A stretch of DNA of 64,000 nucleotides from Anabaena sp. UHCC 0187 (GTDB lineage: Bacteria > Cyanobacteriota > Cyanobacteriia > Cyanobacteriales > Nostocaceae). Both the position numbers and the translations under genes were made by a program. Positions 1 to 64,000 of this stretch are shown one piece after another (position 1 is the first letter of the stretch; each line of letters opens with the position of its first letter). The notes beneath the pieces are model-generated. The model ran no database searches. It was not told the origin of the DNA and saw nothing but the letters and a program-made list of their open reading frames with translations. The stretch covers positions 447,483-511,482 of the forward strand of contig NZ_VILB01000013.1 of assembly GCF_009712035.1 (NCBI RefSeq). The letters run 5' to 3'.

Positions 1-1
1 G

Positions 2-733
2 ACATCTCAGGTCGAAAGAAGCAACAAACAATTTATCAGTACAGCCCCTACAAGCAGTAATACTACAAATTACATTATCCCTGTTAGCAACAAACGCCAA
101 AGCCCGAATAAATTGGTCAAAGGTGATGAAGGTGCAGATGTCAGAGTTTTACAAGAACGCTTGAAAATTGCGGGTTTTTATCATGGTAATCCCACAGGGG
201 TCTTTGGTCCGATTACGGAAGAATCTGTAAAACGATTCCAAAAGGCTTATAAACTCACCGTTGATGGCATTGTGGGTAAATCCACATTAGCTACATTACC
301 AAAGGTGATTGATGACAATGGCACAACTACTTCCCCAAAATTAGATCATCAAGGTAGACTTAGCTTAGGCGATCGCGGTGAAGCTGTCAGAATTCTCCAA
401 GAACAATTAATCAAAGCCGGATTTCTCCAAAGTCAGCCCAATGGTTACTATGGTTCTAACACAGTTGATGCTGTGACTCGCTTTCAAAAACAGCACAAAC
501 TAGAAGCTAATGGTATGGCTGGACAAACCACCCGTTCTAAGTTATATAGTTTAGTTAAAAATTCTGCCAAAAATGATTTTACTACTTTAGAAATCCAAAG
601 CCGATTACATGAAAAAGGTTTCTATAAAGGTCAAATCAACGGCATGATGGCATCTGATACCAAAAAAGCAATTAGTCGCGCTCAAGAATTTTATGGTATC
701 AGCCTTAAAGATGTTCAAAGCGGAAGTTTTTAA
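2..733 (+). CDS. Peptidoglycan-binding (PG_binding_1) repeat protein, 5' end cut by window edge
   Basis: Three PG_binding_1-type repeats can be read, each with the typical G-x-x-G-x-x-V-x-x-L-Q core followed by F-G-x-x-T/N-x-x-A-V-x-x-F-Q: near 118-300, near 360-560, and a weaker one at 590-720. Such repeats bind cell-wall peptides, so an envelope role is expected, but no catalytic domain is visible in the part present. The frame stays open from TTG 113 back to base 2, so 113 is not a credible start and the gene continues to the left of the window. The gene is convergent with furA, with only 88 bp between the stop codons. In Anabaena PCC 7120 a cell-wall-type gene (alr1690) sits in the same position, and its read-through transcript forms the furA antisense RNA. 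Family assignment is firm; the exact role is inferred. Confidence 0.85.
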   Translation, partial: TSQVERSNKQFISTAPTSSNTTNYIIPVSNKRQSPNKLVKGDEGADVRVLQERLKIAGFYHGNPTGVFGPITEESVKRFQKAYKLTVDGIVGKSTLATLPKVIDDNGTTTSPKLDHQGRLSLGDRGEAVRILQEQLIKAGFLQSQPNGYYGSNTVDAVTRFQKQHKLEANGMAGQTTRSKLYSLVKNSAKNDFTTLEIQSRLHEKGFYKGQINGMMASDTKKAISRAQEFYGISLKDVQSGSF

Positions 734-794
734 TTCCCGCTTTCTCGATGTACTTGGATTCCCGCACTACGATTCATCCTCAAAATCATTGATA

Positions 795-810
795 ATTGAT
801 AATTATCAAT
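795..810. repeat. 16-bp palindrome between convergent genes
   Basis: Perfect palindrome ATTGATAATTATCAAT in the 88-bp gap between the peptidoglycan-binding gene and furA. It lacks a GC-rich stem and a following T-run, so it is not a convincing intrinsic terminator. Read-through from either side therefore looks possible. Confidence 0.5.
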
Positions 811-821
811 TGTCTTAGTTT

Positions 822-1277
822 CTAAAGTGGCATCAATGCCCTTTGGCACTTAGGACACACAGCATGAATTGTCATTTGACAATCTAATAAATGGAAACCT
901 TCTTTTTGGGCTGTTTTTCCGCCAATCTTTAAAATTGAGTCGTTTTTAAACTCAATAGTCGAGTTACAGCGGACACAAATTAAGTGATGATGGTGATGGG
1001 GATAAGGCTGATTAATTTCATAATGTTTATGCCCTTCACCTAATTCCAACTCCCGCAAAATCCCCATTCTTGCCATCAACTTTAAAGTGCGATAGATAGT
1101 TGATAAACTAATCCCTTCACTGTCATTTTCTAAGCGGTGATATAGATCCTCTGCGCTTAAATGTTCACCTTGGGGGAGTTCTTGAAAAATATGGAGAATT
1201 GTTTCGCGTTGTGGAGTTAAACGCCAGCCACGGTCGTTTAATTCCGCCTTAAGTGAACCAGTTGTGTAGACAGTCAT
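822..1277 (-). CDS. furA: Ferric uptake regulator FurA
   Basis: Master iron-responsive repressor, binding DNA as a dimer with Fe(II) as corepressor. The chosen ATG at 1277 (MTVYTT...) gives 151 residues, the length and N-terminus of Anabaena FurA; the ATG at 1295 would add six residues. The N-terminal winged helix contains GWRLTPQRETIL and the helix SLSTIYRTLKLM. The centre carries the His cluster PHHHHHLICVRC. Cysteines fall at positions 101, 104, 133, 141 and 144 in this numbering, matching the cysteines of the Anabaena protein (CVRC, LLDC, CPKC). The upstream DNA is AT-rich and contains two copies of AATATTCTCAAT on the minus strand, where autoregulatory iron boxes would be expected; this is not proven. 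The next gene upstream is sigC, as in Anabaena PCC 7120. Confidence 0.95.
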   Translation of the reverse strand: MTVYTTGSLKAELNDRGWRLTPQRETILHIFQELPQGEHLSAEDLYHRLENDSEGISLSTIYRTLKLMARMGILRELELGEGHKHYEINQPYPHHHHHLICVRCNSTIEFKNDSILKIGGKTAQKEGFHLLDCQMTIHAVCPKCQRALMPL

Positions 1278-1370
1278 ACTAAATTTTCTCAACAAAGCTC
1301 ATTAATTGAGAATATAACAAATATTTGGCTTGATTTGCAACAATCATTGCCTATTGAGAATATTTGCTGA

Positions 1371-1454
1371 TTGTCAGTTGTCAGTGGTCAGTGGTCAGTT
1401 GTCAGTTGTCAGTGGTTCTCCGCTCTATTGCCTATTGCCTATTGTCTATTGCCT
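1371..1454. repeat. Heptanucleotide (STRR-like) tandem repeats
   Basis: Degenerate seven-base units (GTCAGTT/GTCAGTG) run from 1371 to about 1417, followed by CTATTGC/CTATTGT units from about 1424 to 1454. This is the short tandemly repeated type common in heterocystous cyanobacteria. The array fills the furA-sigC gap and stops just before the sigC stop codon. Confidence 0.8.
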
Positions 1455-1455
1455 T

Positions 1456-2691
1456 CTACGTCAACGACTCCAGATAATCACGGATAAGGTTACGGCGTTT
1501 AGGTTGGCGGAGTTTTTGCAAAGCCTTTGATTCAATTTGTCTGACTCTTTCCCGTGATAGGTCAAGGGCGCGGCCAATTTCTGCTAAGGAGTAAGCATGA
1601 CCATCGGATAAGCCAAAGCGCATCAAAATAACATCACGTTCCCGACTGGTTAAATCATCTAGAAGATTATGCAAATCCTTATGTAAAGATTCCCGCATTA
1701 ACATCTCCTCTGGCGTAATCGTATCCGTCTCTAGTAATTCTCCTAATTCAGTATCCTTATCCTTCCCTACTTTGGTTTCTAAAGACACAGAACGAGGAAC
1801 TCTCAATAACACTTCCCGGACTTGGATAGCTGTCATATCCAACTCAATGGCCAGGTCTTCTAAAGTCGGTGTGCGTCCTTTTTCTTGGGCAATTTTCCGT
1901 TGCGCCTTTTTAATTTTGTTGAGTTTTTCAGTAATATGGACAGGAAGGCGAATAGTCCGGCTAGAAGTAGCGATCGCCCTGGTAATACCTTGACGAATCC
2001 ACCAGTAAGCATAGGTACTAAAACGATAACCCTTGGTAGGGTCAAATTTCTCCACTGCTCGTTCTAAACCTAAAGTCCCTTCTTGGACTAAATCCAACAA
2101 TTCCAAACCACGATTTTGGTACTTCTTAGCGACAGATACCACCAAACGCAAATTCGCTTTAATCATGTGCGATTTGGCTTGCAGTCCTTGAGTTTGAACT
2201 TGCTCTAGTTCTTCTACTGTTAAATTAGCAATTTCTGCCCAGCGTCTTTTGCCATTGGCCAAAGTTGGCTTAAGATCAGGTAAATTTATCCCCGCAGTAG
2301 TCGCCCACCGTTCCAAAGAAGGGCGGTGTCCTAGTTCCGCTGTTAACCGCTCCTGTACCTCCATTAACCGCGAATAGGGCATAATTACAGCATCTCCCTC
2401 AGCGGCAGCCGCACTAAGCAATACTCGCATCCGTAAATATCGCTGGACTTTTTGGGCTTCAGCAACTTCTTCATCTCGTCCTAACAACCGGACTCGGCCA
2501 ATTTCTTGTAAATAGAGCCGGACTAAGTCTGTACTGCGGCGAGTAGTTTGCGCGGCTAAAGCTAAATCAGATTCCACAGTAGCCATGTCTAAATCCGGCA
2601 AATCATCATCATTATTGATTTCAATATCCAACGGTGAACTAGGATTTTGCCCGTCGTGGGCGGCATTTTTATAAAAAGATGTTGCTGGCAT
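1456..2691 (-). CDS. sigC: Group 2 RNA polymerase sigma factor, SigC-like
   Basis: Sigma-70 family factor of 411 residues directing RNA polymerase to alternative promoters. Region 1.2 is seen as DLVRLYLQEIGRV (about residues 55-70), region 2 as DLVQEGTLGLERA and TYAYWWIRQGITRAI (about 200-240), region 3 around VHITEKLNKI, and region 4.2 as SLAEIGRALDLS with RERVRQIESKALQKLR near the C-terminus. The non-conserved N-terminus is short and there is no region 1.1, which fits a non-essential group 2 factor. The position directly upstream of furA matches sigC of Anabaena PCC 7120, which is the reason for the symbol. About 550 bp of non-coding DNA precede the ATG at 2691. Confidence 0.88.
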   Translation of the reverse strand: MPATSFYKNAAHDGQNPSSPLDIEINNDDDLPDLDMATVESDLALAAQTTRRSTDLVRLYLQEIGRVRLLGRDEEVAEAQKVQRYLRMRVLLSAAAAEGDAVIMPYSRLMEVQERLTAELGHRPSLERWATTAGINLPDLKPTLANGKRRWAEIANLTVEELEQVQTQGLQAKSHMIKANLRLVVSVAKKYQNRGLELLDLVQEGTLGLERAVEKFDPTKGYRFSTYAYWWIRQGITRAIATSSRTIRLPVHITEKLNKIKKAQRKIAQEKGRTPTLEDLAIELDMTAIQVREVLLRVPRSVSLETKVGKDKDTELGELLETDTITPEEMLMRESLHKDLHNLLDDLTSRERDVILMRFGLSDGHAYSLAEIGRALDLSRERVRQIESKALQKLRQPKRRNLIRDYLESLT

Positions 2692-3242
2692 GATGTCTCA
2701 AATTGCTCCAGGTAACAATAGATTATGGTTAGCTAAAATTACGGTTATCTAATCAACTGTTGCTATTGTTCCCGTAATTCGTCATGAAATAACACGGTTT
2801 TGGCTTGAGTGTACAATTCTTTGCAAAACTTTGTACTAGTCCAAGGAGGTCTCAGAGGAGAAAACTTAATTTATCAGCTTTTGGACTTTTTTAACTGGAT
2901 AGTTATGTTCTCCACATTTCACTAGCTTAAAAGAATACATTTTTCATGAATTGTTCGTCGCTAGTAGCTGTGTGATTGAACAAACAGCTATGCAAATCTT
3001 TAGCCAGATTTTCAATTACAATTTAACTGGTTAATATTACCATGTTTAGGGATATTAACGGTTATTTTTTTAACTGGTTATAAACTCACTTCTAGTTATG
3101 ATGATGTTTATAAACTACATGGTTATATTTACATCACTCAAAAAGTAATTTCCTGACAATTTGACAAATTTTTTCTAGGGATTTCGCGGTAATCATTTAA
3201 TTGTAATTGGACACCTTGCCCTGTCAGCGGTTCTCCCCCTAC
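2692..3242. other. 551-bp intergenic region upstream of sigC
   Basis: No convincing gene on either strand. The stretch is strongly AT-rich. The word TAACTGG recurs at about 2892, 3024 and 3071, the last two extended to TAACTGGTTA. It probably holds the sigC promoter and the 3' end of the gpsA transcript, but no clear -35/-10 pair or terminator hairpin could be assigned by eye. Confidence 0.5.
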
Positions 3243-4208
3243 TTACCATATTTGTTCTGTAGGAAAATTATCAAATTCAGGCTTGATATCTCGTAACATC
3301 AGTTTATCTAATGCAAGTCTTGGTGTAATTTCTCCTTCCAGTAGTTGATAAACTTGCTCAGTAATGGGAATAGCAATACCTTGTTGTTGGGCAATTTCCA
3401 TTAATACCCGACAAGTGTTCACACCTTCGGCTGTGCCTGGAAGACTTGCCAGAACTCCTTTTAGCGTTTTTCCATTAGCTAATTGATAACCAACTTGATA
3501 ATTGCGGCTTAAAGGGCTGTTGCAGGTTGCTAGTAAATCCCCTAGACCGGATAAACCATAAAATGTTTCCGTTTTCGCACCTAAAGTATTCCCTATTCGT
3601 ACCATTTCGGTTAAGCCACGAGTAACTAGAGCCGCTTTGGCATTTGTGCCTAAGTGTAACCCATCACATACACCAGCGGCGATCGCCATCACATTTTTCA
3701 GTGTTCCCCCTAATTCTACGCCCACAGGGTCAGGGTTAGTATAGACACGAAAGCGACTAGAAGAAAATACCAGTTGGACAGTTTGGGCAGCATTGGTGTT
3801 TTTACTCGCTACTACCGTTGCTGCTGGTAATTCCTGGGCAATTTCCTGGGATAAATTGGGGCCAGATAAAACCACAACCGAATGATCAGGGAAAGCTGCT
3901 TGCCAAATTTGCGAAGGTGTGTATGTAGTGTGTGGTTCTAGTCCCTTAGTTGCAGTCACAAAGATTGTTTGTGAAGATAGGGGGCAAGATTGCACCATAG
4001 AGGCTACATCTCTTACCCCTTTCATAGAAATAGCTGACAAAACTATTTGAGCATTTTCTAATACTTTTTCTAGTGGTTGCGAGTCCGAACGTGACCATAG
4101 ATGCACCTGATGTCCATTAATGGTTGCTAATTTAGCCAAAGCTGTACCCCAAGCACCCGCACCAAGAATGACAACAGATTTTAAATTTGGTAATTGGTGA
4201 TTGGTCAT
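3243..4208 (-). CDS. gpsA: NAD(P)-dependent glycerol-3-phosphate dehydrogenase
   Basis: Reduces dihydroxyacetone phosphate to sn-glycerol-3-phosphate, the backbone for membrane lipids. The Rossmann motif VVILGAGAWGTALA lies near the N-terminus; downstream are VLSGPNLSQEIA, the lysine-containing ELGGTLKNVMAIAAG, and GLSGLGDLLATC. The open frame extends to 4280, giving 345 residues, but its first 30 or so residues translate a heptanucleotide array. The ATG at 4208 (MTNHQLP...) gives 321 residues, nearer the family length, although it still lies in repeat DNA. The gene follows lipA in the same direction and the repeat array separates the two. Function is secure; the start is uncertain. Confidence 0.92.
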   Translation of the reverse strand: MTNHQLPNLKSVVILGAGAWGTALAKLATINGHQVHLWSRSDSQPLEKVLENAQIVLSAISMKGVRDVASMVQSCPLSSQTIFVTATKGLEPHTTYTPSQIWQAAFPDHSVVVLSGPNLSQEIAQELPAATVVASKNTNAAQTVQLVFSSSRFRVYTNPDPVGVELGGTLKNVMAIAAGVCDGLHLGTNAKAALVTRGLTEMVRIGNTLGAKTETFYGLSGLGDLLATCNSPLSRNYQVGYQLANGKTLKGVLASLPGTAEGVNTCRVLMEIAQQQGIAIPITEQVYQLLEGEITPRLALDKLMLRDIKPEFDNFPTEQIW

Positions 4209-4284
4209 TGGTAATTGGTGATTGGTAATTGGTGATTGGGGTAGAATAACTAAGGACAACGAACCACTGACAACTGACAACTGA
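4188..4284. repeat. Heptanucleotide repeat array at the lipA/gpsA junction
   Basis: Tandem units of the type TTGGTGA/TTGGTAA (about 4190-4240), then CTGACAA units (about 4262-4284). The array fills the junction between lipA and gpsA and is read as the N-terminal ITNHQLPMTNHQLP segment of the longest gpsA frame. Confidence 0.8.
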
Positions 4285-5154
4285 CTATCTTGGATAACGT
4301 TTCATTAATTCTCTGACTTGTTCTGCATGATAGGAGCTTCTTGTCAAGGGTGAAGAAACAACTTGTAAAAATCCTAGTTCTTCCCCAAAAGTTTGCCAGG
4401 CTGCAAATTGCTCAGGTGTTACAAAGTCAGATACTTGTAAGTGTTTTTGACTGGGTTGGAGATATTGCCCAATTGTCAAAATATCACAATCTACTTTTCG
4501 TAGGTCTTCCATGACTTGGCGAATTTCTGCATCTGTTTCACCTAAACCAACCATGATACCGGATTTGGTGTAAGTGCTGGGAGAAATTTGGCGCGAGCGT
4601 TGTAATAATTCCATTGTCCGCTCATAATTCCCCTGGGGACGCACACGGCGATATAAGCGGGAAATGGTTTCTGTGTTGTGGTTAATTACTTCTGGTTTCG
4701 CTTGGAGAATTATTTCTAAAGCTTGCCAATTACCGCATAAGTCAGGAATTAATACTTCTATTGTTGTATGAGGCGAAACTTCATGAATAGCATTTATACA
4801 ATGGACAAATTGAGATGCACCACCATCTGATAAATCATCTCTGTTAACGGAAGTAATCACGACGTGATTAAGCTGCATTCGCCGCACTGCTTCCGCTAGT
4901 CTTGTGGGTTCGGTGGGATCTAAGGCTTGAGGTTTCTTTTCAAAATCAATATCACAGTAAGGACAAGCCCTGGTGCAAGCTGGCCCCATAATCAAAAATG
5001 TGGCAGTACCCGCGTTGAAGCATTCCCCAATATTGGGACAGGAAGCTTCTTCGCAAACGGTATTCAGGGCTAAATCCCGCAAAATTTCTTTAACGTTACC
5101 AACACGCTCCCATTGAGGCGCTTTTACCCGCAACCAGTCTGGTTTTACAGTCAC
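4285..5154 (-). CDS. lipA: Lipoyl synthase
   Basis: Radical-SAM enzyme that inserts two sulfurs into protein-bound octanoyl groups to make lipoyl cofactors for 2-oxoacid dehydrogenases and glycine cleavage H protein. The 289-residue protein has the auxiliary-cluster cysteines ([12 protein letters not shown], about residues 34-45) and the radical-SAM cluster CTRACPYC (about 60-67). The C-terminal [11 protein letters not shown] carries the conserved RSSY serine that ligates the auxiliary cluster. Length and motifs are complete. It is the upstream gene of a lipA-gpsA pair on the minus strand. Its pathway partner lipB is also in this window at about 38 kb, and a client system (gcvP) at about 19-21.6 kb. 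Confidence 0.96.
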
Positions 5155-5279
5155 AGTCTACTTTTACCATTTTAGTTATACAAATCTTATGGTAGCAAGC
5201 AAAGACCTCGGTGGCAGATGAAATATTTGTTATTTTGTAATGATTGTGGTAATATCTTTTTATAATGCCATTTTTTTGG

Positions 5280-5353
5280 CGGGATGTGGCGCAGCTTGGT
5301 AGCGCACTTCGTTCGGGACGAAGGGGCCGCTGGTTCGAATCCAGTCATCCCGA
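5280..5353 (+). tRNA. tRNA-Pro (anticodon CGG)
   Basis: Full cloverleaf can be drawn: acceptor CGGGATG pairs with CATCCCG (5346-5352) with A as discriminator; D arm GCGC...GCGC; anticodon stem CTTCG/CGAAG around loop TTCGGGA, giving anticodon CGG; T arm CTGG-TTCGAAT-CCAG. No CCA is encoded. Confidence 0.95.
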
Positions 5354-5434
5354 TTGTTGTACGTTCGCAGATTATATGTCGTGGTGGCTGTTTTTTATAA
5401 AGTTGAGTTACCTGACAAAAAATACTAATAACTT

Positions 5435-6262
5435 TTAGATTGAAGAAATCCAGTTATTAGACTTCACCTTTTTCTTTAGCAGTCTCACTGCACCTAGAGC
5501 AAATAAACCAAGTGCTGATGTAGCAGCGGGTTCAGGAACTTTCTTGGGTGGTGGTGGTGGTGGTGTATATAATGCCCCGGTAAAGCTAGGTTCACTGAGT
5601 GCTGTTCCATACTGGAAGCGAATACTGCTAATTTTGTTGATATCAAAGGTACTGGGTAGACCTGATAAAACAAAAGTTGCAGAATCTTTCACAAAAGTCC
5701 CCACCTGTGAGGCGCTTGGTTTGAAATTGGGATTATTTGCACTAGGGTTAAAACCAGAGATGAGGCCATAATTAAATTGCTGACCACCACCACCTTGGAA
5801 AATGTTAAAGCCAGCAGTACCCAATCCGTAATTTTGCGTTATGCCAGGAAGGTTTGTTGTGCCATTACCAGTATTTGGTAATTTCCATTCGTTTAATGTT
5901 TTAAGATTAACATTAGTGCCAGGTGTACCACCGATTACAGTTGGTGCTGTTGCTGAATCTAAGACTAAGCCGCTGAAGGAAGTGCCATTATATTCCCAGA
6001 AAACAGCTGTTAGAACATCAGAAGGGGCTAAAGCAGATGATCCTGTATTTTTCAGATTTACAGTCAACTTACCAGGGTTTAATTGGTCATTAAAGATAAC
6101 TGATGCGCCTAGAGTGTTATTGGTTGCTGAGTTTGTTCCTGAACCGTTAAAAGTCAAACTAGCAGCTTGTGCTTGGGTCATTTGGGTGGACATCACCACC
6201 GCTAAGGATGATACACCGATGGCAATAGAATTTAGTATTTTTTGGGAAGATGTTGTAGACAT
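5435..6262 (-). CDS. PEP-CTERM (exosortase-sorted) surface protein
   Basis: Predicted secreted protein of 275 residues. An N-terminal signal peptide ends near TQAQAAS. The middle is rich in Gly, Asn, Thr and Ser, with no Cys and predicted beta character. The C-terminus has a proline run and then the PEP-CTERM signal: VPEPA, a short hydrophobic helix, and a basic tail with KKK. Such signals direct sorting by exosortase to the outer surface or the extracellular matrix. The ATG at 6262 is chosen because a strong AGGAGG lies just upstream; the longer frame to 6307 lacks this support. The middle region is not recognised beyond resembling other cyanobacterial exosortase substrates. No exosortase gene is seen nearby. 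Confidence 0.85.
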   Translation of the reverse strand: MSTTSSQKILNSIAIGVSSLAVVMSTQMTQAQAASLTFNGSGTNSATNNTLGASVIFNDQLNPGKLTVNLKNTGSSALAPSDVLTAVFWEYNGTSFSGLVLDSATAPTVIGGTPGTNVNLKTLNEWKLPNTGNGTTNLPGITQNYGLGTAGFNIFQGGGGQQFNYGLISGFNPSANNPNFKPSASQVGTFVKDSATFVLSGLPSTFDINKISSIRFQYGTALSEPSFTGALYTPPPPPPKKVPEPAATSALGLFALGAVRLLKKKVKSNNWISSI

Positions 6263-6307
6263 GGATGCTAACCTCCTGTAGAAAAAATTAATACTAAGTA
6301 CAAACAA

Positions 6308-6796
6308 TAAATATCTTGTATCAAATTTGTTAAGACAAAAGTAGTTAATCTAACTTGATACAATTTAGTGTGGCATAAATAGATATACATAGTCTAGGTT
6401 TTATTATCAACTTCATCAAAACTTTAATTAATGCTATTCTTTATGAAGATTGATATCTGAAAACGTCTGATTTCATAGACAATCAGACTGCCATCTATTT
6501 AATAATGTCTCATAAAAAACAAATGCCGCCATCAGTGTATGTACGGCATTTAGATTTATAACTAAATATTTTTAAACCACATCCATCTTGAGAACTGGAG
6601 ATGTCTAATAGCCAGTTGAGATATATAGCTTTTGGTATAGGAGCTTTTCTTGTAAAAACTACAGGTTTCAACCTAATTGACACTGTCAGGGCTAAAACCG
6701 CACGAGTCGTTTCCCACTTGCGGCGAGGTGCTATGAGGTTTAGTATTTACTCTTAGTGTAAAGGGCAGATAAACCACCGCTGTAGTTATGTTTTAT
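6308..6796. other. 489-bp intergenic region with hairpins
   Basis: No gene seen. It contains the terminator-like hairpin at 6521-6551. A second, GC-richer patch at about 6690-6750 can fold, with CCGCA pairing to TGCGG inside an imperfect CTAAAACC/GGTTTAG pair. That patch stands out from its AT-rich surroundings and could be a small RNA or a remnant repeat, but nothing identifies it. Confidence 0.4.
6521..6551 (-). terminator. Intrinsic terminator for the WecG-like gene
   Basis: Inverted repeat AAATGCCG/CGGCATTT with a 15-nt loop. Read on the minus strand it is followed by GTTTTTT, the layout of a Rho-independent terminator downstream of the gene at 6797-7561. Confidence 0.6.
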
Positions 6797-7561
6797 TCAG
6801 TATTCTAAACTGTTGACATCCTTGGCAGTCAAACGATAAATCAAGGATTTAAAAGCAAATTCTGGTAAAGCTAACATTCGTCGCCACCGCCAAGGTTCTT
6901 GATATAATCTATACAACCATTCTAAATTATTATTTGCTAACCAACCGGGAGCGCGAGTTTTTGTTCCTGACCAAATATCAAAACTACCACCAACACCTAC
7001 CCAAATTGAATGGGGACACAAATGGCGGTTTTGAGCAATCCATAATTCTTGACGTGGTACTCCCAAACCAACAAATATCACTTGTGGCTGTAGTTGAGTG
7101 AGAGTTTGCAATAACTGTTGTTCTTCTTCTGGGGAATGATAACCAGAATGTGTACCTGATATGGTGAGAGCGGGGAGTTGTTTTTGCCATAAATCTGCTG
7201 CTTTTTCAGCTACTCCCGGTGCGCCTCCATAGAAAAATATTGAAGCAGGTATTTGTTGTTGAGCAACTGTTTCTAAAAGTTTTTCTGCTAATTCAATTCC
7301 TGGACAACGTTGTATTTTTTGTCCTAATAAATACTGCAAATATAGAACAACTCCTGCACCGTCAGGAATGACTAATTCAGCAGTTTGAATTACCTTCGCT
7401 AAGACTAAATTCCGCTCTGCTTGGATAGTCATTTCTGCATTCAGGGTAATTACATGAGTTCCTTGACCTGCTTTTAAACAATCTAGTAACCAGTCCGGAT
7501 AATTTTTCATGACGTGAACTGGTAAACCCAATACCGAAAAAGCTTTAGGTAATTTAAACAT
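6797..7561 (-). CDS. WecG/TagA/CpsF family glycosyltransferase
   Basis: Transfers an N-acetyl-hexosamine-type sugar to a lipid-linked precursor during assembly of cell-surface or exopolysaccharide. The 254-residue protein shows the family signatures: HVITLNAEM (about residues 36-44), the PDGAGVVLYLQYL block with its catalytic Asp (about 85), IFFYGGAPGVAEKAA, then VFVGLGVPRQELWI and GVGGSFDIWSGTKTRAP. The last is near the tail region that in TagA homologues governs membrane attachment and oligomer state. It appears monocistronic. The specific polysaccharide cannot be told from this window because no other glycosyltransferases are adjacent. Confidence 0.9.
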   Translation of the reverse strand: MFKLPKAFSVLGLPVHVMKNYPDWLLDCLKAGQGTHVITLNAEMTIQAERNLVLAKVIQTAELVIPDGAGVVLYLQYLLGQKIQRCPGIELAEKLLETVAQQQIPASIFFYGGAPGVAEKAADLWQKQLPALTISGTHSGYHSPEEEQQLLQTLTQLQPQVIFVGLGVPRQELWIAQNRHLCPHSIWVGVGGSFDIWSGTKTRAPGWLANNNLEWLYRLYQEPWRWRRMLALPEFAFKSLIYRLTAKDVNSLEY

Positions 7562-7680
7562 AGTCTATTTAAAATTAAAATTTGAGGATGTGTTATGACA
7601 TTTAGTTTATCAAAATTTTTCTTCTATGAATAATTAGAACTCTCTATTGATTATTATTGTTTCTTTTGATGTACATAGGG

Positions 7681-7830
7681 TTTTATAGGTATCGAATCTT
7701 CACGCCTTCTTGCTCATACAGAATGTAGGCAGAAATGCTATCCCGTCCCTGTTGTTTAGCATAGTCAAGCTATCTATCTGCACGGACAACAAATTCTTCC
7801 GGTGGTACTTTCTGGGTAGGAGGATACTTA
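7681..7830 (-). pseudogene. C-terminal remnant of a GGDEF-like protein
   Basis: Minus-strand translation reads PPEEFVVRADR, stop, then LDYAKQQGRDSISAYILYEQ, resembling the ADxALYxAKxxGRN end of GGDEF domains. An in-frame TAG inside the ADR-LDYAK segment and the absence of any upstream domain mark it as a decayed fragment. The parent family is a guess from this short signature. Confidence 0.4.
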
Positions 7831-7835
7831 GACTA

Positions 7836-7944
7836 GTACACTGCGGCGTAAATCAACCAACCATTAAAAATCCCTGAAAAGCTTATACAATCTGCTTTTT
7901 TAATTTTTAATTGTTAATTTTTAATTCCGCCCTGCGGTACTATT
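7836..7944. repeat. 109-bp dispersed repeat, copy A
   Basis: Same length as, and clearly similar along its whole extent to, the copy at 63316-63424. Shared blocks include the GTACAC start, the TCAACCAAC...ATTAAAAAT core, an internal AAAGC/GCTTTTTT hairpin and the end ATTCCGCCCTGCGGTACTAT. This copy runs into the last codons of the VanY-type gene and supplies its TAG stop. Confidence 0.75.
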
Positions 7945-8737
7945 GTGTTTTCACAGGTTTGATGTTTTTGGCTTTATAAAATGTTTCTAAACTATCAGTA
8001 TCGCCGACAAAACGCCAATGCCAAGGCTCATAACTGACACCTTGAAGATTATCTTGAGGAAAGGAAATTTCAAAACTAAACTTAGCCGCATTAGCTTGTA
8101 ACCACTGATAGGCTTTGGTATTATCAAAATTAGCTTGGAGATTAGTTGCTGGTACTGTGCCATCGCCAACATCCACAGCATAGCCTGTATGATGTTCACT
8201 ATGATTTGGTGGAGCGCTCAGGGCTGCCCTTTCCGCTGGGGTTTGATTACGTTGTGCGCCTACACCAAAAAATAACTGCTTTTGCTCTTGTACAGAACGA
8301 AAACCAGAAAGTGGCACTAAATTTACACCCGCACTTCTAGCCGCTTGTACCATGGCTTGAAACTTGACAGCAGCAGATTTTCGCATTCTGATCCTACTGT
8401 CACCTGTAATTGGGGATAATTCTGATTCTGGTGCTTCTGAATATGGGAAATGTCCCAAAACCATATCATTATTAACTGGAGTATTGGTAACTATAGGTGC
8501 AGAACTAATTGGTTCAACCACAGAATTAGCAGTTTGCTTAGGTGTCGTCAGCGAAAACAAAAAACCACTAGAGACAGCCAGCAGCAAAAATCCAGCCAGT
8601 CCACCGATGATTAAAACCTGTGGTTTTAATTTGATCTTACTTCCCGCATCATTGCTATCGCGTAGAGCCGCCGGAATATCATCACCAGAGTGAGGATAGG
8701 AATTGTGCGGTTTTTTCGGAAACCCAGCTTTATTCAA
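7940..8737 (-). CDS. VanY-type D-alanyl-D-alanine carboxypeptidase (peptidase M15B)
   Basis: Zinc peptidase that trims the terminal D-Ala from peptidoglycan stem peptides. The 265-residue protein has a cytoplasmic N-terminus, one membrane anchor (about residues 42-65, VLIIGGLAGFLLLAVSSGFLF), a low-complexity linker and a periplasmic catalytic domain. Zinc and catalytic motifs are seen as SEHHTGYAVDVGD (about 178-190) and EPWHWRFVG (about 237-245), together with LVPLSGFRS. The stop codon lies inside the 109-bp dispersed repeat, so the final residues KTQ may have been set by repeat insertion. It is a stand-alone gene. Confidence 0.9.
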   Translation of the reverse strand: MNKAGFPKKPHNSYPHSGDDIPAALRDSNDAGSKIKLKPQVLIIGGLAGFLLLAVSSGFLFSLTTPKQTANSVVEPISSAPIVTNTPVNNDMVLGHFPYSEAPESELSPITGDSRIRMRKSAAVKFQAMVQAARSAGVNLVPLSGFRSVQEQKQLFFGVGAQRNQTPAERAALSAPPNHSEHHTGYAVDVGDGTVPATNLQANFDNTKAYQWLQANAAKFSFEISFPQDNLQGVSYEPWHWRFVGDTDSLETFYKAKNIKPVKTQ

Positions 8738-8834
8738 GTGTCTGCTCCTGTTTGTGTTTAATAGTTAAAGAAGAAAAGAGATAAAAGGCAAGAGTTTTTT
8801 TAATTTTTAATTTCTAATTGTTCTAGGTGTAATT

Positions 8835-9230
8835 TTGATAAATCTTTTAGAACTATATATCAAGTTAGTGGGATTAATCCTAGTGGGATTTATACTGGGA
8901 CGTAAATTACCTAGCAATACTTCCACTTACGTAGGTCAGTTTCTCTATTGGCTGGGAGTACCTTTGAGTATTATTGGTTTTTTACTACAAACAGACTTAT
9001 CAGGACAGATTTGGATTGCACCGATAATAGCCCACTTAGCCATCTTTCTAGGGGCATTGTTAGCCTGGTTAAGAATTAAAGCCCAAGCCCATTTCACTAA
9101 TTCAATCCCCGAACCAGCCACTCAAGGTAGTCTGATTCTAGCAGCGATGGTAGGTAATACAGGTTATCTGGGTTTTCCCATCACCTTAGCAATGGTAGGT
9201 AAGGAATATTTTGCCTGGGCGTTATTTTCC
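8835..9230 (+). pseudogene. AEC-family permease, 5' part (gene split by TnpB element)
   Basis: Encodes the first 132 residues of an auxin-efflux-carrier (AEC/Mem_trans) type transporter, with hydrophobic helices and the family signature AAMVGNTGYLGFPI. The frame then enters the inserted element at 9231 and stops at 9263. Joining this part to 10603-11124 restores one uninterrupted frame of 305 residues, so the insertion is recent. The start is TTG 8835; no strong ribosome-binding site is visible. The intact protein would be a ten-helix inner-membrane permease of unknown substrate. Confidence 0.85.
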
Positions 9231-9259
9231 CAAAAACTTGGGTTTAAAGCCCCGTCCTT

Positions 9260-9397
9260 CTAGGACGGCTTTTCTTCTTGTAGTCTATCAATCCAATCTT
9301 CAATTAATTGAGTCATTGTTTTGCGCTTTTGTCCGGCAATCCTTCTTAATTTTTCCAGTCTTTGAGAATTAACTCGAATACTTAATCTTTCTTTCAT
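9260..9397 (-). CDS. Small ribbon-helix-helix-like protein of the TnpB element
   Basis: A 45-residue frame, ATG at 9397, divergent from tnpB. It begins MKERLSIRVNSQRLEKLRR and continues with ...TMTQLIEDWIDRLQEE. The pattern (short basic beta-strand, helix, turn, second helix) resembles CopG/Arc-type ribbon-helix-helix DNA-binding proteins. The gap to tnpB is only 40 bp, so both genes would share a promoter region, and the protein could be an autoregulator or repressor of the element. Its stop codon overlaps the left-end hairpin. Assignment rests on sequence pattern only. Confidence 0.6.
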   Translation of the reverse strand: MKERLSIRVNSQRLEKLRRIAGQKRKTMTQLIEDWIDRLQEEKPS

Positions 9398-9437
9398 ATA
9401 ACTACCCAATGGCTACCCTTTGTGAGATAATACTAGC

Positions 9438-10562
9438 ATGAAAACACTAAAGTTTAAGTTGTACGAACACAAAAGGAATAGACACCTCAAACGGATGATC
9501 AACACCGCAGGGGTGATCTATAACCATTGTATTGCTCTACATAAACGGTATTACCGGATGTGGGGTAAACACTTAAGCTGTGCAAAACTGCAATCCCATA
9601 TTGCCAAATTAAGAAAACGTAATCGCCTTTGGCAGTCCCTTGGTTCTCAAGCAGTACAAGATATCTGTCAACGCATAGAGAAAGCCTATCAACTATTTTT
9701 TAAACATAACAAGAAAGGAGTCAGACCACCAGGTTTTAAAAAGGTTAGAAAATACAAATCATTCACTCTTAAACAAGCAGGTTATAAATTCTTGGGTGGT
9801 AATAGAGTCAAGTTAGGAAATCGAGTTTATCAATTTTGGAAGTCTAGAGAAATAGAAGGAAAAATCAAAACATTAACCATTAAGCGCACCGCATTGGGTG
9901 AGTTATTCATGGTTGTTGTAGTTGATAATGAGTTAAAACCAGAAATTAAATCAACGACTGGTAAAGTAGCGGGGTTTGATTTTGGTTTAAAAACATTTCT
10001 TACCTGTTCTGATGGAAGTACAATTGATTCTCCAGAGTTTCTAAAACAATCTCTAAATGCCATCAAAAAAGCTAGTAGAAGCCACTCCAAAAAACTAAAA
10101 AGGTCAAATAATCGTGAAAGGGCGAGAAAGAATTTAGTTCGTAAACATGAAGATGTTTGTAACCGCAGAAGTGATTGGTTATGGAAATTAGCTCATGAAC
10201 TAACAGACAAGTTTGATATTTTATGTTTTGAAACCTTAAACCTCAAGGGTATGCAACGTCTTTGGGGTAGAAAAATATCAGACTTAGCTTTTGGAGAATT
10301 TCTACAAATATTAGAATGGGTAGCTAAAAAGAACAATAAACAAGTTATTTTTGTAGATAAGTGGTATCCATCCAGTAAAACTTGTTCCCATTGTGGACAT
10401 ATTTTAGAAAAGCTAGATTTATCTGTTAGACAGTGGCGTTGTCCATCTTGCAATTCTGTTAATGGACGCGATGAAAATGCCGCACGTAATATTCAAATGG
10501 TTGGGGCATTAACCATTGGGTTAGGTGATGTTAGACTGGCTACGCCAGCAATTGCTGTTTAA
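9438..10562 (+). CDS. tnpB: TnpB RNA-guided nuclease (IS1341/OrfB family)
   Basis: TnpB proteins are RuvC-like nucleases guided by an RNA from the element's right end, and are ancestors of Cas12. This 374-residue copy looks complete. The N-terminal helical domain begins KTLKFKLYEHKRN. RuvC motif I is GFDFGLKTF (about residue 183), motif II is CFETLNLKGM (about 266), the zinc finger is CSHCG...CPSC (about 314-340), and motif III is GRDENAARN. All three acidic residues are present. The start is ATG 9438. The 3' end runs to the right-end hairpin, where the guide RNA scaffold would overlap the coding sequence. Confidence 0.93.
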   Translation: MKTLKFKLYEHKRNRHLKRMINTAGVIYNHCIALHKRYYRMWGKHLSCAKLQSHIAKLRKRNRLWQSLGSQAVQDICQRIEKAYQLFFKHNKKGVRPPGFKKVRKYKSFTLKQAGYKFLGGNRVKLGNRVYQFWKSREIEGKIKTLTIKRTALGELFMVVVVDNELKPEIKSTTGKVAGFDFGLKTFLTCSDGSTIDSPEFLKQSLNAIKKASRSHSKKLKRSNNRERARKNLVRKHEDVCNRRSDWLWKLAHELTDKFDILCFETLNLKGMQRLWGRKISDLAFGEFLQILEWVAKKNNKQVIFVDKWYPSSKTCSHCGHILEKLDLSVRQWRCPSCNSVNGRDENAARNIQMVGALTIGLGDVRLATPAIAV

Positions 10563-10602
10563 CCCCAGAATCCCCACGCCTTTAGGCTGGGGAGTATGTC
10601 AA
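10480..10602 (+). ncRNA. Predicted omega-RNA scaffold region at the element's right end
   Basis: By analogy with characterised IS605-type elements, the 3' end of tnpB and the right-end hairpins form the RNA scaffold, with the guide taken from DNA beyond the end (from 10603, starting GATATG). Stable stems CCCCA/TGGGG and CGCC...GGCT support structure here. The 5' limit is arbitrary. Confidence 0.4.
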
Positions 10603-11124
10603 GATATGTTGGGTTCGCTATTGGGGGCTTATGGTTTGGGTGTGCTTTTAGCTGCCAAGTTTGGTAGTAATATCCACAATCAGATCCAGATAGCAAAGGT
10701 AATTTTTATTAATCCTGCTTTGTGGAGTTTTGGGTTTGGCTTGTTGCTACATCAAGTGGCACTTCCCTCGACTGTGGTATTTTGTTTAGAGAAATTAGCT
10801 TGGGGTGCAGTGGCTTTATCCTTGATGTTAATTGGCATGAGACTTTCACAACTAAAATCTTGGCGGAAACTACCACAAGCCGCAAGTAGCATCTTGATCA
10901 AAATGCTCATAGTTCCCCTGGTTTTAGGCAGTATCCTCTCCCTTTTCGGTGTTACTGGTAATGCAGCACAGGTGATAGTTTTGCAAATGGGTATGCCTCC
11001 AGCCTTAGCTACACTGGTAATAGCGGAAACCTTTAATTTAGATCGGGATTTGGCTGTTACTGCTTTAGCTATGGGGATTATCGTCTTATTATTTACTTTA
11101 CCTGTTTGGTTATGGCTGTTTTAA
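10603..11124 (+). pseudogene. AEC-family permease, 3' part (gene split by TnpB element)
   Basis: The remaining 173 codons of the AEC permease. The frame restarts with DMLGSLLGAYGLGV immediately after the element's TCAA end and carries several hydrophobic helices and the late signature QMGMPPALATLVIAE. The frame is open to the left through the element's right end, but that start has no meaning. The stop overlaps the convergent phosphoribosyltransferase gene by 15 bp. Confidence 0.85.
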
Positions 11125-11625
11125 CTTTTGTGTCAATTCAAAAGGAGTAATTTGTTCGTAATTTTCAAAAGGTTGATGAATCCAAGGATTATCAGCAAGA
11201 TAATCAGCGTGGTAATCAGGGGCTATCACTGAACAAGCTTTATACCAAATTACAGCGGTGCGAATTTCCTCAATGGGGGATTGACTATGAGAGTGTAACC
11301 ACGGAACTGTTTGTTGAATAGTCATCCCAGAGTCTACTAAATCATCTACTAGCAAAATCCGTGAACCTAAATTTTCGCTAGTCATGGTTAATTGACGGGA
11401 AATAATTAAACTGCTTCTATCTTGTTTACCCGTACCGCTGTAAGATGAAGTAGCTAAAATTGCTAATGGTTGATTGTATATGCGGGCAAGAATATCTCCT
11501 ACTCGCAGCCCCCCTCTAGCTAAACAGACAATTTGGTTAAATTGCCAACCCGATTGATAAATCTTTACGGCCAATTGTTCAATTTTGTGGTGATAATCTG
11601 ACCAAGAAATGTAAAGGTCTGACAT
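11110..11625 (-). CDS. Phosphoribosyltransferase (xanthine/hypoxanthine type)
   Basis: Type I phosphoribosyltransferase of 171 residues, expected to condense a purine base (or a related substrate) with PRPP. The PRPP-binding loop is clear as RILLVDDLVDSGMT (about residues 88-101), and CLARGGLRVGDILA (about 34-47) is the usual glycine-rich dinucleotide loop. Cyanobacterial relatives are often called Gpt-like, but the base specificity cannot be read here. It overlaps the 3' end of the broken permease gene in convergent orientation. ATG 11625 is the only good start. Confidence 0.85.
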   Translation of the reverse strand: MSDLYISWSDYHHKIEQLAVKIYQSGWQFNQIVCLARGGLRVGDILARIYNQPLAILATSSYSGTGKQDRSSLIISRQLTMTSENLGSRILLVDDLVDSGMTIQQTVPWLHSHSQSPIEEIRTAVIWYKACSVIAPDYHADYLADNPWIHQPFENYEQITPFELTQKLKQP

Positions 11626-11696
11626 AAGACTAAAATAAGTGTGTTAACAATTGTTAATTATCTGTTGTCAATTGTCAATTAATATGAGTGTGATTT

Positions 11697-13148
11697 ATGG
11701 TTCAAGGTAATGCTGATAATAACGATTTTCACAAATCTTTGATAAGTGAAAAACTAGATTTTAAAACTAAATTGGCCTATGGGGCTGGAGATTTAGGCCC
11801 TGCGATTACTGCGAATATTGCTGTATTTTATCTGCTGGTTTTCTTTACCAATGTAGCGGGAATTCCAGCAGGTTTGGCAGGTAGTATTTTAATGATTGGC
11901 AAAATTTGGGATGGTGTTAATGATCCTGTGGTGGGAATGTTAACTGATAAAACCAAATCCCGTCGTTGGGGTCGTCGTCTACCTTGGCTTTTATATGGGG
12001 CAATTCCTTTTGGATTTTTCTTTTTTTTACAGTGGATTGTTCCCCAATTTACTGCGGATAAAAGTATTAATATTTGGTATTTATTTTGGTATTATGTAGT
12101 TATTGGGATTGTATCTCAGGCATTTTATACTGTTGTGAATTTGCCTTATACAGCGATGACTCCTGAGTTAACTCAGGATTATGATGAACGCACTAGTCTG
12201 AATAGTTTTCGCTTTACATTTTCAATTGGTGGCAGTATTTTATCGTTGATTTTATCAAAAATTATCTTCTCACAAATTGCAGATCGTCAACAACAGTATT
12301 TAGTTTTAGCGGCAGTTTGTACTGTGATTTCCGTTTTGTCTTTGTATTGGTGCGTTTATGGGGTGCGCGATCGCATTTTGGCTTTTGAAGCTAAACGAAT
12401 GCAATTACCACAAGAAGCAGAAATTCCCTTTTTTGAACAGCTAAAAATCGTCTTTAGTAATAAACCTTTTCTGTTTGTAATTGCTATATATCTTTTTTCT
12501 TGGTTAGGTGTCCAAATCACAGCCAGCATTATTCCCTATTTCGTTGTTAACTGTATGCGTCTTCCAGAGGGAGATGTGCCAATGGTCATGATTGCAGTAC
12601 AGGGAACGGCTTTATGTATGCTATTTGTTTGGAGTAATTTAACAAAAAAAATTGGTAAGAAATTGGTTTATTTCCTAGGAATGAGTTGCTGGATTATTGC
12701 TGCTGCTGGATTATTTTTCTTGCAGCCTCATCAAGTTGGTTTAATGTATGTTATGGCTGTAATGGCAGGTGTGGGAGTTTCCACAGCTTATCTAATTCCC
12801 TGGTCTATGATACCTGATGTGATTGAATTAGATGAATTACAAACCGGACAACGACGAGAAGGTATTTTCTATGGTTTCATGGTTTTATTGCAAAAATTTG
12901 GTTTAGCTTTCGGGCTGTTTTTGGTCGGTAATACATTACAAGCTTATGGTTTTAAAGAAGCTGTTGTTGGACAAAGTGCTTTACCTGTACAACCTGAATC
13001 GGCACTTTTAGCTATTCGTATCGCTGTTGGACCAATCCCCACGGTTTGTTTGATTGCAGGTTTGGTTTTAACTTACTTCTATCCCATTACTCGTGAGATT
13101 CACGCAGAAATGACGCTAAAACTTCAAGAACAACGGCAGAAAACATAA
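11697..13148 (+). CDS. GPH-family (MelB-like) sugar:cation symporter
   Basis: Inner-membrane MFS-type transporter of 483 residues with about twelve hydrophobic helices. GPH-family features are LAYGAGDLGPA at the N-terminus, the cation-site block KIWDGVNDPVVGMLTDKT (about residues 75-92), RRWGRRLPWLLYG in loop 2-3, and LPYTAMTPELTQDYDERT (about 150-167). MelB-type proteins import glycosides or pentosides with Na+ or H+; the substrate is not readable. The start is ATG 11697, preceded by an AT-rich spacer. It appears monocistronic, transcribed away from the phosphoribosyltransferase gene. Confidence 0.88.
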   Translation: MVQGNADNNDFHKSLISEKLDFKTKLAYGAGDLGPAITANIAVFYLLVFFTNVAGIPAGLAGSILMIGKIWDGVNDPVVGMLTDKTKSRRWGRRLPWLLYGAIPFGFFFFLQWIVPQFTADKSINIWYLFWYYVVIGIVSQAFYTVVNLPYTAMTPELTQDYDERTSLNSFRFTFSIGGSILSLILSKIIFSQIADRQQQYLVLAAVCTVISVLSLYWCVYGVRDRILAFEAKRMQLPQEAEIPFFEQLKIVFSNKPFLFVIAIYLFSWLGVQITASIIPYFVVNCMRLPEGDVPMVMIAVQGTALCMLFVWSNLTKKIGKKLVYFLGMSCWIIAAAGLFFLQPHQVGLMYVMAVMAGVGVSTAYLIPWSMIPDVIELDELQTGQRREGIFYGFMVLLQKFGLAFGLFLVGNTLQAYGFKEAVVGQSALPVQPESALLAIRIAVGPIPTVCLIAGLVLTYFYPITREIHAEMTLKLQEQRQKT

Positions 13149-13157
13149 CGACAAATA

Positions 13158-13352
13158 TTATACAGCATTACAGAGTTCTAAGTGTTGAGATAATTGTTCT
13201 AATATCCAAACTAAATCTTCTAAGGTATAAGTATCTTCAGGTTCTGAGGACGCATAGAATTCACCAGTATAAATTTCTACTAATTCCTGAAGATTAACAT
13301 CAATGAGTTGCATTTTTTTGATTCCCTGATATTTGATACTGTCCATAGTCAC
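13158..13352 (-). CDS. Small acidic hypothetical protein
   Basis: A 64-residue frame, acidic (many Glu and Asp) and Leu-rich toward the C-terminus (LEDLVWILEQLSQHLEL). The internal Met at 13313 gives a 51-residue protein and may be the real start. It is convergent with the symporter gene, nine bases apart. No family was recognised; the coding call rests on reasonable composition and the lack of a competing frame. Confidence 0.45.
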   Translation of the reverse strand: MTMDSIKYQGIKKMQLIDVNLQELVEIYTGEFYASSEPEDTYTLEDLVWILEQLSQHLELCNAV

Positions 13353-13506
13353 TGATTTTGAAACATGGCGTAGTGATAAACAGCATTTAAAGTTGTGATG
13401 TTTTAATCATAAAGATTTGATGAAGATCACTTACCTGAGTGATGTGAGTATGGTGATTTGTGTGATTCAGATCACAGGAGGAAGAAAGAAGAGAATAAAA
13501 TGTTTC

Positions 13507-13556
13507 TTGTCTGATAGCGTAGCGTGGCGCAAGCCATATCAGGATAACCAGGATTA
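13507..13556. repeat. 50-bp direct repeat, copy 1 (downstream of TumE-like gene)
   Basis: Identical over 50 bp to 14285-14334. It consists of the TTGTCTGA...TCAGGATAACCAGGATTA repeat with a 24-nt insert (TAGCGTAGCGTGGCGCAAGC...) that is itself a common Nostocales repeat. Its last three bases are the stop codon of the TumE-like toxin gene. Confidence 0.85.
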
Positions 13557-13931
13557 AAGGAGTTTAAAAATCTCTTCAATATCAACAGGTAAATATGGAA
13601 AAACAGAGTCTTCAGAACCATCATGTACATGATGAGGATAGGTGGCAATTTCGGGATGATGGGGTGCGTTATCCCAACGTTTTATTAGTTCTCTATTTTC
13701 AGTTTGCCAATGAAAACTATATTTAATTATTTCTACTTGTCCAGATTCTATTTTAAAAAACTCAAACATTTCTAAAAAACTACCATCTTTTAATATCACA
13801 CGATAACGCCATAAACCTTTATCAGTTTGTGCTTCTTCTCTAAGAATTGTAAAATTTACCACTTTTGAACAAAGTGTAATTATAGATTTGATCCAAGCTA
13901 AATAATCATCAGCGTTTTTAACATTTTTCAT
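13554..13931 (-). CDS. TumE-like toxin (DUF6516 family)
   Basis: A 125-residue protein resembling the toxin of TumE/TumA-type toxin-antitoxin systems (formerly DUF6516). Features are a helical N-terminus (DDYLAWIKSII), a beta-rich middle (KGLWRYRVILKDGSFLEMFEFF), the YSFHWQ segment, and the C-terminal RWDNAPHHPEI...PHHVHDG His-rich stretch typical of this family. It overlaps the upstream partner by 4 bp (ATGA), so the two are translationally coupled. The stop codon lies in the flanking direct repeat. Family assignment is from memory of the pattern; activity is not demonstrable from sequence. Confidence 0.7.
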   Translation of the reverse strand: MKNVKNADDYLAWIKSIITLCSKVVNFTILREEAQTDKGLWRYRVILKDGSFLEMFEFFKIESGQVEIIKYSFHWQTENRELIKRWDNAPHHPEIATYPHHVHDGSEDSVFPYLPVDIEEIFKLL

Positions 13932-14227
13932 AAAGCTTGTTCTAGTTTATTTATTTTTGTTAAAATATCTTTGCGAAGTTCGCATAAACCAAACCATTCA
14001 AAAAAATCCATTTCATCCCCTAAACTTCCTGAGTTAAATTGTTCTACAAATTGTTCAGAAGTGAGTTGATATTTTTTTTCAAATTTATCTATATCTAAGT
14101 TATATGTAGCTAATTTTTGACGATGACGAGTTAAAATTACATTTAGTAGTTGCCCAATAATTCGTTCTAATTCTGTGTTGTCGCTACAGTTTTCACTCAG
14201 CAATTCTAATTTTTCTAATGTATTCAT
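13928..14227 (-). CDS. TumA-like antitoxin partner
   Basis: A 99-residue, mainly helical protein. The block LDIDKFEKKYQLTSEQFVEQF followed by GSLGDEMDFFEWFGLCEL is a pattern repeatedly seen in small proteins encoded directly upstream of TumE/DUF6516 toxins in cyanobacteria. Position (first gene), size and the 4-bp overlap with the downstream gene all fit an antitoxin. No DNA-binding motif is evident. The ATG at 14227 lies about 50 bp from the second copy of the flanking repeat. Confidence 0.65.
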   Translation of the reverse strand: MNTLEKLELLSENCSDNTELERIIGQLLNVILTRHRQKLATYNLDIDKFEKKYQLTSEQFVEQFNSGSLGDEMDFFEWFGLCELRKDILTKINKLEQAL

Positions 14228-14280
14228 AATTATATATACCTTTGATGAGGTTTATCTTTATTATACACTATCAAGCTGAA

Positions 14281-14620
14281 TTTTTTGTCTGATAGCGTAG
14301 CGTGGCGCAAGCCATATCAGGATAACCAGGATTACGGGATTTTTAGGATGTTGTTGTTTATTTGAAGTGGTGATTTTGAGGATTTTTTTGTCTGAATCAG
14401 GATGTCCAGGATTAAAGGATTTTCAGGATGTAATTGTTTAATTGTCTATGAGAAGTACAGATTTTAGGATGTTAGATAATAAATTATCCGTTAAATTATT
14501 TGTTGTTATTTGTTGACTGTTGGTATAACTGTATTTTATAATATTCAAATATTCACAGACCATTCATGAATAACAATCCTGTACATCCTAAAATCCTGGA
14601 AATCCTGATTCAGACAATTA
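14281..14620. repeat. Large composite repeat R1
   Basis: Begins TTTTTTGTCTGA and contains two tandem TCTGAATCAGGAT-type units (14285 and 14389), the 24-nt insert at the first unit, a 190-bp stretch nearly identical to 15785-15975, and an inverted end (ATCCTGATTCAGACAA at 14602-14619). The terminal inverted repeats suggest a MITE-like element. The corresponding copy R2 is at 15707-16173. Together with 14621-14747, where I see nothing else, it fills the gap between tumA and the HNH gene. Confidence 0.75.
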
Positions 14621-14747
14621 CAATTTCAACATCCCACCAACAACTTACAAATTACCAACGAATTATACAAACTGTAGGTTGAGTAGAACGCAGTGAAAAC
14701 CAACTATTTGATCATCATCTATATTGTTATGATAGTATTGGGTTTTC

Positions 14748-15395
14748 TCAGCTTTGTTGCGGGTCTTCATCTGGTGGATGCCAACTACCTTTTATCCAAA
14801 AACGACGCGCTTTGATAATAGAACCTTCATTATGCCTTTCATCATTGAGGTCTAAGCGATTACAAGTAGCCCTTCCTGTAGCAGTAATACCAATAATTTT
14901 TAACCCATCTGCTGACCAAAGAAAATGGTCAGACCATTTGTGTTTTCGAGGATTGAATATGGGAATGATATCTCCAGTTTCTGGATCGATACCAGTTGTA
15001 AAATTAGGCTCTCCCAGATTGGTTATGGTTATTTAATAACAAAAAAATCTCAAAGTCCTTACCTGGTAAGGATTTTATTAATCCAAAAATACAGATTTAA
15101 TAAAAATATTGTTTTATTATATTAAAACCTTTTGTATCTAAGGATTTCAGATGAAATTAAGTATTAATTTTACATAGTCAGTCTAGGAGAGCCTAAAATT
15201 ATAGCGATATCCGTTACAACGTTGACAAGCTAAAGCTAAATTTTCAGGGTCATCTGATGAACCAGGAAGAGACTGGGGAATAATATGATCAATAGCAAAT
15301 AAAGCCGCACTTGCTTCTTCTAAAGAATGACAGTATTCACAAAGAAATTTTGGTCTTTCTCTGACTAATTTTTTGGTTGTCTCGTTAACTGTCAT
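14748..15395 (-). pseudogene. HNH endonuclease gene interrupted by a MITE
   Basis: The first 67 codons (15395-15195) give an HNH core: zinc-type CEYC (about residues 19-22), AIDHIIPQS with the catalytic His, and ENLALACQRCNGYR. The reading then runs into inserted DNA and stops three codons later. The rest of the protein is found intact at 14999-14748 (TTGIDPETGD...DEDPQQS, stop). Removing the 189-bp insert and one copy of the AAAATT target duplication restores a 150-residue frame with NGYRYNF-TTGIDPETG at the joint. The gene overlaps the upstream 79-residue gene by 4 bp. A shortened, possibly folded, 70-residue product remains encoded. Confidence 0.85.
15006..15194. mobile_element. 189-bp MITE with terminal inverted repeats
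   Basis: The ends AGGCTCTCC and GGAGAGCCT are perfect 9-bp inverted repeats that continue imperfectly to about 22 bp (AGA-TG--TATG). They are flanked by a 6-bp target duplication AAAATT (15000-15005 and 15195-15200). The interior is very AT-rich, with no coding frame and an internal TCCTTACC/GGTAAGGA hairpin (15056-15073). It is a non-autonomous element; the mobilising transposase is not in the window. Confidence 0.85.
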
Positions 15396-15631
15396 GATTC
15401 AGCAATTATTTTTGCATTCAATAAAGTAAAAATCCTATCCAGTTCTAATATTCCTGCTAATTCAGCTTCTTCGTTTGTAGTTAACATTCCTGCTTTGTTT
15501 TTATCAGCAAGTTCTTCTAACCTAGATTGTAATTCTGGAGTGAATTTAAACAAATTCAAATTTCTGACTTTGCTGATTTCAATTCCAGATTCTATCCAGT
15601 ATGAGGGTTGAATCATTACTTGAGTCATCAT
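15392..15631 (-). CDS. Small protein co-encoded with the HNH nuclease
   Basis: A 79-residue protein with no recognised catalytic motif: PSYWIESGIEISKVRN, then a helical acidic segment (LQSRLEELADKNKAGMLTTNEE) and ELAGILELDRIFTLLNAK. Its last codons overlap the ATG of the HNH gene by 4 bp (ATGA). This small-acidic-protein-then-HNH arrangement recurs in cyanobacteria and could be a regulator or antitoxin with its nuclease; that is inference. Because the nuclease gene is now broken, the partner may be under relaxed selection. Confidence 0.65.
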   Translation of the reverse strand: MMTQVMIQPSYWIESGIEISKVRNLNLFKFTPELQSRLEELADKNKAGMLTTNEEAELAGILELDRIFTLLNAKIIAES

Positions 15632-15706
15632 AGAATTATTTTAATAATTTTGATAACTTTTATATTATAACATAGTCAACAATAAAAATATGGATAATTT
15701 AAAATA

Positions 15707-16173
15707 TTTTTTGTCTGAATCAGGATATCCAGGATTAAAAGATTTTCAGGATGTTGTTGTTTATTTGATGTGGGGATTTTGAGGATTTTTTTGTCTGAAT
15801 CAGGATGTCCAGGATTAAAGGATTTACAGGATGTTGTTGTTTGATTGTCTATGAGAAGTACAGATTTTAGGATGTTAGATAATAAATTATTCGTTAAATT
15901 ATTTGTTGTCATTTATTGACTGTTGGTGTAACTGTATTTTATAATATCTCAATATTCACAGACAATTCATCAATAATAATCTGTCTGAATCAGGATAACC
16001 AGGATTTGAGGATTTTCAGGATGTAATTTTTTTATTGTTTAGGAAAAATGGCGATTTTTGGATGATAGATAATATACTGTGATTGTAATTATCATTTTTC
16101 AATATTCACAGACAATTCATCAATAACAATCCTGTACATCCTAAAATCCTGGACATCCTGATTCAGACAAAAA
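15707..16173. repeat. Large composite repeat R2
   Basis: Contains three TGTCTGAATCAGGAT-type units (about 15711, 15790 and 15982) and ends with the inverted unit CCTGTACATCC...GATTCAGACAAAAAA (16130-16173). The part 15744-15979 matches 14341-14574 of R1 almost base for base. R1 and R2 bracket the HNH cassette in the same orientation. A 78-codon frame on the minus strand here is pure repeat translation and is not called as a gene. From 16174 to 16451 I see no gene. Confidence 0.8.
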
Positions 16174-16451
16174 ATATGAATCAGATATTTTAATTATGTT
16201 GGGTTGCTTTCCTTAATCTAAGCTAGAAGATGAGCGATTCCTATGGGGTGCTTACGCTATCGCTCTTCATTTTCTCTTTTACAGAAAGTTCGTCTAGTGT
16301 TGGATTTTGTGAGATTACAGTAGCAAATTTATATTTTTTCTGTTCTAAAGAAACTCTGATGCGATAAAAACCTATTTTGGGTTTATCCTATATTCGGTTT
16401 TAAGATTGAAAACAGTTAGGCAATATGCTCTAACTTTTATCAAGATCAACA

Positions 16452-16709
16452 TTGGTTCAAGTGTCTAAATCCGTTTTCAGTGAAGAATACAATCAGTTTC
16501 GCAAAATGCTGATAGAGGCTCGCAAAGAGGCTAATCTTACTCAAGCAGAGTTATCAGCAAAATTAGAGCGCCCACAATCCTACGTATCAAAATATGAACG
16601 TGGGGAGCGTCGTCTTGACCTGATTGAATTTTTACAATTGGCTCAAGTTCTGGAAATAGATCCATTGACTTTTATTGAAAATTTGCTCACATACAACAAA
16701 GAGAGGTAG
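16452..16709 (+). CDS. XRE-type controller protein of the BglII-like R-M system
   Basis: An 85-residue single-domain HTH protein: LIEARKEANLTQAELSAKLE, recognition helix QSYVSKYERGERRLD, then IEFLQLAQVLEIDP. Size and position directly before a BglII-like endonuclease gene match the C (controller) proteins of type II R-M systems, which time endonuclease expression. Its TAG stop is only two bases before the proposed endonuclease start, so the two are likely co-translated. The start is uncertain: TTG 16452 or GTG 16461. Any C-box would lie in the AT-rich DNA before 16450. Confidence 0.8.
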   Translation: MVQVSKSVFSEEYNQFRKMLIEARKEANLTQAELSAKLERPQSYVSKYERGERRLDLIEFLQLAQVLEIDPLTFIENLLTYNKER

Positions 16710-16711
16710 TT

Positions 16712-17371
16712 ATTCTAATTCAAATTACTGATTTTAATGCCGCCAATACTGTTATTAATAACCATTATAATACAGAGTGGAATGAGATTGAAACTGTACT
16801 CACTAGAATGCCTTTACACATTAAGGCTTCAAGTCAAGCTAACAAACAAGGAAAACCTATTTTCGACCCAGTAGGAACAAATTTATATATTGAGAATTAT
16901 CTGAACAAATTGGGGTGGAATCTACTTCCAATTCCTACTCAATACGAATTTTTTGGTAAAGGCATTGACCTTGCTAAAGCAGGATTGATTCTTGAAAATC
17001 AGTTTTCTAACTATCCATTTTTGCTCAATAATACAGCGAGAGTAGAGTTTTTCTTTCAAAAAGGTACTCAATTAGGAGGACAGTCTATCAAGCTTATGAT
17101 TATAATCACCAAATCGCAAATATTTCCTTCTTCTAATAGTTCCCTATACTATGAGCAAGCTGTTCGACAGTTATCAGCCCTAAATGAAATCAAATTGTTT
17201 AAAATACCAATTAGAGTTGTCGGTTTATTTGAACAAATAAATACAACTGCATCAGCTATTTGGACAGAATATGAGAAGAAAACTGCCCGAAAGATTGTCA
17301 CCCAAAATCAATGTCAATACCAAATAAAATCAGGAAAGAAAAATAATCGGTACACATTTGATTTGATATGA
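16712..17371 (+). CDS. BglII-family type II restriction endonuclease
   Basis: Predicted to cleave AGATCT. The frame from ATG 16808 is open upstream, and the residues before it (IQITDFNAAN...EWNEIETVL) match the N-terminus of BglII. Counting from ATT 16712, the N-terminus aligns with BglII residue 1, and GAGAGG sits five bases before it, so an ATT start is proposed (219 residues). Shared blocks include MPLHIKAS, FDPVGTNLYIENYL, QFSNYPFLLNN and SSLYYEQA. The catalytic set falls at Asp86, Glu95 and Gln97 (GID...LENQ), with the same spacing as Asp84, Glu93 and Gln95 of BglII. The controller gene precedes it and the methylase is convergent downstream. Confidence 0.9.
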   Translation: MLIQITDFNAANTVINNHYNTEWNEIETVLTRMPLHIKASSQANKQGKPIFDPVGTNLYIENYLNKLGWNLLPIPTQYEFFGKGIDLAKAGLILENQFSNYPFLLNNTARVEFFFQKGTQLGGQSIKLMIIITKSQIFPSSNSSLYYEQAVRQLSALNEIKLFKIPIRVVGLFEQINTTASAIWTEYEKKTARKIVTQNQCQYQIKSGKKNNRYTFDLI

Positions 17372-17476
17372 CTATTAATGGTGAGTATATTACAGATAAA
17401 TAGGTTAAACAAAAAAGGTTAAATCAAATATTTAATCTTTTTAATTCCTAAGTTAGGACTCTTTAATCGGACTGCA

Positions 17477-18586
17477 TTAAATCCATAATTGCAGTTCAAC
17501 CTGTTCAATCTGTTCTACTTGCTTAACTGTTTTATTTTGCAACTGTGTTTTCTTTCCAGTTCCATTAAGCTTTGGATCTATGGGAACTTCTTCATTTCGT
17601 AAACCAGCAGCAAAAGCAGTTTCTTCATAGAGTAATCTATCTTCCATTTCTTGTAAGTGATATTCTTCTGGATAAATTTTTGCTTTACTGCGTTCTGAAG
17701 CTCTATTTCCTATTTGCAAATCAAATCTAAATTTTTCGATAGGTTCACCAGTTTTATCAACATAATCACGTAATGTTTTTAAATTGGGAAAATATCCATT
17801 TTCATCTGGTTTACCACTAAGACGACGTAGTGCAACCTCATGATATTTTGGTTCAATTTCTGTTCCTATAAAATGGCGTTCATAATCTCTAGCTACAACT
17901 GCTACAGTACCAGTCCCCATATAAGGATCTAGCAGAATATCATTTTTGTTAGTTGTAGCTAAGATAATTCTAGCTACCAAGTCTTCTGGAAACTGACAGG
18001 GGTGTATAGTTTGTTCTTCATGATTATGTTTAACATTGCGAAACATCCAAATATCACCAGGATTTTTACCATCTGGATTACATGAAAGTTCACCTTTACG
18101 ATTTCCTCGAAAATGCTTCTTGTTTTGATATTTTTGGGGAACTCTAATTGCATCTAAATTAAATTTATAATTATCAGATTTGCTAAACCAGAGAATTGTT
18201 TCATGTCTACAAGAAAATTTCTTTTGAGCGTGTAGTCCATGTTGTCTAGCCCAAATAATACGATTACGGGGAATTAAATTGCAAGATTCAAGAATGGGAA
18301 AGAAACGAATATCTAAAGGAATCAACATTCCTTTATCAGCAAAAGCTCCAACTTGCCAAAATAACGAACCTGTTTTTTTAAGAATTCTAGCACATTCTCT
18401 TAATACTAATGTTTGTTCTTTTAAATAAATATCAAGAGCTTGTTTAGATTCATACTCTTTACCTAAATTATAGGGAGGTGAGGATACAACTAAATCTACA
18501 CTTTCATTTGGTAGATTACGAAGCAGTTTTAAGCAATCTTCCAAAATTATTTCATCTACAGGTATATTCTCTGGGTTAATCTTCAC
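17477..18586 (-). CDS. Type II DNA methyltransferase (N4-cytosine/beta class) of the BglII-like system
   Basis: Protects host DNA against the adjacent BglII-like endonuclease. Motif IV is VVSSPPYNLG (about residues 36-45 from the chosen start), the SPPY form being typical of N4-cytosine methylases. Motif I is ILLDPYMGTGTVAVVA, placed after motif IV as in the beta class, and FIGTEIEPKYHEVALRRL follows. M.BglII is likewise an m4C enzyme. The longest frame begins at TTG 18649, but GTG 18586 has GAGGT about ten bases upstream and starts close to the conserved region, so it is preferred. The C-terminus carries an extra 70-residue charged, Gln-rich tail. Confidence 0.85.
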   Translation of the reverse strand: MKINPENIPVDEIILEDCLKLLRNLPNESVDLVVSSPPYNLGKEYESKQALDIYLKEQTLVLRECARILKKTGSLFWQVGAFADKGMLIPLDIRFFPILESCNLIPRNRIIWARQHGLHAQKKFSCRHETILWFSKSDNYKFNLDAIRVPQKYQNKKHFRGNRKGELSCNPDGKNPGDIWMFRNVKHNHEEQTIHPCQFPEDLVARIILATTNKNDILLDPYMGTGTVAVVARDYERHFIGTEIEPKYHEVALRRLSGKPDENGYFPNLKTLRDYVDKTGEPIEKFRFDLQIGNRASERSKAKIYPEEYHLQEMEDRLLYEETAFAAGLRNEEVPIDPKLNGTGKKTQLQNKTVKQVEQIEQVELQLWI

Positions 18587-18662
18587 TTTTGTATTGACCT
18601 CATAACCATTTCTAAACACTATAATAACCCATATTGGGTTATCTGGCAATTTTTGTAAAAAA

Positions 18663-18746
18663 GCGATAGCGAAGCGCTCCGCTATCGCACTCCCAAATCA
18701 TAACCAAATAGTCTATAGGGTGCGTTACATTTCAATAACGCACCCT
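18663..18746. repeat. Two inverted repeats between gcvP and the methylase
   Basis: GCGATAGCG/CGCTATCGC (18663-18688) and a perfect 11-bp stem AGGGTGCGTTA/TAACGCACCCT with an 8-nt loop (18717-18746). Both are of types that recur widely in Nostocales genomes. The second lies just downstream of the gcvP stop and could terminate gcvP transcription. Confidence 0.7.
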
Positions 18747-18754
18747 ACTATTAA

Positions 18755-21613
18755 CTAACTATAAGCCTCCATCGGTAAACAAGAACAAACAAAATTCCTA
18801 TCCCCAAAAGCAGCGTCAATTCTCCCCACACTTGGCCAGAACTTATATTCCTTATTCCAAAGTGCAGGATAAGCAGCTTGTTCACGGGAATAGGGATGAT
18901 TCCATTCACCAATAATCAAACTTTCCGCAGTGTGAGGGGCATTTTTCAAAAGATTATCGTGAATATCCATTTTACCAGATTCAATTGCCGCAACTTCCTC
19001 ACGAATCGCAATCAAAGCATCACAAAAACGATCTAATTCCTGTTTAGATTCACTTTCCGTTGGTTCTACCATAATTGTCCCCGCAACAGGCCAAGAAACA
19101 GTAGGTGCATGAAAACCATAATCCATTAACCGCTTCGCAACATCATCAATTTCAATCTGCGCTGATTTCTTCAAACTTCGCAAATCTAAAATACATTCAT
19201 GTGCCACCAAACCATTTTTTCCCTGATACAAAACCGGATAATATGACTCTAATTTCTTAGCGATGTAATTAGCATTCAAAATGGCAATTTTGGTTGCTTC
19301 CGTCAACCCATCTGCACCCATCATGATAATATACATCCAAGAAATCACTAGGATACTTGCACTACCCCAAGGTGCAGCAGAAACCGCACCCAAATCACCA
19401 CCCATTCTCACCACAGAATGTCCTGGTAAAAAGGGGACAAGGTGGGAAGCGACACCAATGGGACCCATACCCGGACCACCACCACCATGAGGAATACAGA
19501 AAGTTTTGTGTAAGTTCAAATGACAGACATCTGCACCAATATCACCAGGACGACAAATACCTACTTGGGCATTCATATTAGCCCCGTCCATGTAAACTTG
19601 TCCACCGTGACTATGAATTACCGCACAAATTTCTTGAATTGCTTCTTCAAATACCCCATGAGTTGATGGATATGTCACCATTAAAGCTGATAATTCATGA
19701 CTATGTTTTTCAGCTTTGGCTTTTAAATCTTCAACATCAATATTACCATCATCATCACAAGCAACTCCCACAACTTTCATTCCACACATTACCGCACTTG
19801 CAGGATTTGTTCCATGGGCAGATTGGGGAATTAAACAAATATTTCTGTGTCCTTCTCCACGACTTTGATGATATTCATGAATAACTAAAAGTCCCGCATA
19901 TTCACCTTGAGAACCTGCATTTGGTTGTAAAGAAATTCCTGCAAAACCTGTAATTTCTCCTAACCATGCTTCCAGTTGTTGGAACAGAATTTGATAACCT
20001 CTAGTTTGGGAAATTGGCGCAAAAGGATGGATTTTCCCAAATTCTGCCCAAGTTACCGGAATCATTTCCGAAGTTGCGTTTAACTTCATGGTGCAAGAAC
20101 CCAAGGGAATCATTGAAGTTGTTAATGATAAATCCTTGCTTTCTAGTTGATGTAAATAACGTAATAATTCAGTTTCTGAATGGTAACGATTAAAAACTGG
20201 ATGGGTGAGATATTTACTTTGACGTGATAATTGAGAATGAGAAATTGGTAATTCTTCTACAGTAAAAGGTAATTGATCTTTTAGGGCGAAAATTTGCCAA
20301 AGGTCAATTAAATCTGCTTCGGTGGTAGTTTCATCTAAGGAAATTCCTACAGTGGAATTATCAAAAATTCTCAAATTGATATTTCTCTCATGTGCAGCGT
20401 CGAGAATTGCTTCTAATCTGGTATTTCCTAATTCTACCCGCAGAGTATCAAAGAAGTTTTCCGAACTGATTTGATAACCTAACTTTTTCAATCCTGCGGC
20501 TAAAGTTGCGGTAAGTTCATGGATATTTTGAGCGATCGCTCTCAATCCGTCTGGTCCATGATACACTGCATACATACTCGCCATCACTGCCAATAAAACC
20601 TGGGCTGTGCAGATATTACTGGTGGCTTTATCTCTGCGGATGTGTTGTTCACGAGTTTGCAAAGCTAGACGATATGCAGGTTTACCATGAATATCTTTTG
20701 ATACCCCCACAATGCGCCCTGGAACTAGCCGTTTATACTCTTCCTTCGTGGCAAAATAAGCAGCGTGTGGTCCCCCAAATCCCAAAGGAATACCGAAGCG
20801 TTGGGTGCTACCTACAGCAATATCAGCCCCTAATTCACCAGGGGGTGTGAGCAATAATAAGCTCAAAGGATCTGCGGCTACAGTCACCAATGCACCCTGA
20901 GCATGAGACTTTGTGATAAAATCGCAGTAGTCGTAAATTGTGCCGTCAGTAGCAGGATATTGCAGAATTGCCCCAAAAATTGATTCGGTAAAATCAAAGG
21001 TTTGATGATCACCGATAATGATATTAATGCCTAAAGGTTTGGCGCGGGTTTGTAATACATCAATGGTTTGAGGATGACATTCACTAGACACAAAATATTT
21101 ATGTGATTTGTTTTTGCACACACCATAACTCATGCTCATTGCTTCTGCGGCTGCTGTCCCTTCATCAAGTAAAGAAGCGTTAGCAATTTCTAAACCCGTC
21201 AAGTCAATGATCATAGTTTGGAAATTCAGCAACGCTTCCAAACGTCCTTGGGCAATTTCTGGCTGATAAGGGGTGTATGCTGTGTACCAACCGGGATTTT
21301 CTAAAATGTTGCGTTGAATGACGGTAGGGGTAATACAGTCATAATATCCCATACCGATAAATGAGCGATAAACTTGATTTTTATCGGCTATTTGCTTTAA
21401 TTTTGCCAATGCTGCATATTCGCTTTGTGCTGCTGGTAGATTTAGGGTTTGATGAAAACGAATTGCCTGTGGTACTGTTTTATCAATGAGATCATCAAGG
21501 TTGGAAAGACCTAATAAATCTAGCATTTGCTTGACATCATCGGGGTTTGGTCCAATGTGTCTTTGTGCAAAGTTGTCTAATTTTTGACTAGTGCGCGGGG
21601 GATTAGCTACCAC
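18755..21613 (-). CDS. gcvP: Glycine dehydrogenase (decarboxylating), P protein
   Basis: PLP enzyme of the glycine cleavage system. It decarboxylates glycine and passes the aminomethyl group to the lipoyl arm of GcvH, which is important in cyanobacterial photorespiration. Its 952 residues match the usual full length of fused P protein. The N-terminal half has FAQRHIGPN and [19 protein letters not shown]. The C-terminal half has the PLP-lysine block [18 protein letters not shown] (about residues 700-717) and [15 protein letters not shown]. The start is ATG 21613. It appears monocistronic, followed by an 11-bp inverted repeat. GcvT and GcvH are not in the window, but the lipoylation enzymes LipA and LipB are. 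Confidence 0.97.
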
Positions 21614-21738
21614 AAATCGTTCTCCAAAGGTTTCTGTATTAATATATTGTAATGATCACTTTTGGATATTAGGGTTTTTTGTATATCTTGATTTTTTTCT
21701 CGCAGAGGCGCAGAGGCACAGAGGGAGGAATGTTGAGA

Positions 21739-22653
21739 TTAATCTGAAATTTGAGTATTGGTGGAATTGAGTGATTGGTAATGTTTCCATTTTTGTTCTA
21801 GTCGTTTTCTTTTTTCGGGTGTTAAGGTATGGAAGCAGTGAGGACAGGAAATACTTTTTTCATATTCTGGGGAGGTTTTATCTGTTTCGGAAATGGGATA
21901 TCCACAACAAAAGCATAATTCCTGATTTCCTGTTTCTAAGTCATGACTAACTGTGACTCTTTGATCAAAAATAAAACATTCTCCTTCCCATAAACTTTCT
22001 TCTTGGGGAATTTCTTCTAGATATTTGAGAATGCCTCCTTTGAGGTGATAAACTTCTTCAAAGCCTTGAGAAAGTAAATAAGATGAGGCTTTTTCGCAAC
22101 GAATTCCTCCAGTACAAAACATGGCTACTTTTTTATGTTTTTTGGGGTCAAGATGTTTTTGGACATATTCGGGAAAATCTCGAAATATTTGAGTTTGCGG
22201 ATTTTCTGCTCCTTTAAAAGTCCCAATGCTGACTTCATAATCATTGCGGGTATCAATGACTGTTACTTCTGGGTTAGAAATTAAATCATTCCAATCTTCA
22301 GGTTTTACATAAGTTCCTACTTTTTCACTAGGGTTAATTTCTGGTAATCCTAAAGTCACAATTTCTGGCTTTAACCGAATTTTCAAACGTTCAAATGGGG
22401 GAATTTCTGTGTAAGATTCTTTATGTTCTAAATCTGCAAACCGCGAATCACTGCGAAGAAAGGCTAAAACTGTGTCAATTTGCTGACGAGAACCAGCAAT
22501 TGTGCCGTTAATCCCTTCCTGTGCTAGTAAGATAGTTCCTTTAATTCCTTGTAACTCACAAAAGGATAATAAGGCTGCTTGCAGTTCTCTGCAATCAGGT
22601 AGATTCACAAATTTATATAGTGCAGCAACAACTGTCTGATTTTCTTGGTTCAT
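21739..22653 (-). CDS. trhO: tRNA uridine-34 hydroxylase TrhO (rhodanese-like)
   Basis: Member of the YceA/TrhO family, which hydroxylates U34 of certain tRNAs to 5-hydroxyuridine in an oxygen-dependent reaction. The 304-residue protein has an N-terminal acylphosphatase-like domain ([11 protein letters not shown]) and a rhodanese domain with [11 protein letters not shown] and the catalytic loop [12 protein letters not shown] (about residues 178-189). At the C-terminus, CFCCGYP...CPHC looks like a zinc-binding pair of cysteine knuckles. It is encoded 79 bp before, and divergent from, the tRNA-Ala gene. Confidence 0.92.
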
Positions 22654-22732
22654 TGTCTTGTCAAATTAATAATAATAGTTTATGATAGTGTGGTTATGTA
22701 AAATTAACCCTTTTTACATAAAAAACAAACTT

Positions 22733-22805
22733 GGGGGTTTAGCTCAGTTGGTAGAGCGCCTGCTTTGCAAGCAGGATGTCAGCGGTTCGAGTCCGCTAAC
22801 CTCCA
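22733..22805 (+). tRNA. tRNA-Ala (anticodon TGC)
   Basis: Cloverleaf: acceptor GGGGGTT pairs with AACCTCC (one G-T), discriminator A at 22805; D arm GCTC...GAGC; anticodon stem CCTGC/GCAGG with loop TTTGCAA, anticodon TGC; T arm AGCGG-TTCGAGT-CCGCT. No encoded CCA. The convergent DUF938 gene ends on the very next base. Confidence 0.96.
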
Positions 22806-23438
22806 TTAATTATGTTTAAATACTAGGGAAAAGTTATTTGCTGGCATGGGATGAGTTTGGTACAATGTCAGATTTTGCTCTTTAGCAACTGAAACTACAT
22901 CCTCTAAATTACGCACTCCCCAATTTGGATTTTGTGCTTGTAAAGACTCATCGAAATCAGCGTTACTGGGTGCAGTATGTTTTCCATTTTGTTTGTAGGG
23001 ACCATACAAGTAAAGTATACCACCCGCTGGCAGAATCCGCCCAGCCCCTGCCATTAGTCCTAAACAGGCAGACCAAGGGGAAATGTGAATCATGTTAATA
23101 TTGACAATAGCAGAAATAGATGGTTGTGGTATTATCTTCGTTTCTACAGGCCAAATCGGGGAACTGGCATCTAAATCTAAGGGTGGTTGAATAGCATCAC
23201 AGGGGAAAAATTCAGCCCATGCGCTAATACTAGCACGCAGTTCTGGGTTGGGGTCAGAAGGTAGCCATTGCCGAGGTGCTAGGTGGTAGGCAAAAAATGT
23301 AGCGTGTTCACCTGTACCACTGGCTATTTCTAGAATAGTCCCATGTTGAGGTAATACTTCTAAAAGCATCTCTAGAATCGGTTCGCGGTTGCGCTGGGTT
23401 GCGGGGGCAAATTTTCGCTGATCTGGTGATGTGTTCAT
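22806..23438 (-). CDS. DUF938 SAM-dependent methyltransferase-like protein
   Basis: A 210-residue class I methyltransferase fold with motif I as ILEIASGTGEHATFFA (about residues 35-50). The DUF938 signatures are RKFAPATQRNREPI at the N-terminus, WLPSDPNPE, and NINMIHISPW. The GPYK near residue 145 and the late LYQTHPMPANNFSLVF are also family hallmarks. The substrate is unknown. The TAA stop abuts the tRNA-Ala gene, leaving no room for a separate terminator; the tRNA structure itself may stop transcription. Confidence 0.85.
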   Translation of the reverse strand: MNTSPDQRKFAPATQRNREPILEMLLEVLPQHGTILEIASGTGEHATFFAYHLAPRQWLPSDPNPELRASISAWAEFFPCDAIQPPLDLDASSPIWPVETKIIPQPSISAIVNINMIHISPWSACLGLMAGAGRILPAGGILYLYGPYKQNGKHTAPSNADFDESLQAQNPNWGVRNLEDVVSVAKEQNLTLYQTHPMPANNFSLVFKHN

Positions 23439-23521
23439 ATTAGGTGAGCATTCACTATGATAATTAAATTAGCAGCGATTTCTCGGTTTTTGCTTTTTTT
23501 GCCACACCACAGGAGAACAAC

Positions 23522-24931
23522 TTGCCTAAGTCTATTCATTCCACCCAACCACCACTCAAATTTATTCCTCAACGTCATAACCCCCTGATTGTTAAAATTG
23601 TCTCTTGGTGTTTGCCTTTTATTTTGCGGGTGAGAACTAGACCTTGGCTACCTGCGGGTATTGTCAAGATTGAAGCCAAAAACGCTGAAGCCTTAGCCAA
23701 ATTATACCACGAATTTCAAGCAGGTAAAGTCCGATTTTTAATTGCTTTCCGTCACCCGGAGGTGGAAGATCCTCTGTCTATGTTATATCTGCTCTCACGA
23801 TTTGTCCCCAAAGTGGCACGGGACAAAGGTATTAGTCTCAAATATCCAGTTCACAGTCATTTTATGTATGAACGAGGCATGACGCTATGGGCAGGAAATT
23901 GGTTAGGATGGTTATTTTCTAGACTTGGTGGCGTACCCATTCGTAGGGGAAGACGCGTAGATAGAAATGCTATCCAAATGGCTAGAGAATTATTTGCCAA
24001 TGCAGAAATACCTATAGCGATCGCTCCTGAAGGTGGTACAAATGGACACAGTAGTATAGTTAGCCCCTTAGAACCGGGTGTGGCCCAGTTGGGTTTTTGG
24101 TGTGTGGAAGATTTGCAAAAAGCTCACCGTGAAGAACAGGTTTTTATTATTCCTATTGGCATTAAATATAGTTACGTTAATCCACCTTGGCAAAAAATAG
24201 ATTCGCTATTATCTAAATTAGAAGCTGATAGCGGTTTATCTGTGACGGAAATTAGTGCGAATGGTAAGGAACAGGAAGGAATTTTATATCAGCGGGTGCT
24301 ACGTTTAGCTGCATATCTAATTTCGGAAATGGAGGAATTTTATCGCCGTTTTTATCATCAGGAATTTACGGAAATTATAGATTTAGAACTTCCCGAAAAT
24401 GAAGTCTTAATTATTAGGTTACATCGGTTGATGGATACAGCTTTAAAAATTACGGAAAAATATTTTAATATCCAGTCCCAAGGTAATTATATTGATAGAT
24501 GTCGGCGGTTAGAAGATGCTGGATGGAATTACATTTATCGAGATGATATCGCCGATATTCAAAGTTTACCACCTTTTAAACGGGGTCTAGCTGATTGGGT
24601 GGCAGAAGAAGCAGATTTGAAAATGCAGCACATGAGAATTGCGGAAAGTTTTGTGGCGGTTACTGCTAATTATATTCTAGAAAAACCAACACCAGAAAGA
24701 TTTGCAGAAACAATTTTATTAATGTTTGATATGTTGTCTCGCATTAAAGATTCTACTTTACCCGGAAGGCCACGTTTGGGTTTAAAACAAGCCATGATTT
24801 CTGTCGGTAAACCGATTTTAGTTAATGAAAGATGGGAAAATTGTCAGGGAAATAAACAGGCTTTACGAAAGGGTGTTAGTGAGTTGACAAAAGATTTACA
24901 AGTGATGTTAGAGGAGTTGATTAAGGATTAG
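23522..24931 (+). CDS. PlsC-type 1-acyl-glycerol-3-phosphate acyltransferase family protein
   Basis: A 469-residue protein with an acyltransferase domain in its first half: catalytic H-x4-D as FRHPEVEDP (about residues 77-85), substrate-binding GGVPIRRG, and the block IAPEGGTNG (about 165-173). The C-terminal half (about residues 240-469) is helical and charged and is not part of ordinary PlsC enzymes, so the acyl acceptor is uncertain. The start is TTG 23522, preceded by AGGAG. It is divergent from the DUF938 gene, with about 83 bp between them. Probably membrane-associated through the Trp-rich segment near residues 120-135. Confidence 0.82.
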   Translation: MPKSIHSTQPPLKFIPQRHNPLIVKIVSWCLPFILRVRTRPWLPAGIVKIEAKNAEALAKLYHEFQAGKVRFLIAFRHPEVEDPLSMLYLLSRFVPKVARDKGISLKYPVHSHFMYERGMTLWAGNWLGWLFSRLGGVPIRRGRRVDRNAIQMARELFANAEIPIAIAPEGGTNGHSSIVSPLEPGVAQLGFWCVEDLQKAHREEQVFIIPIGIKYSYVNPPWQKIDSLLSKLEADSGLSVTEISANGKEQEGILYQRVLRLAAYLISEMEEFYRRFYHQEFTEIIDLELPENEVLIIRLHRLMDTALKITEKYFNIQSQGNYIDRCRRLEDAGWNYIYRDDIADIQSLPPFKRGLADWVAEEADLKMQHMRIAESFVAVTANYILEKPTPERFAETILLMFDMLSRIKDSTLPGRPRLGLKQAMISVGKPILVNERWENCQGNKQALRKGVSELTKDLQVMLEELIKD

Positions 24932-25038
24932 CTTCCAGCCGCAACCCAAAGAAGATTAAAAGGCAAAAATAAACTCAGAACCAAATTATCTTCGTTGCGT
25001 ATCTAAGAAAGATTCAGTTACCCGTGAATGTGGGTTTA

Positions 25039-25100
25039 AGAGGGCAGTTTTTAAACTATTTCCTGAAGGGGTGGAATGAAAACTGCTCTTTTTTGTTTTT
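25039..25100 (+). terminator. Intrinsic terminator after the acyltransferase gene
   Basis: Stem AGAG(GG)CAGTTTT pairs with AAAACTGCTCT, followed by TTTTTTG-TTTTTT. It lies about 110 bp beyond the acyltransferase stop and before ftsE. Confidence 0.65.
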
Positions 25101-25191
25101 TCTTAAAATATCTGATATTATTTTCAGTAAATCACCACTACTATAGAGAAGTTGTCTGTAATATCTCTAGATTTGTTAAAAAAATATCAAT

Positions 25192-25926
25192 ATGTCTATA
25201 TTAACCAGCACAGTAAATACAGAAACAGTTCACAGCGAAGAGAAAATAACTCAACGTCAAGCTGGAACAATGATAGAGTTGCATTCTGTTTCCAAAACTT
25301 ATACTAATAGTCATCATGCGTTACTTAATGTCAGTCTCCAAGTAAACAAGGGAGAATTTCTATTTATTACAGGTGCTAGTGGTTCTGGTAAATCTACACT
25401 TTTAAAAATGCTCTATGGTGCAGAATTACCCACCCAAGGAGAAGTGATAGTTGATGATATTAATATCGCTACTTTAGAAAGCTATAGTTTATCATTATTG
25501 CGTCGTCGCATTGGGATTGTTTTTCAAGACTATAAACTTATTCCCCAGCGCACAGTTGCCGAAAATGTCACCTTTGTATTGCAAGCACAAGGTTACACTC
25601 GCAAAGAAATTCAACGTCGCTTAGAACCTACTTTAAAATTAGTGGGTTTATTATCTAAAGCTGACCGATTTCCAGATCAACTTTCCGGGGGAGAACAGCA
25701 GCGGGTAAGTATTGCACGAGCAATTGTGGGGACACCACCTTTAATATTAGCAGACGAACCCACGGGAAATCTTGATCCTGATAATTCCTGGCAAGTAATT
25801 CAAATTTTTCAAAAGTTAAATTCCTTTGGAGCAACGGTAATTATCACTACCCATGATGAGCAATTGGTAAGACGTTGTCATCATCCTGTGGTGCAAGTTA
25901 AAGATGGAAAACTATACCGCAATTAA
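25192..25926 (+). CDS. ftsE: FtsE-like ABC transporter ATP-binding protein
   Basis: ATPase that with FtsX couples the divisome to cell-wall hydrolases. The 244-residue protein has Walker [10 protein letters not shown] (about residues 61-69), Q-loop VFQDYKLIP, signature LSGGEQQR, Walker [13 protein letters not shown] and the H-loop TTHD. FtsE-specific features are the [10 protein letters not shown] block and a C-terminus ending close after the H-loop. The first 25 or so residues are extra and poorly conserved; ATG 25270 (MIELHSV) is an alternative start. No ftsX is adjacent, so the permease must be encoded elsewhere. Other FtsE/LolD-like ATPases are possible but less likely. Confidence 0.82.
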
Positions 25927-25961
25927 TCAAAGATATAAGGAGTCAGGAAGAAGGAAGTTTT

Positions 25962-26756
25962 TTAGAGGAAATTTTGAATATTTTTGGCAAAGGCTAAAGT
26001 ATTTTCTAGGTGAATATTATGCCCAACTTGAGGAATTATTTGTAATTTAGTAAAATTACATTTTTCAGTCATTGCCATATTAATATCAATGAATTTTTCA
26101 TCTTTTTCACCAACTAATAATAAGAGAGGAACAGTATTTTCAATTAGCAATTCCCATAAACAAGGTTGAGAACCAGTTCCCATAAACTGCAATGATTTAA
26201 CTAAGTTGAGGGGATGATTTGTTAATCTATTTACGATCATAGATTGGTATTGAGTATGATTTTTAATATCACCAAAAATTGGCTGTTGATACCAATTATT
26301 GAGAAAGTCATAAAAATCATCTTTATTGATCATTCTAGATAATTTTCTGGCTATTTGAGTATCATTTTTAATTCTAGCTAATCTGGCAGTTTCTGTTGCT
26401 AAACCAGGAGAAGCAGATTCTAAAATAACTTTAATGAATCTTTGAGGAAAATGGAGAGTGAGATATAAAGCTAATCTTCCTCCCATTGAATAACCAATTA
26501 AATAACATTGGTCTATTTTTAATTGATCTAATAATTGTATAATGGCTGCGGCTGTAGATGCCATTGTATAGCATTCATCATCTAAAACCTGAGTTTTCCC
26601 ATGTCCAGGTAAATCAATAGTCAGACAGGAAAAATCATCAAATAGTAATTTTATGGCTTGATCAAATTCATGAATATTACCCATAAAACCATGTAAAAAT
26701 AGAATTAGTGATTTATGAAAATTACCTGTTAAAGAATAATTGAACATATATGTCAT
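25962..26756 (-). CDS. menH: MenH-like alpha/beta hydrolase (SHCHC synthase)
   Basis: Likely 2-succinyl-6-hydroxy-2,4-cyclohexadiene-1-carboxylate synthase of the phylloquinone (menaquinone-like) pathway that supplies photosystem I. The 264-residue alpha/beta hydrolase has the oxyanion loop FLHGFMG, the TIDLPGHGKT block, nucleophile GYSMGGR (about residue 91), acid VGEKDEKF, and histidine VGHNIHLE. The spacing and PGHG/GYSMGGR combination are MenH-like. Its ATG is immediately adjacent to the stop of the upstream histidine kinase gene, implying co-transcription. General alpha/beta hydrolases share the fold, so the specific reaction is probable rather than certain. Confidence 0.8.
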   Translation of the reverse strand: MTYMFNYSLTGNFHKSLILFLHGFMGNIHEFDQAIKLLFDDFSCLTIDLPGHGKTQVLDDECYTMASTAAAIIQLLDQLKIDQCYLIGYSMGGRLALYLTLHFPQRFIKVILESASPGLATETARLARIKNDTQIARKLSRMINKDDFYDFLNNWYQQPIFGDIKNHTQYQSMIVNRLTNHPLNLVKSLQFMGTGSQPCLWELLIENTVPLLLLVGEKDEKFIDINMAMTEKCNFTKLQIIPQVGHNIHLENTLAFAKNIQNFL

Positions 26757-28301
26757 TTAAGAAATAACCTGGATAGGAATCTCAATTTGAAATTCTGTAC
26801 CTTTTTCAGGACTAGAAAAACAGCGAATTTTACCTTTATGTTCTTCAACAATAATTTGGTAAGTAATAGATAATCCTAAACCTGTTCCCTTACCTACAGG
26901 TTTTGTCGTAAAAAAGGGATCAAATATTTGTTGCTGATTTTCTTTAGGAATACCAATTCCATTGTCAGCAATGGCAATGAAAATAAAATTAGATTCTACT
27001 AATTTAGTAGTAATAGAAATTTGGGGACTTTCTGCTAATTGTTTAGCTTCTAAAGCATCAATAGCATTGGTTAAAATATTCAAAAATGCCTGGTTAAGTT
27101 GTGACGCATAACACTCTATTAGCGGTAAATCATCATATTTTTTAATAATTTCCATCGCTGGAGAATCTAATTGTTTATTGAATCGAGAATGAAGAATCAT
27201 CAGAATACTATCTATATTTTTATGAATATCAACTTTTTTAATTTCAGTTTCACCCAAGTGAGAAAAAGTTCGCAGAGAAAGCACAATATCGCGGCTACGA
27301 ATTGTACCGATTTCCATTGATTTTATAACTTGTGGTAAATCTGATTTAATAAAATCTAAATCAATTAATTTCGTAAAAATCTTTATTTCTATTTCTTTAT
27401 CAACTTTGAAATGAGATTTTTCATAAAGTTCTATTAATTTTAATAAGTCTGTCATGTATTGGTGAACATGAGGTAGGTTAGGATGGATAAAATTGATAGA
27501 ATTATTAAGTTCGTGAGATATTCCCGCAACCAGTTGTCCCAAACTACACATTTTTTCTTTTTGGATAAGTTGAATTTGGGTTTTTTCTATTTTATTTAAT
27601 GCTTTTTGAAATTTATTATCACTAATTGTTAAGTTTTTTAATGTGTGAAAAAGCAAGATGAAAAAATTTATTAATGCTAGACATAAACCTGCTGCTTGAA
27701 TAATTTGTAATGTATATGTTCTCTGATTAGATATATTTTGCTGTTCTGTAGTGATTTGATTCATTAAGTTTAGTAATTGCAGATTATTTTCGTTTGAATA
27801 AACTATGGCATCTTGTAATGATTGCTGAGGAATTTTATTTCTAGAGGAAATAATAGGTTCAATTTTGACTTTATATGGATTCCAAATTGCTTCAGATTGA
27901 GTGAGTAGATTTTTAATCTTAGGATTTTCTATAGCGGAAATAAATACTGGTTTGCCATCACTACCAGTTACAGTTTTACCTAATTTTAATCCTCTTAAAG
28001 TTTGATCAAATTGTTTGTAAGCTTCTGCTAATTCATCCTGTGGAGAGGTAATTTTTTTCTGGGTCTGTGTGGCTATTTGTAATTGTAAGATAGTTTTGGC
28101 AATTCTTTGTGATAGCATTCGCTGACGACCAGACAAGTTAATAATTATAGCATCTTCTTTTAATTGAGAAGAAATCAAAAAATTAGGGAGAAGAACACCT
28201 AAATCAAAACACAGAAATAGAGCAGCAGAAAGAAAAATAATCCGGTATTTTCCTTGAAAAAATAAATATGTAGGCAAGATTTGCTTGAATTTTGCTATCA
28301 T
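26757..28301 (-). CDS. Sensor histidine kinase with PilJ-type N-terminal sensor domain
   Basis: A 514-residue membrane kinase. It has one helix at about residues 15-37 and a second at about 205-225, framing a periplasmic PilJ/NarX-type domain (LSGRQRMLSQRIAKTIL, about 57-75). After a short coiled coil (ALNKIEKTQIQLIQKEK) comes the H-box AGISHELNNSINF (about 264-276), N-box NILTNAIDAL, G1 DNGIGIP, F-box FDPFFTTKP and G2 GTGLGLSI. All catalytic boxes are present. No response regulator is nearby, and it directly precedes menH with no gap. The PilJ-type domain suggests sensing of a small ligand such as nitrate or a related anion, but this is inference. Confidence 0.88.
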   Translation of the reverse strand: MIAKFKQILPTYLFFQGKYRIIFLSAALFLCFDLGVLLPNFLISSQLKEDAIIINLSGRQRMLSQRIAKTILQLQIATQTQKKITSPQDELAEAYKQFDQTLRGLKLGKTVTGSDGKPVFISAIENPKIKNLLTQSEAIWNPYKVKIEPIISSRNKIPQQSLQDAIVYSNENNLQLLNLMNQITTEQQNISNQRTYTLQIIQAAGLCLALINFFILLFHTLKNLTISDNKFQKALNKIEKTQIQLIQKEKMCSLGQLVAGISHELNNSINFIHPNLPHVHQYMTDLLKLIELYEKSHFKVDKEIEIKIFTKLIDLDFIKSDLPQVIKSMEIGTIRSRDIVLSLRTFSHLGETEIKKVDIHKNIDSILMILHSRFNKQLDSPAMEIIKKYDDLPLIECYASQLNQAFLNILTNAIDALEAKQLAESPQISITTKLVESNFIFIAIADNGIGIPKENQQQIFDPFFTTKPVGKGTGLGLSITYQIIVEEHKGKIRCFSSPEKGTEFQIEIPIQVIS

Positions 28302-28412
28302 GATTTAATATTTAAAACTAGATATTCTGACATATAAAAACCGAAAAATATTTTCAGGGGGTTTGATATATCTAATTGAGAATAGCAGAGAATGTTTTTG
28401 AATCTGGTAAAG

Positions 28413-28781
28413 TCAAGGTAAAAATCTATCTAAAGCGGCTTTTAATTGTTCAATTTCCAGTTCTATATCCCCTTTTTGGGCGGCTCTACCAATACACTCA
28501 GTTAAATGTTCATCTAACACAATTCGTGCTACCTTATCTAAAGCACCACGCACAGCGGCAATTTGTAATAATACATCAGGACAAGGGGTATTTTGCTGCA
28601 CCATTGTCTTAATTCCCCGAACGTGTCCTTCTATGCGGGAAAGTCGGTTAATAATCCGCCGTAAAGATTCTTCACTGTGGACATGAGGATGGACAGAATC
28701 AGCCTGATTGTGTGTATGATCTGGATGGTTGTGATCTGATGTAGGTAAAGATTCGTTAGTTAGTGGGTTTTGTCCATTCAT
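28413..28781 (-). CDS. CsoR/RcnR/InrS-family metal-sensing repressor
   Basis: A 122-residue all-helical DUF156 repressor. The N-terminal extension is very His-rich (DHNHPDHTHNQ...HPHVHSEES), as in the cyanobacterial nickel sensor InrS and in RcnR. The DNA-contacting helix is RIINRLSRIEGHVRGIKTM. Metal ligands are Cys in NTPCPD (about residue 66) and H-x3-C in LDEHLTEC, matching the InrS ligand spacing. Metal binding would release DNA and derepress an exporter. No exporter gene is adjacent here (HtrA protease on one side, histidine kinase on the other), so the target is unclear. Nickel is the best guess; copper is possible. Confidence 0.85.
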   Translation of the reverse strand: MNGQNPLTNESLPTSDHNHPDHTHNQADSVHPHVHSEESLRRIINRLSRIEGHVRGIKTMVQQNTPCPDVLLQIAAVRGALDKVARIVLDEHLTECIGRAAQKGDIELEIEQLKAALDRFLP

Positions 28782-29012
28782 GGGTATTGTATGAATATTA
28801 TTTTGCCATTTTGGCTTTAATTAATATTTTAGCCCAGAGAGCGTGGGGAAAGATGAAAAAATATCCTGCACTTTCAGCCAAGATTCCATGAAATCAAAGA
28901 AACTTTAATATGAGGGAAAATGTCAATAAACCAGAATTCTGATCTGATCTGTAAAAATAGGTGTAGATAGATTTATCAAGAAACAGCAAAAATTAAGCTT
29001 GTAGATTAGGTT

Positions 29013-30230
29013 GTGATTATGCGATTTTCCCAAATATCCCGGTCTATCCGAAAACTCAGTACCCATATTTTAGCGATTTTTCTGGGAGTGATGTTGACTT
29101 TTACCTCCCTGCGGGTGTTACCTTCAGCAGCAGAACCGGGTCCAAATCCTGTCACGGAGTCATCAATAAAAGTTGCTCAAAAGCCATCTCCCGCTACGGC
29201 TGTCATTGGTAGTCATAGTTTTGTGACAGCAGCGGTAAATCGTGTAGGTTCGGCAGTAGTAAGAATTGATACAGAAAGAACGATTACTCGCCGCAATGAT
29301 CCGATGATGGACGACCCATTTTTTCGGCGGTTTTTTGGTGATAGCTTTCCCCAACAATCACCAACCGAACAGTTACGGGGTTTAGGTTCTGGTTTTATTC
29401 TTGACAAAAGTGGCGTAATTCTTACCAATGCTCACGTAGTTGATAAGGCTGATAAAGTTACAGTTCGTCTCAAAGATGGTCGCACTTTTAAAGGTAAAGT
29501 TCAAGGCATTGATGAAGTTACAGATTTGGCTGTAGTCAAAATTAATGCTGGTAAGGATTTACCTGTTGCACCTTTAGGTTCTTCTAATAATGTTCAGGTC
29601 GGAGATTGGGCGATCGCTGTGGGGAATCCGTTAGGATTTGATAATACTGTTACTTTGGGGATTGTCAGCACCCTGAAACGTTCTAGCGCCCAAGTAGGTA
29701 TCAGCGATAAACGGTTAGACTTCATTCAAACTGACGCAGCTATTAACCCCGGTAACTCCGGTGGACCATTATTAAATGGTTTAGGGGAAGTGATTGGAAT
29801 TAATACCGCAATTCGCGCCGATGCGATGGGGATTGGGTTTGCAATTCCTATTGATAAAGCTAAAGCGATCGCTGCTCAATTGCAACGAGATGGTAAAGTT
29901 GCTCACCCTTACTTAGGTGTACAAATGGTGACATTAACACCGGAATTAGCAAAACAAAATAACAGTGATCCTAACTCCATGTTTGCAATTCCTGAAGTCG
30001 CCGGTGTTTTGGTGATGCGGGTTGTCCCTAATTCTCCCGCTGCAACTGCGGGTATCCGTCGCGGAGATGTGATCTTGCAAATTGATAATAAAGCCATTAC
30101 CACTGCGGAACAATTGCAAGGTGTGGTAGAAGACAGTACCCTTGGTCAAACTTTACAGGTAAAAGTCCAAAGAGGTAATCAGACACAGATGCTTTCAGTT
30201 CGCACCGCTGAATTGAAAGATATTTCTTAG
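29013..30230 (+). CDS. HtrA/DegP-family serine protease (HhoA/HhoB/HtrA type)
   Basis: Periplasmic or lumenal quality-control protease of 405 residues. An N-terminal signal or anchor helix (about residues 20-38) is followed by a trypsin-like domain with His in LTNAHVVDKAD (about 137), Asp in TDLAVVKI (about 168) and Ser in NPGNSGGPLL (about 248). A single C-terminal PDZ domain follows (GVLVMRVVPNSPAATAGIRRGD). Which of the three cyanobacterial paralogues it is cannot be decided. The start is GTG 29013 or ATG 29019. A 26-bp terminator palindrome follows the gene. Confidence 0.92.
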   Translation: MIMRFSQISRSIRKLSTHILAIFLGVMLTFTSLRVLPSAAEPGPNPVTESSIKVAQKPSPATAVIGSHSFVTAAVNRVGSAVVRIDTERTITRRNDPMMDDPFFRRFFGDSFPQQSPTEQLRGLGSGFILDKSGVILTNAHVVDKADKVTVRLKDGRTFKGKVQGIDEVTDLAVVKINAGKDLPVAPLGSSNNVQVGDWAIAVGNPLGFDNTVTLGIVSTLKRSSAQVGISDKRLDFIQTDAAINPGNSGGPLLNGLGEVIGINTAIRADAMGIGFAIPIDKAKAIAAQLQRDGKVAHPYLGVQMVTLTPELAKQNNSDPNSMFAIPEVAGVLVMRVVPNSPAATAGIRRGDVILQIDNKAITTAEQLQGVVEDSTLGQTLQVKVQRGNQTQMLSVRTAELKDIS

Positions 30231-30244
30231 TTAGTTTTGAGGAT

Positions 30245-30270
30245 GGGGTATACTTACGTAAGTGTACCCC
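30245..30270 (+). terminator. Intrinsic terminator after the HtrA-type gene
   Basis: Near-perfect palindrome GGGGTATACTTAC/GTAAGTGTACCCC (one T-G pair), followed by TAAAATTTTTATT, 15 bp after the stop codon. Confidence 0.7.
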
Positions 30271-30378
30271 TAAAATTTTTATTGAATTCCTATTTTAATA
30301 ATTATCTTTTAGTGATTATATTTTCAAGTTAAAATAATCAAGCATTACAGCACCTTTGACACAGATAAAATTTACATA

Positions 30379-32136
30379 ATGAACGCTACACAAGAACAAC
30401 TAAAACTAAAATTAACACAGGCTTTAGTGGCTGCTTTTGGTACAGATTATACCAATACAGATCCAATTTTGGTGGCTGCAAGTAATCCTAAATTTGGTGA
30501 TTATCAAGCTAATGTGGCTTTATCTTTAAGTAAAAAGTTAGGAAAGCAACCCAGAATCATCGCAACGGAAATTGTCAGTAAACTAGATGTATCTGATATT
30601 TGTGAACCTCCAGAAATCGCTGGGCCTGGTTTTATTAACCTGAAATTACAAACTTCTTATTTAGAAGCACAACTTAATGCGATTCAGGTAGATGCTAGAT
30701 TGGGAATACCCACAGCAACAACTCCACAAAAGCAAATTGTTGATTTTTCTAGTCCGAATATTGCTAAAGAAATGCACGTCGGACATTTACGTTCGACTAT
30801 TATTGGTGATTCTATAGCCCGAATTTTAGAATTTTGTGGTCATGATGTATTACGGTTAAATCATGTTGGTGATTGGGGGACGCAATTTGGGATGTTAATT
30901 ACCTATTTGCGGGAAGTTTATCCAGAAGCACTTACTACCGCAAACGCTTTAGATATTGGGGATTTAGTTAATTTTTACCGCAAAGCCAAACAGCGATTTG
31001 ATGAAGATCCAGTTTTTCAAGAAACTTCCCGTCAAGAAGTTGTGAGATTACAAGCTGGTGCGGAAGATACACTTCATGCTTGGAAATTGTTATGTGAACA
31101 ATCTCGCCAAGAATTTCAAATCATTTATGATTTATTAAATGTTGAATTAATAGAAAGAGGTGAATCTTTTTATAATCCCTTATTACCAAAAGTTGTGGAA
31201 AATTTAGCAACAACGGGATTATTAGAATCAAGTCAAGGGGCAAAATGTGTTTTCTTGGATGGTTTTACTAATAGAGAAGGTAATCCTTTACCCTTAATTG
31301 TCCAAAAAACTGACGGTGGTTATAACTATGCAACTACAGATTTAGCAGCCTTACGTTATCGGATTCAAGAAGATAAAGCCAAGCGAATTGTTTATGTGAC
31401 GGACGAAGGACAATCTAACCACTTTGCCCAATTTTTCCAAGTAGCAAGAAAAGCAAATTGGATACCTGAAGATGTGGAATTAGTTCATGTTCCTTTTGGG
31501 TTAGTATTAGGTGAAGATGGCAAAAAGTTCAAAACTCGTTCTGGGGATACTGTGCGGTTACGGGATTTGTTAGATGAAGCCATTAACCGCGCTCGTGCAG
31601 ACATAGAAAATAGATTACAAGAAGATGAACGCACAGAAACAGAAGAATTTATTCAAAATGTTGCGGAAGTTGTGGGGATTAGTGCGGTTAAATATGCCGA
31701 TTTAAGCCAAAATCGCACCAGCAGTTATGTCTTTAGTTATGACAAAATGTTATCTCTCAAAGGCAATACAGCCCCTTATCTTCTCTATGCTTATGTGAGA
31801 ATTCAAGGAATTAGTCGTCAAGGGAATATTGATTTTACCAACTTAGGAATAAATCGCCAAATTTTGCTAAAGGAAGATGCAGAATTAACTTTAGCTAAAC
31901 ATCTGTTACAACTTGATGAAGTGATTAAAGAAGTAGAACAAGATTTATTACCAAATCGGTTGTGTGATTATTTGTATCAAGTCAGCGATAAGTTTAATAA
32001 ATTCTATGAAAATTGTCCTGTTCTCAAATCAGAAGAACCTGCCAGAACTTCGCGGTTAATGTTATGTGATTTAACTGCAAAAACTCTCAAGTTGGGATTA
32101 TCTTTGTTGGGAATTAAGGTGTTAGAAAGGATGTAG
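30379..32136 (+). CDS. argS: Arginyl-tRNA synthetase
   Basis: Class Ia aminoacyl-tRNA synthetase, 585 residues, full length. The N-terminal Add1 domain holds [13 protein letters not shown]. The HIGH-type motif is [15 protein letters not shown] (about residues 132-146). The active-site region includes [12 protein letters not shown] and [19 protein letters not shown], standing in for the degenerate KMSKS of most ArgRS. The C-terminal anticodon-binding helices start near [12 protein letters not shown]. The start is ATG 30379. Monocistronic. Confidence 0.97.
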
Positions 32137-32182
32137 ATATAGCGGTTATTGGTTGGGTGAAATACAAGAACCCCACCCCCAA

Positions 32183-32208
32183 CCCCCTCCCCGCAAGCGA
32201 GGAGGGGG
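32183..32208. repeat. GC-rich hairpin (common cyanobacterial palindromic repeat)
   Basis: CCCCCTCC/GGAGGGGG with an inner CGC/GCG pair, preceded by ACCCCACCCCCAA. A similar ACCCCACCCCCAA leader occurs at about 55510. It may help terminate argS, although no T-run follows. Confidence 0.6.
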
Positions 32209-32317
32209 CTATGATTTACCTTATTTAAGTGCATATCTCTATAATCAGGGGTGTGGCTAATGTTTCTTGAAAGAGGGTGATCTGATATCTTGAGGATGTC
32301 AGTTATCTTGTGTTTGA

Positions 32318-35300
32318 TTAACCTTTAGCAATTTCCAAGAGCCAAGTTTTCAAATCACCTTTATCGACATCATTCGCATCTTTGAAATTAAACATTATTT
32401 CTATCAGTTCCAACTTGCGATCAAAGTTCTTCTCAATCTGCGGAAAATTTCTCATCTTAGTATTACAAGGTAGATAAACTTTTCCTAGTGATAAAATTTC
32501 ATTAACAATTCTACCATGTAATAAATGTCCATTAATATGCCACAAAAGACATTGACTCAAACAAACTAAAGCATCAAGCGCAATTTGCGGTTCAGTGATG
32601 CGATTTTTTAGCTGATCTAAAACAAGAGATGCTACATTTTCCACATCTATAAGTTTAGCTCGCCATTCCGTAGGTTGACCAAGACTGATAATTCTCGCTA
32701 AAGCCCAAAAAGCTTTTTGACGTAAAGCTAAATGTGGATTAGCTTGAATAATAGATTGCAATCTAGTGATGTTTCTAGTAGAAGGTTCTGCACAAATTCC
32801 CAAGGAGTTAAGTAAATAAACAGCACGAGGTTGGTTTGATATTTCTGTGAATTCTTGGTAAATTAACTCGCCAAAATCTGACCACAAAAGTTTACCGGGA
32901 GTATGGGCAATAGCTGAATAGAGTTTATCATTAGATTGAAATCGAGATAACCCAGACTCAAATTGTCGCAGAATCCAACTATGATATCTTTGTTCCAATT
33001 CTCTAGTTTGAAAGTCAGCAGCATCAGAAGGTAGAGATTGGATAATATTAGATAAAGCCCTTACTGCTACTATTTGTCTTGTTCTTTGCAAGTCAGCGTT
33101 AGTATTACTTCCTTGTTCCAACCATTGCAACAAACTTTGAACAATTGATAGCCGATTTGCAGCTTTACGAGTTTGCCTTTCCAGGTCATTTATTTGATCA
33201 TAAATATTCCCATGTGGATTTTTAGACAGGCTGAATGTAACTGTACCCCACTTAGTAAATTGTACCAGAACACTAGGATCTGGTTCGCTGCCTATACGTG
33301 CGCGGGGAATATTGGGAATTAATTCTTTAGGATCTCTAGCAGATGTAGGACTTTCTTCTGTGATAACTGGGGTAGTATATTCTTTTGTGTCTATCGTTTC
33401 TATTTCCTCAGAAACTAATAACGGGAAACGACAATCTGGACGATCTCGATGTACAAGTGTCAACCATAATCGCTCATCAAATGTATATTCAACTTCCAAG
33501 TTTAAATAGTCCCCTGGTTGAATATTAGCAGCCCTAATTTTATTTACATTAACATAACGAGTACGTTGTAAAGTTGTATTTTGGTTTGGTTTTGAACCCT
33601 GACCCACCCAAGCATTAAATCCAATCCGACCTTTTTCCATCATTGGGAAACGAAATCCATTCAAAGTTGTTCGATAAGGATATTTTTGTCCCTGAGAAAT
33701 TAATAATTCTAGTTGGGATTCGTCAGTATTAGAATCTTTAACTTCTAGCCAAATACTTGTGGGGTTAATCCCAATTATATTATCTCCTGTATCTAATGTA
33801 CCAGAAGCGTAAAGTGCAGCACCACGAGCAACTGCTAAATCTGGATTTCCTTGTGAGAGAATTAATGTTCCTGGTAAAAGTCTTTCTAAACGCTCCGTAA
33901 CCAATGGAAAATATGTCATTCCACCGTTGAGAAGAATTGCATCTATTTTCGGTAGTTTGCCTAATGTATCTTTGGCTTTTAATAGCACATCTAAAACAGG
34001 AACAACAAAGGTATCACGACGATCTGTAAATGGAGATTCATTAAAAGCCGTTTTTGGGTCTAATTTATCAATTAAGTCAGGTTGAATGTCTAGACACAAC
34101 AGGTCTTTTAGTGATTCTTGCATCTGACGATAGTTGATACTATAGAATATAGAAAAATTACCATCTAAAGCAACATATTCAAATGGCAATTTGAACTCTT
34201 CTTTATCTTGACTAAAAATATATTCTGCTCCCCACACTTGCTTAAATTTTTCGGCATAAATTCTCAATTCATGGCGGAGTTTTTTCTGATCAGGTGCAGA
34301 TAATTTTTGGATTCTGCTATATTTATCAAATAGGTAATCAACGATTTTTTCATCAACTTGATCACCACCTACTCTGGTGCGAGAACCAATGGAAATATCA
34401 TCAATAATAAATTGGGAAATATCGCTATTCCATTCAACTTTATGTAGTGAAGTATCTAATGTTCCACCACCTAAGTCATAAACAAGAATATTTAAAGAGC
34501 GACTGGTATCTAAATTAGGAAAAATTTCCCCATTAGTAAATCTGTGCAGAAAATCATATAAAGCTGCTTTTGGTTCTGCTAATAAGACAATATCATCTTC
34601 TTTCCAACCAGCTAATTTAGCTGCTTCTCTTGTTGCTTTTATGGCATCAGGTTCATAAGATGCAGGATGAGTAATCACTATACCTCCTCCCACATCAACT
34701 TGTTGGTTAATTAACTGCTGACGACAGAATTTTAAAACTTCACCGGCTGCTTTTTCCGGTTTAAGCTTACCAATAGTCAATTCATATTCAAAAGTTTCAC
34801 CATCTTTGAGAGTACCAATATCATGTTTCCAAGCTAGAATCGTTTGATCTCTAAAAGCATAGTATTGACTACGCACGTGCTTCCCAATTTCTGACTTATC
34901 TAATTGAGAGAAGCGCACAGAAGAAGGAATTAATTCTGTATTTTGTAACCCTCCCATCTCATTTTTTACAGGAATACTAATAGCGTTAGCAGCCAATTTT
35001 TGTTGTGGTGTTTGTCTTGCTTGTGCTATCACTGTATTGGTAGTTCCTAAATCAATACCTAAATAGGTAGGACGCAGAACATTTGTGAGAAATTCAATAT
35101 GATCTGCTGTTTCTCTTAGTCTATTTCCTATGTGGTTATTACCAATAGCTACAGTTTTAATTCCTTTCTTTTTAAGCTGTGCAAATAAATTTGCATAATC
35201 ATTATCATTACTAACTACAGCAATGATTTTAATACCTAGCTGAGAATTATCAATTAATTCTTTTGCAGTGCGAAAAATTAAATTATCAACTTCCTGACGA

Positions 35301-35500
35301 ACAATATCAACTCCAGGAGTTAATTCAAATCGGTATTCTAAAGCACGTAATTTACTACCATAGATTGTACGAATGGCTGGAGTGTTGGAAAATGCCCGAC
35401 GTTCCTTGACATTACCATACTGTCTACAAATATCTTCTATTTCTTGAAGTTCGGGTCTGATATTATCAAGATCAAGTAAAATTGCTACATTGTCAGTCAT
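32318..35500 (-). CDS. NYN (PIN-like RNase) domain fused to Hsp70-type ATPase
   Basis: A 1060-residue fusion. Residues 1-145 form a NYN/LabA-type domain with the acidic metal site (ILLDLDNIR at about 8-16; VVSNDNDYANLF at about 95-106). A full Hsp70 ATPase follows: phosphate loop 1 YLGIDLGTTNT (about 146-156), phosphate loop 2 ILVYDLGGGTLDTS, and adenosine loop AILLNGGMTYFP. A beta-rich region stands where the substrate domain should be, and the last 250 or so residues are helical with HEAT-like character (LRQKAFWALARII). No EEVD-like tail is present. The gene lies 278 bp downstream of a gene for a protein with a GrpE-like C-terminus, so the pair looks like a dedicated chaperone machine carrying a putative RNase. 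Confidence 0.88.
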   Translation of the reverse strand: MTDNVAILLDLDNIRPELQEIEDICRQYGNVKERRAFSNTPAIRTIYGSKLRALEYRFELTPGVDIVRQEVDNLIFRTAKELIDNSQLGIKIIAVVSNDNDYANLFAQLKKKGIKTVAIGNNHIGNRLRETADHIEFLTNVLRPTYLGIDLGTTNTVIAQARQTPQQKLAANAISIPVKNEMGGLQNTELIPSSVRFSQLDKSEIGKHVRSQYYAFRDQTILAWKHDIGTLKDGETFEYELTIGKLKPEKAAGEVLKFCRQQLINQQVDVGGGIVITHPASYEPDAIKATREAAKLAGWKEDDIVLLAEPKAALYDFLHRFTNGEIFPNLDTSRSLNILVYDLGGGTLDTSLHKVEWNSDISQFIIDDISIGSRTRVGGDQVDEKIVDYLFDKYSRIQKLSAPDQKKLRHELRIYAEKFKQVWGAEYIFSQDKEEFKLPFEYVALDGNFSIFYSINYRQMQESLKDLLCLDIQPDLIDKLDPKTAFNESPFTDRRDTFVVPVLDVLLKAKDTLGKLPKIDAILLNGGMTYFPLVTERLERLLPGTLILSQGNPDLAVARGAALYASGTLDTGDNIIGINPTSIWLEVKDSNTDESQLELLISQGQKYPYRTTLNGFRFPMMEKGRIGFNAWVGQGSKPNQNTTLQRTRYVNVNKIRAANIQPGDYLNLEVEYTFDERLWLTLVHRDRPDCRFPLLVSEEIETIDTKEYTTPVITEESPTSARDPKELIPNIPRARIGSEPDPSVLVQFTKWGTVTFSLSKNPHGNIYDQINDLERQTRKAANRLSIVQSLLQWLEQGSNTNADLQRTRQIVAVRALSNIIQSLPSDAADFQTRELEQRYHSWILRQFESGLSRFQSNDKLYSAIAHTPGKLLWSDFGELIYQEFTEISNQPRAVYLLNSLGICAEPSTRNITRLQSIIQANPHLALRQKAFWALARIISLGQPTEWRAKLIDVENVASLVLDQLKNRITEPQIALDALVCLSQCLLWHINGHLLHGRIVNEILSLGKVYLPCNTKMRNFPQIEKNFDRKLELIEIMFNFKDANDVDKGDLKTWLLEIAKG

Positions 35501-35617
35501 CTTTCATTCTCCCCTGATTTTGTGTGTAATTTGGTGATTTAAAATCTGTACGGGTTTACCAATGCTAATTGGTGACACATTCAGCGACAAATGGCTTATC
35601 TGTTAGTTGCCATACCC

Positions 35618-35742
35618 GCCATGAAATTAATTTCATGGCTAATAGCCAAAGTTTACGTTTTGTAAACTAGAGATTTTTGATTATTAGTCATCTTCAGATG
35701 ACTTTTGCTATGAGACTGGGAATTAATTCCCAGTTGATTTTT
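35618..35742. repeat. Array of four consecutive hairpins in the GrpE-like/Hsp70 intergenic region
   Basis: Four separate inverted repeats in about 120 bp: GCCATGAAATT/AATTTCATGGC (35618-35639), AGTTTAC/GTAAACT (35650-35668), AGTCATCT/AGATGACT (35686-35703), and ACTGGGAATT/AATTCCCAGT (35715-35734). The last is followed by TGATTTTTTTT on the plus strand. The regular spacing suggests one structured unit, either a repeat family member or an RNA. It lies within the proposed operon on the opposite strand sense to the T-run. Confidence 0.75.
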
Positions 35743-35778
35743 TTTACCCCTCCTGATTTATGAACTCTTACATTTAAT

Positions 35779-37041
35779 TTATTTATCGCTATTTAACTCT
35801 CTTACTTTTGCAGGTGTAATCACTATTTCCCCTACCTTCCATCCTTGTTGAATACACTCTACTTGTTTAATTTCCTGTTCATTTACAAACGCTTTTCCTT
35901 CCATATAGGCATATTCTGAAAGTTGAGATTGAGATAGTTCTAATTTACCTTTTAATGATTTGGGGTAAGCTTCTATCCCCAACTCATGAAATGTTTTCAT
36001 CAGGTTACGCAGGATAATAAATAGGCTCAAAGCTTGTTCAGAAGAAAGTTCTGGTTCTCCAGTTTCTTCTGCTTGAGATTCTAATAAACTAATCATCTGC
36101 TGTATTTGATTTAAAGCTGGTTGTCTGCCATTTTGCAGAGAATGAGCAATTGCAATTACAGATTCTTGACGTGCTTGGTTACGAGTTTTTTCTAACTGCT
36201 GTTCTAGTTCTAATTTTTCTCGTTCTAAAATATTAATTTGAGTTCTCAAGTCTCTCTCAATTTGATCCTTCTCTTGATCCTTAGATTGAGCATAGTCAGC
36301 AATGATGTCAGCACGGGTTAATCGAAAACGCCTCATCAAAGCCATGCTAAACTCTCCAAGTTTAAAGTTTAAACCTGCGGCAATTATTTCCTGAAAAGCT
36401 TTTGATGCTGCAAACATTGGTTTAGCATCTTCAGGAACTAATTCTGGTAGTTGGGCAATAATGAAATAAGTTTTATATTGATTGTTATGAAAGTAATCTA
36501 TGGTTTCATTCAGTTGAGTTTTTCTATTAATTCTCTCAGCATCTATCTTGCCATCTACAAATCCATATTTATCGTGATTAATTATGACTTTAATAGCTGT
36601 CTGGGATGCTTGATAAACTTCCTCTGCTGTGAGTCTTTTATATCTAGAAATCTCCTGATAAAATTCATCTGCTTCCGCTTTTTCTGATTGGGGAATTATG
36701 CTTAATATTTCCACCCAAGATTCTTGATGATGTTCGTTAAGGATGCGAATCGCATTTTGGATGATTTTTGCTCGTTTTTCCAGTTCTTCCTGGGGACGAG
36801 GGGTAAAATATTTATAGGAGTCTTCTATAAATAATAAAAATTGTCCCCAAGGATTTTTTTCTATAATTTCTAAATCAAATGCTTCCTTTAAAGAGAGAAA
36901 ATTGGGTTGATTTTCTTTTTTCTGTAGACGAGGACGAGCTAATACAGAATCTTTCTGAGTCTTGATGATTGGTTTGGGAGTGTGGTTATCCATCAAATTT
37001 AGCATCCATTTAACTGCTTGATGTAATAAATAATATGTCAT
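35779..37041 (-). CDS. Protein with coiled coil and GrpE-like C-terminal domain, partner of NYN-Hsp70
   Basis: A 420-residue protein. The N-terminal 230 residues are helical and charged and not recognised (NPWGQFLLFIEDSYKYFTPR, SRYKRLTAEEVYQ). Residues about 255-300 form a coiled coil (REKLELEQQLEKTRNQA). The C-terminus resembles the GrpE head: a helical bundle with ILRNLMKTFHELGIEAYP, then the beta domain VECIQQGWKVGEIVITPAKVREL-type ending, comparable to the V-x-x-V-x-Q-x-GY...RVIRPA-V pattern of GrpE. It probably exchanges nucleotide on the Hsp70 encoded downstream. The start may be Met 36993 (MDNHTPKP) rather than 37041. Confidence 0.75.
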   Translation of the reverse strand: MTYYLLHQAVKWMLNLMDNHTPKPIIKTQKDSVLARPRLQKKENQPNFLSLKEAFDLEIIEKNPWGQFLLFIEDSYKYFTPRPQEELEKRAKIIQNAIRILNEHHQESWVEILSIIPQSEKAEADEFYQEISRYKRLTAEEVYQASQTAIKVIINHDKYGFVDGKIDAERINRKTQLNETIDYFHNNQYKTYFIIAQLPELVPEDAKPMFAASKAFQEIIAAGLNFKLGEFSMALMRRFRLTRADIIADYAQSKDQEKDQIERDLRTQINILEREKLELEQQLEKTRNQARQESVIAIAHSLQNGRQPALNQIQQMISLLESQAEETGEPELSSEQALSLFIILRNLMKTFHELGIEAYPKSLKGKLELSQSQLSEYAYMEGKAFVNEQEIKQVECIQQGWKVGEIVITPAKVRELNSDK

Positions 37042-37301
37042 CTAACATAATAATTGCATCCAAGCGTAGTTGTAAAGGTGTTACCTGTTTATTTTTCTTG
37101 AATTTTGTTGCTACGGGACTTTTTAGTACAGGAAAGCGATACTTTTCGCCATCATAGACATAATTAGGTAGTAGCTGTATAAAAAAACAAAGGAATGCCT
37201 GTAATAACAAACACTCCCGGTAACGGATGATAAAAAAATGACATTTTATCTTGATATACCGGGGCTGGCGGCTCTCCTCCTATCCCTCGACGCATCCGAT
37301 G
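37042..37301. other. Gene-poor stretch upstream of the GrpE-like gene
   Basis: A 66-codon minus-strand frame (37010-37210) overlaps the start of the GrpE-like gene, but it has no family signature, an odd composition and no ribosome-binding site, so it is not called. Nothing else is seen before the IS630 remnant. The promoter for the GrpE-like/Hsp70 pair should lie here. Confidence 0.4.
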
Positions 37302-37535
37302 TCAACTCATTTTTAGTGTTTTTAGTATTCTTTGAATTGTTTTTTTACTTGATATAATTCCCCATTCTTCTTTCACTTTTTGCCCTACCTGGTTTAATTG
37401 ACTTGGTTCTTGTTTTACAAATTCTTTAATTGTTTCTTCTTGTTCAGGATTAAATTTTGATTTACATCCTCTACCTGGTTGATTATACAATCCAATCATA
37501 CTATTTAGAGACTTCCAATTAAAAAAATATCCCAA
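37302..37535 (-). pseudogene. IS630-family transposase N-terminal fragment
   Basis: A 77-residue frame with the helix-turn-helix pair of IS630/Tc1-mariner transposases: LYNQPGRGCKSKFNPEQ, then VGQKVKEEWGIISSKKTIQRILK. The DDE catalytic domain is entirely missing. It is a decayed insertion sequence next to a long inverted repeat. Confidence 0.75.
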
Positions 37536-37544
37536 AACTTATTG

Positions 37545-37602
37545 TGGTGCGGGCATCTTGCCCGCTAATAATACAAGGACGGGCAAGATGCCCATCCCAC
37601 AA
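37545..37602. repeat. Inverted repeat with GGGCATCTTGCCCG units
   Basis: TGTGGTGCGGGCATCTTGCCCG pairs over about 22 bp with the CGGGCAAGATGCCCATCCCACA segment, with two mismatches. A related unit (GGCATCTTGCC) recurs at 41763-41790 after the HGSNAT-like gene. This is a common cyanobacterial palindromic repeat. Confidence 0.7.
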
Positions 37603-37716
37603 AATTGGATAATCTTTTTTGTGGAGTTCTCTTAATTCCCATCTATGAAGCAATAGATTATGTTAACCAAAAGAGAACAGAGAAAGTTAAGATATGTATC
37701 CTGCTTTGGTGTTTTT

Positions 37717-37917
37717 TTACAAAAAATCACGCAAGAACTCAAAGGGATTATCTTCCCAACAAGGTTCGGGGACTAACCAAACCAATTTGCTTTTAATTTC
37801 GTCTTCAATTTCATCACTGTCGTCTCTATCAAATAGTGAAATTAAAGCTTCCCAATCGCGTTCCCTCAAAGAGTTCAACGAGGAAACATTTACCTGTAGA
37901 TTATTAGAGTAATTCAC
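37717..37917 (-). CDS. Small acidic hypothetical protein
   Basis: A 66-residue frame, ATG 37917, strongly acidic (LFDRDDSDEIEDEI) with a Trp/Pro-rich end (KLVWLVPEPCWEDNPFEFL). No family recognised. It might be the end of a decayed gene, because the neighbouring 37540-37720 is repeat and IS debris. Coding status is uncertain. Confidence 0.35.
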   Translation of the reverse strand: MNYSNNLQVNVSSLNSLRERDWEALISLFDRDDSDEIEDEIKSKLVWLVPEPCWEDNPFEFLRDFL

Positions 37918-38053
37918 AAGCAGTTTTTTAGTTTACTTTTACAAAAAGTGAGCATGATGGCTGAAAAACTAACTTTAGTCTTTTTAGTGCAACATCGAAG
38001 TGATGCTGATCATCATTATCATTATGATATTTATGCCATATGTTCTAATTTTA

Positions 38054-38743
38054 CTAATATTTCATCAATTTTTCATCCTCAGAATCCACTAAATCCACAC
38101 CAAATACTTCTGCAAAGCACTGATTTATAGAATAGCAGACTTGGTTACAAGTAATGCCGGGAATCCATGCAGCTAAACTACTGACTGGTTTATCAGCAAT
38201 TCCACAGGGGACAATTTGCTTAAATCCTGTCATGTCTGGACAAACATTTAAGGAAAAACCGTGCATGGTAATCCATTTACTCACTTTTATGCCTATGGCT
38301 GCAACTTTGTATCCTTCTAGCCAAACTCCGGTAAAACCCGGAAGCCGTTCTCCTTTCAAATCGTAATTTGCTAAAACGCGAATTAATACTTCCTCAAGTT
38401 GACGTAAGTACCAATGTAAATCTTGACGGTAACGACGCAAATTTAAAATGGGATAACCTACCAATTGTCCGGGACAATGATAGGTAACTTCGCCACCTCT
38501 TTCAATGCGATGCACATCATAATTACTTTTGTCAATATTAAATTTTATAAATTCTGGGTTTGCTCCTGTCCCCAAGGTGTAAACAGGGGGATGTTCTAGT
38601 AAAATTAAGGCATCATCTAGTTCTGGGTTGTTAATGCGCTCTGCAACTAGCGATCGCTGCCACTGATGAGCAGTTTCATAAGGCATTAAGCCAACATTAT
38701 ATAGTAAACAGCGGTACGGTTTAAATTGAGTGCTAGGAATCAT
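38054..38743 (-). CDS. lipB: Lipoyl(octanoyl) transferase
   Basis: Transfers octanoyl from acyl-carrier protein to lipoyl domains, the step before LipA. From Met 38743 (MIPSTQF) the protein has 229 residues; the upstream frame to 38797 adds a hydrophobic, unconserved stretch. Motifs: [11 protein letters not shown] (about residues 49-59), the family signature [18 protein letters not shown] (about 82-99), [17 protein letters not shown] (about 151-167), and catalytic Cys in IVPCGI (about 180). All conserved residues are present. Monocistronic; the pathway partner lipA is 33 kb away in this window. Confidence 0.94.
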
Positions 38744-38797
38744 CAGTGAATAGGTGATAAGCAAGAAAGACGCAAGAGGTAAGACACCCAATACCAA

Positions 38798-39341
38798 AAA
38801 TATAGCGAATAAATGTCAAGCTATGCAAAGGATCTTAAAGGAACGTCAAGGAAATATATTTTATAAACCACAAGGTGCTAGTTTGAATATATAACCTGAA
38901 TGGGTGTTGGGAGGAAAGCATTAAGCTAAGACAATACCAGCTAATTTACTGACTGATAGCAACTTTAAAATTTATTTGTATCAATCAGGATCAAATTTCC
39001 CAAAATGGTTGTATTCTCTATACAATAGTGAACAAGACTGGGGGACAAAAAAAGGGCAAGCACTCCTATTTTGGTAAAGTTCCATAGAAGTAGGCGTTTA
39101 AAGGAAATATATCTCAAAAGGCCTAATTCAATAGTTTTGCTTCAACAGCCAATTTCTTGGTAAACAGTTGGAAACAAGACGATAAATAGCGCAAACATGA
39201 AGATGTAAGAAGTGTTAAAAATGCTAAAAGGCAATGTCTTAAGAATAGGTAGCGATTTGTGCTGGTGGCAGTGATAGGCCTTACCGCAATTTCTATTCCT
39301 ACCTAAAAACATCACATATAATATTGAGCGGGAGAGTTTAC
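38798..39341 (+). promoter_or_regulatory. Long leader region of lrtA/hpf
   Basis: About 540 bp without a gene. A possible -10 box TACAAT is at 39021-39026, which would give a 5' UTR of about 300 nt. Cyanobacterial lrtA transcripts are known for long leaders that control message stability in light and dark. Several short stems can be drawn near 39080-39120 and 39240-39300, but no named riboswitch is recognised. Confidence 0.4.
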
Positions 39342-39971
39342 ATGAAGCTTGTCATCCACGGTAAAAATATTGAAATCACTGATGCAATCCGCGAATATGT
39401 GCATCAAAAGATTGAAAAAGCAGTTAGTCACTTCCAGAACATCACCAATCAAGTGGATGTCCATTTAAGCGTAGCTCGCAATCCCCGAATAAGTACGAAG
39501 CAAGCGGCTGAAGTAACTATTTATGCTAATGGTAGTGTTATCCGTGCGGAAGAAAGCAGCGAAAGCTTATATGCAAGTATTGACTTAGTTGCAGATAAAA
39601 TTACTCGGCAATTACGGAAATATAAGGAAAAAAGGCAGGATCATCAAACTCAACCTATATCAACTAATGAAATAGTAGCACCAGAAACTGTTGCAGCGGA
39701 TTTAATAGGCGATCGCATCGCTGAATTACCTGAAGAAGTTGTTCGTACCAAATACTTCTCCATGCCGCCAATGACATTAGCAGAAGCGCAAGAACAATTG
39801 CAATTGGTGGGACATGACTTTTATATGTTTCATAATGCAGAAACCGGAGAGATTAACGTCATTTATGAACGTAATCACGGTGGTTTTGGAGTAATTCAAC
39901 CCCGCAATAACGGTAATGGCAAAAATGGCAAATCAGCTAATGTTGGTGTAGCAGAAAAATCTAAAGTTTAA
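39342..39971 (+). CDS. lrtA: Ribosome hibernation promoting factor (LrtA, long HPF)
   Basis: Long-form HPF that dimerises and inactivates ribosomes in the dark or under starvation. The ATG at 39342 (MKLVIHGKN) is chosen for the GGGAGAG ribosome-binding site eleven bases upstream; the frame extends to 39324 without support. The N-terminal domain (about residues 1-100) has the HPF/YfiA fold with [16 protein letters not shown] and [12 protein letters not shown]. The C-terminal domain (about 135-190) has [21 protein letters not shown] and [20 protein letters not shown], which mediates 100S dimer formation. The tail is Asn/Gly-rich. It has a long leader and a strong hairpin terminator. Confidence 0.93.
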
Positions 39972-39983
39972 TTGTCGAGAGTC

Positions 39984-40016
39984 AGATCCCCAACTTCTTA
40001 GAGAAGTCGGGGATCT
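39984..40016. terminator. Bidirectional terminator between lrtA and prxQ
   Basis: A 15-bp stem AGATCCCCAACTTCT/AGAAGTCGGGGATCT with one mismatch and a 3-nt loop, followed by TATTT. It lies between convergent genes and could serve both. Confidence 0.75.
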
Positions 40017-40033
40017 TATTTATAGTCAAAAAT

Positions 40034-40495
40034 TTATTTTGCTGCTAGTTGTTGCAGGGTTTTTAATGCTTCTTCAACGTGGCCTTTAAAATTCAACATG
40101 GAATCAAGCACATACTGAACCACACCATTTTGGTCAATCACATAGGTGACTCGGCCGGGAATAAAACCAAAAGCAGTAGTTGCACCATATTGTTTTCGCA
40201 CTTTATCACCTTGATCACTTAAAAGTGTAAAAGGTAAATTGTGTTTATTTGCAAACTTTTGATGAGAGTCGCTAGAGTCACCACTGACACCAATAACTTC
40301 AGCACCAGCGGCTTGAAATACTTCATATTGATCTCGAAAAGCGCAGGATTCTATAGTGCATCCTGGTGTATCGTCCTTGGGATAAAAATAAAGAACAACG
40401 GATTTTTTCCCCCGAAAGTCTCCCAGGCTAACATTGTCGCCATTTTGGGTAGGTAGACTAAAATTAGGCGCGGTATCTCCAACTTTAATAGCCAT
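40034..40495 (-). CDS. prxQ: Peroxiredoxin Q/BCP
   Basis: Thiol peroxidase reducing H2O2 and lipid hydroperoxides, probably with thioredoxin as donor. From Met 40495 (MAIKVGD) the protein has 153 residues; the ATG at 40516 adds seven. Peroxidatic Cys is in YPKDDTPGCTIESCAFRD (about residues 38-55), and the second Cys five residues later is the resolving Cys of the atypical 2-Cys PrxQ type. The YVIDQNGVVQYV block near the end is also typical. Convergent with lrtA and sharing its terminator. Confidence 0.93.
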   Translation of the reverse strand: MAIKVGDTAPNFSLPTQNGDNVSLGDFRGKKSVVLYFYPKDDTPGCTIESCAFRDQYEVFQAAGAEVIGVSGDSSDSHQKFANKHNLPFTLLSDQGDKVRKQYGATTAFGFIPGRVTYVIDQNGVVQYVLDSMLNFKGHVEEALKTLQQLAAK

Positions 40496-40622
40496 ATTCA
40501 AAAATTCAAAATTCAAACATTACTTAATAAAAGTTTACCTTGTAACTTAGCTTCTAGAATTTTCCTTGATTAAAGTGCATCGGAAGGAGTAAGGTGAGAT
40601 TCTCAAATAAGATATTCCGTCT

Positions 40623-41753
40623 ATGCGTCTGAGTTCCCTTGATGTGTTTCGTGGTATTACCATCGCTGCGATGATTCTGGCTAATATGGCAGGAGTTGCA
40701 GATGATGTTTATCGTTCCCTGAGTCATGCCGAATGGCACGGTTGTACACCCACTGACTTAATATTTCCCTTCTTTTTATTCATTGTTGGTGTAGCAATGA
40801 CGTTTTCTCTGTCAAAGTACACCGCAGAGAACAAACCTACCCAAGCAGTTTACTTACGCATTCTGCGCCGCACTGCGATTCTGTTTATATTGGGTTTAGT
40901 ATTAAATGGTTTTTGGAATAAAGGTGTTTGGACTTTTGATTTAAGTAGTATCCGCTTGATGGGGGTATTGCAAAGGATTGCTTTAACTTATCTGTTTGCA
41001 TCTTTAATAGTTTTAAAATTACCTCGCAAAAGTCAATGGCTAGTAGCAGGAGGATTACTAATTGCTTATTGGTTGACAATGATGTATATTCCTGTTCCTG
41101 ATTATGGTGCAGGAGTGTTAACGCGAGAAGGTAATTTTGGCGCATTTATTGATAGATTAATTATTCCCAAAGCACATCTATATAAAGGTGATGGGTTTAA
41201 TTTTATGGGAGATCCTGAAGGACTTTTTAGCACTATTCCGGCAATAGTTAGCGTTTTAGCCGGTTATTTTACTGGGGAATGGATTAAAGATAAAAAACAG
41301 GCTACTTCACAAACTAGTATGGATTTAGTATTATTTGGTTTGTGTTGTTTGGTAATTGCAATTATTTGGGATGTGGCATTTCCCATGAATAAGAAAATTT
41401 GGACGAGTTCCTATGTTTTATTTACCACTGGTTGGGCGTTAATGTTATTAGCAGCTTGTTATGAGTTGATAGAAGTAAGGGTAATAAAACGCTGGAGTAA
41501 GCCATTTGAGATAATGGGCTTAAATGCGATCGCTCTTTTTGTTGCTTCTGTATTCCTGATTAAAATCACAGCTAAAACCCAAATCGGTACAGGTGAAAGC
41601 GCTGTTAGTATCTATAATTGGATTTACCAAAATATCTTTGCATTTTGGGCAGGAAATTTCAACGGCTCATTTTTGTTTGCACTTGTTACCCTGTTATTGT
41701 GGTATGGTGTTGCTGTTTTAATGTATCAGAAACGTTGGTTTATTAAAGTGTAA
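40623..41753 (+). CDS. HGSNAT/DUF5009-like membrane acyltransferase
   Basis: A 376-residue integral membrane protein with about ten helices. The family hallmark is the N-terminal SLDVFRGITIAAMILAN (about residues 4-20), followed by WHGCTPTDLIFPFFLFIVG with the His thought to be catalytic in heparan-alpha-glucosaminide N-acetyltransferase. GVLQRIALTYL and the late FEIMGLNAIALFV are also conserved. Such bacterial proteins probably acetylate a sugar of an envelope polymer using cytosolic acetyl-CoA; the acceptor is unknown. It starts at ATG 40623, divergent from prxQ. Confidence 0.85.
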   Translation: MRLSSLDVFRGITIAAMILANMAGVADDVYRSLSHAEWHGCTPTDLIFPFFLFIVGVAMTFSLSKYTAENKPTQAVYLRILRRTAILFILGLVLNGFWNKGVWTFDLSSIRLMGVLQRIALTYLFASLIVLKLPRKSQWLVAGGLLIAYWLTMMYIPVPDYGAGVLTREGNFGAFIDRLIIPKAHLYKGDGFNFMGDPEGLFSTIPAIVSVLAGYFTGEWIKDKKQATSQTSMDLVLFGLCCLVIAIIWDVAFPMNKKIWTSSYVLFTTGWALMLLAACYELIEVRVIKRWSKPFEIMGLNAIALFVASVFLIKITAKTQIGTGESAVSIYNWIYQNIFAFWAGNFNGSFLFALVTLLLWYGVAVLMYQKRWFIKV

Positions 41754-41814
41754 ATAAAACTCTTGTGGGACAGGCATCTTGCCTGTCCAATATTTTGTTA
41801 TAAGTTGAAAAAAT

Positions 41815-43323
41815 CTACCGTTTTCGACGTTTTACACCACCAGGGCGTTTTACCCCAAATCCATACATATAAATTTCAGGCATATTAACACGCTTATCAG
41901 AACGGTTTTCGATAATTCCCAGTTGCAACAAATAGCGCATAATTTCCTCCGATTTTGAAGTGGGTGGTTGTTTTCCAACTTCTTCACTCCATGTTGTATT
42001 TTTAAGTTTATCTAGGAAAATTCCTTCTTCAACAGGAACTTTCAGACCATTCAAGCTGTTTTTCAGAGGTTCTAACCAAGGATATTCATCGACTAATTCT
42101 CCAATTCTATATTCAGAAATATCAACAAGTGCGGCTTGTAAATCAGAAGGAGTTAGTAGGGTATCTCCAGTTAAATTTTGCATATCAGATTCATCTATTC
42201 TCCGCTGCGCTGGTAATGAAAACAGCTTTAAAAATGCGCGGGGATAAATTCTTCCTCCAGAATCTTTAAGATGATTAGGAATCCAAAGATGTGTATATCC
42301 CTTTCTAGGATTGTCACCCATGAATCTACTAATTATTCTGCCGATCATAAATTCATGAGAAAGTTCGTTGGAAGTGATAATTATTCCCAAAGGTGTGTTA
42401 GTTTCTTTGAGAAAATTTGGTGATATACTACGCAAATATTCAGCCATTTCTTGACCAGAATTTGCTAATCTTTTGAAAAGTAGTTGATATAACCATGAAT
42501 CTTTCCATTCCAAATTAATTTGATAGGCTTTTAACTTAGAAGCATCAGGGAAACTTAAAAAATCTTCTCGAAAAAGATCGGTACGTAAAAAAATCTTGGG
42601 TCTAATTCTTTCCCAACGCCGCCAATTATCTAACCAAAAAGCTAAAAGTTGACGAATAGGAGCAGCTAATTGATGATATGAAGATCCTAATCTATCTAAT
42701 TCATCATAAGTAATAAATAACCATTCATCTGATTCAATTAATTTTTTATCTAACAAATCTAAAGCATAATTGATTCTTTCTATATTTTGACACACAAGAG
42801 GAAACCAAGCAGATAATAGAGGTAACTTATTGATTAATAATTCACGAGTTTCTAAAGGTATTTCATCAGACCAATCACTTTTTAATATTACTTGATCTTG
42901 GCTCAAAATTCTTCCTAACATTAAACCAATCCAAAATGCACACCAATCAATATTACTAGCATTTTGCATCTGTGCTTCTATATTCATCTGTGCAGGAAAT
43001 GTTTTTTCCTGTTGTCTAGTCCGTCCAAAAGAGGCAATCCATGTTGTTTTGTCTAAATCATCTAAAGCTCTAATTTTTAAATTTTCTACGAGTATACGTC
43101 GTCCTGAAGGAATGGCTAATAAACGAAATAATTCAGTTTTACCTGCTCCCTTTCCTCCTAATATTAAAAGTGTATCTCTTTCTAAAACTTGGCGATAGTT
43201 GGGAATAGGCAGAAAGTTTTTGAGAAAAACATCATCATTATTACTTTCGGTTTCTGCTGTTGCATTTCCTGGCGCTATATTAGACATTAATTCTAACAGT
43301 TTTTGTCTATCAAAATTACTCAT
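41815..43323 (-). CDS. P-loop ATPase (Sll1717-like), third gene of the HEPN/KGGVGR module
   Basis: A 502-residue ATPase of the type found in cyanobacterial conflict loci. Walker A is LILGGKGAGKTELFRLL (about residues 52-68) and Walker B is WLFITYDELDRLG (about 208-220). The middle has a Trp-rich segment (LLAFWLDNWRRWERIRPKIF), then LRTDLF, reminiscent of the sensor strand of STAND/AAA ATPases. The C-terminus ends in a basic winged-helix-like region (MRYLLQLGIIENR...RRKR) that may contact nucleic acid. Its ATG overlaps the stop of the preceding ATPase by 4 bp, so the three genes form a tight operon. The precise family name is from memory and should be treated as probable. Confidence 0.7.
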   Translation of the reverse strand: MSNFDRQKLLELMSNIAPGNATAETESNNDDVFLKNFLPIPNYRQVLERDTLLILGGKGAGKTELFRLLAIPSGRRILVENLKIRALDDLDKTTWIASFGRTRQQEKTFPAQMNIEAQMQNASNIDWCAFWIGLMLGRILSQDQVILKSDWSDEIPLETRELLINKLPLLSAWFPLVCQNIERINYALDLLDKKLIESDEWLFITYDELDRLGSSYHQLAAPIRQLLAFWLDNWRRWERIRPKIFLRTDLFREDFLSFPDASKLKAYQINLEWKDSWLYQLLFKRLANSGQEMAEYLRSISPNFLKETNTPLGIIITSNELSHEFMIGRIISRFMGDNPRKGYTHLWIPNHLKDSGGRIYPRAFLKLFSLPAQRRIDESDMQNLTGDTLLTPSDLQAALVDISEYRIGELVDEYPWLEPLKNSLNGLKVPVEEGIFLDKLKNTTWSEEVGKQPPTSKSEEIMRYLLQLGIIENRSDKRVNMPEIYMYGFGVKRPGGVKRRKR

Positions 43324-44738
43324 ATTATTTCCTCTTCTGTCTGGTTAAATCTTTTGTTGAATCTTATACAAAGCCTTTCAGCAATTTTTTGATAATCTTC
43401 ATTAGTCATCAAAGCTACAAGTTGTTCCAACCGATCCGATTCTTCTTGACTTTCATCACGAATAAATAAACTAATATCTCCTTGTAATTCATCTTTCAAA
43501 GGCAGTATTATAGGTGAAAAAGGTTCATTAATATCATCGGGGTTGGGTACAACTTCACCTTCATAATAGTAGTTTTCTTGAAATGCTATATATGCCTGTT
43601 CTTTAAATGCTCTTAATTCTTCATTTCTTCGTCTTTCTAAACTAGCCAGAGCCATAGCATGAACTAATACTACAGGTAGTTGTTCTCTCTCTTCTGATAA
43701 TGGTCGAGATAAACGACGAATAACATGAGTTAAACCAGCCCAACTTTGCCGAGATTGTCTACCAAATATAACTGCGGCGTGAGATAAATCAGTTAATGCT
43801 AATCCTCCAATATCATGAAATCCTGCTCTGGAATCTAAGAGAATGAAATCAAGAGGTTTAACAGCACTTTCTAGTTCTTTCAGCATTCCCTTAAAAGTTT
43901 CAGGAAGTTGATGATCTACTAAATTTTGAAAATCTAGCCTTGCTAATTTTTCTAAGTAATTAGAATCTACATTTCCCGCAGTAAATAAATGTATTTGTCC
44001 TCCTGAATTTCCGAGTAATAGTGGATTATTAATTGGTAAAATATGATCTCTTAAAGACCAATTTCTACTTTGAATTTTTTTCTCTAACAAATAATCAATA
44101 ACCCCAAAAGGCTTTGGATTATTTGGAGAAAATATTGAGGATAAGCCAGGAGCTTCTAAATCCAAATCTACTATAGCTACCCGGTGTCCATTACGAGCTA
44201 AAGTAAGTGCAGTAGCGACTAATGCTGTAGTTCTACCCACACCACCTTTAAATGAGAAAAAAGTAACAATTGCTGGTTTATGTTCCTGATAAACAAGTTG
44301 TATTTTCCAAGGAAGATTACCTGAATTCTCATTAGTCCATGTATGTTTAGCAATATGGCGCTCTAGTATATACAAACGAGGAGAGAGACCTTCATCATCC
44401 TGTTCAATAGCAATAGTATCATCATTCCATTCGGCTTCAATTCTCTGGTTTTTGATGACATCAATTAATGCTTTGTAACCATCTTTATTACCTTGTGGCA
44501 ACCAAATATCTTTACCATAGTAAGAACCAAGTTTTTGCTCTAGATATTGATCTAACTTATCTATGTCTATTTGTTCAGGTATAAAATTTGTTTTTGGTTC
44601 AAGGAAAAGCCGAATCTTACCATAAACATCACGAATGATAGTTACAGATTTCAGATTAGGTATTAAATTTAATACTAAATCTGGTTCTTTAAAGCATTCT
44701 TCTACTTTTGTAAAAGTATCACCGAAACTAATCGCCAT
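43320..44738 (-). CDS. KGGVGR-variant ParA/MinD-type ATPase
   Basis: A 472-residue protein. The first 145 or so residues form a separate domain with no recognised motif. A SIMIBI-class ATPase follows, with the deviant Walker A SFKGGVGRTTALVATAL (about residues 162-178). The usual invariant P-loop Lys is replaced by Arg (KGGVGRTT), while the signature Lys is kept. Next come VAIVDLDLEAPGLSSIF (about 187-203) and FILLDSRAGFHDIG (about 298-311, Walker B-like). This KGGVGR variant is a recognised subgroup often found in phage-defence neighbourhoods. It is the middle gene of a three-gene operon: 3 bp after the HEPN-like gene and overlapping the next gene by 4 bp. Confidence 0.8.
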   Translation of the reverse strand: MAISFGDTFTKVEECFKEPDLVLNLIPNLKSVTIIRDVYGKIRLFLEPKTNFIPEQIDIDKLDQYLEQKLGSYYGKDIWLPQGNKDGYKALIDVIKNQRIEAEWNDDTIAIEQDDEGLSPRLYILERHIAKHTWTNENSGNLPWKIQLVYQEHKPAIVTFFSFKGGVGRTTALVATALTLARNGHRVAIVDLDLEAPGLSSIFSPNNPKPFGVIDYLLEKKIQSRNWSLRDHILPINNPLLLGNSGGQIHLFTAGNVDSNYLEKLARLDFQNLVDHQLPETFKGMLKELESAVKPLDFILLDSRAGFHDIGGLALTDLSHAAVIFGRQSRQSWAGLTHVIRRLSRPLSEEREQLPVVLVHAMALASLERRRNEELRAFKEQAYIAFQENYYYEGEVVPNPDDINEPFSPIILPLKDELQGDISLFIRDESQEESDRLEQLVALMTNEDYQKIAERLCIRFNKRFNQTEEEII

Positions 44739-44741
44739 TCT

Positions 44742-45176
44742 CTAAAGTTCCTTACTACTAAGTATGCCATCTAGAATAAGTTTAGGTATAATCTCCTGAT
44801 AAATTTCTTCTGCTCGGTTAACTGCTTGCTCTGCTTGAGTTTGATTCCAAAGTCCTGATTGATCATAGCGTCTTTCTGGATGATCTTTATCTAGCACAGT
44901 TCCCGTTGTTCGAGAAGCTGGCAGTTGCATATCAAGCACTGGATACATTAAGCGTAGTCTATCCATTGCTTTACCTTGAAGTTCTGTTAAATCATGACCA
45001 TACTTTTTAACTGCTGTTTTACCTTCAGGAATATATACTTCTACTAATACTTTAAACCCACATTCAACGACATAACCCGCAAGATATACCGCATTATCCC
45101 ATCGTTGCTTATCTAACAATATTTTCGCATCATGTAAATGCCTTCCTGCTGCTTGTGGAAAAGAATCTTCTGACAA
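44742..45176 (-). CDS. HEPN-like protein, first gene of the three-gene module
   Basis: A 144-residue helical protein. HLHDAKILLDKQRWDNAVYLAGYVVECGFKVLVE is typical of the HEPN fold found next to MNT nucleotidyltransferases, and YGHDLTELQGKAMDRL follows. HEPN proteins are often RNases of toxin systems, but the R-x4-6-H catalytic motif is not evident here, so it may be an adaptor or substrate rather than a nuclease. No MNT gene is adjacent; the downstream partners are two ATPases. The start is ATG 45176. A lone HEPN with this operon layout is not one I can match to a named system. Confidence 0.7.
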   Translation of the reverse strand: MSEDSFPQAAGRHLHDAKILLDKQRWDNAVYLAGYVVECGFKVLVEVYIPEGKTAVKKYGHDLTELQGKAMDRLRLMYPVLDMQLPASRTTGTVLDKDHPERRYDQSGLWNQTQAEQAVNRAEEIYQEIIPKLILDGILSSKEL

Positions 45177-45270
45177 AATTACTCCTTAATAATTGCTTTC
45201 AAAAAAATATATGAATCCCAAATATGAGTCCGCACAGGCGGACTTTTAATCAATAAAATCAACCCATCAA

Positions 45271-46305
<1,035 letters not shown>

Positions 46306-46310
46306 TTAGT

Positions 46311-46346
46311 TGTCAGTTGTCAGTGGTCAGTTGTCAGTTGTCAATT
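46311..46346. repeat. Heptanucleotide (STRR-like) repeats upstream of obgE
   Basis: Tandem GTCAGTT/GTCAGTG units followed by GTCAATT, the same family as at 1371-1417, lying between obgE and the upstream Mo-nitro_C gene. Confidence 0.75.
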
Positions 46347-46375
46347 ACGCTAACAATTGACTACTAACAACTAAT

Positions 46376-47050
46376 TTAAATATAAGGTGTAACATCCTCG
46401 CCACAGTCATCTGCTAGATAGGAAAGGGCGCGGAAGCGTAAACCTACCATTTGTTCATAAAGGGGGTTAATTTTACACAGTGGGGGAATATGAACGATTT
46501 TCCGGCCAAATAGAGTTACGTCTCTTTCAAAGGGACACTGGGAAGGAATCATCTTACACAAAAACCGGGCAACTCTGGGATCTTGAATATCCAAACCGTC
46601 TAACCAGTGACGCAAGGGACTTAAAGCGTCTGGGTGTGGGGCTTGAAGTCCAGCCGATGGGAAATCGTTTGTTTGTGCGGTATCTTCTAGGGTATGACGT
46701 AAGGCTGTGAGTAAACTTTCTTGCAGTTCTAATTTTTGACACAATTGCTGAAGCAAGTCATCTTCACTCGGAGAATATATACCATCAGCGATCGCTACCA
46801 TTACCGCTGTCCGCAAGAAATTTTCCGCTACAGGCGTACCTTTACCCAATATAGCCGCTAATTCATCTGGTTCAATGATCTCCAGGGAATCCCAGTTAAT
46901 CGAAGGGGCTAGTTCATCTTTGGTAAGATTAGTAATTAATTCCTGTTCTTGAGTATCAAAATTACCATCAGCCCAAGCAATAGTCAGTAATCCACGTAAC
47001 CAAGCAATAATTTGTTCGTTACTGTAAGGGGTTTGAGCAGTAGTTGTCAT
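46376..47050 (-). CDS. TerB-like protein with Mo-nitrogenase-type C-terminal domain (PF06967)
   Basis: A 224-residue protein in two parts. Residues about 8-130 form an acidic helical, TerB-like domain with two related segments (IAWADGNFDTQEQELI and VAIADGIYSPSEDDLL). Residues about 145-224 match the Mo-dependent nitrogenase C-terminal domain: RHWLDGLDIQDPRVARFLCK, PSQCPFERDV, HIPPLCKINPLYEQM and RALSYLADDCGEDV. This domain was first noted at the end of some NifH-like proteins and occurs alone in many cyanobacteria; its role is unknown. It contains Cys pairs that could bind metal. It precedes obgE in the same direction, with a repeat array between. Confidence 0.85.
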   Translation of the reverse strand: MTTTAQTPYSNEQIIAWLRGLLTIAWADGNFDTQEQELITNLTKDELAPSINWDSLEIIEPDELAAILGKGTPVAENFLRTAVMVAIADGIYSPSEDDLLQQLCQKLELQESLLTALRHTLEDTAQTNDFPSAGLQAPHPDALSPLRHWLDGLDIQDPRVARFLCKMIPSQCPFERDVTLFGRKIVHIPPLCKINPLYEQMVGLRFRALSYLADDCGEDVTPYI

Positions 47051-47319
47051 AAAAACTCAGTCCTTGTAATTTTTATTAGTCAATATTAAGTTAGCCTGAA
47101 AAGGACTAAAGTTCTGTACATTTAACTGGCAAAAATAAAGGAATTTAGCTTGAGTTGAGCGACTCTTAACCCAACATAATCAGGAATTTTTTTGGGTTTC
47201 CTTACGTCAACCTAACCTACGAGATAACGACTTTTTAGCCTTAACTAAGCAGTATTGATTCACAACGGCATAAAATATGGATATAATTGATTATATTTAT
47301 CATTAATTAGGTATAAAGT

Positions 47320-48453
47320 ATGTTCTGCTTTGGGATTGAACATGAAGTTGCTTTTCTCAATGATCAAGGGAAGTTTGCAGATTTCCATAATACAAAATTT
47401 GCAGATTTTCAGCAAATTGTTGATAAATTACCTATCTATCCCACTGACTACCCACAATTAAGAGTTGGTGATGCTGGGATTAAAAAAAAGCGTTGGTATA
47501 TTGAAGGATTTGAGAGATTTAGCGATTCTGAAGAAGTAATTGACTGCGTAGCCAAAGGCATCGAAATTAGAACAACTATTCACTCTACTATTCAAGGAGC
47601 AATTGATGAATTAACCGCAAGTTTTGTTTTATTGAGTGATGTTGCGGCTAATTTTGGGCTTTCGCCAGTTTTAGCTAGTTTTAACCCCTATACTTGCGTA
47701 TTTAAACCACAACCTCCATTAAATGATTTTGAAATTAGGCAATTACAAGCTTATCCAGATGAACAAACTGCCCATATTTATATGGTTTCCTATGGACCAG
47801 ATTTAAATATTTCCATGGCAAATTTATCTACTGAAAGGTTAATTGATATTGGTAAAAAGTTAACTTATTACAGCCCTTACATTATTCCTTTTAGTTATAG
47901 TTCCCCATTCTATAATGGTGGTTTATGGGCAGGTTTATCAGTGAGAACGTTTATCAGAACTGGAAAAAGATCAGCAACATTAGTTTTTGTAGAAACAGCA
48001 GAAGAATTAATTAAAAGTGTGCCTTCATTAACAAAAATTGCCCGCATTCCCTCAGAAGTAGGACGGATAGAATTTAAAGCTTGTGATAGTTGTGATAATT
48101 TTGCTATTTATGCGGGTTTATTAGCTTTATTAAAAGGTTTAGTATTAGATGAAACTTTACCAGGTAGAGCTATTATACCTGATGCTAATTTACACCAAAT
48201 TTCGGCAAAATACGGGTTTGAAAATGAAGACATTTTCCTTAATTCTACAAAAATTTTACAAGTTGCTGAAATTGCTCTTAAAGATGATCCTGATCTTGAA
48301 TTTTTAACCCCACTGAAAGTAATTTTATCCGAGAAAAAAACAAAATCTCATGAATTAATTAAATTATTCCAAAATTTAGGTTCAATTGAAGCCACTCTCA
48401 AGAAAACTTATATAGCAGGAGTCAGGACTCAGGAGTCAGGAATCAGGAGTTAA
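47320..48453 (+). CDS. GCS2-like (glutamate-cysteine ligase type) protein
   Basis: A 377-residue protein. The N-terminal FGIEHEVAFL matches the G-x-E-x-E start of carboxylate-amine ligases, CAKGIEIRTTI and GRIEFKACDSCDNF resemble later metal-binding strands of the GCS2 fold, and SYSSPFYNGG lies between them. It differs from the standard cyanobacterial GshA family, so the amide-forming reaction and substrate are uncertain. The last dozen residues (AGVRTQESGIRS) are translated from a heptanucleotide repeat array, implying the original stop codon was lost or moved. The start is ATG 47320 after an AT-rich leader. Confidence 0.6.
   Translation: MFCFGIEHEVAFLNDQGKFADFHNTKFADFQQIVDKLPIYPTDYPQLRVGDAGIKKKRWYIEGFERFSDSEEVIDCVAKGIEIRTTIHSTIQGAIDELTASFVLLSDVAANFGLSPVLASFNPYTCVFKPQPPLNDFEIRQLQAYPDEQTAHIYMVSYGPDLNISMANLSTERLIDIGKKLTYYSPYIIPFSYSSPFYNGGLWAGLSVRTFIRTGKRSATLVFVETAEELIKSVPSLTKIARIPSEVGRIEFKACDSCDNFAIYAGLLALLKGLVLDETLPGRAIIPDANLHQISAKYGFENEDIFLNSTKILQVAEIALKDDPDLEFLTPLKVILSEKKTKSHELIKLFQNLGSIEATLKKTYIAGVRTQESGIRS
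48418..48451. repeat. Heptanucleotide (GGAGTCA) repeats at the 3' end of the GCS2-like gene
   Basis: Units of the GAGTCAG type run through the last coding bases and across the stop codon. Confidence 0.7.
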
Positions 48454-48565
48454 GAATCTCTTTTTGTATGGCTTTTATCGTAGATTCTTTATATCCTTTA
48501 AGTGCATACCACCATAGTAGGGAATAGGGAAAAGAACAAGTATTTGGCAATTTAGCAATGACGAA

Positions 48566-50398
48566 TTACCTTTTCTTTTCCTCCTTTTCCTGACTAGGTG
48601 GAATTTGTTCAAGAGGAATTAGTGCTTCCATAACAGTCTTAACAATTGGTGCAGCTACAGTAGAACCATAGGCATTTTCTCCCTTTGGTTCATCCACAAC
48701 TGCAAAAACTACATAACGGGGAGATTCTACTGGCAAAATAGCGACAAAGCTGGTAATTCTTGCACCTTTAATATATCCACCATTAGGACTAGCTTTTTGG
48801 GCTGTTCCCGTTTTCCCACCAATCCGATATCCGGAAATTTTCGAGGCTTTACCAGTACCCACACTCACTACTGTTTCCATCATTTCCACAACCTTTTGAG
48901 TAGTTGTGGCTGAGAAAATTTGCCGTGGTGCTGGGAGAGTCAGTGAATAGTGCGTTACTCCTTGACTATCAATTAGTCCCCGGACTACATGAGGTGTAAC
49001 TAATTTGCCCCCATTAGCTAATGCACCGTGTAGTTGTACCAGTTGTAATGGAGTTAGAGAAAAGCCTTGTCCAAAAGATGTCGTAGCTGGTTCAATGGCT
49101 GAAGAGATAAATTGTTCTTGACTTTTTAGTTGACCCCTAACTTCAAAGGGTAAATCTGTCTCAACTTTTTGTCCTAGTCCTAAACGTTCTAGCCAGTTGT
49201 AGTATATGGATGGTTTTATTCTTTGAATAATTCTGACCATGCCAATGTTACTAGAAGTTTGTAAAATTTCAGGAATAGTTAATCGTCTATATCCAGTTTT
49301 TTCCGCATTTTTGATTGTATGTGTTCCGATTTTAATAGAACCAGGATCTTCAAATGTATCATCCGGTTTGATTGCGCCATTTTCGAGAGCGATCGCTATA
49401 TTTACAGGTTTAAATGTTGATCCAGGCTCATAAAGATCCGCTACAGTCCAGTTTCTAAACAAAGAAATATCAAAGTTAGAATATTGATTGGGATTATAGG
49501 TAGGCTGAGAAATCAAAGCCAGTATAGAACCATCAATAGCATCCATGACAATCACTGCGCCCCGTTTAGCACTAAATTTAGTGATCTGTTTTTTCAAAGC
49601 TTCACGCGCCACCCGTTGCAACCGACTATCAATAGTTAATTGCATTTTTAAATCATCAGAATTCAGAAATCCTTCTGGAGCATGATCAGGCATCAATGAC
49701 CCATTACCGGATTTACTCATCCGCACTGTTTGCCCAGAACGTTCTAATAACTTATCCTGACTATATTCCACACCAGCTTGGCCACGACGGTCAAGATTAA
49801 CATAGCCCACCACATCTGCCACCAAATCATCTTGGGGATAAAATCGAGAGTATTTTTGAATAAACTCAAACCCATTCAAGCGTAGCGATATCAACTTATC
49901 AGTAATATCTTCTGAGACACCAGAAGCTAATAAAATTCCACTTTTTTTACTTTGAAAAATTTTAATTAAATCAGCCTTTTCTCTGCCAATAATAGGAGCA
50001 ATTTTTTCGGCAATTTCCTCCTGGGACTGATCAAAAAACTTAGGATGGGTATATACATTATAAATAGGACGGTCAATAGCCAATACATTATTACCCCGAT
50101 CCACTACCGGACGACGGGGTATATACGGGCGTAAATTAACCATTTGCTGGTTTCTTGCCCTCTGAGTCAGCTTTTTTCCTTGAACAATTTGTAACCAGTA
50201 CAAGTTAAATATTAACCCTACCATAGCAATCATTAACACACCCCATACAGTAAACAGTCGTAATTTAATGTTGGGTGGATTTTCTGGTATTTTTGGATCA
50301 ATATTTCTTGGTTGAGGTGGTTTAGAGAACTTTCGTTGTCGTCTGAATTCTAAATTACGTAAGTTCCGGAATTTTGTGTTAATTGATGACTTCGGCAT
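48566..50398 (-). CDS. ftsI: Class B penicillin-binding protein, FtsI (PBP3)-like
   Basis: Septal peptidoglycan transpeptidase, 610 residues. A basic cytoplasmic N-terminus is followed by one membrane helix (about residues 50-72, VLMIAMVGLIFNLYWLQIV). The dimerisation (PBP_dimer) domain carries RPYIPRRPVVDRGNNVLA. The transpeptidase domain has S-x-x-K as EPGSTFKPV (about 327-335), S-x-N as SSNIG, and KTG as GGKTGTAQ. The order ftsL-like then ftsI is the standard division arrangement and supports FtsI over an elongation PBP2. The Pro/Glu/Lys-rich tail is unconserved. Confidence 0.9.
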   Translation of the reverse strand: MPKSSINTKFRNLRNLEFRRQRKFSKPPQPRNIDPKIPENPPNIKLRLFTVWGVLMIAMVGLIFNLYWLQIVQGKKLTQRARNQQMVNLRPYIPRRPVVDRGNNVLAIDRPIYNVYTHPKFFDQSQEEIAEKIAPIIGREKADLIKIFQSKKSGILLASGVSEDITDKLISLRLNGFEFIQKYSRFYPQDDLVADVVGYVNLDRRGQAGVEYSQDKLLERSGQTVRMSKSGNGSLMPDHAPEGFLNSDDLKMQLTIDSRLQRVAREALKKQITKFSAKRGAVIVMDAIDGSILALISQPTYNPNQYSNFDISLFRNWTVADLYEPGSTFKPVNIAIALENGAIKPDDTFEDPGSIKIGTHTIKNAEKTGYRRLTIPEILQTSSNIGMVRIIQRIKPSIYYNWLERLGLGQKVETDLPFEVRGQLKSQEQFISSAIEPATTSFGQGFSLTPLQLVQLHGALANGGKLVTPHVVRGLIDSQGVTHYSLTLPAPRQIFSATTTQKVVEMMETVVSVGTGKASKISGYRIGGKTGTAQKASPNGGYIKGARITSFVAILPVESPRYVVFAVVDEPKGENAYGSTVAAPIVKTVMEALIPLEQIPPSQEKEEKKR

Positions 50399-50481
50399 GA
50401 GAGCAACATATAGTTGACGTAGTTAGGGAATAGGTAAGAATTTTACCAATGACCAATGATCCATTAAAATTACGAATTATT

Positions 50482-51144
50482 TTAATATCCTAGTGGTGAT
50501 GGAGGTTCTGGTTGTGGTTGAGAGGTTGAGAATGACGAATTGGGATTATTGTCAGAAGATGTCGGTGCTAAGAAAATTGTCCCCTCCGCAGTCGGTGATA
50601 CCATTGCTGTATCAGGCTTTTCTGCTTCCTGTGCCATTTTGCTAGTTAGTGCAGCATTGGCAGTATTTAACTGTCGCTCATGACGTTGCAAGCTTTGTAG
50701 TTTGCGGTAAGACTGACTCCAAAGCTCTTGGGAATATACTGTCCAACCATAAGCTATTAATGTCGCTACTACTAATAAAAATACTAACACTGATGAATAG
50801 CGATTGACTGTATATAGACGTAGCAGCCATACAGGTATATTCCCAGTATTGCCCATCACTGGTACACTTGCACTTGATTGCCCATTGGCATAAGTAGTTG
50901 GTTTTTTAGCTGTTTCTGCGGTTGCAGTCCGTATTGCTGTGTTATTTCTGCGAGAAACTGTAAAATTTAGCCAAGCATTGCGGAGACTGGGCGATTTGAC
51001 CGCTACCTGTTCACTACCCAGCCGGGAGGAACTCTGTGTTTTTTTATCCAGACTCCGAGAACGTCGCTTATTCAATGACAAAGGAGAATTGCGCCGGAAC
51101 CAAGTATTTTTGGCGGAAACCGCTGATTTACGTTCAACAACCAT
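50482..51144 (-). CDS. FtsL-like division protein
   Basis: A 220-residue bitopic protein. The N-terminus is long and basic (about 115 residues, Ser/Arg/Lys-rich). One membrane helix follows (about 119-140, SSVLVFLLVVATLIAYGWTV), then a short coiled coil (SYRKLQSLQRHERQLNTANAAL), and a Pro/Ser-rich periplasmic tail. Topology, size of the coil and position 83 bp upstream of ftsI match FtsL, which with FtsB and FtsQ activates FtsI. Sequence identity in this family is always low, so the call depends on layout and context. No ftsL symbol is given for that reason. Confidence 0.7.
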   Translation of the reverse strand: MVVERKSAVSAKNTWFRRNSPLSLNKRRSRSLDKKTQSSSRLGSEQVAVKSPSLRNAWLNFTVSRRNNTAIRTATAETAKKPTTYANGQSSASVPVMGNTGNIPVWLLRLYTVNRYSSVLVFLLVVATLIAYGWTVYSQELWSQSYRKLQSLQRHERQLNTANAALTSKMAQEAEKPDTAMVSPTAEGTIFLAPTSSDNNPNSSFSTSQPQPEPPSPLGY

Positions 51145-51408
51145 AATTTTTCTGATGGTAAATACTGTATCTTCGGTGATGATTGGATTTTTCCTAAAGT
51201 TACATTTTCAGATCAAGAATTGAAGTTATTCTAACGTTTACGAAAGCTTAAATTATCACAGATTTATATTACATATAATCTACACAAGTGTTACAAATCG
51301 AAATGGGTTGAAATATATAATCAGAAAGCAGTTAAAAAAAATCAATAAATAAGGTATCTTATTCAACAGGTGAATGATTTTATTGCCACAATTGGTGAAA
51401 GAGGAGTT

Positions 51409-51609
51409 ATGAAGACAAAAATTTTTGGTTTGGCTCTAATGTTAAGTTTGGCTACTATGCTCGGAGCTTGTGACGGTGGTGGTGAACCCGCTGGTACTAC
51501 CAGTTCTCCAGCAGCTACAACAGGTGGCGAACCAGCAGATACTGGTTCTACCCCCCCAGCTACAACATCTCCCGCAGCTACAACATCTCCCGCAGCTACT
51601 CCAAATTAG
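51409..51609 (+). CDS. Small lipoprotein with Pro/Ala/Thr repeats
   Basis: A 66-residue protein. The ATG at 51409 has AGAGGAG just upstream, while the frame from 51370 lacks a site. The signal peptide ends in a lipobox LGAC (Cys about residue 21), after which the mature part is low-complexity: GGEPA repeats, then SPAATTSPAAT. It probably acts as an outer- or inner-membrane lipid-anchored spacer; no function is known. The 3' part contains a 15-bp direct repeat (CTCCCGCAGCTACAA type). Confidence 0.7.
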   Translation: MKTKIFGLALMLSLATMLGACDGGGEPAGTTSSPAATTGGEPADTGSTPPATTSPAATTSPAATPN

Positions 51610-51851
51610 TACAGGGTAATACATCAACTCTTTTTGGGTAGTTGGCATCTTTAAAAATTATTTTCTACAAAACTCTACTGAGCAAGTTAGGATAATTTGT
51701 GGATAAAGACTAAAGATTCAACTGCCTAATGGTATCAAGTTGAGTAAAAAAGAAGAACATTAATCAGGTTTTACTTCTGGGCTAGATTTAATTCTCGCCC
51801 AGTTTGATTTTTTTATACTCGTTTTGTCAGTAACCAAGTTAATATCAATGT

Positions 51852-52520
51852 ATGTTGTTACTGCAATTTAGTACATCTCATTATTGTCGCAAAGCCAGAT
51901 TGGCATTGGGTTATAAAGGAATTAGTTATCAGACTGAGGATCTCACTCCAGGGCTGCATATTTTGAAGGTAAAGCCCTTAACAGGGTTAACGACACTACC
52001 TGTCCTATTACCCCAAATTGTCGGACAACCCCAAGCAATCGCTGACTCTACGGAAATTTTCAAATTTTTAGAAAGCTATCAACCTGAACCTGCTCTATTT
52101 CTACCCAATTCAGCACAGCAAGCTCAAGCTGCTATGCTAGAAGATTGGTTAGATGAAAGCATAGGAACAGCAACTAGGTTTGTATATTATCAATTTCGGG
52201 CTGGGGAAGGTAAAGCAATTGACCCATCACTATTTAGCCAAATGGTGATTAAGGTAGTCAGACAACAATATGGGATTAATGATAATACTGTAGTATTAGC
52301 GCAAAAAAGACTTGCCAATGCTTTGTCAGTATTATCAACATATTGGCAAAAAAGTGACTATTTAGTGGGTAGCAGCTTGAGTATAGCTGATATTGCAGCG
52401 GCAGCTTTGTTGAGTCCTTTAGCATTGATTCCTGATTATCGTCAGCAATATCCACAGGTTTTTGAACGGATTATCAATATCCACCAATTGTGTGCTGAAC
52501 CATTACCACCAGGACTTTAG
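51852..52520 (+). CDS. Glutathione S-transferase family protein
   Basis: A 222-residue GST-like protein. The thioredoxin-fold N-terminus has LLQFSTSHYCRKARLAL, with a Ser/Cys pair near the usual active site, TTLPVLLP with the cis-Pro, and IADSTEIFKFLE (about residues 62-73). The helical C-terminal domain ends with YLVGSSLSIADIAAAALL, the N-capping box of GSTs. The substrate is unknown. It is followed 60 bp later by a small exported protein in the same direction. Confidence 0.85.
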   Translation: MLLLQFSTSHYCRKARLALGYKGISYQTEDLTPGLHILKVKPLTGLTTLPVLLPQIVGQPQAIADSTEIFKFLESYQPEPALFLPNSAQQAQAAMLEDWLDESIGTATRFVYYQFRAGEGKAIDPSLFSQMVIKVVRQQYGINDNTVVLAQKRLANALSVLSTYWQKSDYLVGSSLSIADIAAAALLSPLALIPDYRQQYPQVFERIINIHQLCAEPLPPGL

Positions 52521-52580
52521 GAATTAAAAATTAGAAATTAAAAATTAAAAAAATAGCACTCAGAACTTAAAGATAAATTT

Positions 52581-52894
52581 ATGAAACGCATACTGCTGGT
52601 TATTTTGAGCGTTACTACTAGCATTTTAGTGGTGTTAGTGGGTCATAGTGGTAAAGCAGTGGTGGCATTAACACCACAGGAAGATATACCAGAGGAAATA
52701 TTGCGAACAGAGATTATTCTAGCAGCGCGATCGCCCATTGATGGTAGAATCCTTACGCCCGGAGAATATGCCGAATTGCAAGCACAAATCCAAATAAGTC
52801 CACCACCACGTTTAGATGCTAGTATACGCGACAAAATATTTTTGCTGCAACTACGCAAAGCATTATTACAAATTTTCCCATTTTTAAGTATTTA

Positions 52895-52895
<1 letters not shown>
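52581..52895 (+). CDS. Small exported hypothetical protein
   Basis: A 104-residue protein with an N-terminal signal peptide or anchor (RILLVILSVTTSILVVLVG). The remainder has TPQEDIPEEILRTEIILAARSPIDGRILTPGEYAELQ and a hydrophobic helical end. I recall similar small proteins being common in cyanobacteria without an assigned role. It lies downstream of the GST gene, possibly in the same transcript. Its stop codon abuts a heptanucleotide repeat array. Confidence 0.7.
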
Positions 52896-52996
<101 letters not shown>

Positions 52997-53158
52997 AAAT
53001 ATCCCAACCCGTTGGACTGATTTCACCACTGAGAAGAATCTGTACAGATTCTGATGTAGGATAACGGTGGCGACAAAAATGCAAATAAATGCAAAGAATA
53101 TATATAGATTTTAAAAAAGTAGATTTAGTCAATTACCATATTTCACATAGGTAGCTTC

Positions 53159-55450
53159 ATGTCCATCACCACAGTCGCCCCTGAACAGGTTAATCGCATT
53201 GTTGGCAATCAACATCACGATCCCTTTGAAATTCTGGGTTCTCATCTCGTCGAGCAAAATGGTAAAACTGTCTGGGCTGTGCGAGCCTACCTACCAAATG
53301 CCAGTGCTGCATGGGTAGTAATTCCAGAGGAACGGAAAGAATACCCCATGGATACAGTGCATGATCCTCACTTTTTTGAATGCACCATTGAAACCGCAGA
53401 ACTGAAAAATTATCAGTTACGCATTCAAGAAGGGGAACATGAGCGGGTAGTTAATGATCCTTATGCCTTCCGGTCTGCCCACTTAACAGAATTTGATCTA
53501 CATTTATTTAGTGAAGGCAATCATCACCGCATTTACGAGAAATTGGGAGCGCACCCCACAGAAGTAGATGGTGTTAAAGGGGTTTATTTTGCTGTTTGGG
53601 CCCCCAATGCTAGAAACGTTTCCTTATTGGGAGATTTTAACCTGTGGGATGGACGCAAACACCAGATGCGGAAAGGACACACAGGGATTTGGGAATTATT
53701 TATTCCCGAAATCGGTGTAGGGGAACATTATAAATATGAAATCAAAAATTTTGAAGGGCATATTTACGAAAAATCTGATCCCTATGGTTTCCAGCAAGAA
53801 CCACGGCCAAAAACCGCATCTATTGTTACCGACTTAAATTCCTACAAATGGAATGACGAAGAATGGATAGAAAAGCGGCGGCACAGTGACCCCTTAAGCC
53901 AACCCATTTCCGTTTATGAAGTCCATTTAGGTTCTTGGCTACACGCTGCTAGTGCTGAACCTGCCAAATTAGCCAATGGGGAAAACGAAGCTGTAGTTGT
54001 CGTTTCCGAACTAAAAACCGGCGCACGGTTTCTAACTTATCGGGAATTAGCAGATAAACTCATTCCCTACGTCAAAAAATTAGGATATACCCATTTAGAA
54101 CTGTTACCAATTGCCGAACATCCCTATGATGGTTCTTGGGGATATCAAGTAACCGGTTACTATGCTCCTACCTCCCGCTTTGGTACTCCCGAAGACTTCA
54201 TGTATTTCGTGGATGAATGCCATAAAAATGGTATTGGTGTAATTGTAGACTGGGTTCCCGGTCACTTCCCTAAAGATGGACATGGTTTAGCCTTCTTTGA
54301 TGGTAGTCACCTGTATGAACACTCTGATTCCCGCAAAGGTGAACATAAGGAATGGGGGACTTTAGTATTTAACTACAATCGCCATGAAGTCCGTAATTTC
54401 TTGGTAGCTAATGCCCTGTTCTGGTTTGATAAATACCACATTGACGGAATTCGTGTTGATGCTGTTGCTTCCATGATCTACCTTGACTATTGCCGAGAAC
54501 CAGGAGAATGGTTGCCTAATGAATACGGTGGTAGAGAAAATTTAGAAGCTGCGGATTTTTTACGTCAAGTTAATAGTTTACTGTTTAGTTATTATCCTGG
54601 TGTGCTTTCTATTGCGGAAGAATCTACATCTTGGCCAATGGTATCTTGGCCTACCTATACAGGCGGATTGGGCTTTAATTTAAAATGGAATATGGGTTGG
54701 ATGCACGATATGCTGGATTACTTCAGCATGGACCCGTGGTTTCGTCAGTTCCATCAAAATAACATCACCTTTAGTATGTGGTATAACCACAGCGAGAATT
54801 TCATGTTAGCTCTGTCCCATGATGAAATCGTCCATGGTAAGAGTAATATGATCGGTAAAATGCCGGGTGATGAATGGCAGAAGTTAGCTAATATCCGTTG
54901 TTTATTTGCTTATATGTTCGCTCACCCCGGTAAGAAAACCATGTTTATGAGCATGGAATTTGGACAGTGGAGTGAGTGGAATGCTTGGGCTGATTTGGAT
55001 TGGCATCTATTACAGTATGAACCACACCAACGGTTAAAAGATTTTTTCCAAGCTCTTAACCATTTTTACCGTTCTGAACCGGCTTTATATACTCAAGATT
55101 TTGACCAAGCAGGGTTTGAGTGGATTGATTGTACTGATAATCGTCATAGTGTGGTTTCTTTTGTCCGTCGTGACAAGAATTCTGGGGATTTTATGATCGT
55201 GGTTTGTAACTTTACGCCTCAACCCCATTCTCACTATCGCATTGGTGTTCCCGAAAAGGGTTTTTATACTGAGTTGTTCAATAGTGATGCTCGTCAGTAT
55301 GGCGGTAGTAATATGGGCAATTTAGGTGGTAAGTGGACTGATGATTGGTCTTTGCATAATCGTCCTTATTCCTTAGATTTGTGTTTACCTCCTTTGGGCG
55401 TATTAATGCTGAAGCTGGATAAACAGAAATCTGCACAGGTAATGGAATAA
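53159..55450 (+). CDS. glgB: 1,4-alpha-glucan branching enzyme
   Basis: Forms alpha-1,6 branches in glycogen. The protein has 763 residues, full length for the GH13_9 group with an N-terminal extension. Residues about 1-110 form the N1 domain, then a CBM48 domain ([20 protein letters not shown]). The GH13 barrel has conserved regions [20 protein letters not shown], region [11 protein letters not shown], region [17 protein letters not shown] with the Asp nucleophile (about 442), region III SIAEEST with the Glu acid/base, and region [13 protein letters not shown]. All catalytic residues are present. The start is ATG 53159. Confidence 0.97.
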
Positions 55451-55514
55451 TCCTGTAGGGTGGGCATTGCTCACCCTATACAGCACTTCCCGGTGTTATG
55501 AGGTGTAAGAACCC

Positions 55515-55695
55515 CACCCCCAACTGGTGGTGTCATGATATCCGATAATGCTTGAGGAATGGTTTCTTTAGATTCTGGGGGGTATTCTGTATAGTTAAAG
55601 TTTGCCCATTGTTGATCTAGAGTGTGGGTTTTTAGTTGTTTGATGGTGCGATTTAGGAAGAATTCGTTTTCGCCAAAGTATAAGTGTGTTCGCAT
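55515..55695 (-). pseudogene. Truncated holA (DNA polymerase III delta) N-terminal fragment
   Basis: From Met 55695 the reading THLYFGENEFFLNRTIKQL...WANFNYTEYPP...ALSDIMTPPVGGG matches the start of HolA proteins (Y-x-G-E-x-x-F, N-Y-x-x-x-P, MTPP-x-G-G). After about 60 residues it breaks off into repeat DNA related to the ACCCCACCCCC leader seen at 32170. The ATPase-like remainder is missing, so this is a partial duplicate or remnant, not the working delta subunit. Confidence 0.7.
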
Positions 55696-56144
55696 GGTAG
55701 TACGGCAATAAGATTGCCGTACATGAGCGTTAGCTCTAAACCTACTATAATTTTGTCTGCATGGGACAGCAGTCATTCAACGAAATGGTACTTTCGTTTA
55801 CTGTCGCAGTACGGGGTTGAGTTGCATCCATGCAAAAACGAGTGTTATCAGCAGTAATAAATGGGCTATGTATTGTAGCATACTTTTAAACATGAATTAA
55901 TGATGCACCTGAAATTGTGCTTACTTGCGCCAAAACCCCCGGTTAGTTACAATTACAATGGGACGTTCCTGTGGTGGCTCGTCGCTGATAGAAATTAAGT
56001 TGATAGCACTTTGCTATCAAACTGTTGTTTTGTTATCTGTCAACTGCAATATTTTCTATTGAACTTAATAAAAAGCCAACTAATTTTTGCACTGATTAAG
56101 CAGCTATTAGCATTATTAAACATTCTAATTTAAGGAGTAAAATC
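55696..56144. other. Hairpin-rich non-coding stretch before the PLD-like gene
   Basis: No gene seen. Several separate hairpins: GTACGGCAAT/ATTGCCGTAC (about 55698-55721), ACGAAA/TTTCGT (about 55779-55796), TTGCAT/ATGCAA (about 55822-55835) and TTGATAGCA/TGCTATCAA (about 56001-56021). The last lies in the direct upstream region of the PLD-like gene. It could be repeat debris or a structured leader. Confidence 0.5.
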
Positions 56145-56927
56145 ATGACTTTTAATAATTTAAACTTAGATGTTATCTATAGTGATGATGATGAAACAGG
56201 TTGGAAAAGGTTAAAAGAGCGTGATTCTAAAAATATAACTGTTTACTTTGATGGAATTGAAGATGCACTTATTAAATACATATCAAAGGCTCATACCTGT
56301 TTAGGCTGTATTGCTTGGTTAACAAATTACAATCTATTAGACGCATTATCAGAATGTGAAATTGTTTCAATAATTGTTAATAAAGATGACTTTTCAAAAA
56401 TAGACGTTCAAGAAGTAATAAATAAAAATAAAAAAGAAATTACAAGGGCAAATCTCAATTCTAAGTATAGTCAATTACCAAGGGGAGTTTGTCAGTCTGA
56501 TTTTTCAGGCTTTGGAGAGGAAATATCTGTTGGTGAATGTTTTGGTCTAACATACGAACCTGATGAGATTTTTTCAAAAATGAGAGAACAAACTGGCATT
56601 TCTCCAGACAAAATTAGTTGTAATTATCCTTGGACAACTGAAGCAATTAGATGTCTAGGGGAAAATTATGATGTTAAGAATACTTCATCTCCGCTACTAC
56701 ATCATAAATTCTTAATTTTCTGTCATAGCCCTTTAGAGCCTTACGCTGTTTGGACAGGCTCTTTTAATTTTAGTTTTAATGCAACACGGTCATTAGAAAA
56801 TGGGCTTTACATTACTGATGAATGTATAGTGAAAGCATATTGGCTTGAATATCTTTTTAACTTTGTAAGGTCAGAGCCGCTTGACTGGACAGATAAATAT
56901 CAATATGGATTAGAAATAAATAGCTAA
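56145..56927 (+). CDS. Phospholipase D-like (single HKD) protein
   Basis: A 260-residue protein. The N-terminal half (DGIEDALIKYISKAHTCLGC..WLTNYNLLDAL) matches the first strand-helix unit of PLD-like nucleases. The C-terminal half carries one H-x-K-type site, LLHHKFLIFC (about residues 186-195), followed by WTGSFNFSFNATRSLENGLYI with the conserved GS-x-N-x-S and E-N residues. Single-HKD proteins act as dimers and many are DNA or RNA nucleases in defence or mobile contexts. The third HKD position is not a clear Asp, so activity is uncertain. GGAGTAAA lies just before ATG 56145. Neighbours are remnants and a toxin-antitoxin pair. Confidence 0.75.
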   Translation: MTFNNLNLDVIYSDDDETGWKRLKERDSKNITVYFDGIEDALIKYISKAHTCLGCIAWLTNYNLLDALSECEIVSIIVNKDDFSKIDVQEVINKNKKEITRANLNSKYSQLPRGVCQSDFSGFGEEISVGECFGLTYEPDEIFSKMREQTGISPDKISCNYPWTTEAIRCLGENYDVKNTSSPLLHHKFLIFCHSPLEPYAVWTGSFNFSFNATRSLENGLYITDECIVKAYWLEYLFNFVRSEPLDWTDKYQYGLEINS

Positions 56928-56994
56928 TCTTAATTATAGCGATCGCCCCCTCAAATCCCATAGACGATCGCTGATCATTAGTATAATCCCCCAC

Positions 56995-57117
56995 TCAAAA
57001 CAAACTCAACTGCTTTCCTACATCACCTTGAGGTTCAACAACCGAAAGTAACTCATCTCGTTTTTTAGCTATCAACTCCAAATAATACCCACTGGAGTGC
57101 TTATGACTGTATCTCAT
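56995..57117 (-). pseudogene. Short C-terminal remnant of an unknown protein
   Basis: A 40-codon minus-strand frame reading HSSGYYLELIAKKRDELLS and ending DVGKQLSLF. The codon pattern looks like the preserved tail of a larger protein, but I do not recognise the parent. It is convergent with the PLD-like gene and precedes the UPF0175 gene. Confidence 0.3.
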
Positions 57118-57182
57118 TCGAGTGCATACCGCTATAATGATTGCAATAAATTATAATAATAATGGTTCAGAGGATTATAAAT

Positions 57183-57428
57183 ATGAGTGTAGTTATTCCC
57201 AATGAAATACTAACCACAACTCGCATGAATGAAGAGGAAATGAAACGAGAAATTGCGATTATGCTGTTTCAAAAAGAAAAGTTAACTCTTGCTCAAGCTA
57301 GTCGCTTTGCTGGTATGAATCGTATAGCATTTCAACATTTACTTGCAAGTTATCAAATCCCTATTCATTACGGAGTAGAGGATTTTGAACAGGATATCAA
57401 GAATTTGCGGGAGATGGGTAGACTGTGA
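57183..57428 (+). CDS. UPF0175 family antitoxin
   Basis: An 81-residue protein from ATG 57183 (MSVVIPNEIL). A beta strand is followed by EEEMKREIAIMLFQKEKLTLAQASRFAGMNRIAFQHLL, the UPF0175 helix-turn-helix pattern, and then IPIHYGVEDFEQDIKNL. UPF0175 proteins are commonly paired with DUF3368 PIN-like toxins, as here. Its stop overlaps the GTG start of the toxin gene (GTGA), so translation is coupled. The frame extends to 57162 without a better start. Confidence 0.85.
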   Translation: MSVVIPNEILTTTRMNEEEMKREIAIMLFQKEKLTLAQASRFAGMNRIAFQHLLASYQIPIHYGVEDFEQDIKNLREMGRL

Positions 57429-57916
57429 TTGTTGTCAGCGATACTTCACCCATTAATAATCTTGCAGCTATTAACCAGCTTCACTTGTTACAACAGCTTT
57501 ACGGAACAGTTCTAATTCCTGAAGCCGTTTATCAAGAATTAACTGATCCTGATTTTCCCGTAGCGGGTGCAAAGGAAGTACAAACTTTTACTTGGATTCA
57601 AATCCGTGCAGTTGAAGATCGGACGATGCTTAAAGCACTTAGCAGTGAACTTGATCCTGGAGAAGCAGAGGCTATAGTTTTAGCCTTAGAAATGAAAGCA
57701 GAACAGGTTTTAATTGATGAACGTCGTGGACGCATGATTGCTGCTAGACTTAATCTCCATTATACCGGAATTTTAGGAATTTTAGTAGAAGCCAAAAGTC
57801 AAGGTTTAATTTCTACTGTTAAACCGCTGTTAGATGATCTTATTAATAAAGCAGGATTTTGGGTTGCTGAACCTTTGTATAAAAGTGTTTTACGGCTAGT
57901 TAATGAAACAAAGTAA
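57425..57916 (+). CDS. DUF3368 PIN-domain-like toxin
   Basis: A 163-residue PIN-fold protein. The first acidic residue is in VVSDTSPINNLA (about residues 3-14), then IPEAVYQELTD (about 33-43), LDPGEAEAIVLALE with the central Glu/Asp (about 76-89), and VLIDERRGRMIAARL (about 95-109). These match DUF3368 and the PIN RNase active site. Start GTG 57425 overlaps the antitoxin stop. The C-terminus (LLDDLINKAGFWV) is the helical end typical of the family. Expected to cleave RNA when free of antitoxin. Confidence 0.87.
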   Translation: MIVVSDTSPINNLAAINQLHLLQQLYGTVLIPEAVYQELTDPDFPVAGAKEVQTFTWIQIRAVEDRTMLKALSSELDPGEAEAIVLALEMKAEQVLIDERRGRMIAARLNLHYTGILGILVEAKSQGLISTVKPLLDDLINKAGFWVAEPLYKSVLRLVNETK

Positions 57917-58248
57917 TTATTTAATCATAGATGCGATCGCCTAAAGTTAATTTATGGCAAAATGCGATCACAAGGTAAGTAGGGGCAAACCCCCTGTGGT
58001 TGCCCCTAATACTGGGGTAGGCACGGGGGCGCTACCCCTACTTGAAATATTGGGTTCTTAAATATACATTAATATTACATAGCCTAAGAATATCAGCCTA
58101 CAAAATTTCTCAACAAAAGCGCCCGCGACTAGATATAATTTTCTGTAAGTTGAAAGAAATCTTAAGATTAGCGTAAAAATTACATTAAAATAAAGATTAC
58201 GCTTCCATTAAACTGATTAGCTAAATACCCAAATTAGGAGGAATATAT
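57917..58248. other. 332-bp intergenic region upstream of the aldolase gene
   Basis: No gene seen. It contains a palindromic cyanobacterial repeat (GTAGGGGCAAACCCCC...GGTTGCCCCTA, about 57978-58010, then GGGGTAG...CTACCCCTAC to 58041) and an AT-rich segment that should hold the aldolase promoter. A strong AGGAGGA is placed before the aldolase ATG. Confidence 0.5.
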
Positions 58249-59322
58249 ATGGCTCTTGTCCCAATGCGGTTGCTTTTGGATCACGCTGCTGAACACGGTT
58301 ATGGCATCCCCGCTTTTAACGTCAACAACTTAGAGCAGATTCAAGCAATCATGAAGGCTGCGGTTGACACAGATAGCCCCGTAATTTTACAAGCTTCTCG
58401 CGGCGCTCGTAATTATGCCGGGGAAAACTTCCTCCGTCACCTGATTTTGGCTGCGGTAGAAACCTATCCTCAGATTCCCATTGTCATGCACCAAGATCAT
58501 GGTAATGCTCCTTCTACCTGCTACTCAGCGATGAAGAACAACTTCACCAGCGTCATGATGGATGGTTCTTTGGAAGCTGATGCTAAAACCCCTGCCAGCT
58601 TTGAATATAACGTTAGAGTTACCAGCGAAGTTGTTAACGTTGCTCACTCTTTGGGTGTCAGCGTTGAAGGTGAACTAGGTTGCTTAGGTTCTTTAGAAAC
58701 CGGTGCAGGTGAAGCTGAAGATGGTCACGGTTTTGAAGGCACACTAGACCATTCTCAACTGTTAACTGACCCTGATGAAGCTGTTGACTTCGTAGAAGCA
58801 ACTCAAGTAGATGCTTTAGCTGTGGCTATCGGTACTAGCCACGGTGCTTACAAGTTTACCCGTAAGCCTACAGGTGAAATTTTGGCTATTAGCCGCATTG
58901 AAGAAATTCACCGCCGTTTACCTAACACCCACTTGGTAATGCACGGTTCTTCTTCTGTACCCGAAGATTTGATTGCACTGATTAACCAATATGGTGGTGC
59001 TATTCCTGAAACCTACGGTGTACCTGTGGAAGAAATCCAAAAAGGTATCAAGAGTGGTGTTCGTAAGGTAAATATTGACACCGACAACCGTTTGGCTATT
59101 ACTGCGGCTGTCCGTGAAGCTTTGGCTTCTAATCCCAAGGAATTTGATCCCCGTCACTTCCTCAAGCCTTCTATTGTATATATGCAAAAAGTTTGTGCTG
59201 ACCGTTATGTACAGTTTGGTACTGCTGGTAACGCAAGCAAGATTAAGCAAGTTTCTTTAGAAGATTATGCTGCTAAGTACGCTAAAGGCGAATTGGTCAT
59301 GAGAGCGGCTGCTAAAGTTTAA
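58249..59322 (+). CDS. fbaA: Class II fructose-bisphosphate aldolase
   Basis: Zinc-dependent aldolase for fructose- and sedoheptulose-bisphosphate in the Calvin cycle and glycolysis. The 357 residues match the cyanobacterial class IIB enzyme. Seen: [18 protein letters not shown], the zinc/catalytic segment [10 protein letters not shown] (about residues 81-90), VEGELGCLG (about 140-148), GTSHGAYKF with a zinc His, and [10 protein letters not shown] with another. The strong ribosome-binding site AGGAGG and even codon use fit a highly expressed gene. Two tandem hairpins follow the stop. Confidence 0.97.
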
Positions 59323-59342
59323 TTTAGCACAATGAGAATTAG

Positions 59343-59406
59343 GGTATAGCAATGCTATACCTCTACAAGAATAAACCGGGTAGCGTTAAAGTTTCCCGGT
59401 TTTTTC
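59343..59406 (+). terminator. Tandem hairpins and terminator after the aldolase gene
   Basis: GGTATAGC-AAT-GCTATACC (59343-59361), then AAACCGGG/CCCGGTTT (59373-59402) followed by a T-run. The second is a clear Rho-independent terminator for the plus strand. Confidence 0.8.
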
Positions 59407-59438
59407 TACAAGTGAATGTGGGGATTCTGCTGTTTAAG

Positions 59439-60251
59439 CTAAAACACTCGATGTTGTAAAGATGGCATTTGCCGACGGACTTGTTCTAGTCGGGTGGGTT
59501 TAATTTCGGCGATCGCTACTCCCGGTTTTTCGCCAGCGTCTGCTAAAATGACACCCCAAGGATCAATAATCATGGCGTGTCCGTGGGTTTGGCGGCGGTC
59601 ATAATTAGTACCAGTTTGGGCAGGGGCAATCACGTAACAGGTATTTTCTATTGCCCTAGATTGAAGTAATACTTGCCAATGGTCTTTTCCCGTAAAAGCG
59701 GTAAAAGCGGCGGGAACAAACAAGATATCTGCACCCTGATTTGATAAATGTCGGTACAGTTCCGGAAAGCGGACATCATAGCAAATAGACAGGCCAATTT
59801 TCCCTAAATCTGGGGAAGCATAAACAGAAGGTAATTCTTGCCCAGCCATAACGGTGCTTGATTCTTGATAGGTATTACCATCAGGAACATTGACATCAAA
59901 TAAATGGACTTTTTGATAACGGGCGAGTTCTTGACCGTTGGCGGCAATGAGTAATGCTGTGTTATAAACCTTACCGTTACTATCTACAGGAATAGGGAAG
60001 CCGCCGCCGAGAATGGTCACTTGAAAGCGTTGTGCCATTTGGTGGAGAAATGTTTCCGTAGCTTGGGCGATTTCATTTCCTTGGGCTAGTTTATCTTTTT
60101 CTTCTCCCATAAAAGAGAAATTTTCTGGTAAACCCACCAACTCTGCACCTTGACGCACGGCCAAATCAATTAATTCTTCTGCTTGGGCCAAATTTTTTTG
60201 CAAATCAGGCACACTGGTCATTTGAATAGCGGCGGCTAAATAAGACTTCAT
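59439..60251 (-). CDS. Nitrilase-superfamily amidase (Nit/deaminated-glutathione-amidase type)
   Basis: A 270-residue carbon-nitrogen hydrolase. The catalytic triad is readable as Glu in VGLPENFSF (about residue 43), Lys in RYQKVHLFDV (about 114), and Cys in LSICYDVRFPELYR (about 154). The YDVRFPE and QSRAIENTCYVIAP blocks are those of the Nit1/Nit2 branch, whose members hydrolyse deaminated glutathione or similar omega-amides as metabolite repair. Starts at ATG 60251. Convergent with the aldolase gene. Confidence 0.85.
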   Translation of the reverse strand: MKSYLAAAIQMTSVPDLQKNLAQAEELIDLAVRQGAELVGLPENFSFMGEEKDKLAQGNEIAQATETFLHQMAQRFQVTILGGGFPIPVDSNGKVYNTALLIAANGQELARYQKVHLFDVNVPDGNTYQESSTVMAGQELPSVYASPDLGKIGLSICYDVRFPELYRHLSNQGADILFVPAAFTAFTGKDHWQVLLQSRAIENTCYVIAPAQTGTNYDRRQTHGHAMIIDPWGVILADAGEKPGVAIAEIKPTRLEQVRRQMPSLQHRVF

Positions 60252-60316
60252 AGATTCAAGAACAAACGGTAGATTGAAAGAATACAGATATTTAAATCAA
60301 TACCTTAGCCAATTTC

Positions 60317-60354
60317 TGTAGGTTGGGTTAAGCGACAGCGCAACCCAACCTACA
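60317..60354. repeat. 13-bp-stem palindromic repeat
   Basis: TGTAGGTTGGGTT/AACCCAACCTACA with loop AAGCGACAGCGC. It belongs to the widespread TAGGTTGGGTT cyanobacterial repeat family and lies between the NACHT gene stop and the amidase gene start. Confidence 0.75.
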
Positions 60355-60436
60355 AATCAAGGCTTTTTCCAATTTGGACAAGGTATTGTTAAATATATCG
60401 TCATATCATATCCATTTGAACTTCTATTTTGATCAT

Positions 60437-63280
60437 TCAATCAGATTCTGACAACAATCGTTTTTTTAAAGCTAATGGCACATTTTTCGCCATTTCTAAA
60501 CCTTCGGCATTTTTCCAGTTAGTTGTTTCATCCCAACGGATATCGCCACAGGTATCATTACTAAATGTAGCACCCATAAAGTTCGCACCATCAAAGTTTG
60601 CACCTCGCAAGTCCGCACCGCTGAGGTTAGCGCGACTCAAATCTACATCTTTAAGATTTGTGCCATAAAGATTAGCACGGCTGAGATTTGCACCACTTAG
60701 GTAAGTTTCTCCTAAATTTGCTTCTGTAAAATCTGTGTCTCTTAAATCAGCACCAATGAAATAGGCACGGTTAAGGTTAGCATAGCTGAAATTTGCGCCA
60801 CACAGACTAGCGCGGCTCAGGTCTGCTTCGGTCATGTCTACGTAGCTGAGATTTATGTGTAAGAGACTTGCACCCCGAAGATGAGCGCCACTAAGAAATT
60901 GACCAACTAAACTACGGAAATTTTCACCTTCTAAGCAACTACAGTAACGAATAATATTTTGTAATTGGTAGGTGAGATTATTTCCTTCTGGTTGACCAGA
61001 GGGATAAAAAATTATATGTTCTTTGAGTACCTCATCTTCTTGGGCATAACGCTGGATAGCTAACAGTAGAATCATGACATTTAAACCAGCATAAATATCT
61101 ACTTGACGCTGACCTAATTGATAAATACCAGCATTTTGTAATTCTCGCAGTTTAGTTTGGGGTAAAGTTTCTTCAGCAGTATCAATAAATTTACCTTGAC
61201 ACCAACTAGCGTAAAAATTCTCTAACCGTCTATATAGTTTTATCCACCGGAAATTAGGAATACTAATCATTAAACCCATTAAATATTCAACTATTTCTTT
61301 GGTGAGAATACCAAAACCTAGCAAATCATAAATTTGCCAATTCATCTCAGTGTCGCTAGTAATTAGTTCTTTTCCAGATTCGGTATCATGATATTCTGTC
61401 CAAGCAATTAGACTTAATTGCAAACGTTCAGCAAATAAAAATTCACTTAAACTTTGATGGTGAAATTTTACTTTATTATCTGATTCATTATGAGGATGAA
61501 TATACAAATCTGCCACAGGTGTTTTGATAATGTTATGTTCTAAATATTTTGCATCATCTTTTAAACGTGTTTTCAGCATTGATATAGTTGCCAATTCTTC
61601 CCCTGACTGGACTACAGCAAGGGCAGATTCTATGAGAAGATGTTTTAAATTTGGTAATTGATCATGCAAATCATCACTTAATTTGGAAATTAACCAGTTT
61701 ATTGATTCCTGATAAATCAAAGCTGTCGCAGTGCGAGAATTATCCGCTGCTAAATTATCAATTGCTAGTTGATCATCTCGATACATTCCCGCCAAAAAGT
61801 AAAGTAATATTGGTTCACAAATTAATTCTTTAACAATTGCCGGGCATTTTTTATTGATTAGAAACTTCTGTAAATCTGTATTTTTTTCGTGATTACTTGG
61901 TAAAGATTGCCATTTTTTCAACCATTTTTCTTGTTGTTGTTGATCGAAAGGAAGAATTTCTACCCTAGCTAAATTGGTAGGTAAATTAGGGATAATTGAT
62001 AAAGGAATTGTATTCCCAGTAATTAATACCTTATGCCCCATTTTATCGTCATTTTTGCATTGTTGCCCAAATGCGGCAACTTGCTGAATAAATGTTTCTA
62101 AATGATGATTATTTCTAGCCGCAATGGGTAATTCATCCCAGCCATCAAATATAAAAATAAAGCGATGATTTTGATTTCTTAACCAGTTATCATCACCGCG
62201 AGTAAAACTAATATCTAGATTCGCAGTTAATGTATTTTCTAACAGAGATGACAAAACCTTAATATCTTTGACATTAATTAAAATTGGTGTCCAAAAAGGA
62301 TGTAAATGTTGTCTAATCCAATCTGCAAATATTTTGCAAAAAACACTTTTACCTCTGCCACTTTTGCCTTGGATAAATATAACTTTTTCCAAGTTATTTT
62401 CAGTCAGGATATTTTTCTTTACCCATGCTTCTAAATCGCAGGATTCAGCATTGATATTTATTTGCCCATGTTGATTGACAGGTTTAGCTTTGAGAGGAAT
62501 ATATATATCCTTAAATGAGCAAGGTTGCTCAAAAATTTGATCTAATGGTTGAGTAGCAATTTCATTTGTTAGATATTCCTGAATCTTTTGAATATTTTGC
62601 TGTTCTTTTTCCCATTTATCTCGACAATCGGGGATAAATATCTGTATATCATCACCTAAATCTATCAAGGCTTTAATGATATATAAGTTAGTATTCACAG
62701 CAATTCTTTTTGCTAAAAGACTGGCTGGATATTTGCTAAGATGTGGGGATATTAATCTTGTGGATAGTAGGTGATTAAATTCTGCTGCTAATGGAGATTG
62801 ATGAAAACATTCAATTGTTTGAATAGCAGTTTTTTCATCTAATTCAATATTATTGATATTTTCGAGAATTTTTCCTAATTCTTGATTTTCATCGGGATTA
62901 TCATAGTTCAATGCAGGATATAAAGATAAAATATCGCGGATACTTTCTAAATAAGCAGCTTGACTAATAATAGATATGTAGTCTTCTAAAACAGGTGCTT
63001 GTGGAGAAGTTTCACGATAAGACTTGAGTAAAGCCACTCCTAGAGATAAAAATGATAATTCTCCATTTATCACCTGGGTTAACGGTGAACATAATACATC
63101 TAAGAAAGAAGATGAATCTTGCAGTAACAGTTGCAAAACTTCTAAATTAGCACCTTGTTCTGGAATGGCTGTTGCTGCTGCCAAAACTGCTTTACCAGTT
63201 TCAGAAGTTGTATTTATACTTTCTATCACGGAAAAAGATTGACGAAACTGATCCCAAATATTTAATAGGGATTTTTTCAT
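60437..63280 (-). CDS. NACHT-domain STAND NTPase with C-terminal pentapeptide repeats
   Basis: A 947-residue protein from Met 63280 (MKKSLLNIW), which has AGGGG about 10 bases upstream; the frame reaches 63322. An N-terminal helical domain of about 290 residues without a recognised effector motif precedes the NACHT ATPase: Walker A IQGKSGRGKSVFCKIF and Walker B RFIFIFDGWDELP, then FHHQSLSEFLFAERL, a hallmark of the winged-helix part of NACHT proteins. The last 120 or so residues are pentapeptide repeats of A(D/N)L-x-x type (ADLSRASLCGANF, ANLSRANLYG), acting as a right-handed beta-helix sensor or ligand surface. NACHT-STAND proteins of bacteria include antiphage sensors; the pentapeptide tail takes the place of LRR or TPR sensors. 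Stand-alone gene. Confidence 0.85.
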   Translation of the reverse strand: MKKSLLNIWDQFRQSFSVIESINTTSETGKAVLAAATAIPEQGANLEVLQLLLQDSSSFLDVLCSPLTQVINGELSFLSLGVALLKSYRETSPQAPVLEDYISIISQAAYLESIRDILSLYPALNYDNPDENQELGKILENINNIELDEKTAIQTIECFHQSPLAAEFNHLLSTRLISPHLSKYPASLLAKRIAVNTNLYIIKALIDLGDDIQIFIPDCRDKWEKEQQNIQKIQEYLTNEIATQPLDQIFEQPCSFKDIYIPLKAKPVNQHGQININAESCDLEAWVKKNILTENNLEKVIFIQGKSGRGKSVFCKIFADWIRQHLHPFWTPILINVKDIKVLSSLLENTLTANLDISFTRGDDNWLRNQNHRFIFIFDGWDELPIAARNNHHLETFIQQVAAFGQQCKNDDKMGHKVLITGNTIPLSIIPNLPTNLARVEILPFDQQQQEKWLKKWQSLPSNHEKNTDLQKFLINKKCPAIVKELICEPILLYFLAGMYRDDQLAIDNLAADNSRTATALIYQESINWLISKLSDDLHDQLPNLKHLLIESALAVVQSGEELATISMLKTRLKDDAKYLEHNIIKTPVADLYIHPHNESDNKVKFHHQSLSEFLFAERLQLSLIAWTEYHDTESGKELITSDTEMNWQIYDLLGFGILTKEIVEYLMGLMISIPNFRWIKLYRRLENFYASWCQGKFIDTAEETLPQTKLRELQNAGIYQLGQRQVDIYAGLNVMILLLAIQRYAQEDEVLKEHIIFYPSGQPEGNNLTYQLQNIIRYCSCLEGENFRSLVGQFLSGAHLRGASLLHINLSYVDMTEADLSRASLCGANFSYANLNRAYFIGADLRDTDFTEANLGETYLSGANLSRANLYGTNLKDVDLSRANLSGADLRGANFDGANFMGATFSNDTCGDIRWDETTNWKNAEGLEMAKNVPLALKKRLLSESD

Positions 63281-63315
63281 TTTTTTGCCCCTGCCTGAAT
63301 TAATTAACAATTTAG

Positions 63316-63424
63316 TACACAACAGCGTCAGTCAACCAACTATTAAAAATTCATAAAAAGCTTGTTTAATGAGCTTTTTTGCATTTTTAATTATTAATTT
63401 CTAATTCCGCCCTGCGGTACTATT
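63316..63424. repeat. 109-bp dispersed repeat, copy B
   Basis: Counterpart of 7836-7944, equal in length, with the same GTACAC start and CCGCCCTGCGGTACTAT end. The internal hairpin (AAAAAGCT/AGCTTTTTT) is kept although its bases differ from copy A, which suggests selection for the fold. It lies upstream of the NACHT gene. Confidence 0.75.
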
Positions 63425-63523
63425 TTCTAGGGTAACAGCGATAACTCATGAATATGGCTATATATATAATCTTTGCAAGAAAAATTTACACCACAAACCT
63501 ATACTATAAGTATAATTACGGAA

Positions 63524-64000
63524 TTACACACTGGGATTCCGGTTAATCCAAATGCCTCTTACTCCTGCTGCTTTAGCACCTTGATAGTCATCTCTTATGC
63601 TGTCACCAATGTGCCATGCGTCTTCAGGTAAGCACTTATGCTTTTTTAAGGCGATTTTGAAAATTTCTGGATCTGGTTTAGCAGCCCGGACTTGAGTGGA
63701 AATGGTGATAGAATTAAAATATTCTCTCAGTCCCAATCCTTGCAATACTAAATACAAACGAGAATCAAAATTAGATAAGACACCTAATTCAACTCCTAAG
63801 CGTCGCCAGTTCATTAAAGCCAGAACAACATCAGGATAGACATACCAGGGTTCAGGAGTACCAAAGTGAATATAAAGTTCGGTAAAAAAAGCGGGAAAAT
63901 CGGAAAATTCCTGGAGAACACCGGCACCTTCAAAGGTATTCAAAGCAATAATTCGCCACCAATCATATTCACGTTGGGGAATATCCTTAATATCTGCATC
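63524..64000 (-). CDS. HAD-superfamily hydrolase, 5' end cut by window edge
   Basis: The frame is open from the stop at 63524 to the window end, so the TTG at 63943 is not the real start and the N-terminal HAD motif I lies outside. Visible parts are YDWWRIIAL, VYPDVVLALMNWRRLG, motif II as LSNFDSRL, motif III Lys in VRAAKPDPEIF, and motif IV HIGDSIRDDYQGAKAAG with RGIWINR. This is the HAD-IA/HDHD3-like type of phosphatase; the substrate is unknown. Confidence 0.85.
   Translation of the reverse strand, partial: DADIKDIPQREYDWWRIIALNTFEGAGVLQEFSDFPAFFTELYIHFGTPEPWYVYPDVVLALMNWRRLGVELGVLSNFDSRLYLVLQGLGLREYFNSITISTQVRAAKPDPEIFKIALKKHKCLPEDAWHIGDSIRDDYQGAKAAGVRGIWINRNPSV

What the first reader, a model, noticed from the sequence alone, without database searches (positions are those of the whole stretch)
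41815..45176. Three-gene HEPN / KGGVGR-ATPase / P-loop ATPase operon: candidate undescribed conflict or defence system
Seen: three minus-strand genes packed with 3-bp and -4-bp junctions. They encode a 144-residue HEPN-like protein, a 472-residue ParA/MinD-class ATPase whose P-loop reads KGGVGRTT (Arg for the usual Lys), and a 502-residue ATPase with Walker A GGKGAGKT, Walker B ITYDELD and a basic C-terminus. Known: HEPN proteins and KGGVGR-variant ATPases both cluster in phage-defence islands. Inference: one ATPase senses or switches and the HEPN protein is effector or adaptor, yet the HEPN lacks a visible R-x4-6-H motif, which would be unusual for an RNase effector. I cannot match this trio to a named system.
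Basis: partly seen in the sequence, partly recalled or inferred. Interest (0 to 1): 0.75.

Follow-up and report, generated by a model that had tools for sequence, protein, structure and literature searches.

The report
Catalogued HEPN–twin-ATPase phage-defence candidate operon
Three adjacent cyanobacterial genes form a mobile, widely conserved module, already catalogued as an untested phage-defence candidate, in which two ATPases probably control a small RNA-cutting (HEPN) protein.

Summary
In detail: three minus-strand genes (HEPN 44742-45176, KGGVGR ATPase 43320-44738, Sll1717-family ATPase 41815-43323) with 3-bp and -4-bp junctions. The trio is not undescribed: all three proteins hit, in order, PADLOC's candidate system PDC-M28A/B/C (48.6, 212 and 244 bits). 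I found no experimental study of it. New here: (i) the module is real: 70 of 78 loci fetched with the middle protein carry all three; the three trees agree; the ATPases are fused in 12 of those loci; flanking genes are rarely shared. (ii) It lies inside BREX-2 operons in some proteobacteria, and its neighbours elsewhere include single hits to restriction, Hma, Septu, CBASS and DISARM models. In this window it is instead a clean insertion between obgE and a DUF5009-type gene. (iii) The HEPN lacks R-x4-6-H but has the published alternative-site layout of AbiV and AF0298 (E-x3-K in helix 2, an upstream His, an invariant Arg), so an RNase effector is plausible. Best reading: abortive-type defence with an ATPase-gated HEPN RNase. 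Neither defence nor RNase activity is shown.

The parts
44742..45176 (-). Gene A: HEPN protein, 144 aa, TTG start; E38-x3-K42, H61, R103-Y104 conserved; no R-x4-6-H
   Evidence: PDC-M28A 48.6 bits; PF05168
43320..44738 (-). Gene B: KGGVGR-variant ParA/MinD-type ATPase, 472 aa, with a ~150-residue N-terminal region before the P-loop
   Evidence: NF047398, 190.5 bits, cut-off 90; PDC-M28B 212.4 bits; fold from a fused relative
41815..43323 (-). Gene C: Sll1717-family P-loop ATPase (STAND/ORC-CDC6-like, weakly supported), 502 aa, basic C-terminal tail
   Evidence: NF047389, 110.1 bits, cut-off 75; PDC-M28C 243.7 bits
41791..45182 (.). Extent of the insertion relative to the empty site of relative G014 (homology breaks at 45183 and 41790)
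45271..46299 (-). obgE (name recalled), housekeeping gene flanking the insertion; not part of the system
40623..41753 (+). DUF5009-type membrane protein gene (name recalled) flanking the other side; not part of the system
45227..45244 (-). Small GC hairpin between obgE and gene A, possibly the obgE terminator; the region's fold is not unusual (z -1.36)
   Evidence: weak

Best explanation
A self-contained, horizontally moving anti-phage (abortive-infection type) module of PADLOC candidate kind PDC-M28. Genes B and C make two ATPases that work as one unit; in many loci they are a single fused protein. C, a STAND/ORC-CDC6-like ATPase, senses an infection-specific molecule. B, a ParA/MinD-fold ATPase whose P-loop Lys is replaced by Arg throughout, acts as a nucleotide-bound dimer switch that holds or releases the small HEPN protein A. 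When triggered, A acts as an AbiV/AF0298-type alternative-site RNase and stops growth of the infected cell. Shown: co-conservation, B-C fusion, tree agreement, mobility, defence neighbourhoods in other genomes, conserved residues. Inferred: that it defends, what C senses, that B gates A, that A cuts RNA.
Against: No experiment on PDC-M28 was found. Ten genes flanking the window copy have no PADLOC hit. Ten of 36 HEPNs miss PF05168 at E<=0.01; H61 is not universal; Foldseek gave no PDB hit at E<=0.001 for A; distances between E38, H61 and R103 could not be measured. The relative closest to the PADLOC models (L060) showed B and C but no HEPN ORF, and the first protein of the Enterobacter operon has no Pfam match. 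Neighbour tallies count models, mostly one or two proteins each, and show 25 families per set; the control also has hits (PD-T4-6 kinase, PDC-S03, mad, MkoA). Tree agreement shows joint inheritance, not contact. C's own fold was not resolved.
Confidence: 0.5

Rival explanations
1. Same defence module, but the HEPN is a non-catalytic RNA- or protein-binding adaptor, and the two ATPases act directly on invading DNA (B like ParA on DNA, C through a possible C-terminal winged helix and basic tail).
For: No R-x4-6-H; B's domain matches ParA/Soj ATPases by fold; many C proteins end in a basic tail, and helix-helix-strand-strand at the end of the fused model is compatible with a winged helix (my reading); plasmid and BREX settings.
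Against: Invariant E-x3-K, R-Y and a near-invariant His argue for a retained site; no nuclease domain reported for B or C of the window or for 36 C proteins.
Confidence: 0.2
2. Toxin-antitoxin or addiction module: the HEPN is a toxin held by the ATPases, with no dedicated phage sensor, as proposed for the HEPN MAE_18760 - ParA/Soj dyad.
For: Precedent in PMC3710099 section 14 (passages); small first gene; the two decayed copies at this site lack an intact HEPN.
Against: The window HEPN hits PF05168 and lacks the R-x4-6-H that the paper gives for MAE_18760; the second ATPase C is kept in 75 of 78 loci; embedding in BREX-2 suggests more than addiction.
Confidence: 0.15
3. A housekeeping or stress-response module of cyanobacteria unrelated to defence.
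For: Here it sits between housekeeping genes with no PADLOC hit; four copies (two split, two fused) in one genome.
Against: Patchy: 23 of 60 genomes, own included and fused relatives counted, match C; empty and decayed sites; no shared neighbour family in 182 of 190 and 184 of 190 locus pairs; B and C dS against G002 below that of obgE; wide spread outside cyanobacteria.
Confidence: 0.1

Closest known systems
PADLOC candidate system PDC-M28 (PDC-M28A, B, C)
   Same: All three proteins match, in the same order; PDCs are candidates found by guilt-by-embedding, mostly unvalidated (PMC12988326, abstract and passages)
   Different: Nothing essential seen. The window copy scores well below one relative, G149/L060 (B 580, C 641 bits). 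Fused B-C forms also hit the B and C models
AbiV / AF0298 alternative-site HEPN (HEPN-T)
   Different: AbiV belongs to a two-component antiphage system (PDB title); here two ATPases are attached. The window HEPN does not itself hit Pfam AbiV
HEPN MAE_18760 - ParA/Soj dyad (Anantharaman et al. 2013, PMC3710099, passages)
   Same: HEPN gene next to a ParA-class ATPase in a conflict context
   Different: That HEPN family keeps R-x4-6-H (table passage), ours does not; no C-type ATPase is mentioned in the passages seen
NCBIfam NF047398 (KGGVGR ATPase) and NF047389 (Sll1717 family ATPase)
   Same: B and C exceed the curated cut-offs
   Different: Sequence families only; the names give no function

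Membership tests
PADLOC PDC-M28 | A, B and C homologues present | tested here: met
   48.6, 212.4 and 243.7 bits (PADLOC's own thresholds were not shown)
PADLOC PDC-M28 | Genes adjacent, same strand | tested here: met
   3-bp gap and 4-bp overlap
PADLOC PDC-M28 | Anti-phage activity | not testable with these tools
   needs a phage challenge; no study of the trio seen
NCBIfam NF047398 KGGVGR ATPase | Score above the curated cut-off | tested here: met
   190.5 vs 90 bits
NCBIfam NF047389 Sll1717 ATPase | Score above the curated cut-off | tested here: met
   110.1 vs 75 bits
Canonical HEPN RNase | R-x4-6-H motif | tested here: not met
   absent in the window protein; at the R-Y site in 1 of 36
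AbiV/AF0298 alternative-site HEPN | Arg at the motif position, no motif His, conserved His between helix 2 and the Arg-bearing helix | tested here: met
   R103 59/59, H61 54/60, H61 between helix 26-48 and helix 100-104; definition. Residue-by-residue superposition on 2hsb was not seen
AbiV/AF0298 alternative-site HEPN | E38, H61 and R103 form one pocket | not tested
Pfam HEPN_AbiV PF18728 | HMM match | tested here: not met
   no match for the window protein at E<=1; 2 of 36 relatives match at E<=0.01
MAE_18760 HEPN - ParA dyad | R-x4-6-H kept (as stated for that family) | tested here: not met
MAE_18760 HEPN - ParA dyad | HEPN of the MAE_18760 family by profile | tested here: inconclusive
   searches report PF05168 (and AbiV) only; I did not check that a MAE_18760 model is in the library
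Pfam ORC-CDC6-like PF24389 | Score above the gathering cut-off | tested here: not met
   20.7 vs 27 bits; 17 of 36 relatives match at E<=0.01

The most novel reading that the evidence does not exclude
A new mechanistic class of immunity: an obligate ATPase pair, a ParA/MinD fold with an invariant P-loop Arg plus a STAND/ORC-type sensor, that loads or releases a non-canonical (alternative-site) HEPN RNase. It would be spread over about a dozen bacterial phyla in split and fused forms and built into some BREX-2 operons as a second line of defence.
Probability: 0.35. Interest if true: 0.72.

Novelty: new member of a known kind. Interest (0 to 1): 0.48.

Why it matters
PDC-M28 is, as far as I could find, only a catalogue entry. 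The evidence here turns it into a testable system: three components that travel together, a natural B-C fusion that predicts a complex, residues to mutate in the HEPN, an invariant P-loop Arg whose role is unknown, and compact two-gene forms convenient for cloning. If it works, ParA/MinD-type ATPases join the switches used in bacterial immunity, and the alternative HEPN site gains a widespread example.

Tried and rejected
Paper library: PDC-M28 and Sll1717, 0 papers each; KGGVGR, 1 unrelated paper on lectins; wider term sets. No experimental study of this trio was seen; preprints are not held, and Payne et al. 2024 (10.1101/2024.01.29.577857) was seen only in a reference list. PMC12839542 and PMC11514479 were looked at as passages and held nothing on this trio there.

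Phage origin: no match to B in 50,697 phage records; 5 distant relatives in IMG/VR, not followed up. E. coli: the Enterobacter and Pantoea versions had no blastn match in the E. coli genomes.

Solved structures by sequence: none for C; ParA, ArsA and Fe-S carrier types for B; the profile of A gave chance-level hits and 1wol at E 0.9, and A alone gave unrelated enzymes. C's fold: the printed Foldseek and VIA rows for the fused model are ParA/MinD/NifH types covering the B part, so C and the N-terminal part of B remain structurally unclassified.

Special RNA leader before gene A: z-score -1.36, not unusual. Defence island in this window: rejected for ten flanking genes. The first co-evolution run (rho 0.75-0.91, 38 loci) paired L071 with the HEPN of its second operon; redone without L071.

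Dropped before counts: neighbours longer than 1500 aa or under 100 aa; the 'trio' neighbour set contains one fused locus, L142; the co-evolution set is the 38 (then 37) loci with three separate clean ORFs, out of 78.

Full report
Observation. The three minus-strand genes are as described: HEPN A 44742-45176 (144 aa, TTG start after AAGGAG), ATPase B 43320-44738 (472 aa) and ATPase C 41815-43323 (502 aa); A to B gap 3 bp, B-C overlap 4 bp. Pfam gives A as HEPN PF05168 (28.9 bits, cut-off 22). NCBIfam names B 'KGGVGR-motif variant AAA ATPase' NF047398 (190.5, cut-off 90) and C 'P-loop ATPase, Sll1717 family' NF047389 (110.1, cut-off 75). PADLOC-DB matches all three, in order, to one candidate system, PDC-M28A/B/C. 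The finding's 'cannot match to a named system' is therefore wrong, though PDC systems are mostly unvalidated candidates found by guilt-by-embedding (PMC12988326, abstract and passages seen).

The unit. A six-frame profile search finds A upstream in 73 of 78, C downstream or fused in 75 of 78, and both in 70 of 78; of the eight misses, L104's contig begins at B. By record titles the 78 come from Cyanobacteria, Bacillota, Myxococcota, Planctomycetota, Verrucomicrobiota, Acidobacteriota, Elusimicrobiota, Spirochaetota, Pseudomonadota, Chloroflexota and others (phylum grouping recalled). Twelve of the 70 hold a fused B-C ORF, 888-944 aa except L124 (732 aa); L071 holds a split trio and a fused operon. 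The window's own genome has a second split trio (61% identity in C) and two HEPN + fusion operons. The reverse test, 50 loci fetched by C (window and duplicates included, 1.5-kb flanks), gives B in 44; the six without are one decayed locus fetched twice (L005, L025) and four partial C matches (L010, L046, L047, L048). Tree distances correlate strongly: A-B 0.906, A-C 0.892, B-C 0.910 over 37 loci, with 0 of 999 permutations as high. This shows joint inheritance, not contact. The sampling favours trio-type B, so the frequencies are upper estimates. Against: L060, the relative scoring highest with the PADLOC B and C models, showed no HEPN ORF upstream.

Mobility. Among up to three neighbours on each side, a family is shared in 8 of 190 pairs of fused loci and 6 of 190 pairs of trio loci. 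At this site, homology to the empty site of relative G014 breaks at 45183 and 41790, so the trio is a clean insertion between obgE and a DUF5009-type gene. Of 16 genomes of the genus, the trio is at this site in 3 (G000, G002, G007), a relic in 2 (G012 lacks B and the first part of C; G004 keeps 15 residues of A), a HEPN + fusion in 1 (G015), DUF5009 without the trio in 3 (G001, G003, G014); the other 7 show neither within the 1.5-kb flank, one of them (G011) because its contig ends. dN/dS is 0.19-0.38 for the three genes and 0.07-0.08 for obgE. dS against G002 is 0.33 (A), 0.076 (B) and 0.146 (C) versus 0.405 for obgE; against G007 0.21-0.25 versus 0.467; this suggests exchange between strains. 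On plasmids, the Calothrix p2 copy has A and C by profile (L070) and the Thiodictyon, Nostoc, Enterobacter and Pantoea records show a small gene, a B relative and a large second gene or fusion in line; the first Enterobacter protein has no Pfam match and the others were not tested. No phage record matches B.

Defence setting. In Thiodictyon plasmid pTs417 the operon lies between pglX and the 'phage resistance protein'/pglZ genes of a BREX-2 operon. Homologues of those BREX genes lie on both sides in L127 (also Thiodictyon) and L133 (Malikia), with partial support in L129 and L137. Other plasmid copies lie beside hsdR, an integrase and a TIR protein, or type III res and an integrase. PADLOC scans at E<=1e-15 of neighbours gave 156 models matched for 105 proteins around 20 trio loci (one of them fused, L142), including Septu PtuA, HmaA/HmaC, CBASS cyclase and SAVED effector, DISARM DrmA/DrmD; 55 for 118 proteins around 20 fused loci (SspB/SspC, type I REase, BrxC, PD-T4-2, mad3); and 34 for 119 control proteins from 20 arbitrarily chosen cyanobacterial stretches (mostly one PD-T4-6 kinase set, PDC-S03, mad, MkoA). 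These are counts of models, most matched by one protein, and 25 per set are printed, so this is an indication, not a test. In this window ten flanking genes have no hit, so this copy is not in a defence island. One C (L136, Magnetococcales) continues into Metallophos and NACHT domains; DS-8, validated as anti-phage, joins an SMPDL3A-like phosphodiesterase to a NACHT domain (PMC13092281, passages seen; that the two phosphoesterases are alike is my inference).

Mechanism. I infer that C is the sensor, B a nucleotide-dependent dimer switch with weak or no hydrolysis because of the Arg P-loop (general knowledge of P-loops, not tested), and A the RNase effector. B-C fusion supports a B-C unit; the conserved small gene with a retained site supports A as the acting subunit. 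Probability of a defence role about 0.75; of A as an RNase effector gated by B-C about 0.45-0.5.

Verdict. Real, widespread and mobile, but already catalogued: a new member of a known, experimentally unvalidated candidate kind, with new evidence on architecture, context and the HEPN site.

Noticed in passing
L136:9996-15368: A Magnetococcales C protein (1790 aa) continues into calcineurin-like phosphoesterase and NACHT domains, reminiscent of the validated DS-8 system.
   Followed up: partly
L085:275-2663: Alicyclobacillus locus has HEPN and B but a NUDIX gene where C would be; no C found nearby.
   Followed up: partly
L127, L133 (and partly L129, L137); L147 (plasmid pTs417): Operon embedded in BREX-2 gene sets between pglX and pglY/pglZ homologues.
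   Followed up: yes
L059:9327-10638 (G012) and L209:1344-1388 (G004): Decayed copies at the obgE site: one lacks B and the start of C, the other keeps 15 residues of the HEPN.
   Followed up: partly
L061:7458-7724 and L062:9572-9814: A C-terminal piece of C alone (80-88 residues) at the same chromosomal spot in two genomes, by similar neighbours.
   Followed up: no
L086:9001-10396: In Calothrix sp. NIES-4105 gene B is split over two ORFs.
   Followed up: no
L064:7351-11537 (G015): In one relative the HEPN + fused B-C form lies next to obgE, like the split trio of the window.
   Followed up: partly
L066:6971-10209 (own genome): A divergent small gene + 925-aa fusion; the small protein has no PADLOC match.
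   Followed up: no
L060:6851-10554 (G149): B and C with very high PADLOC scores but no HEPN ORF seen; a Uma2-like gene (PDC-S17 hit) lies upstream.
   Followed up: no
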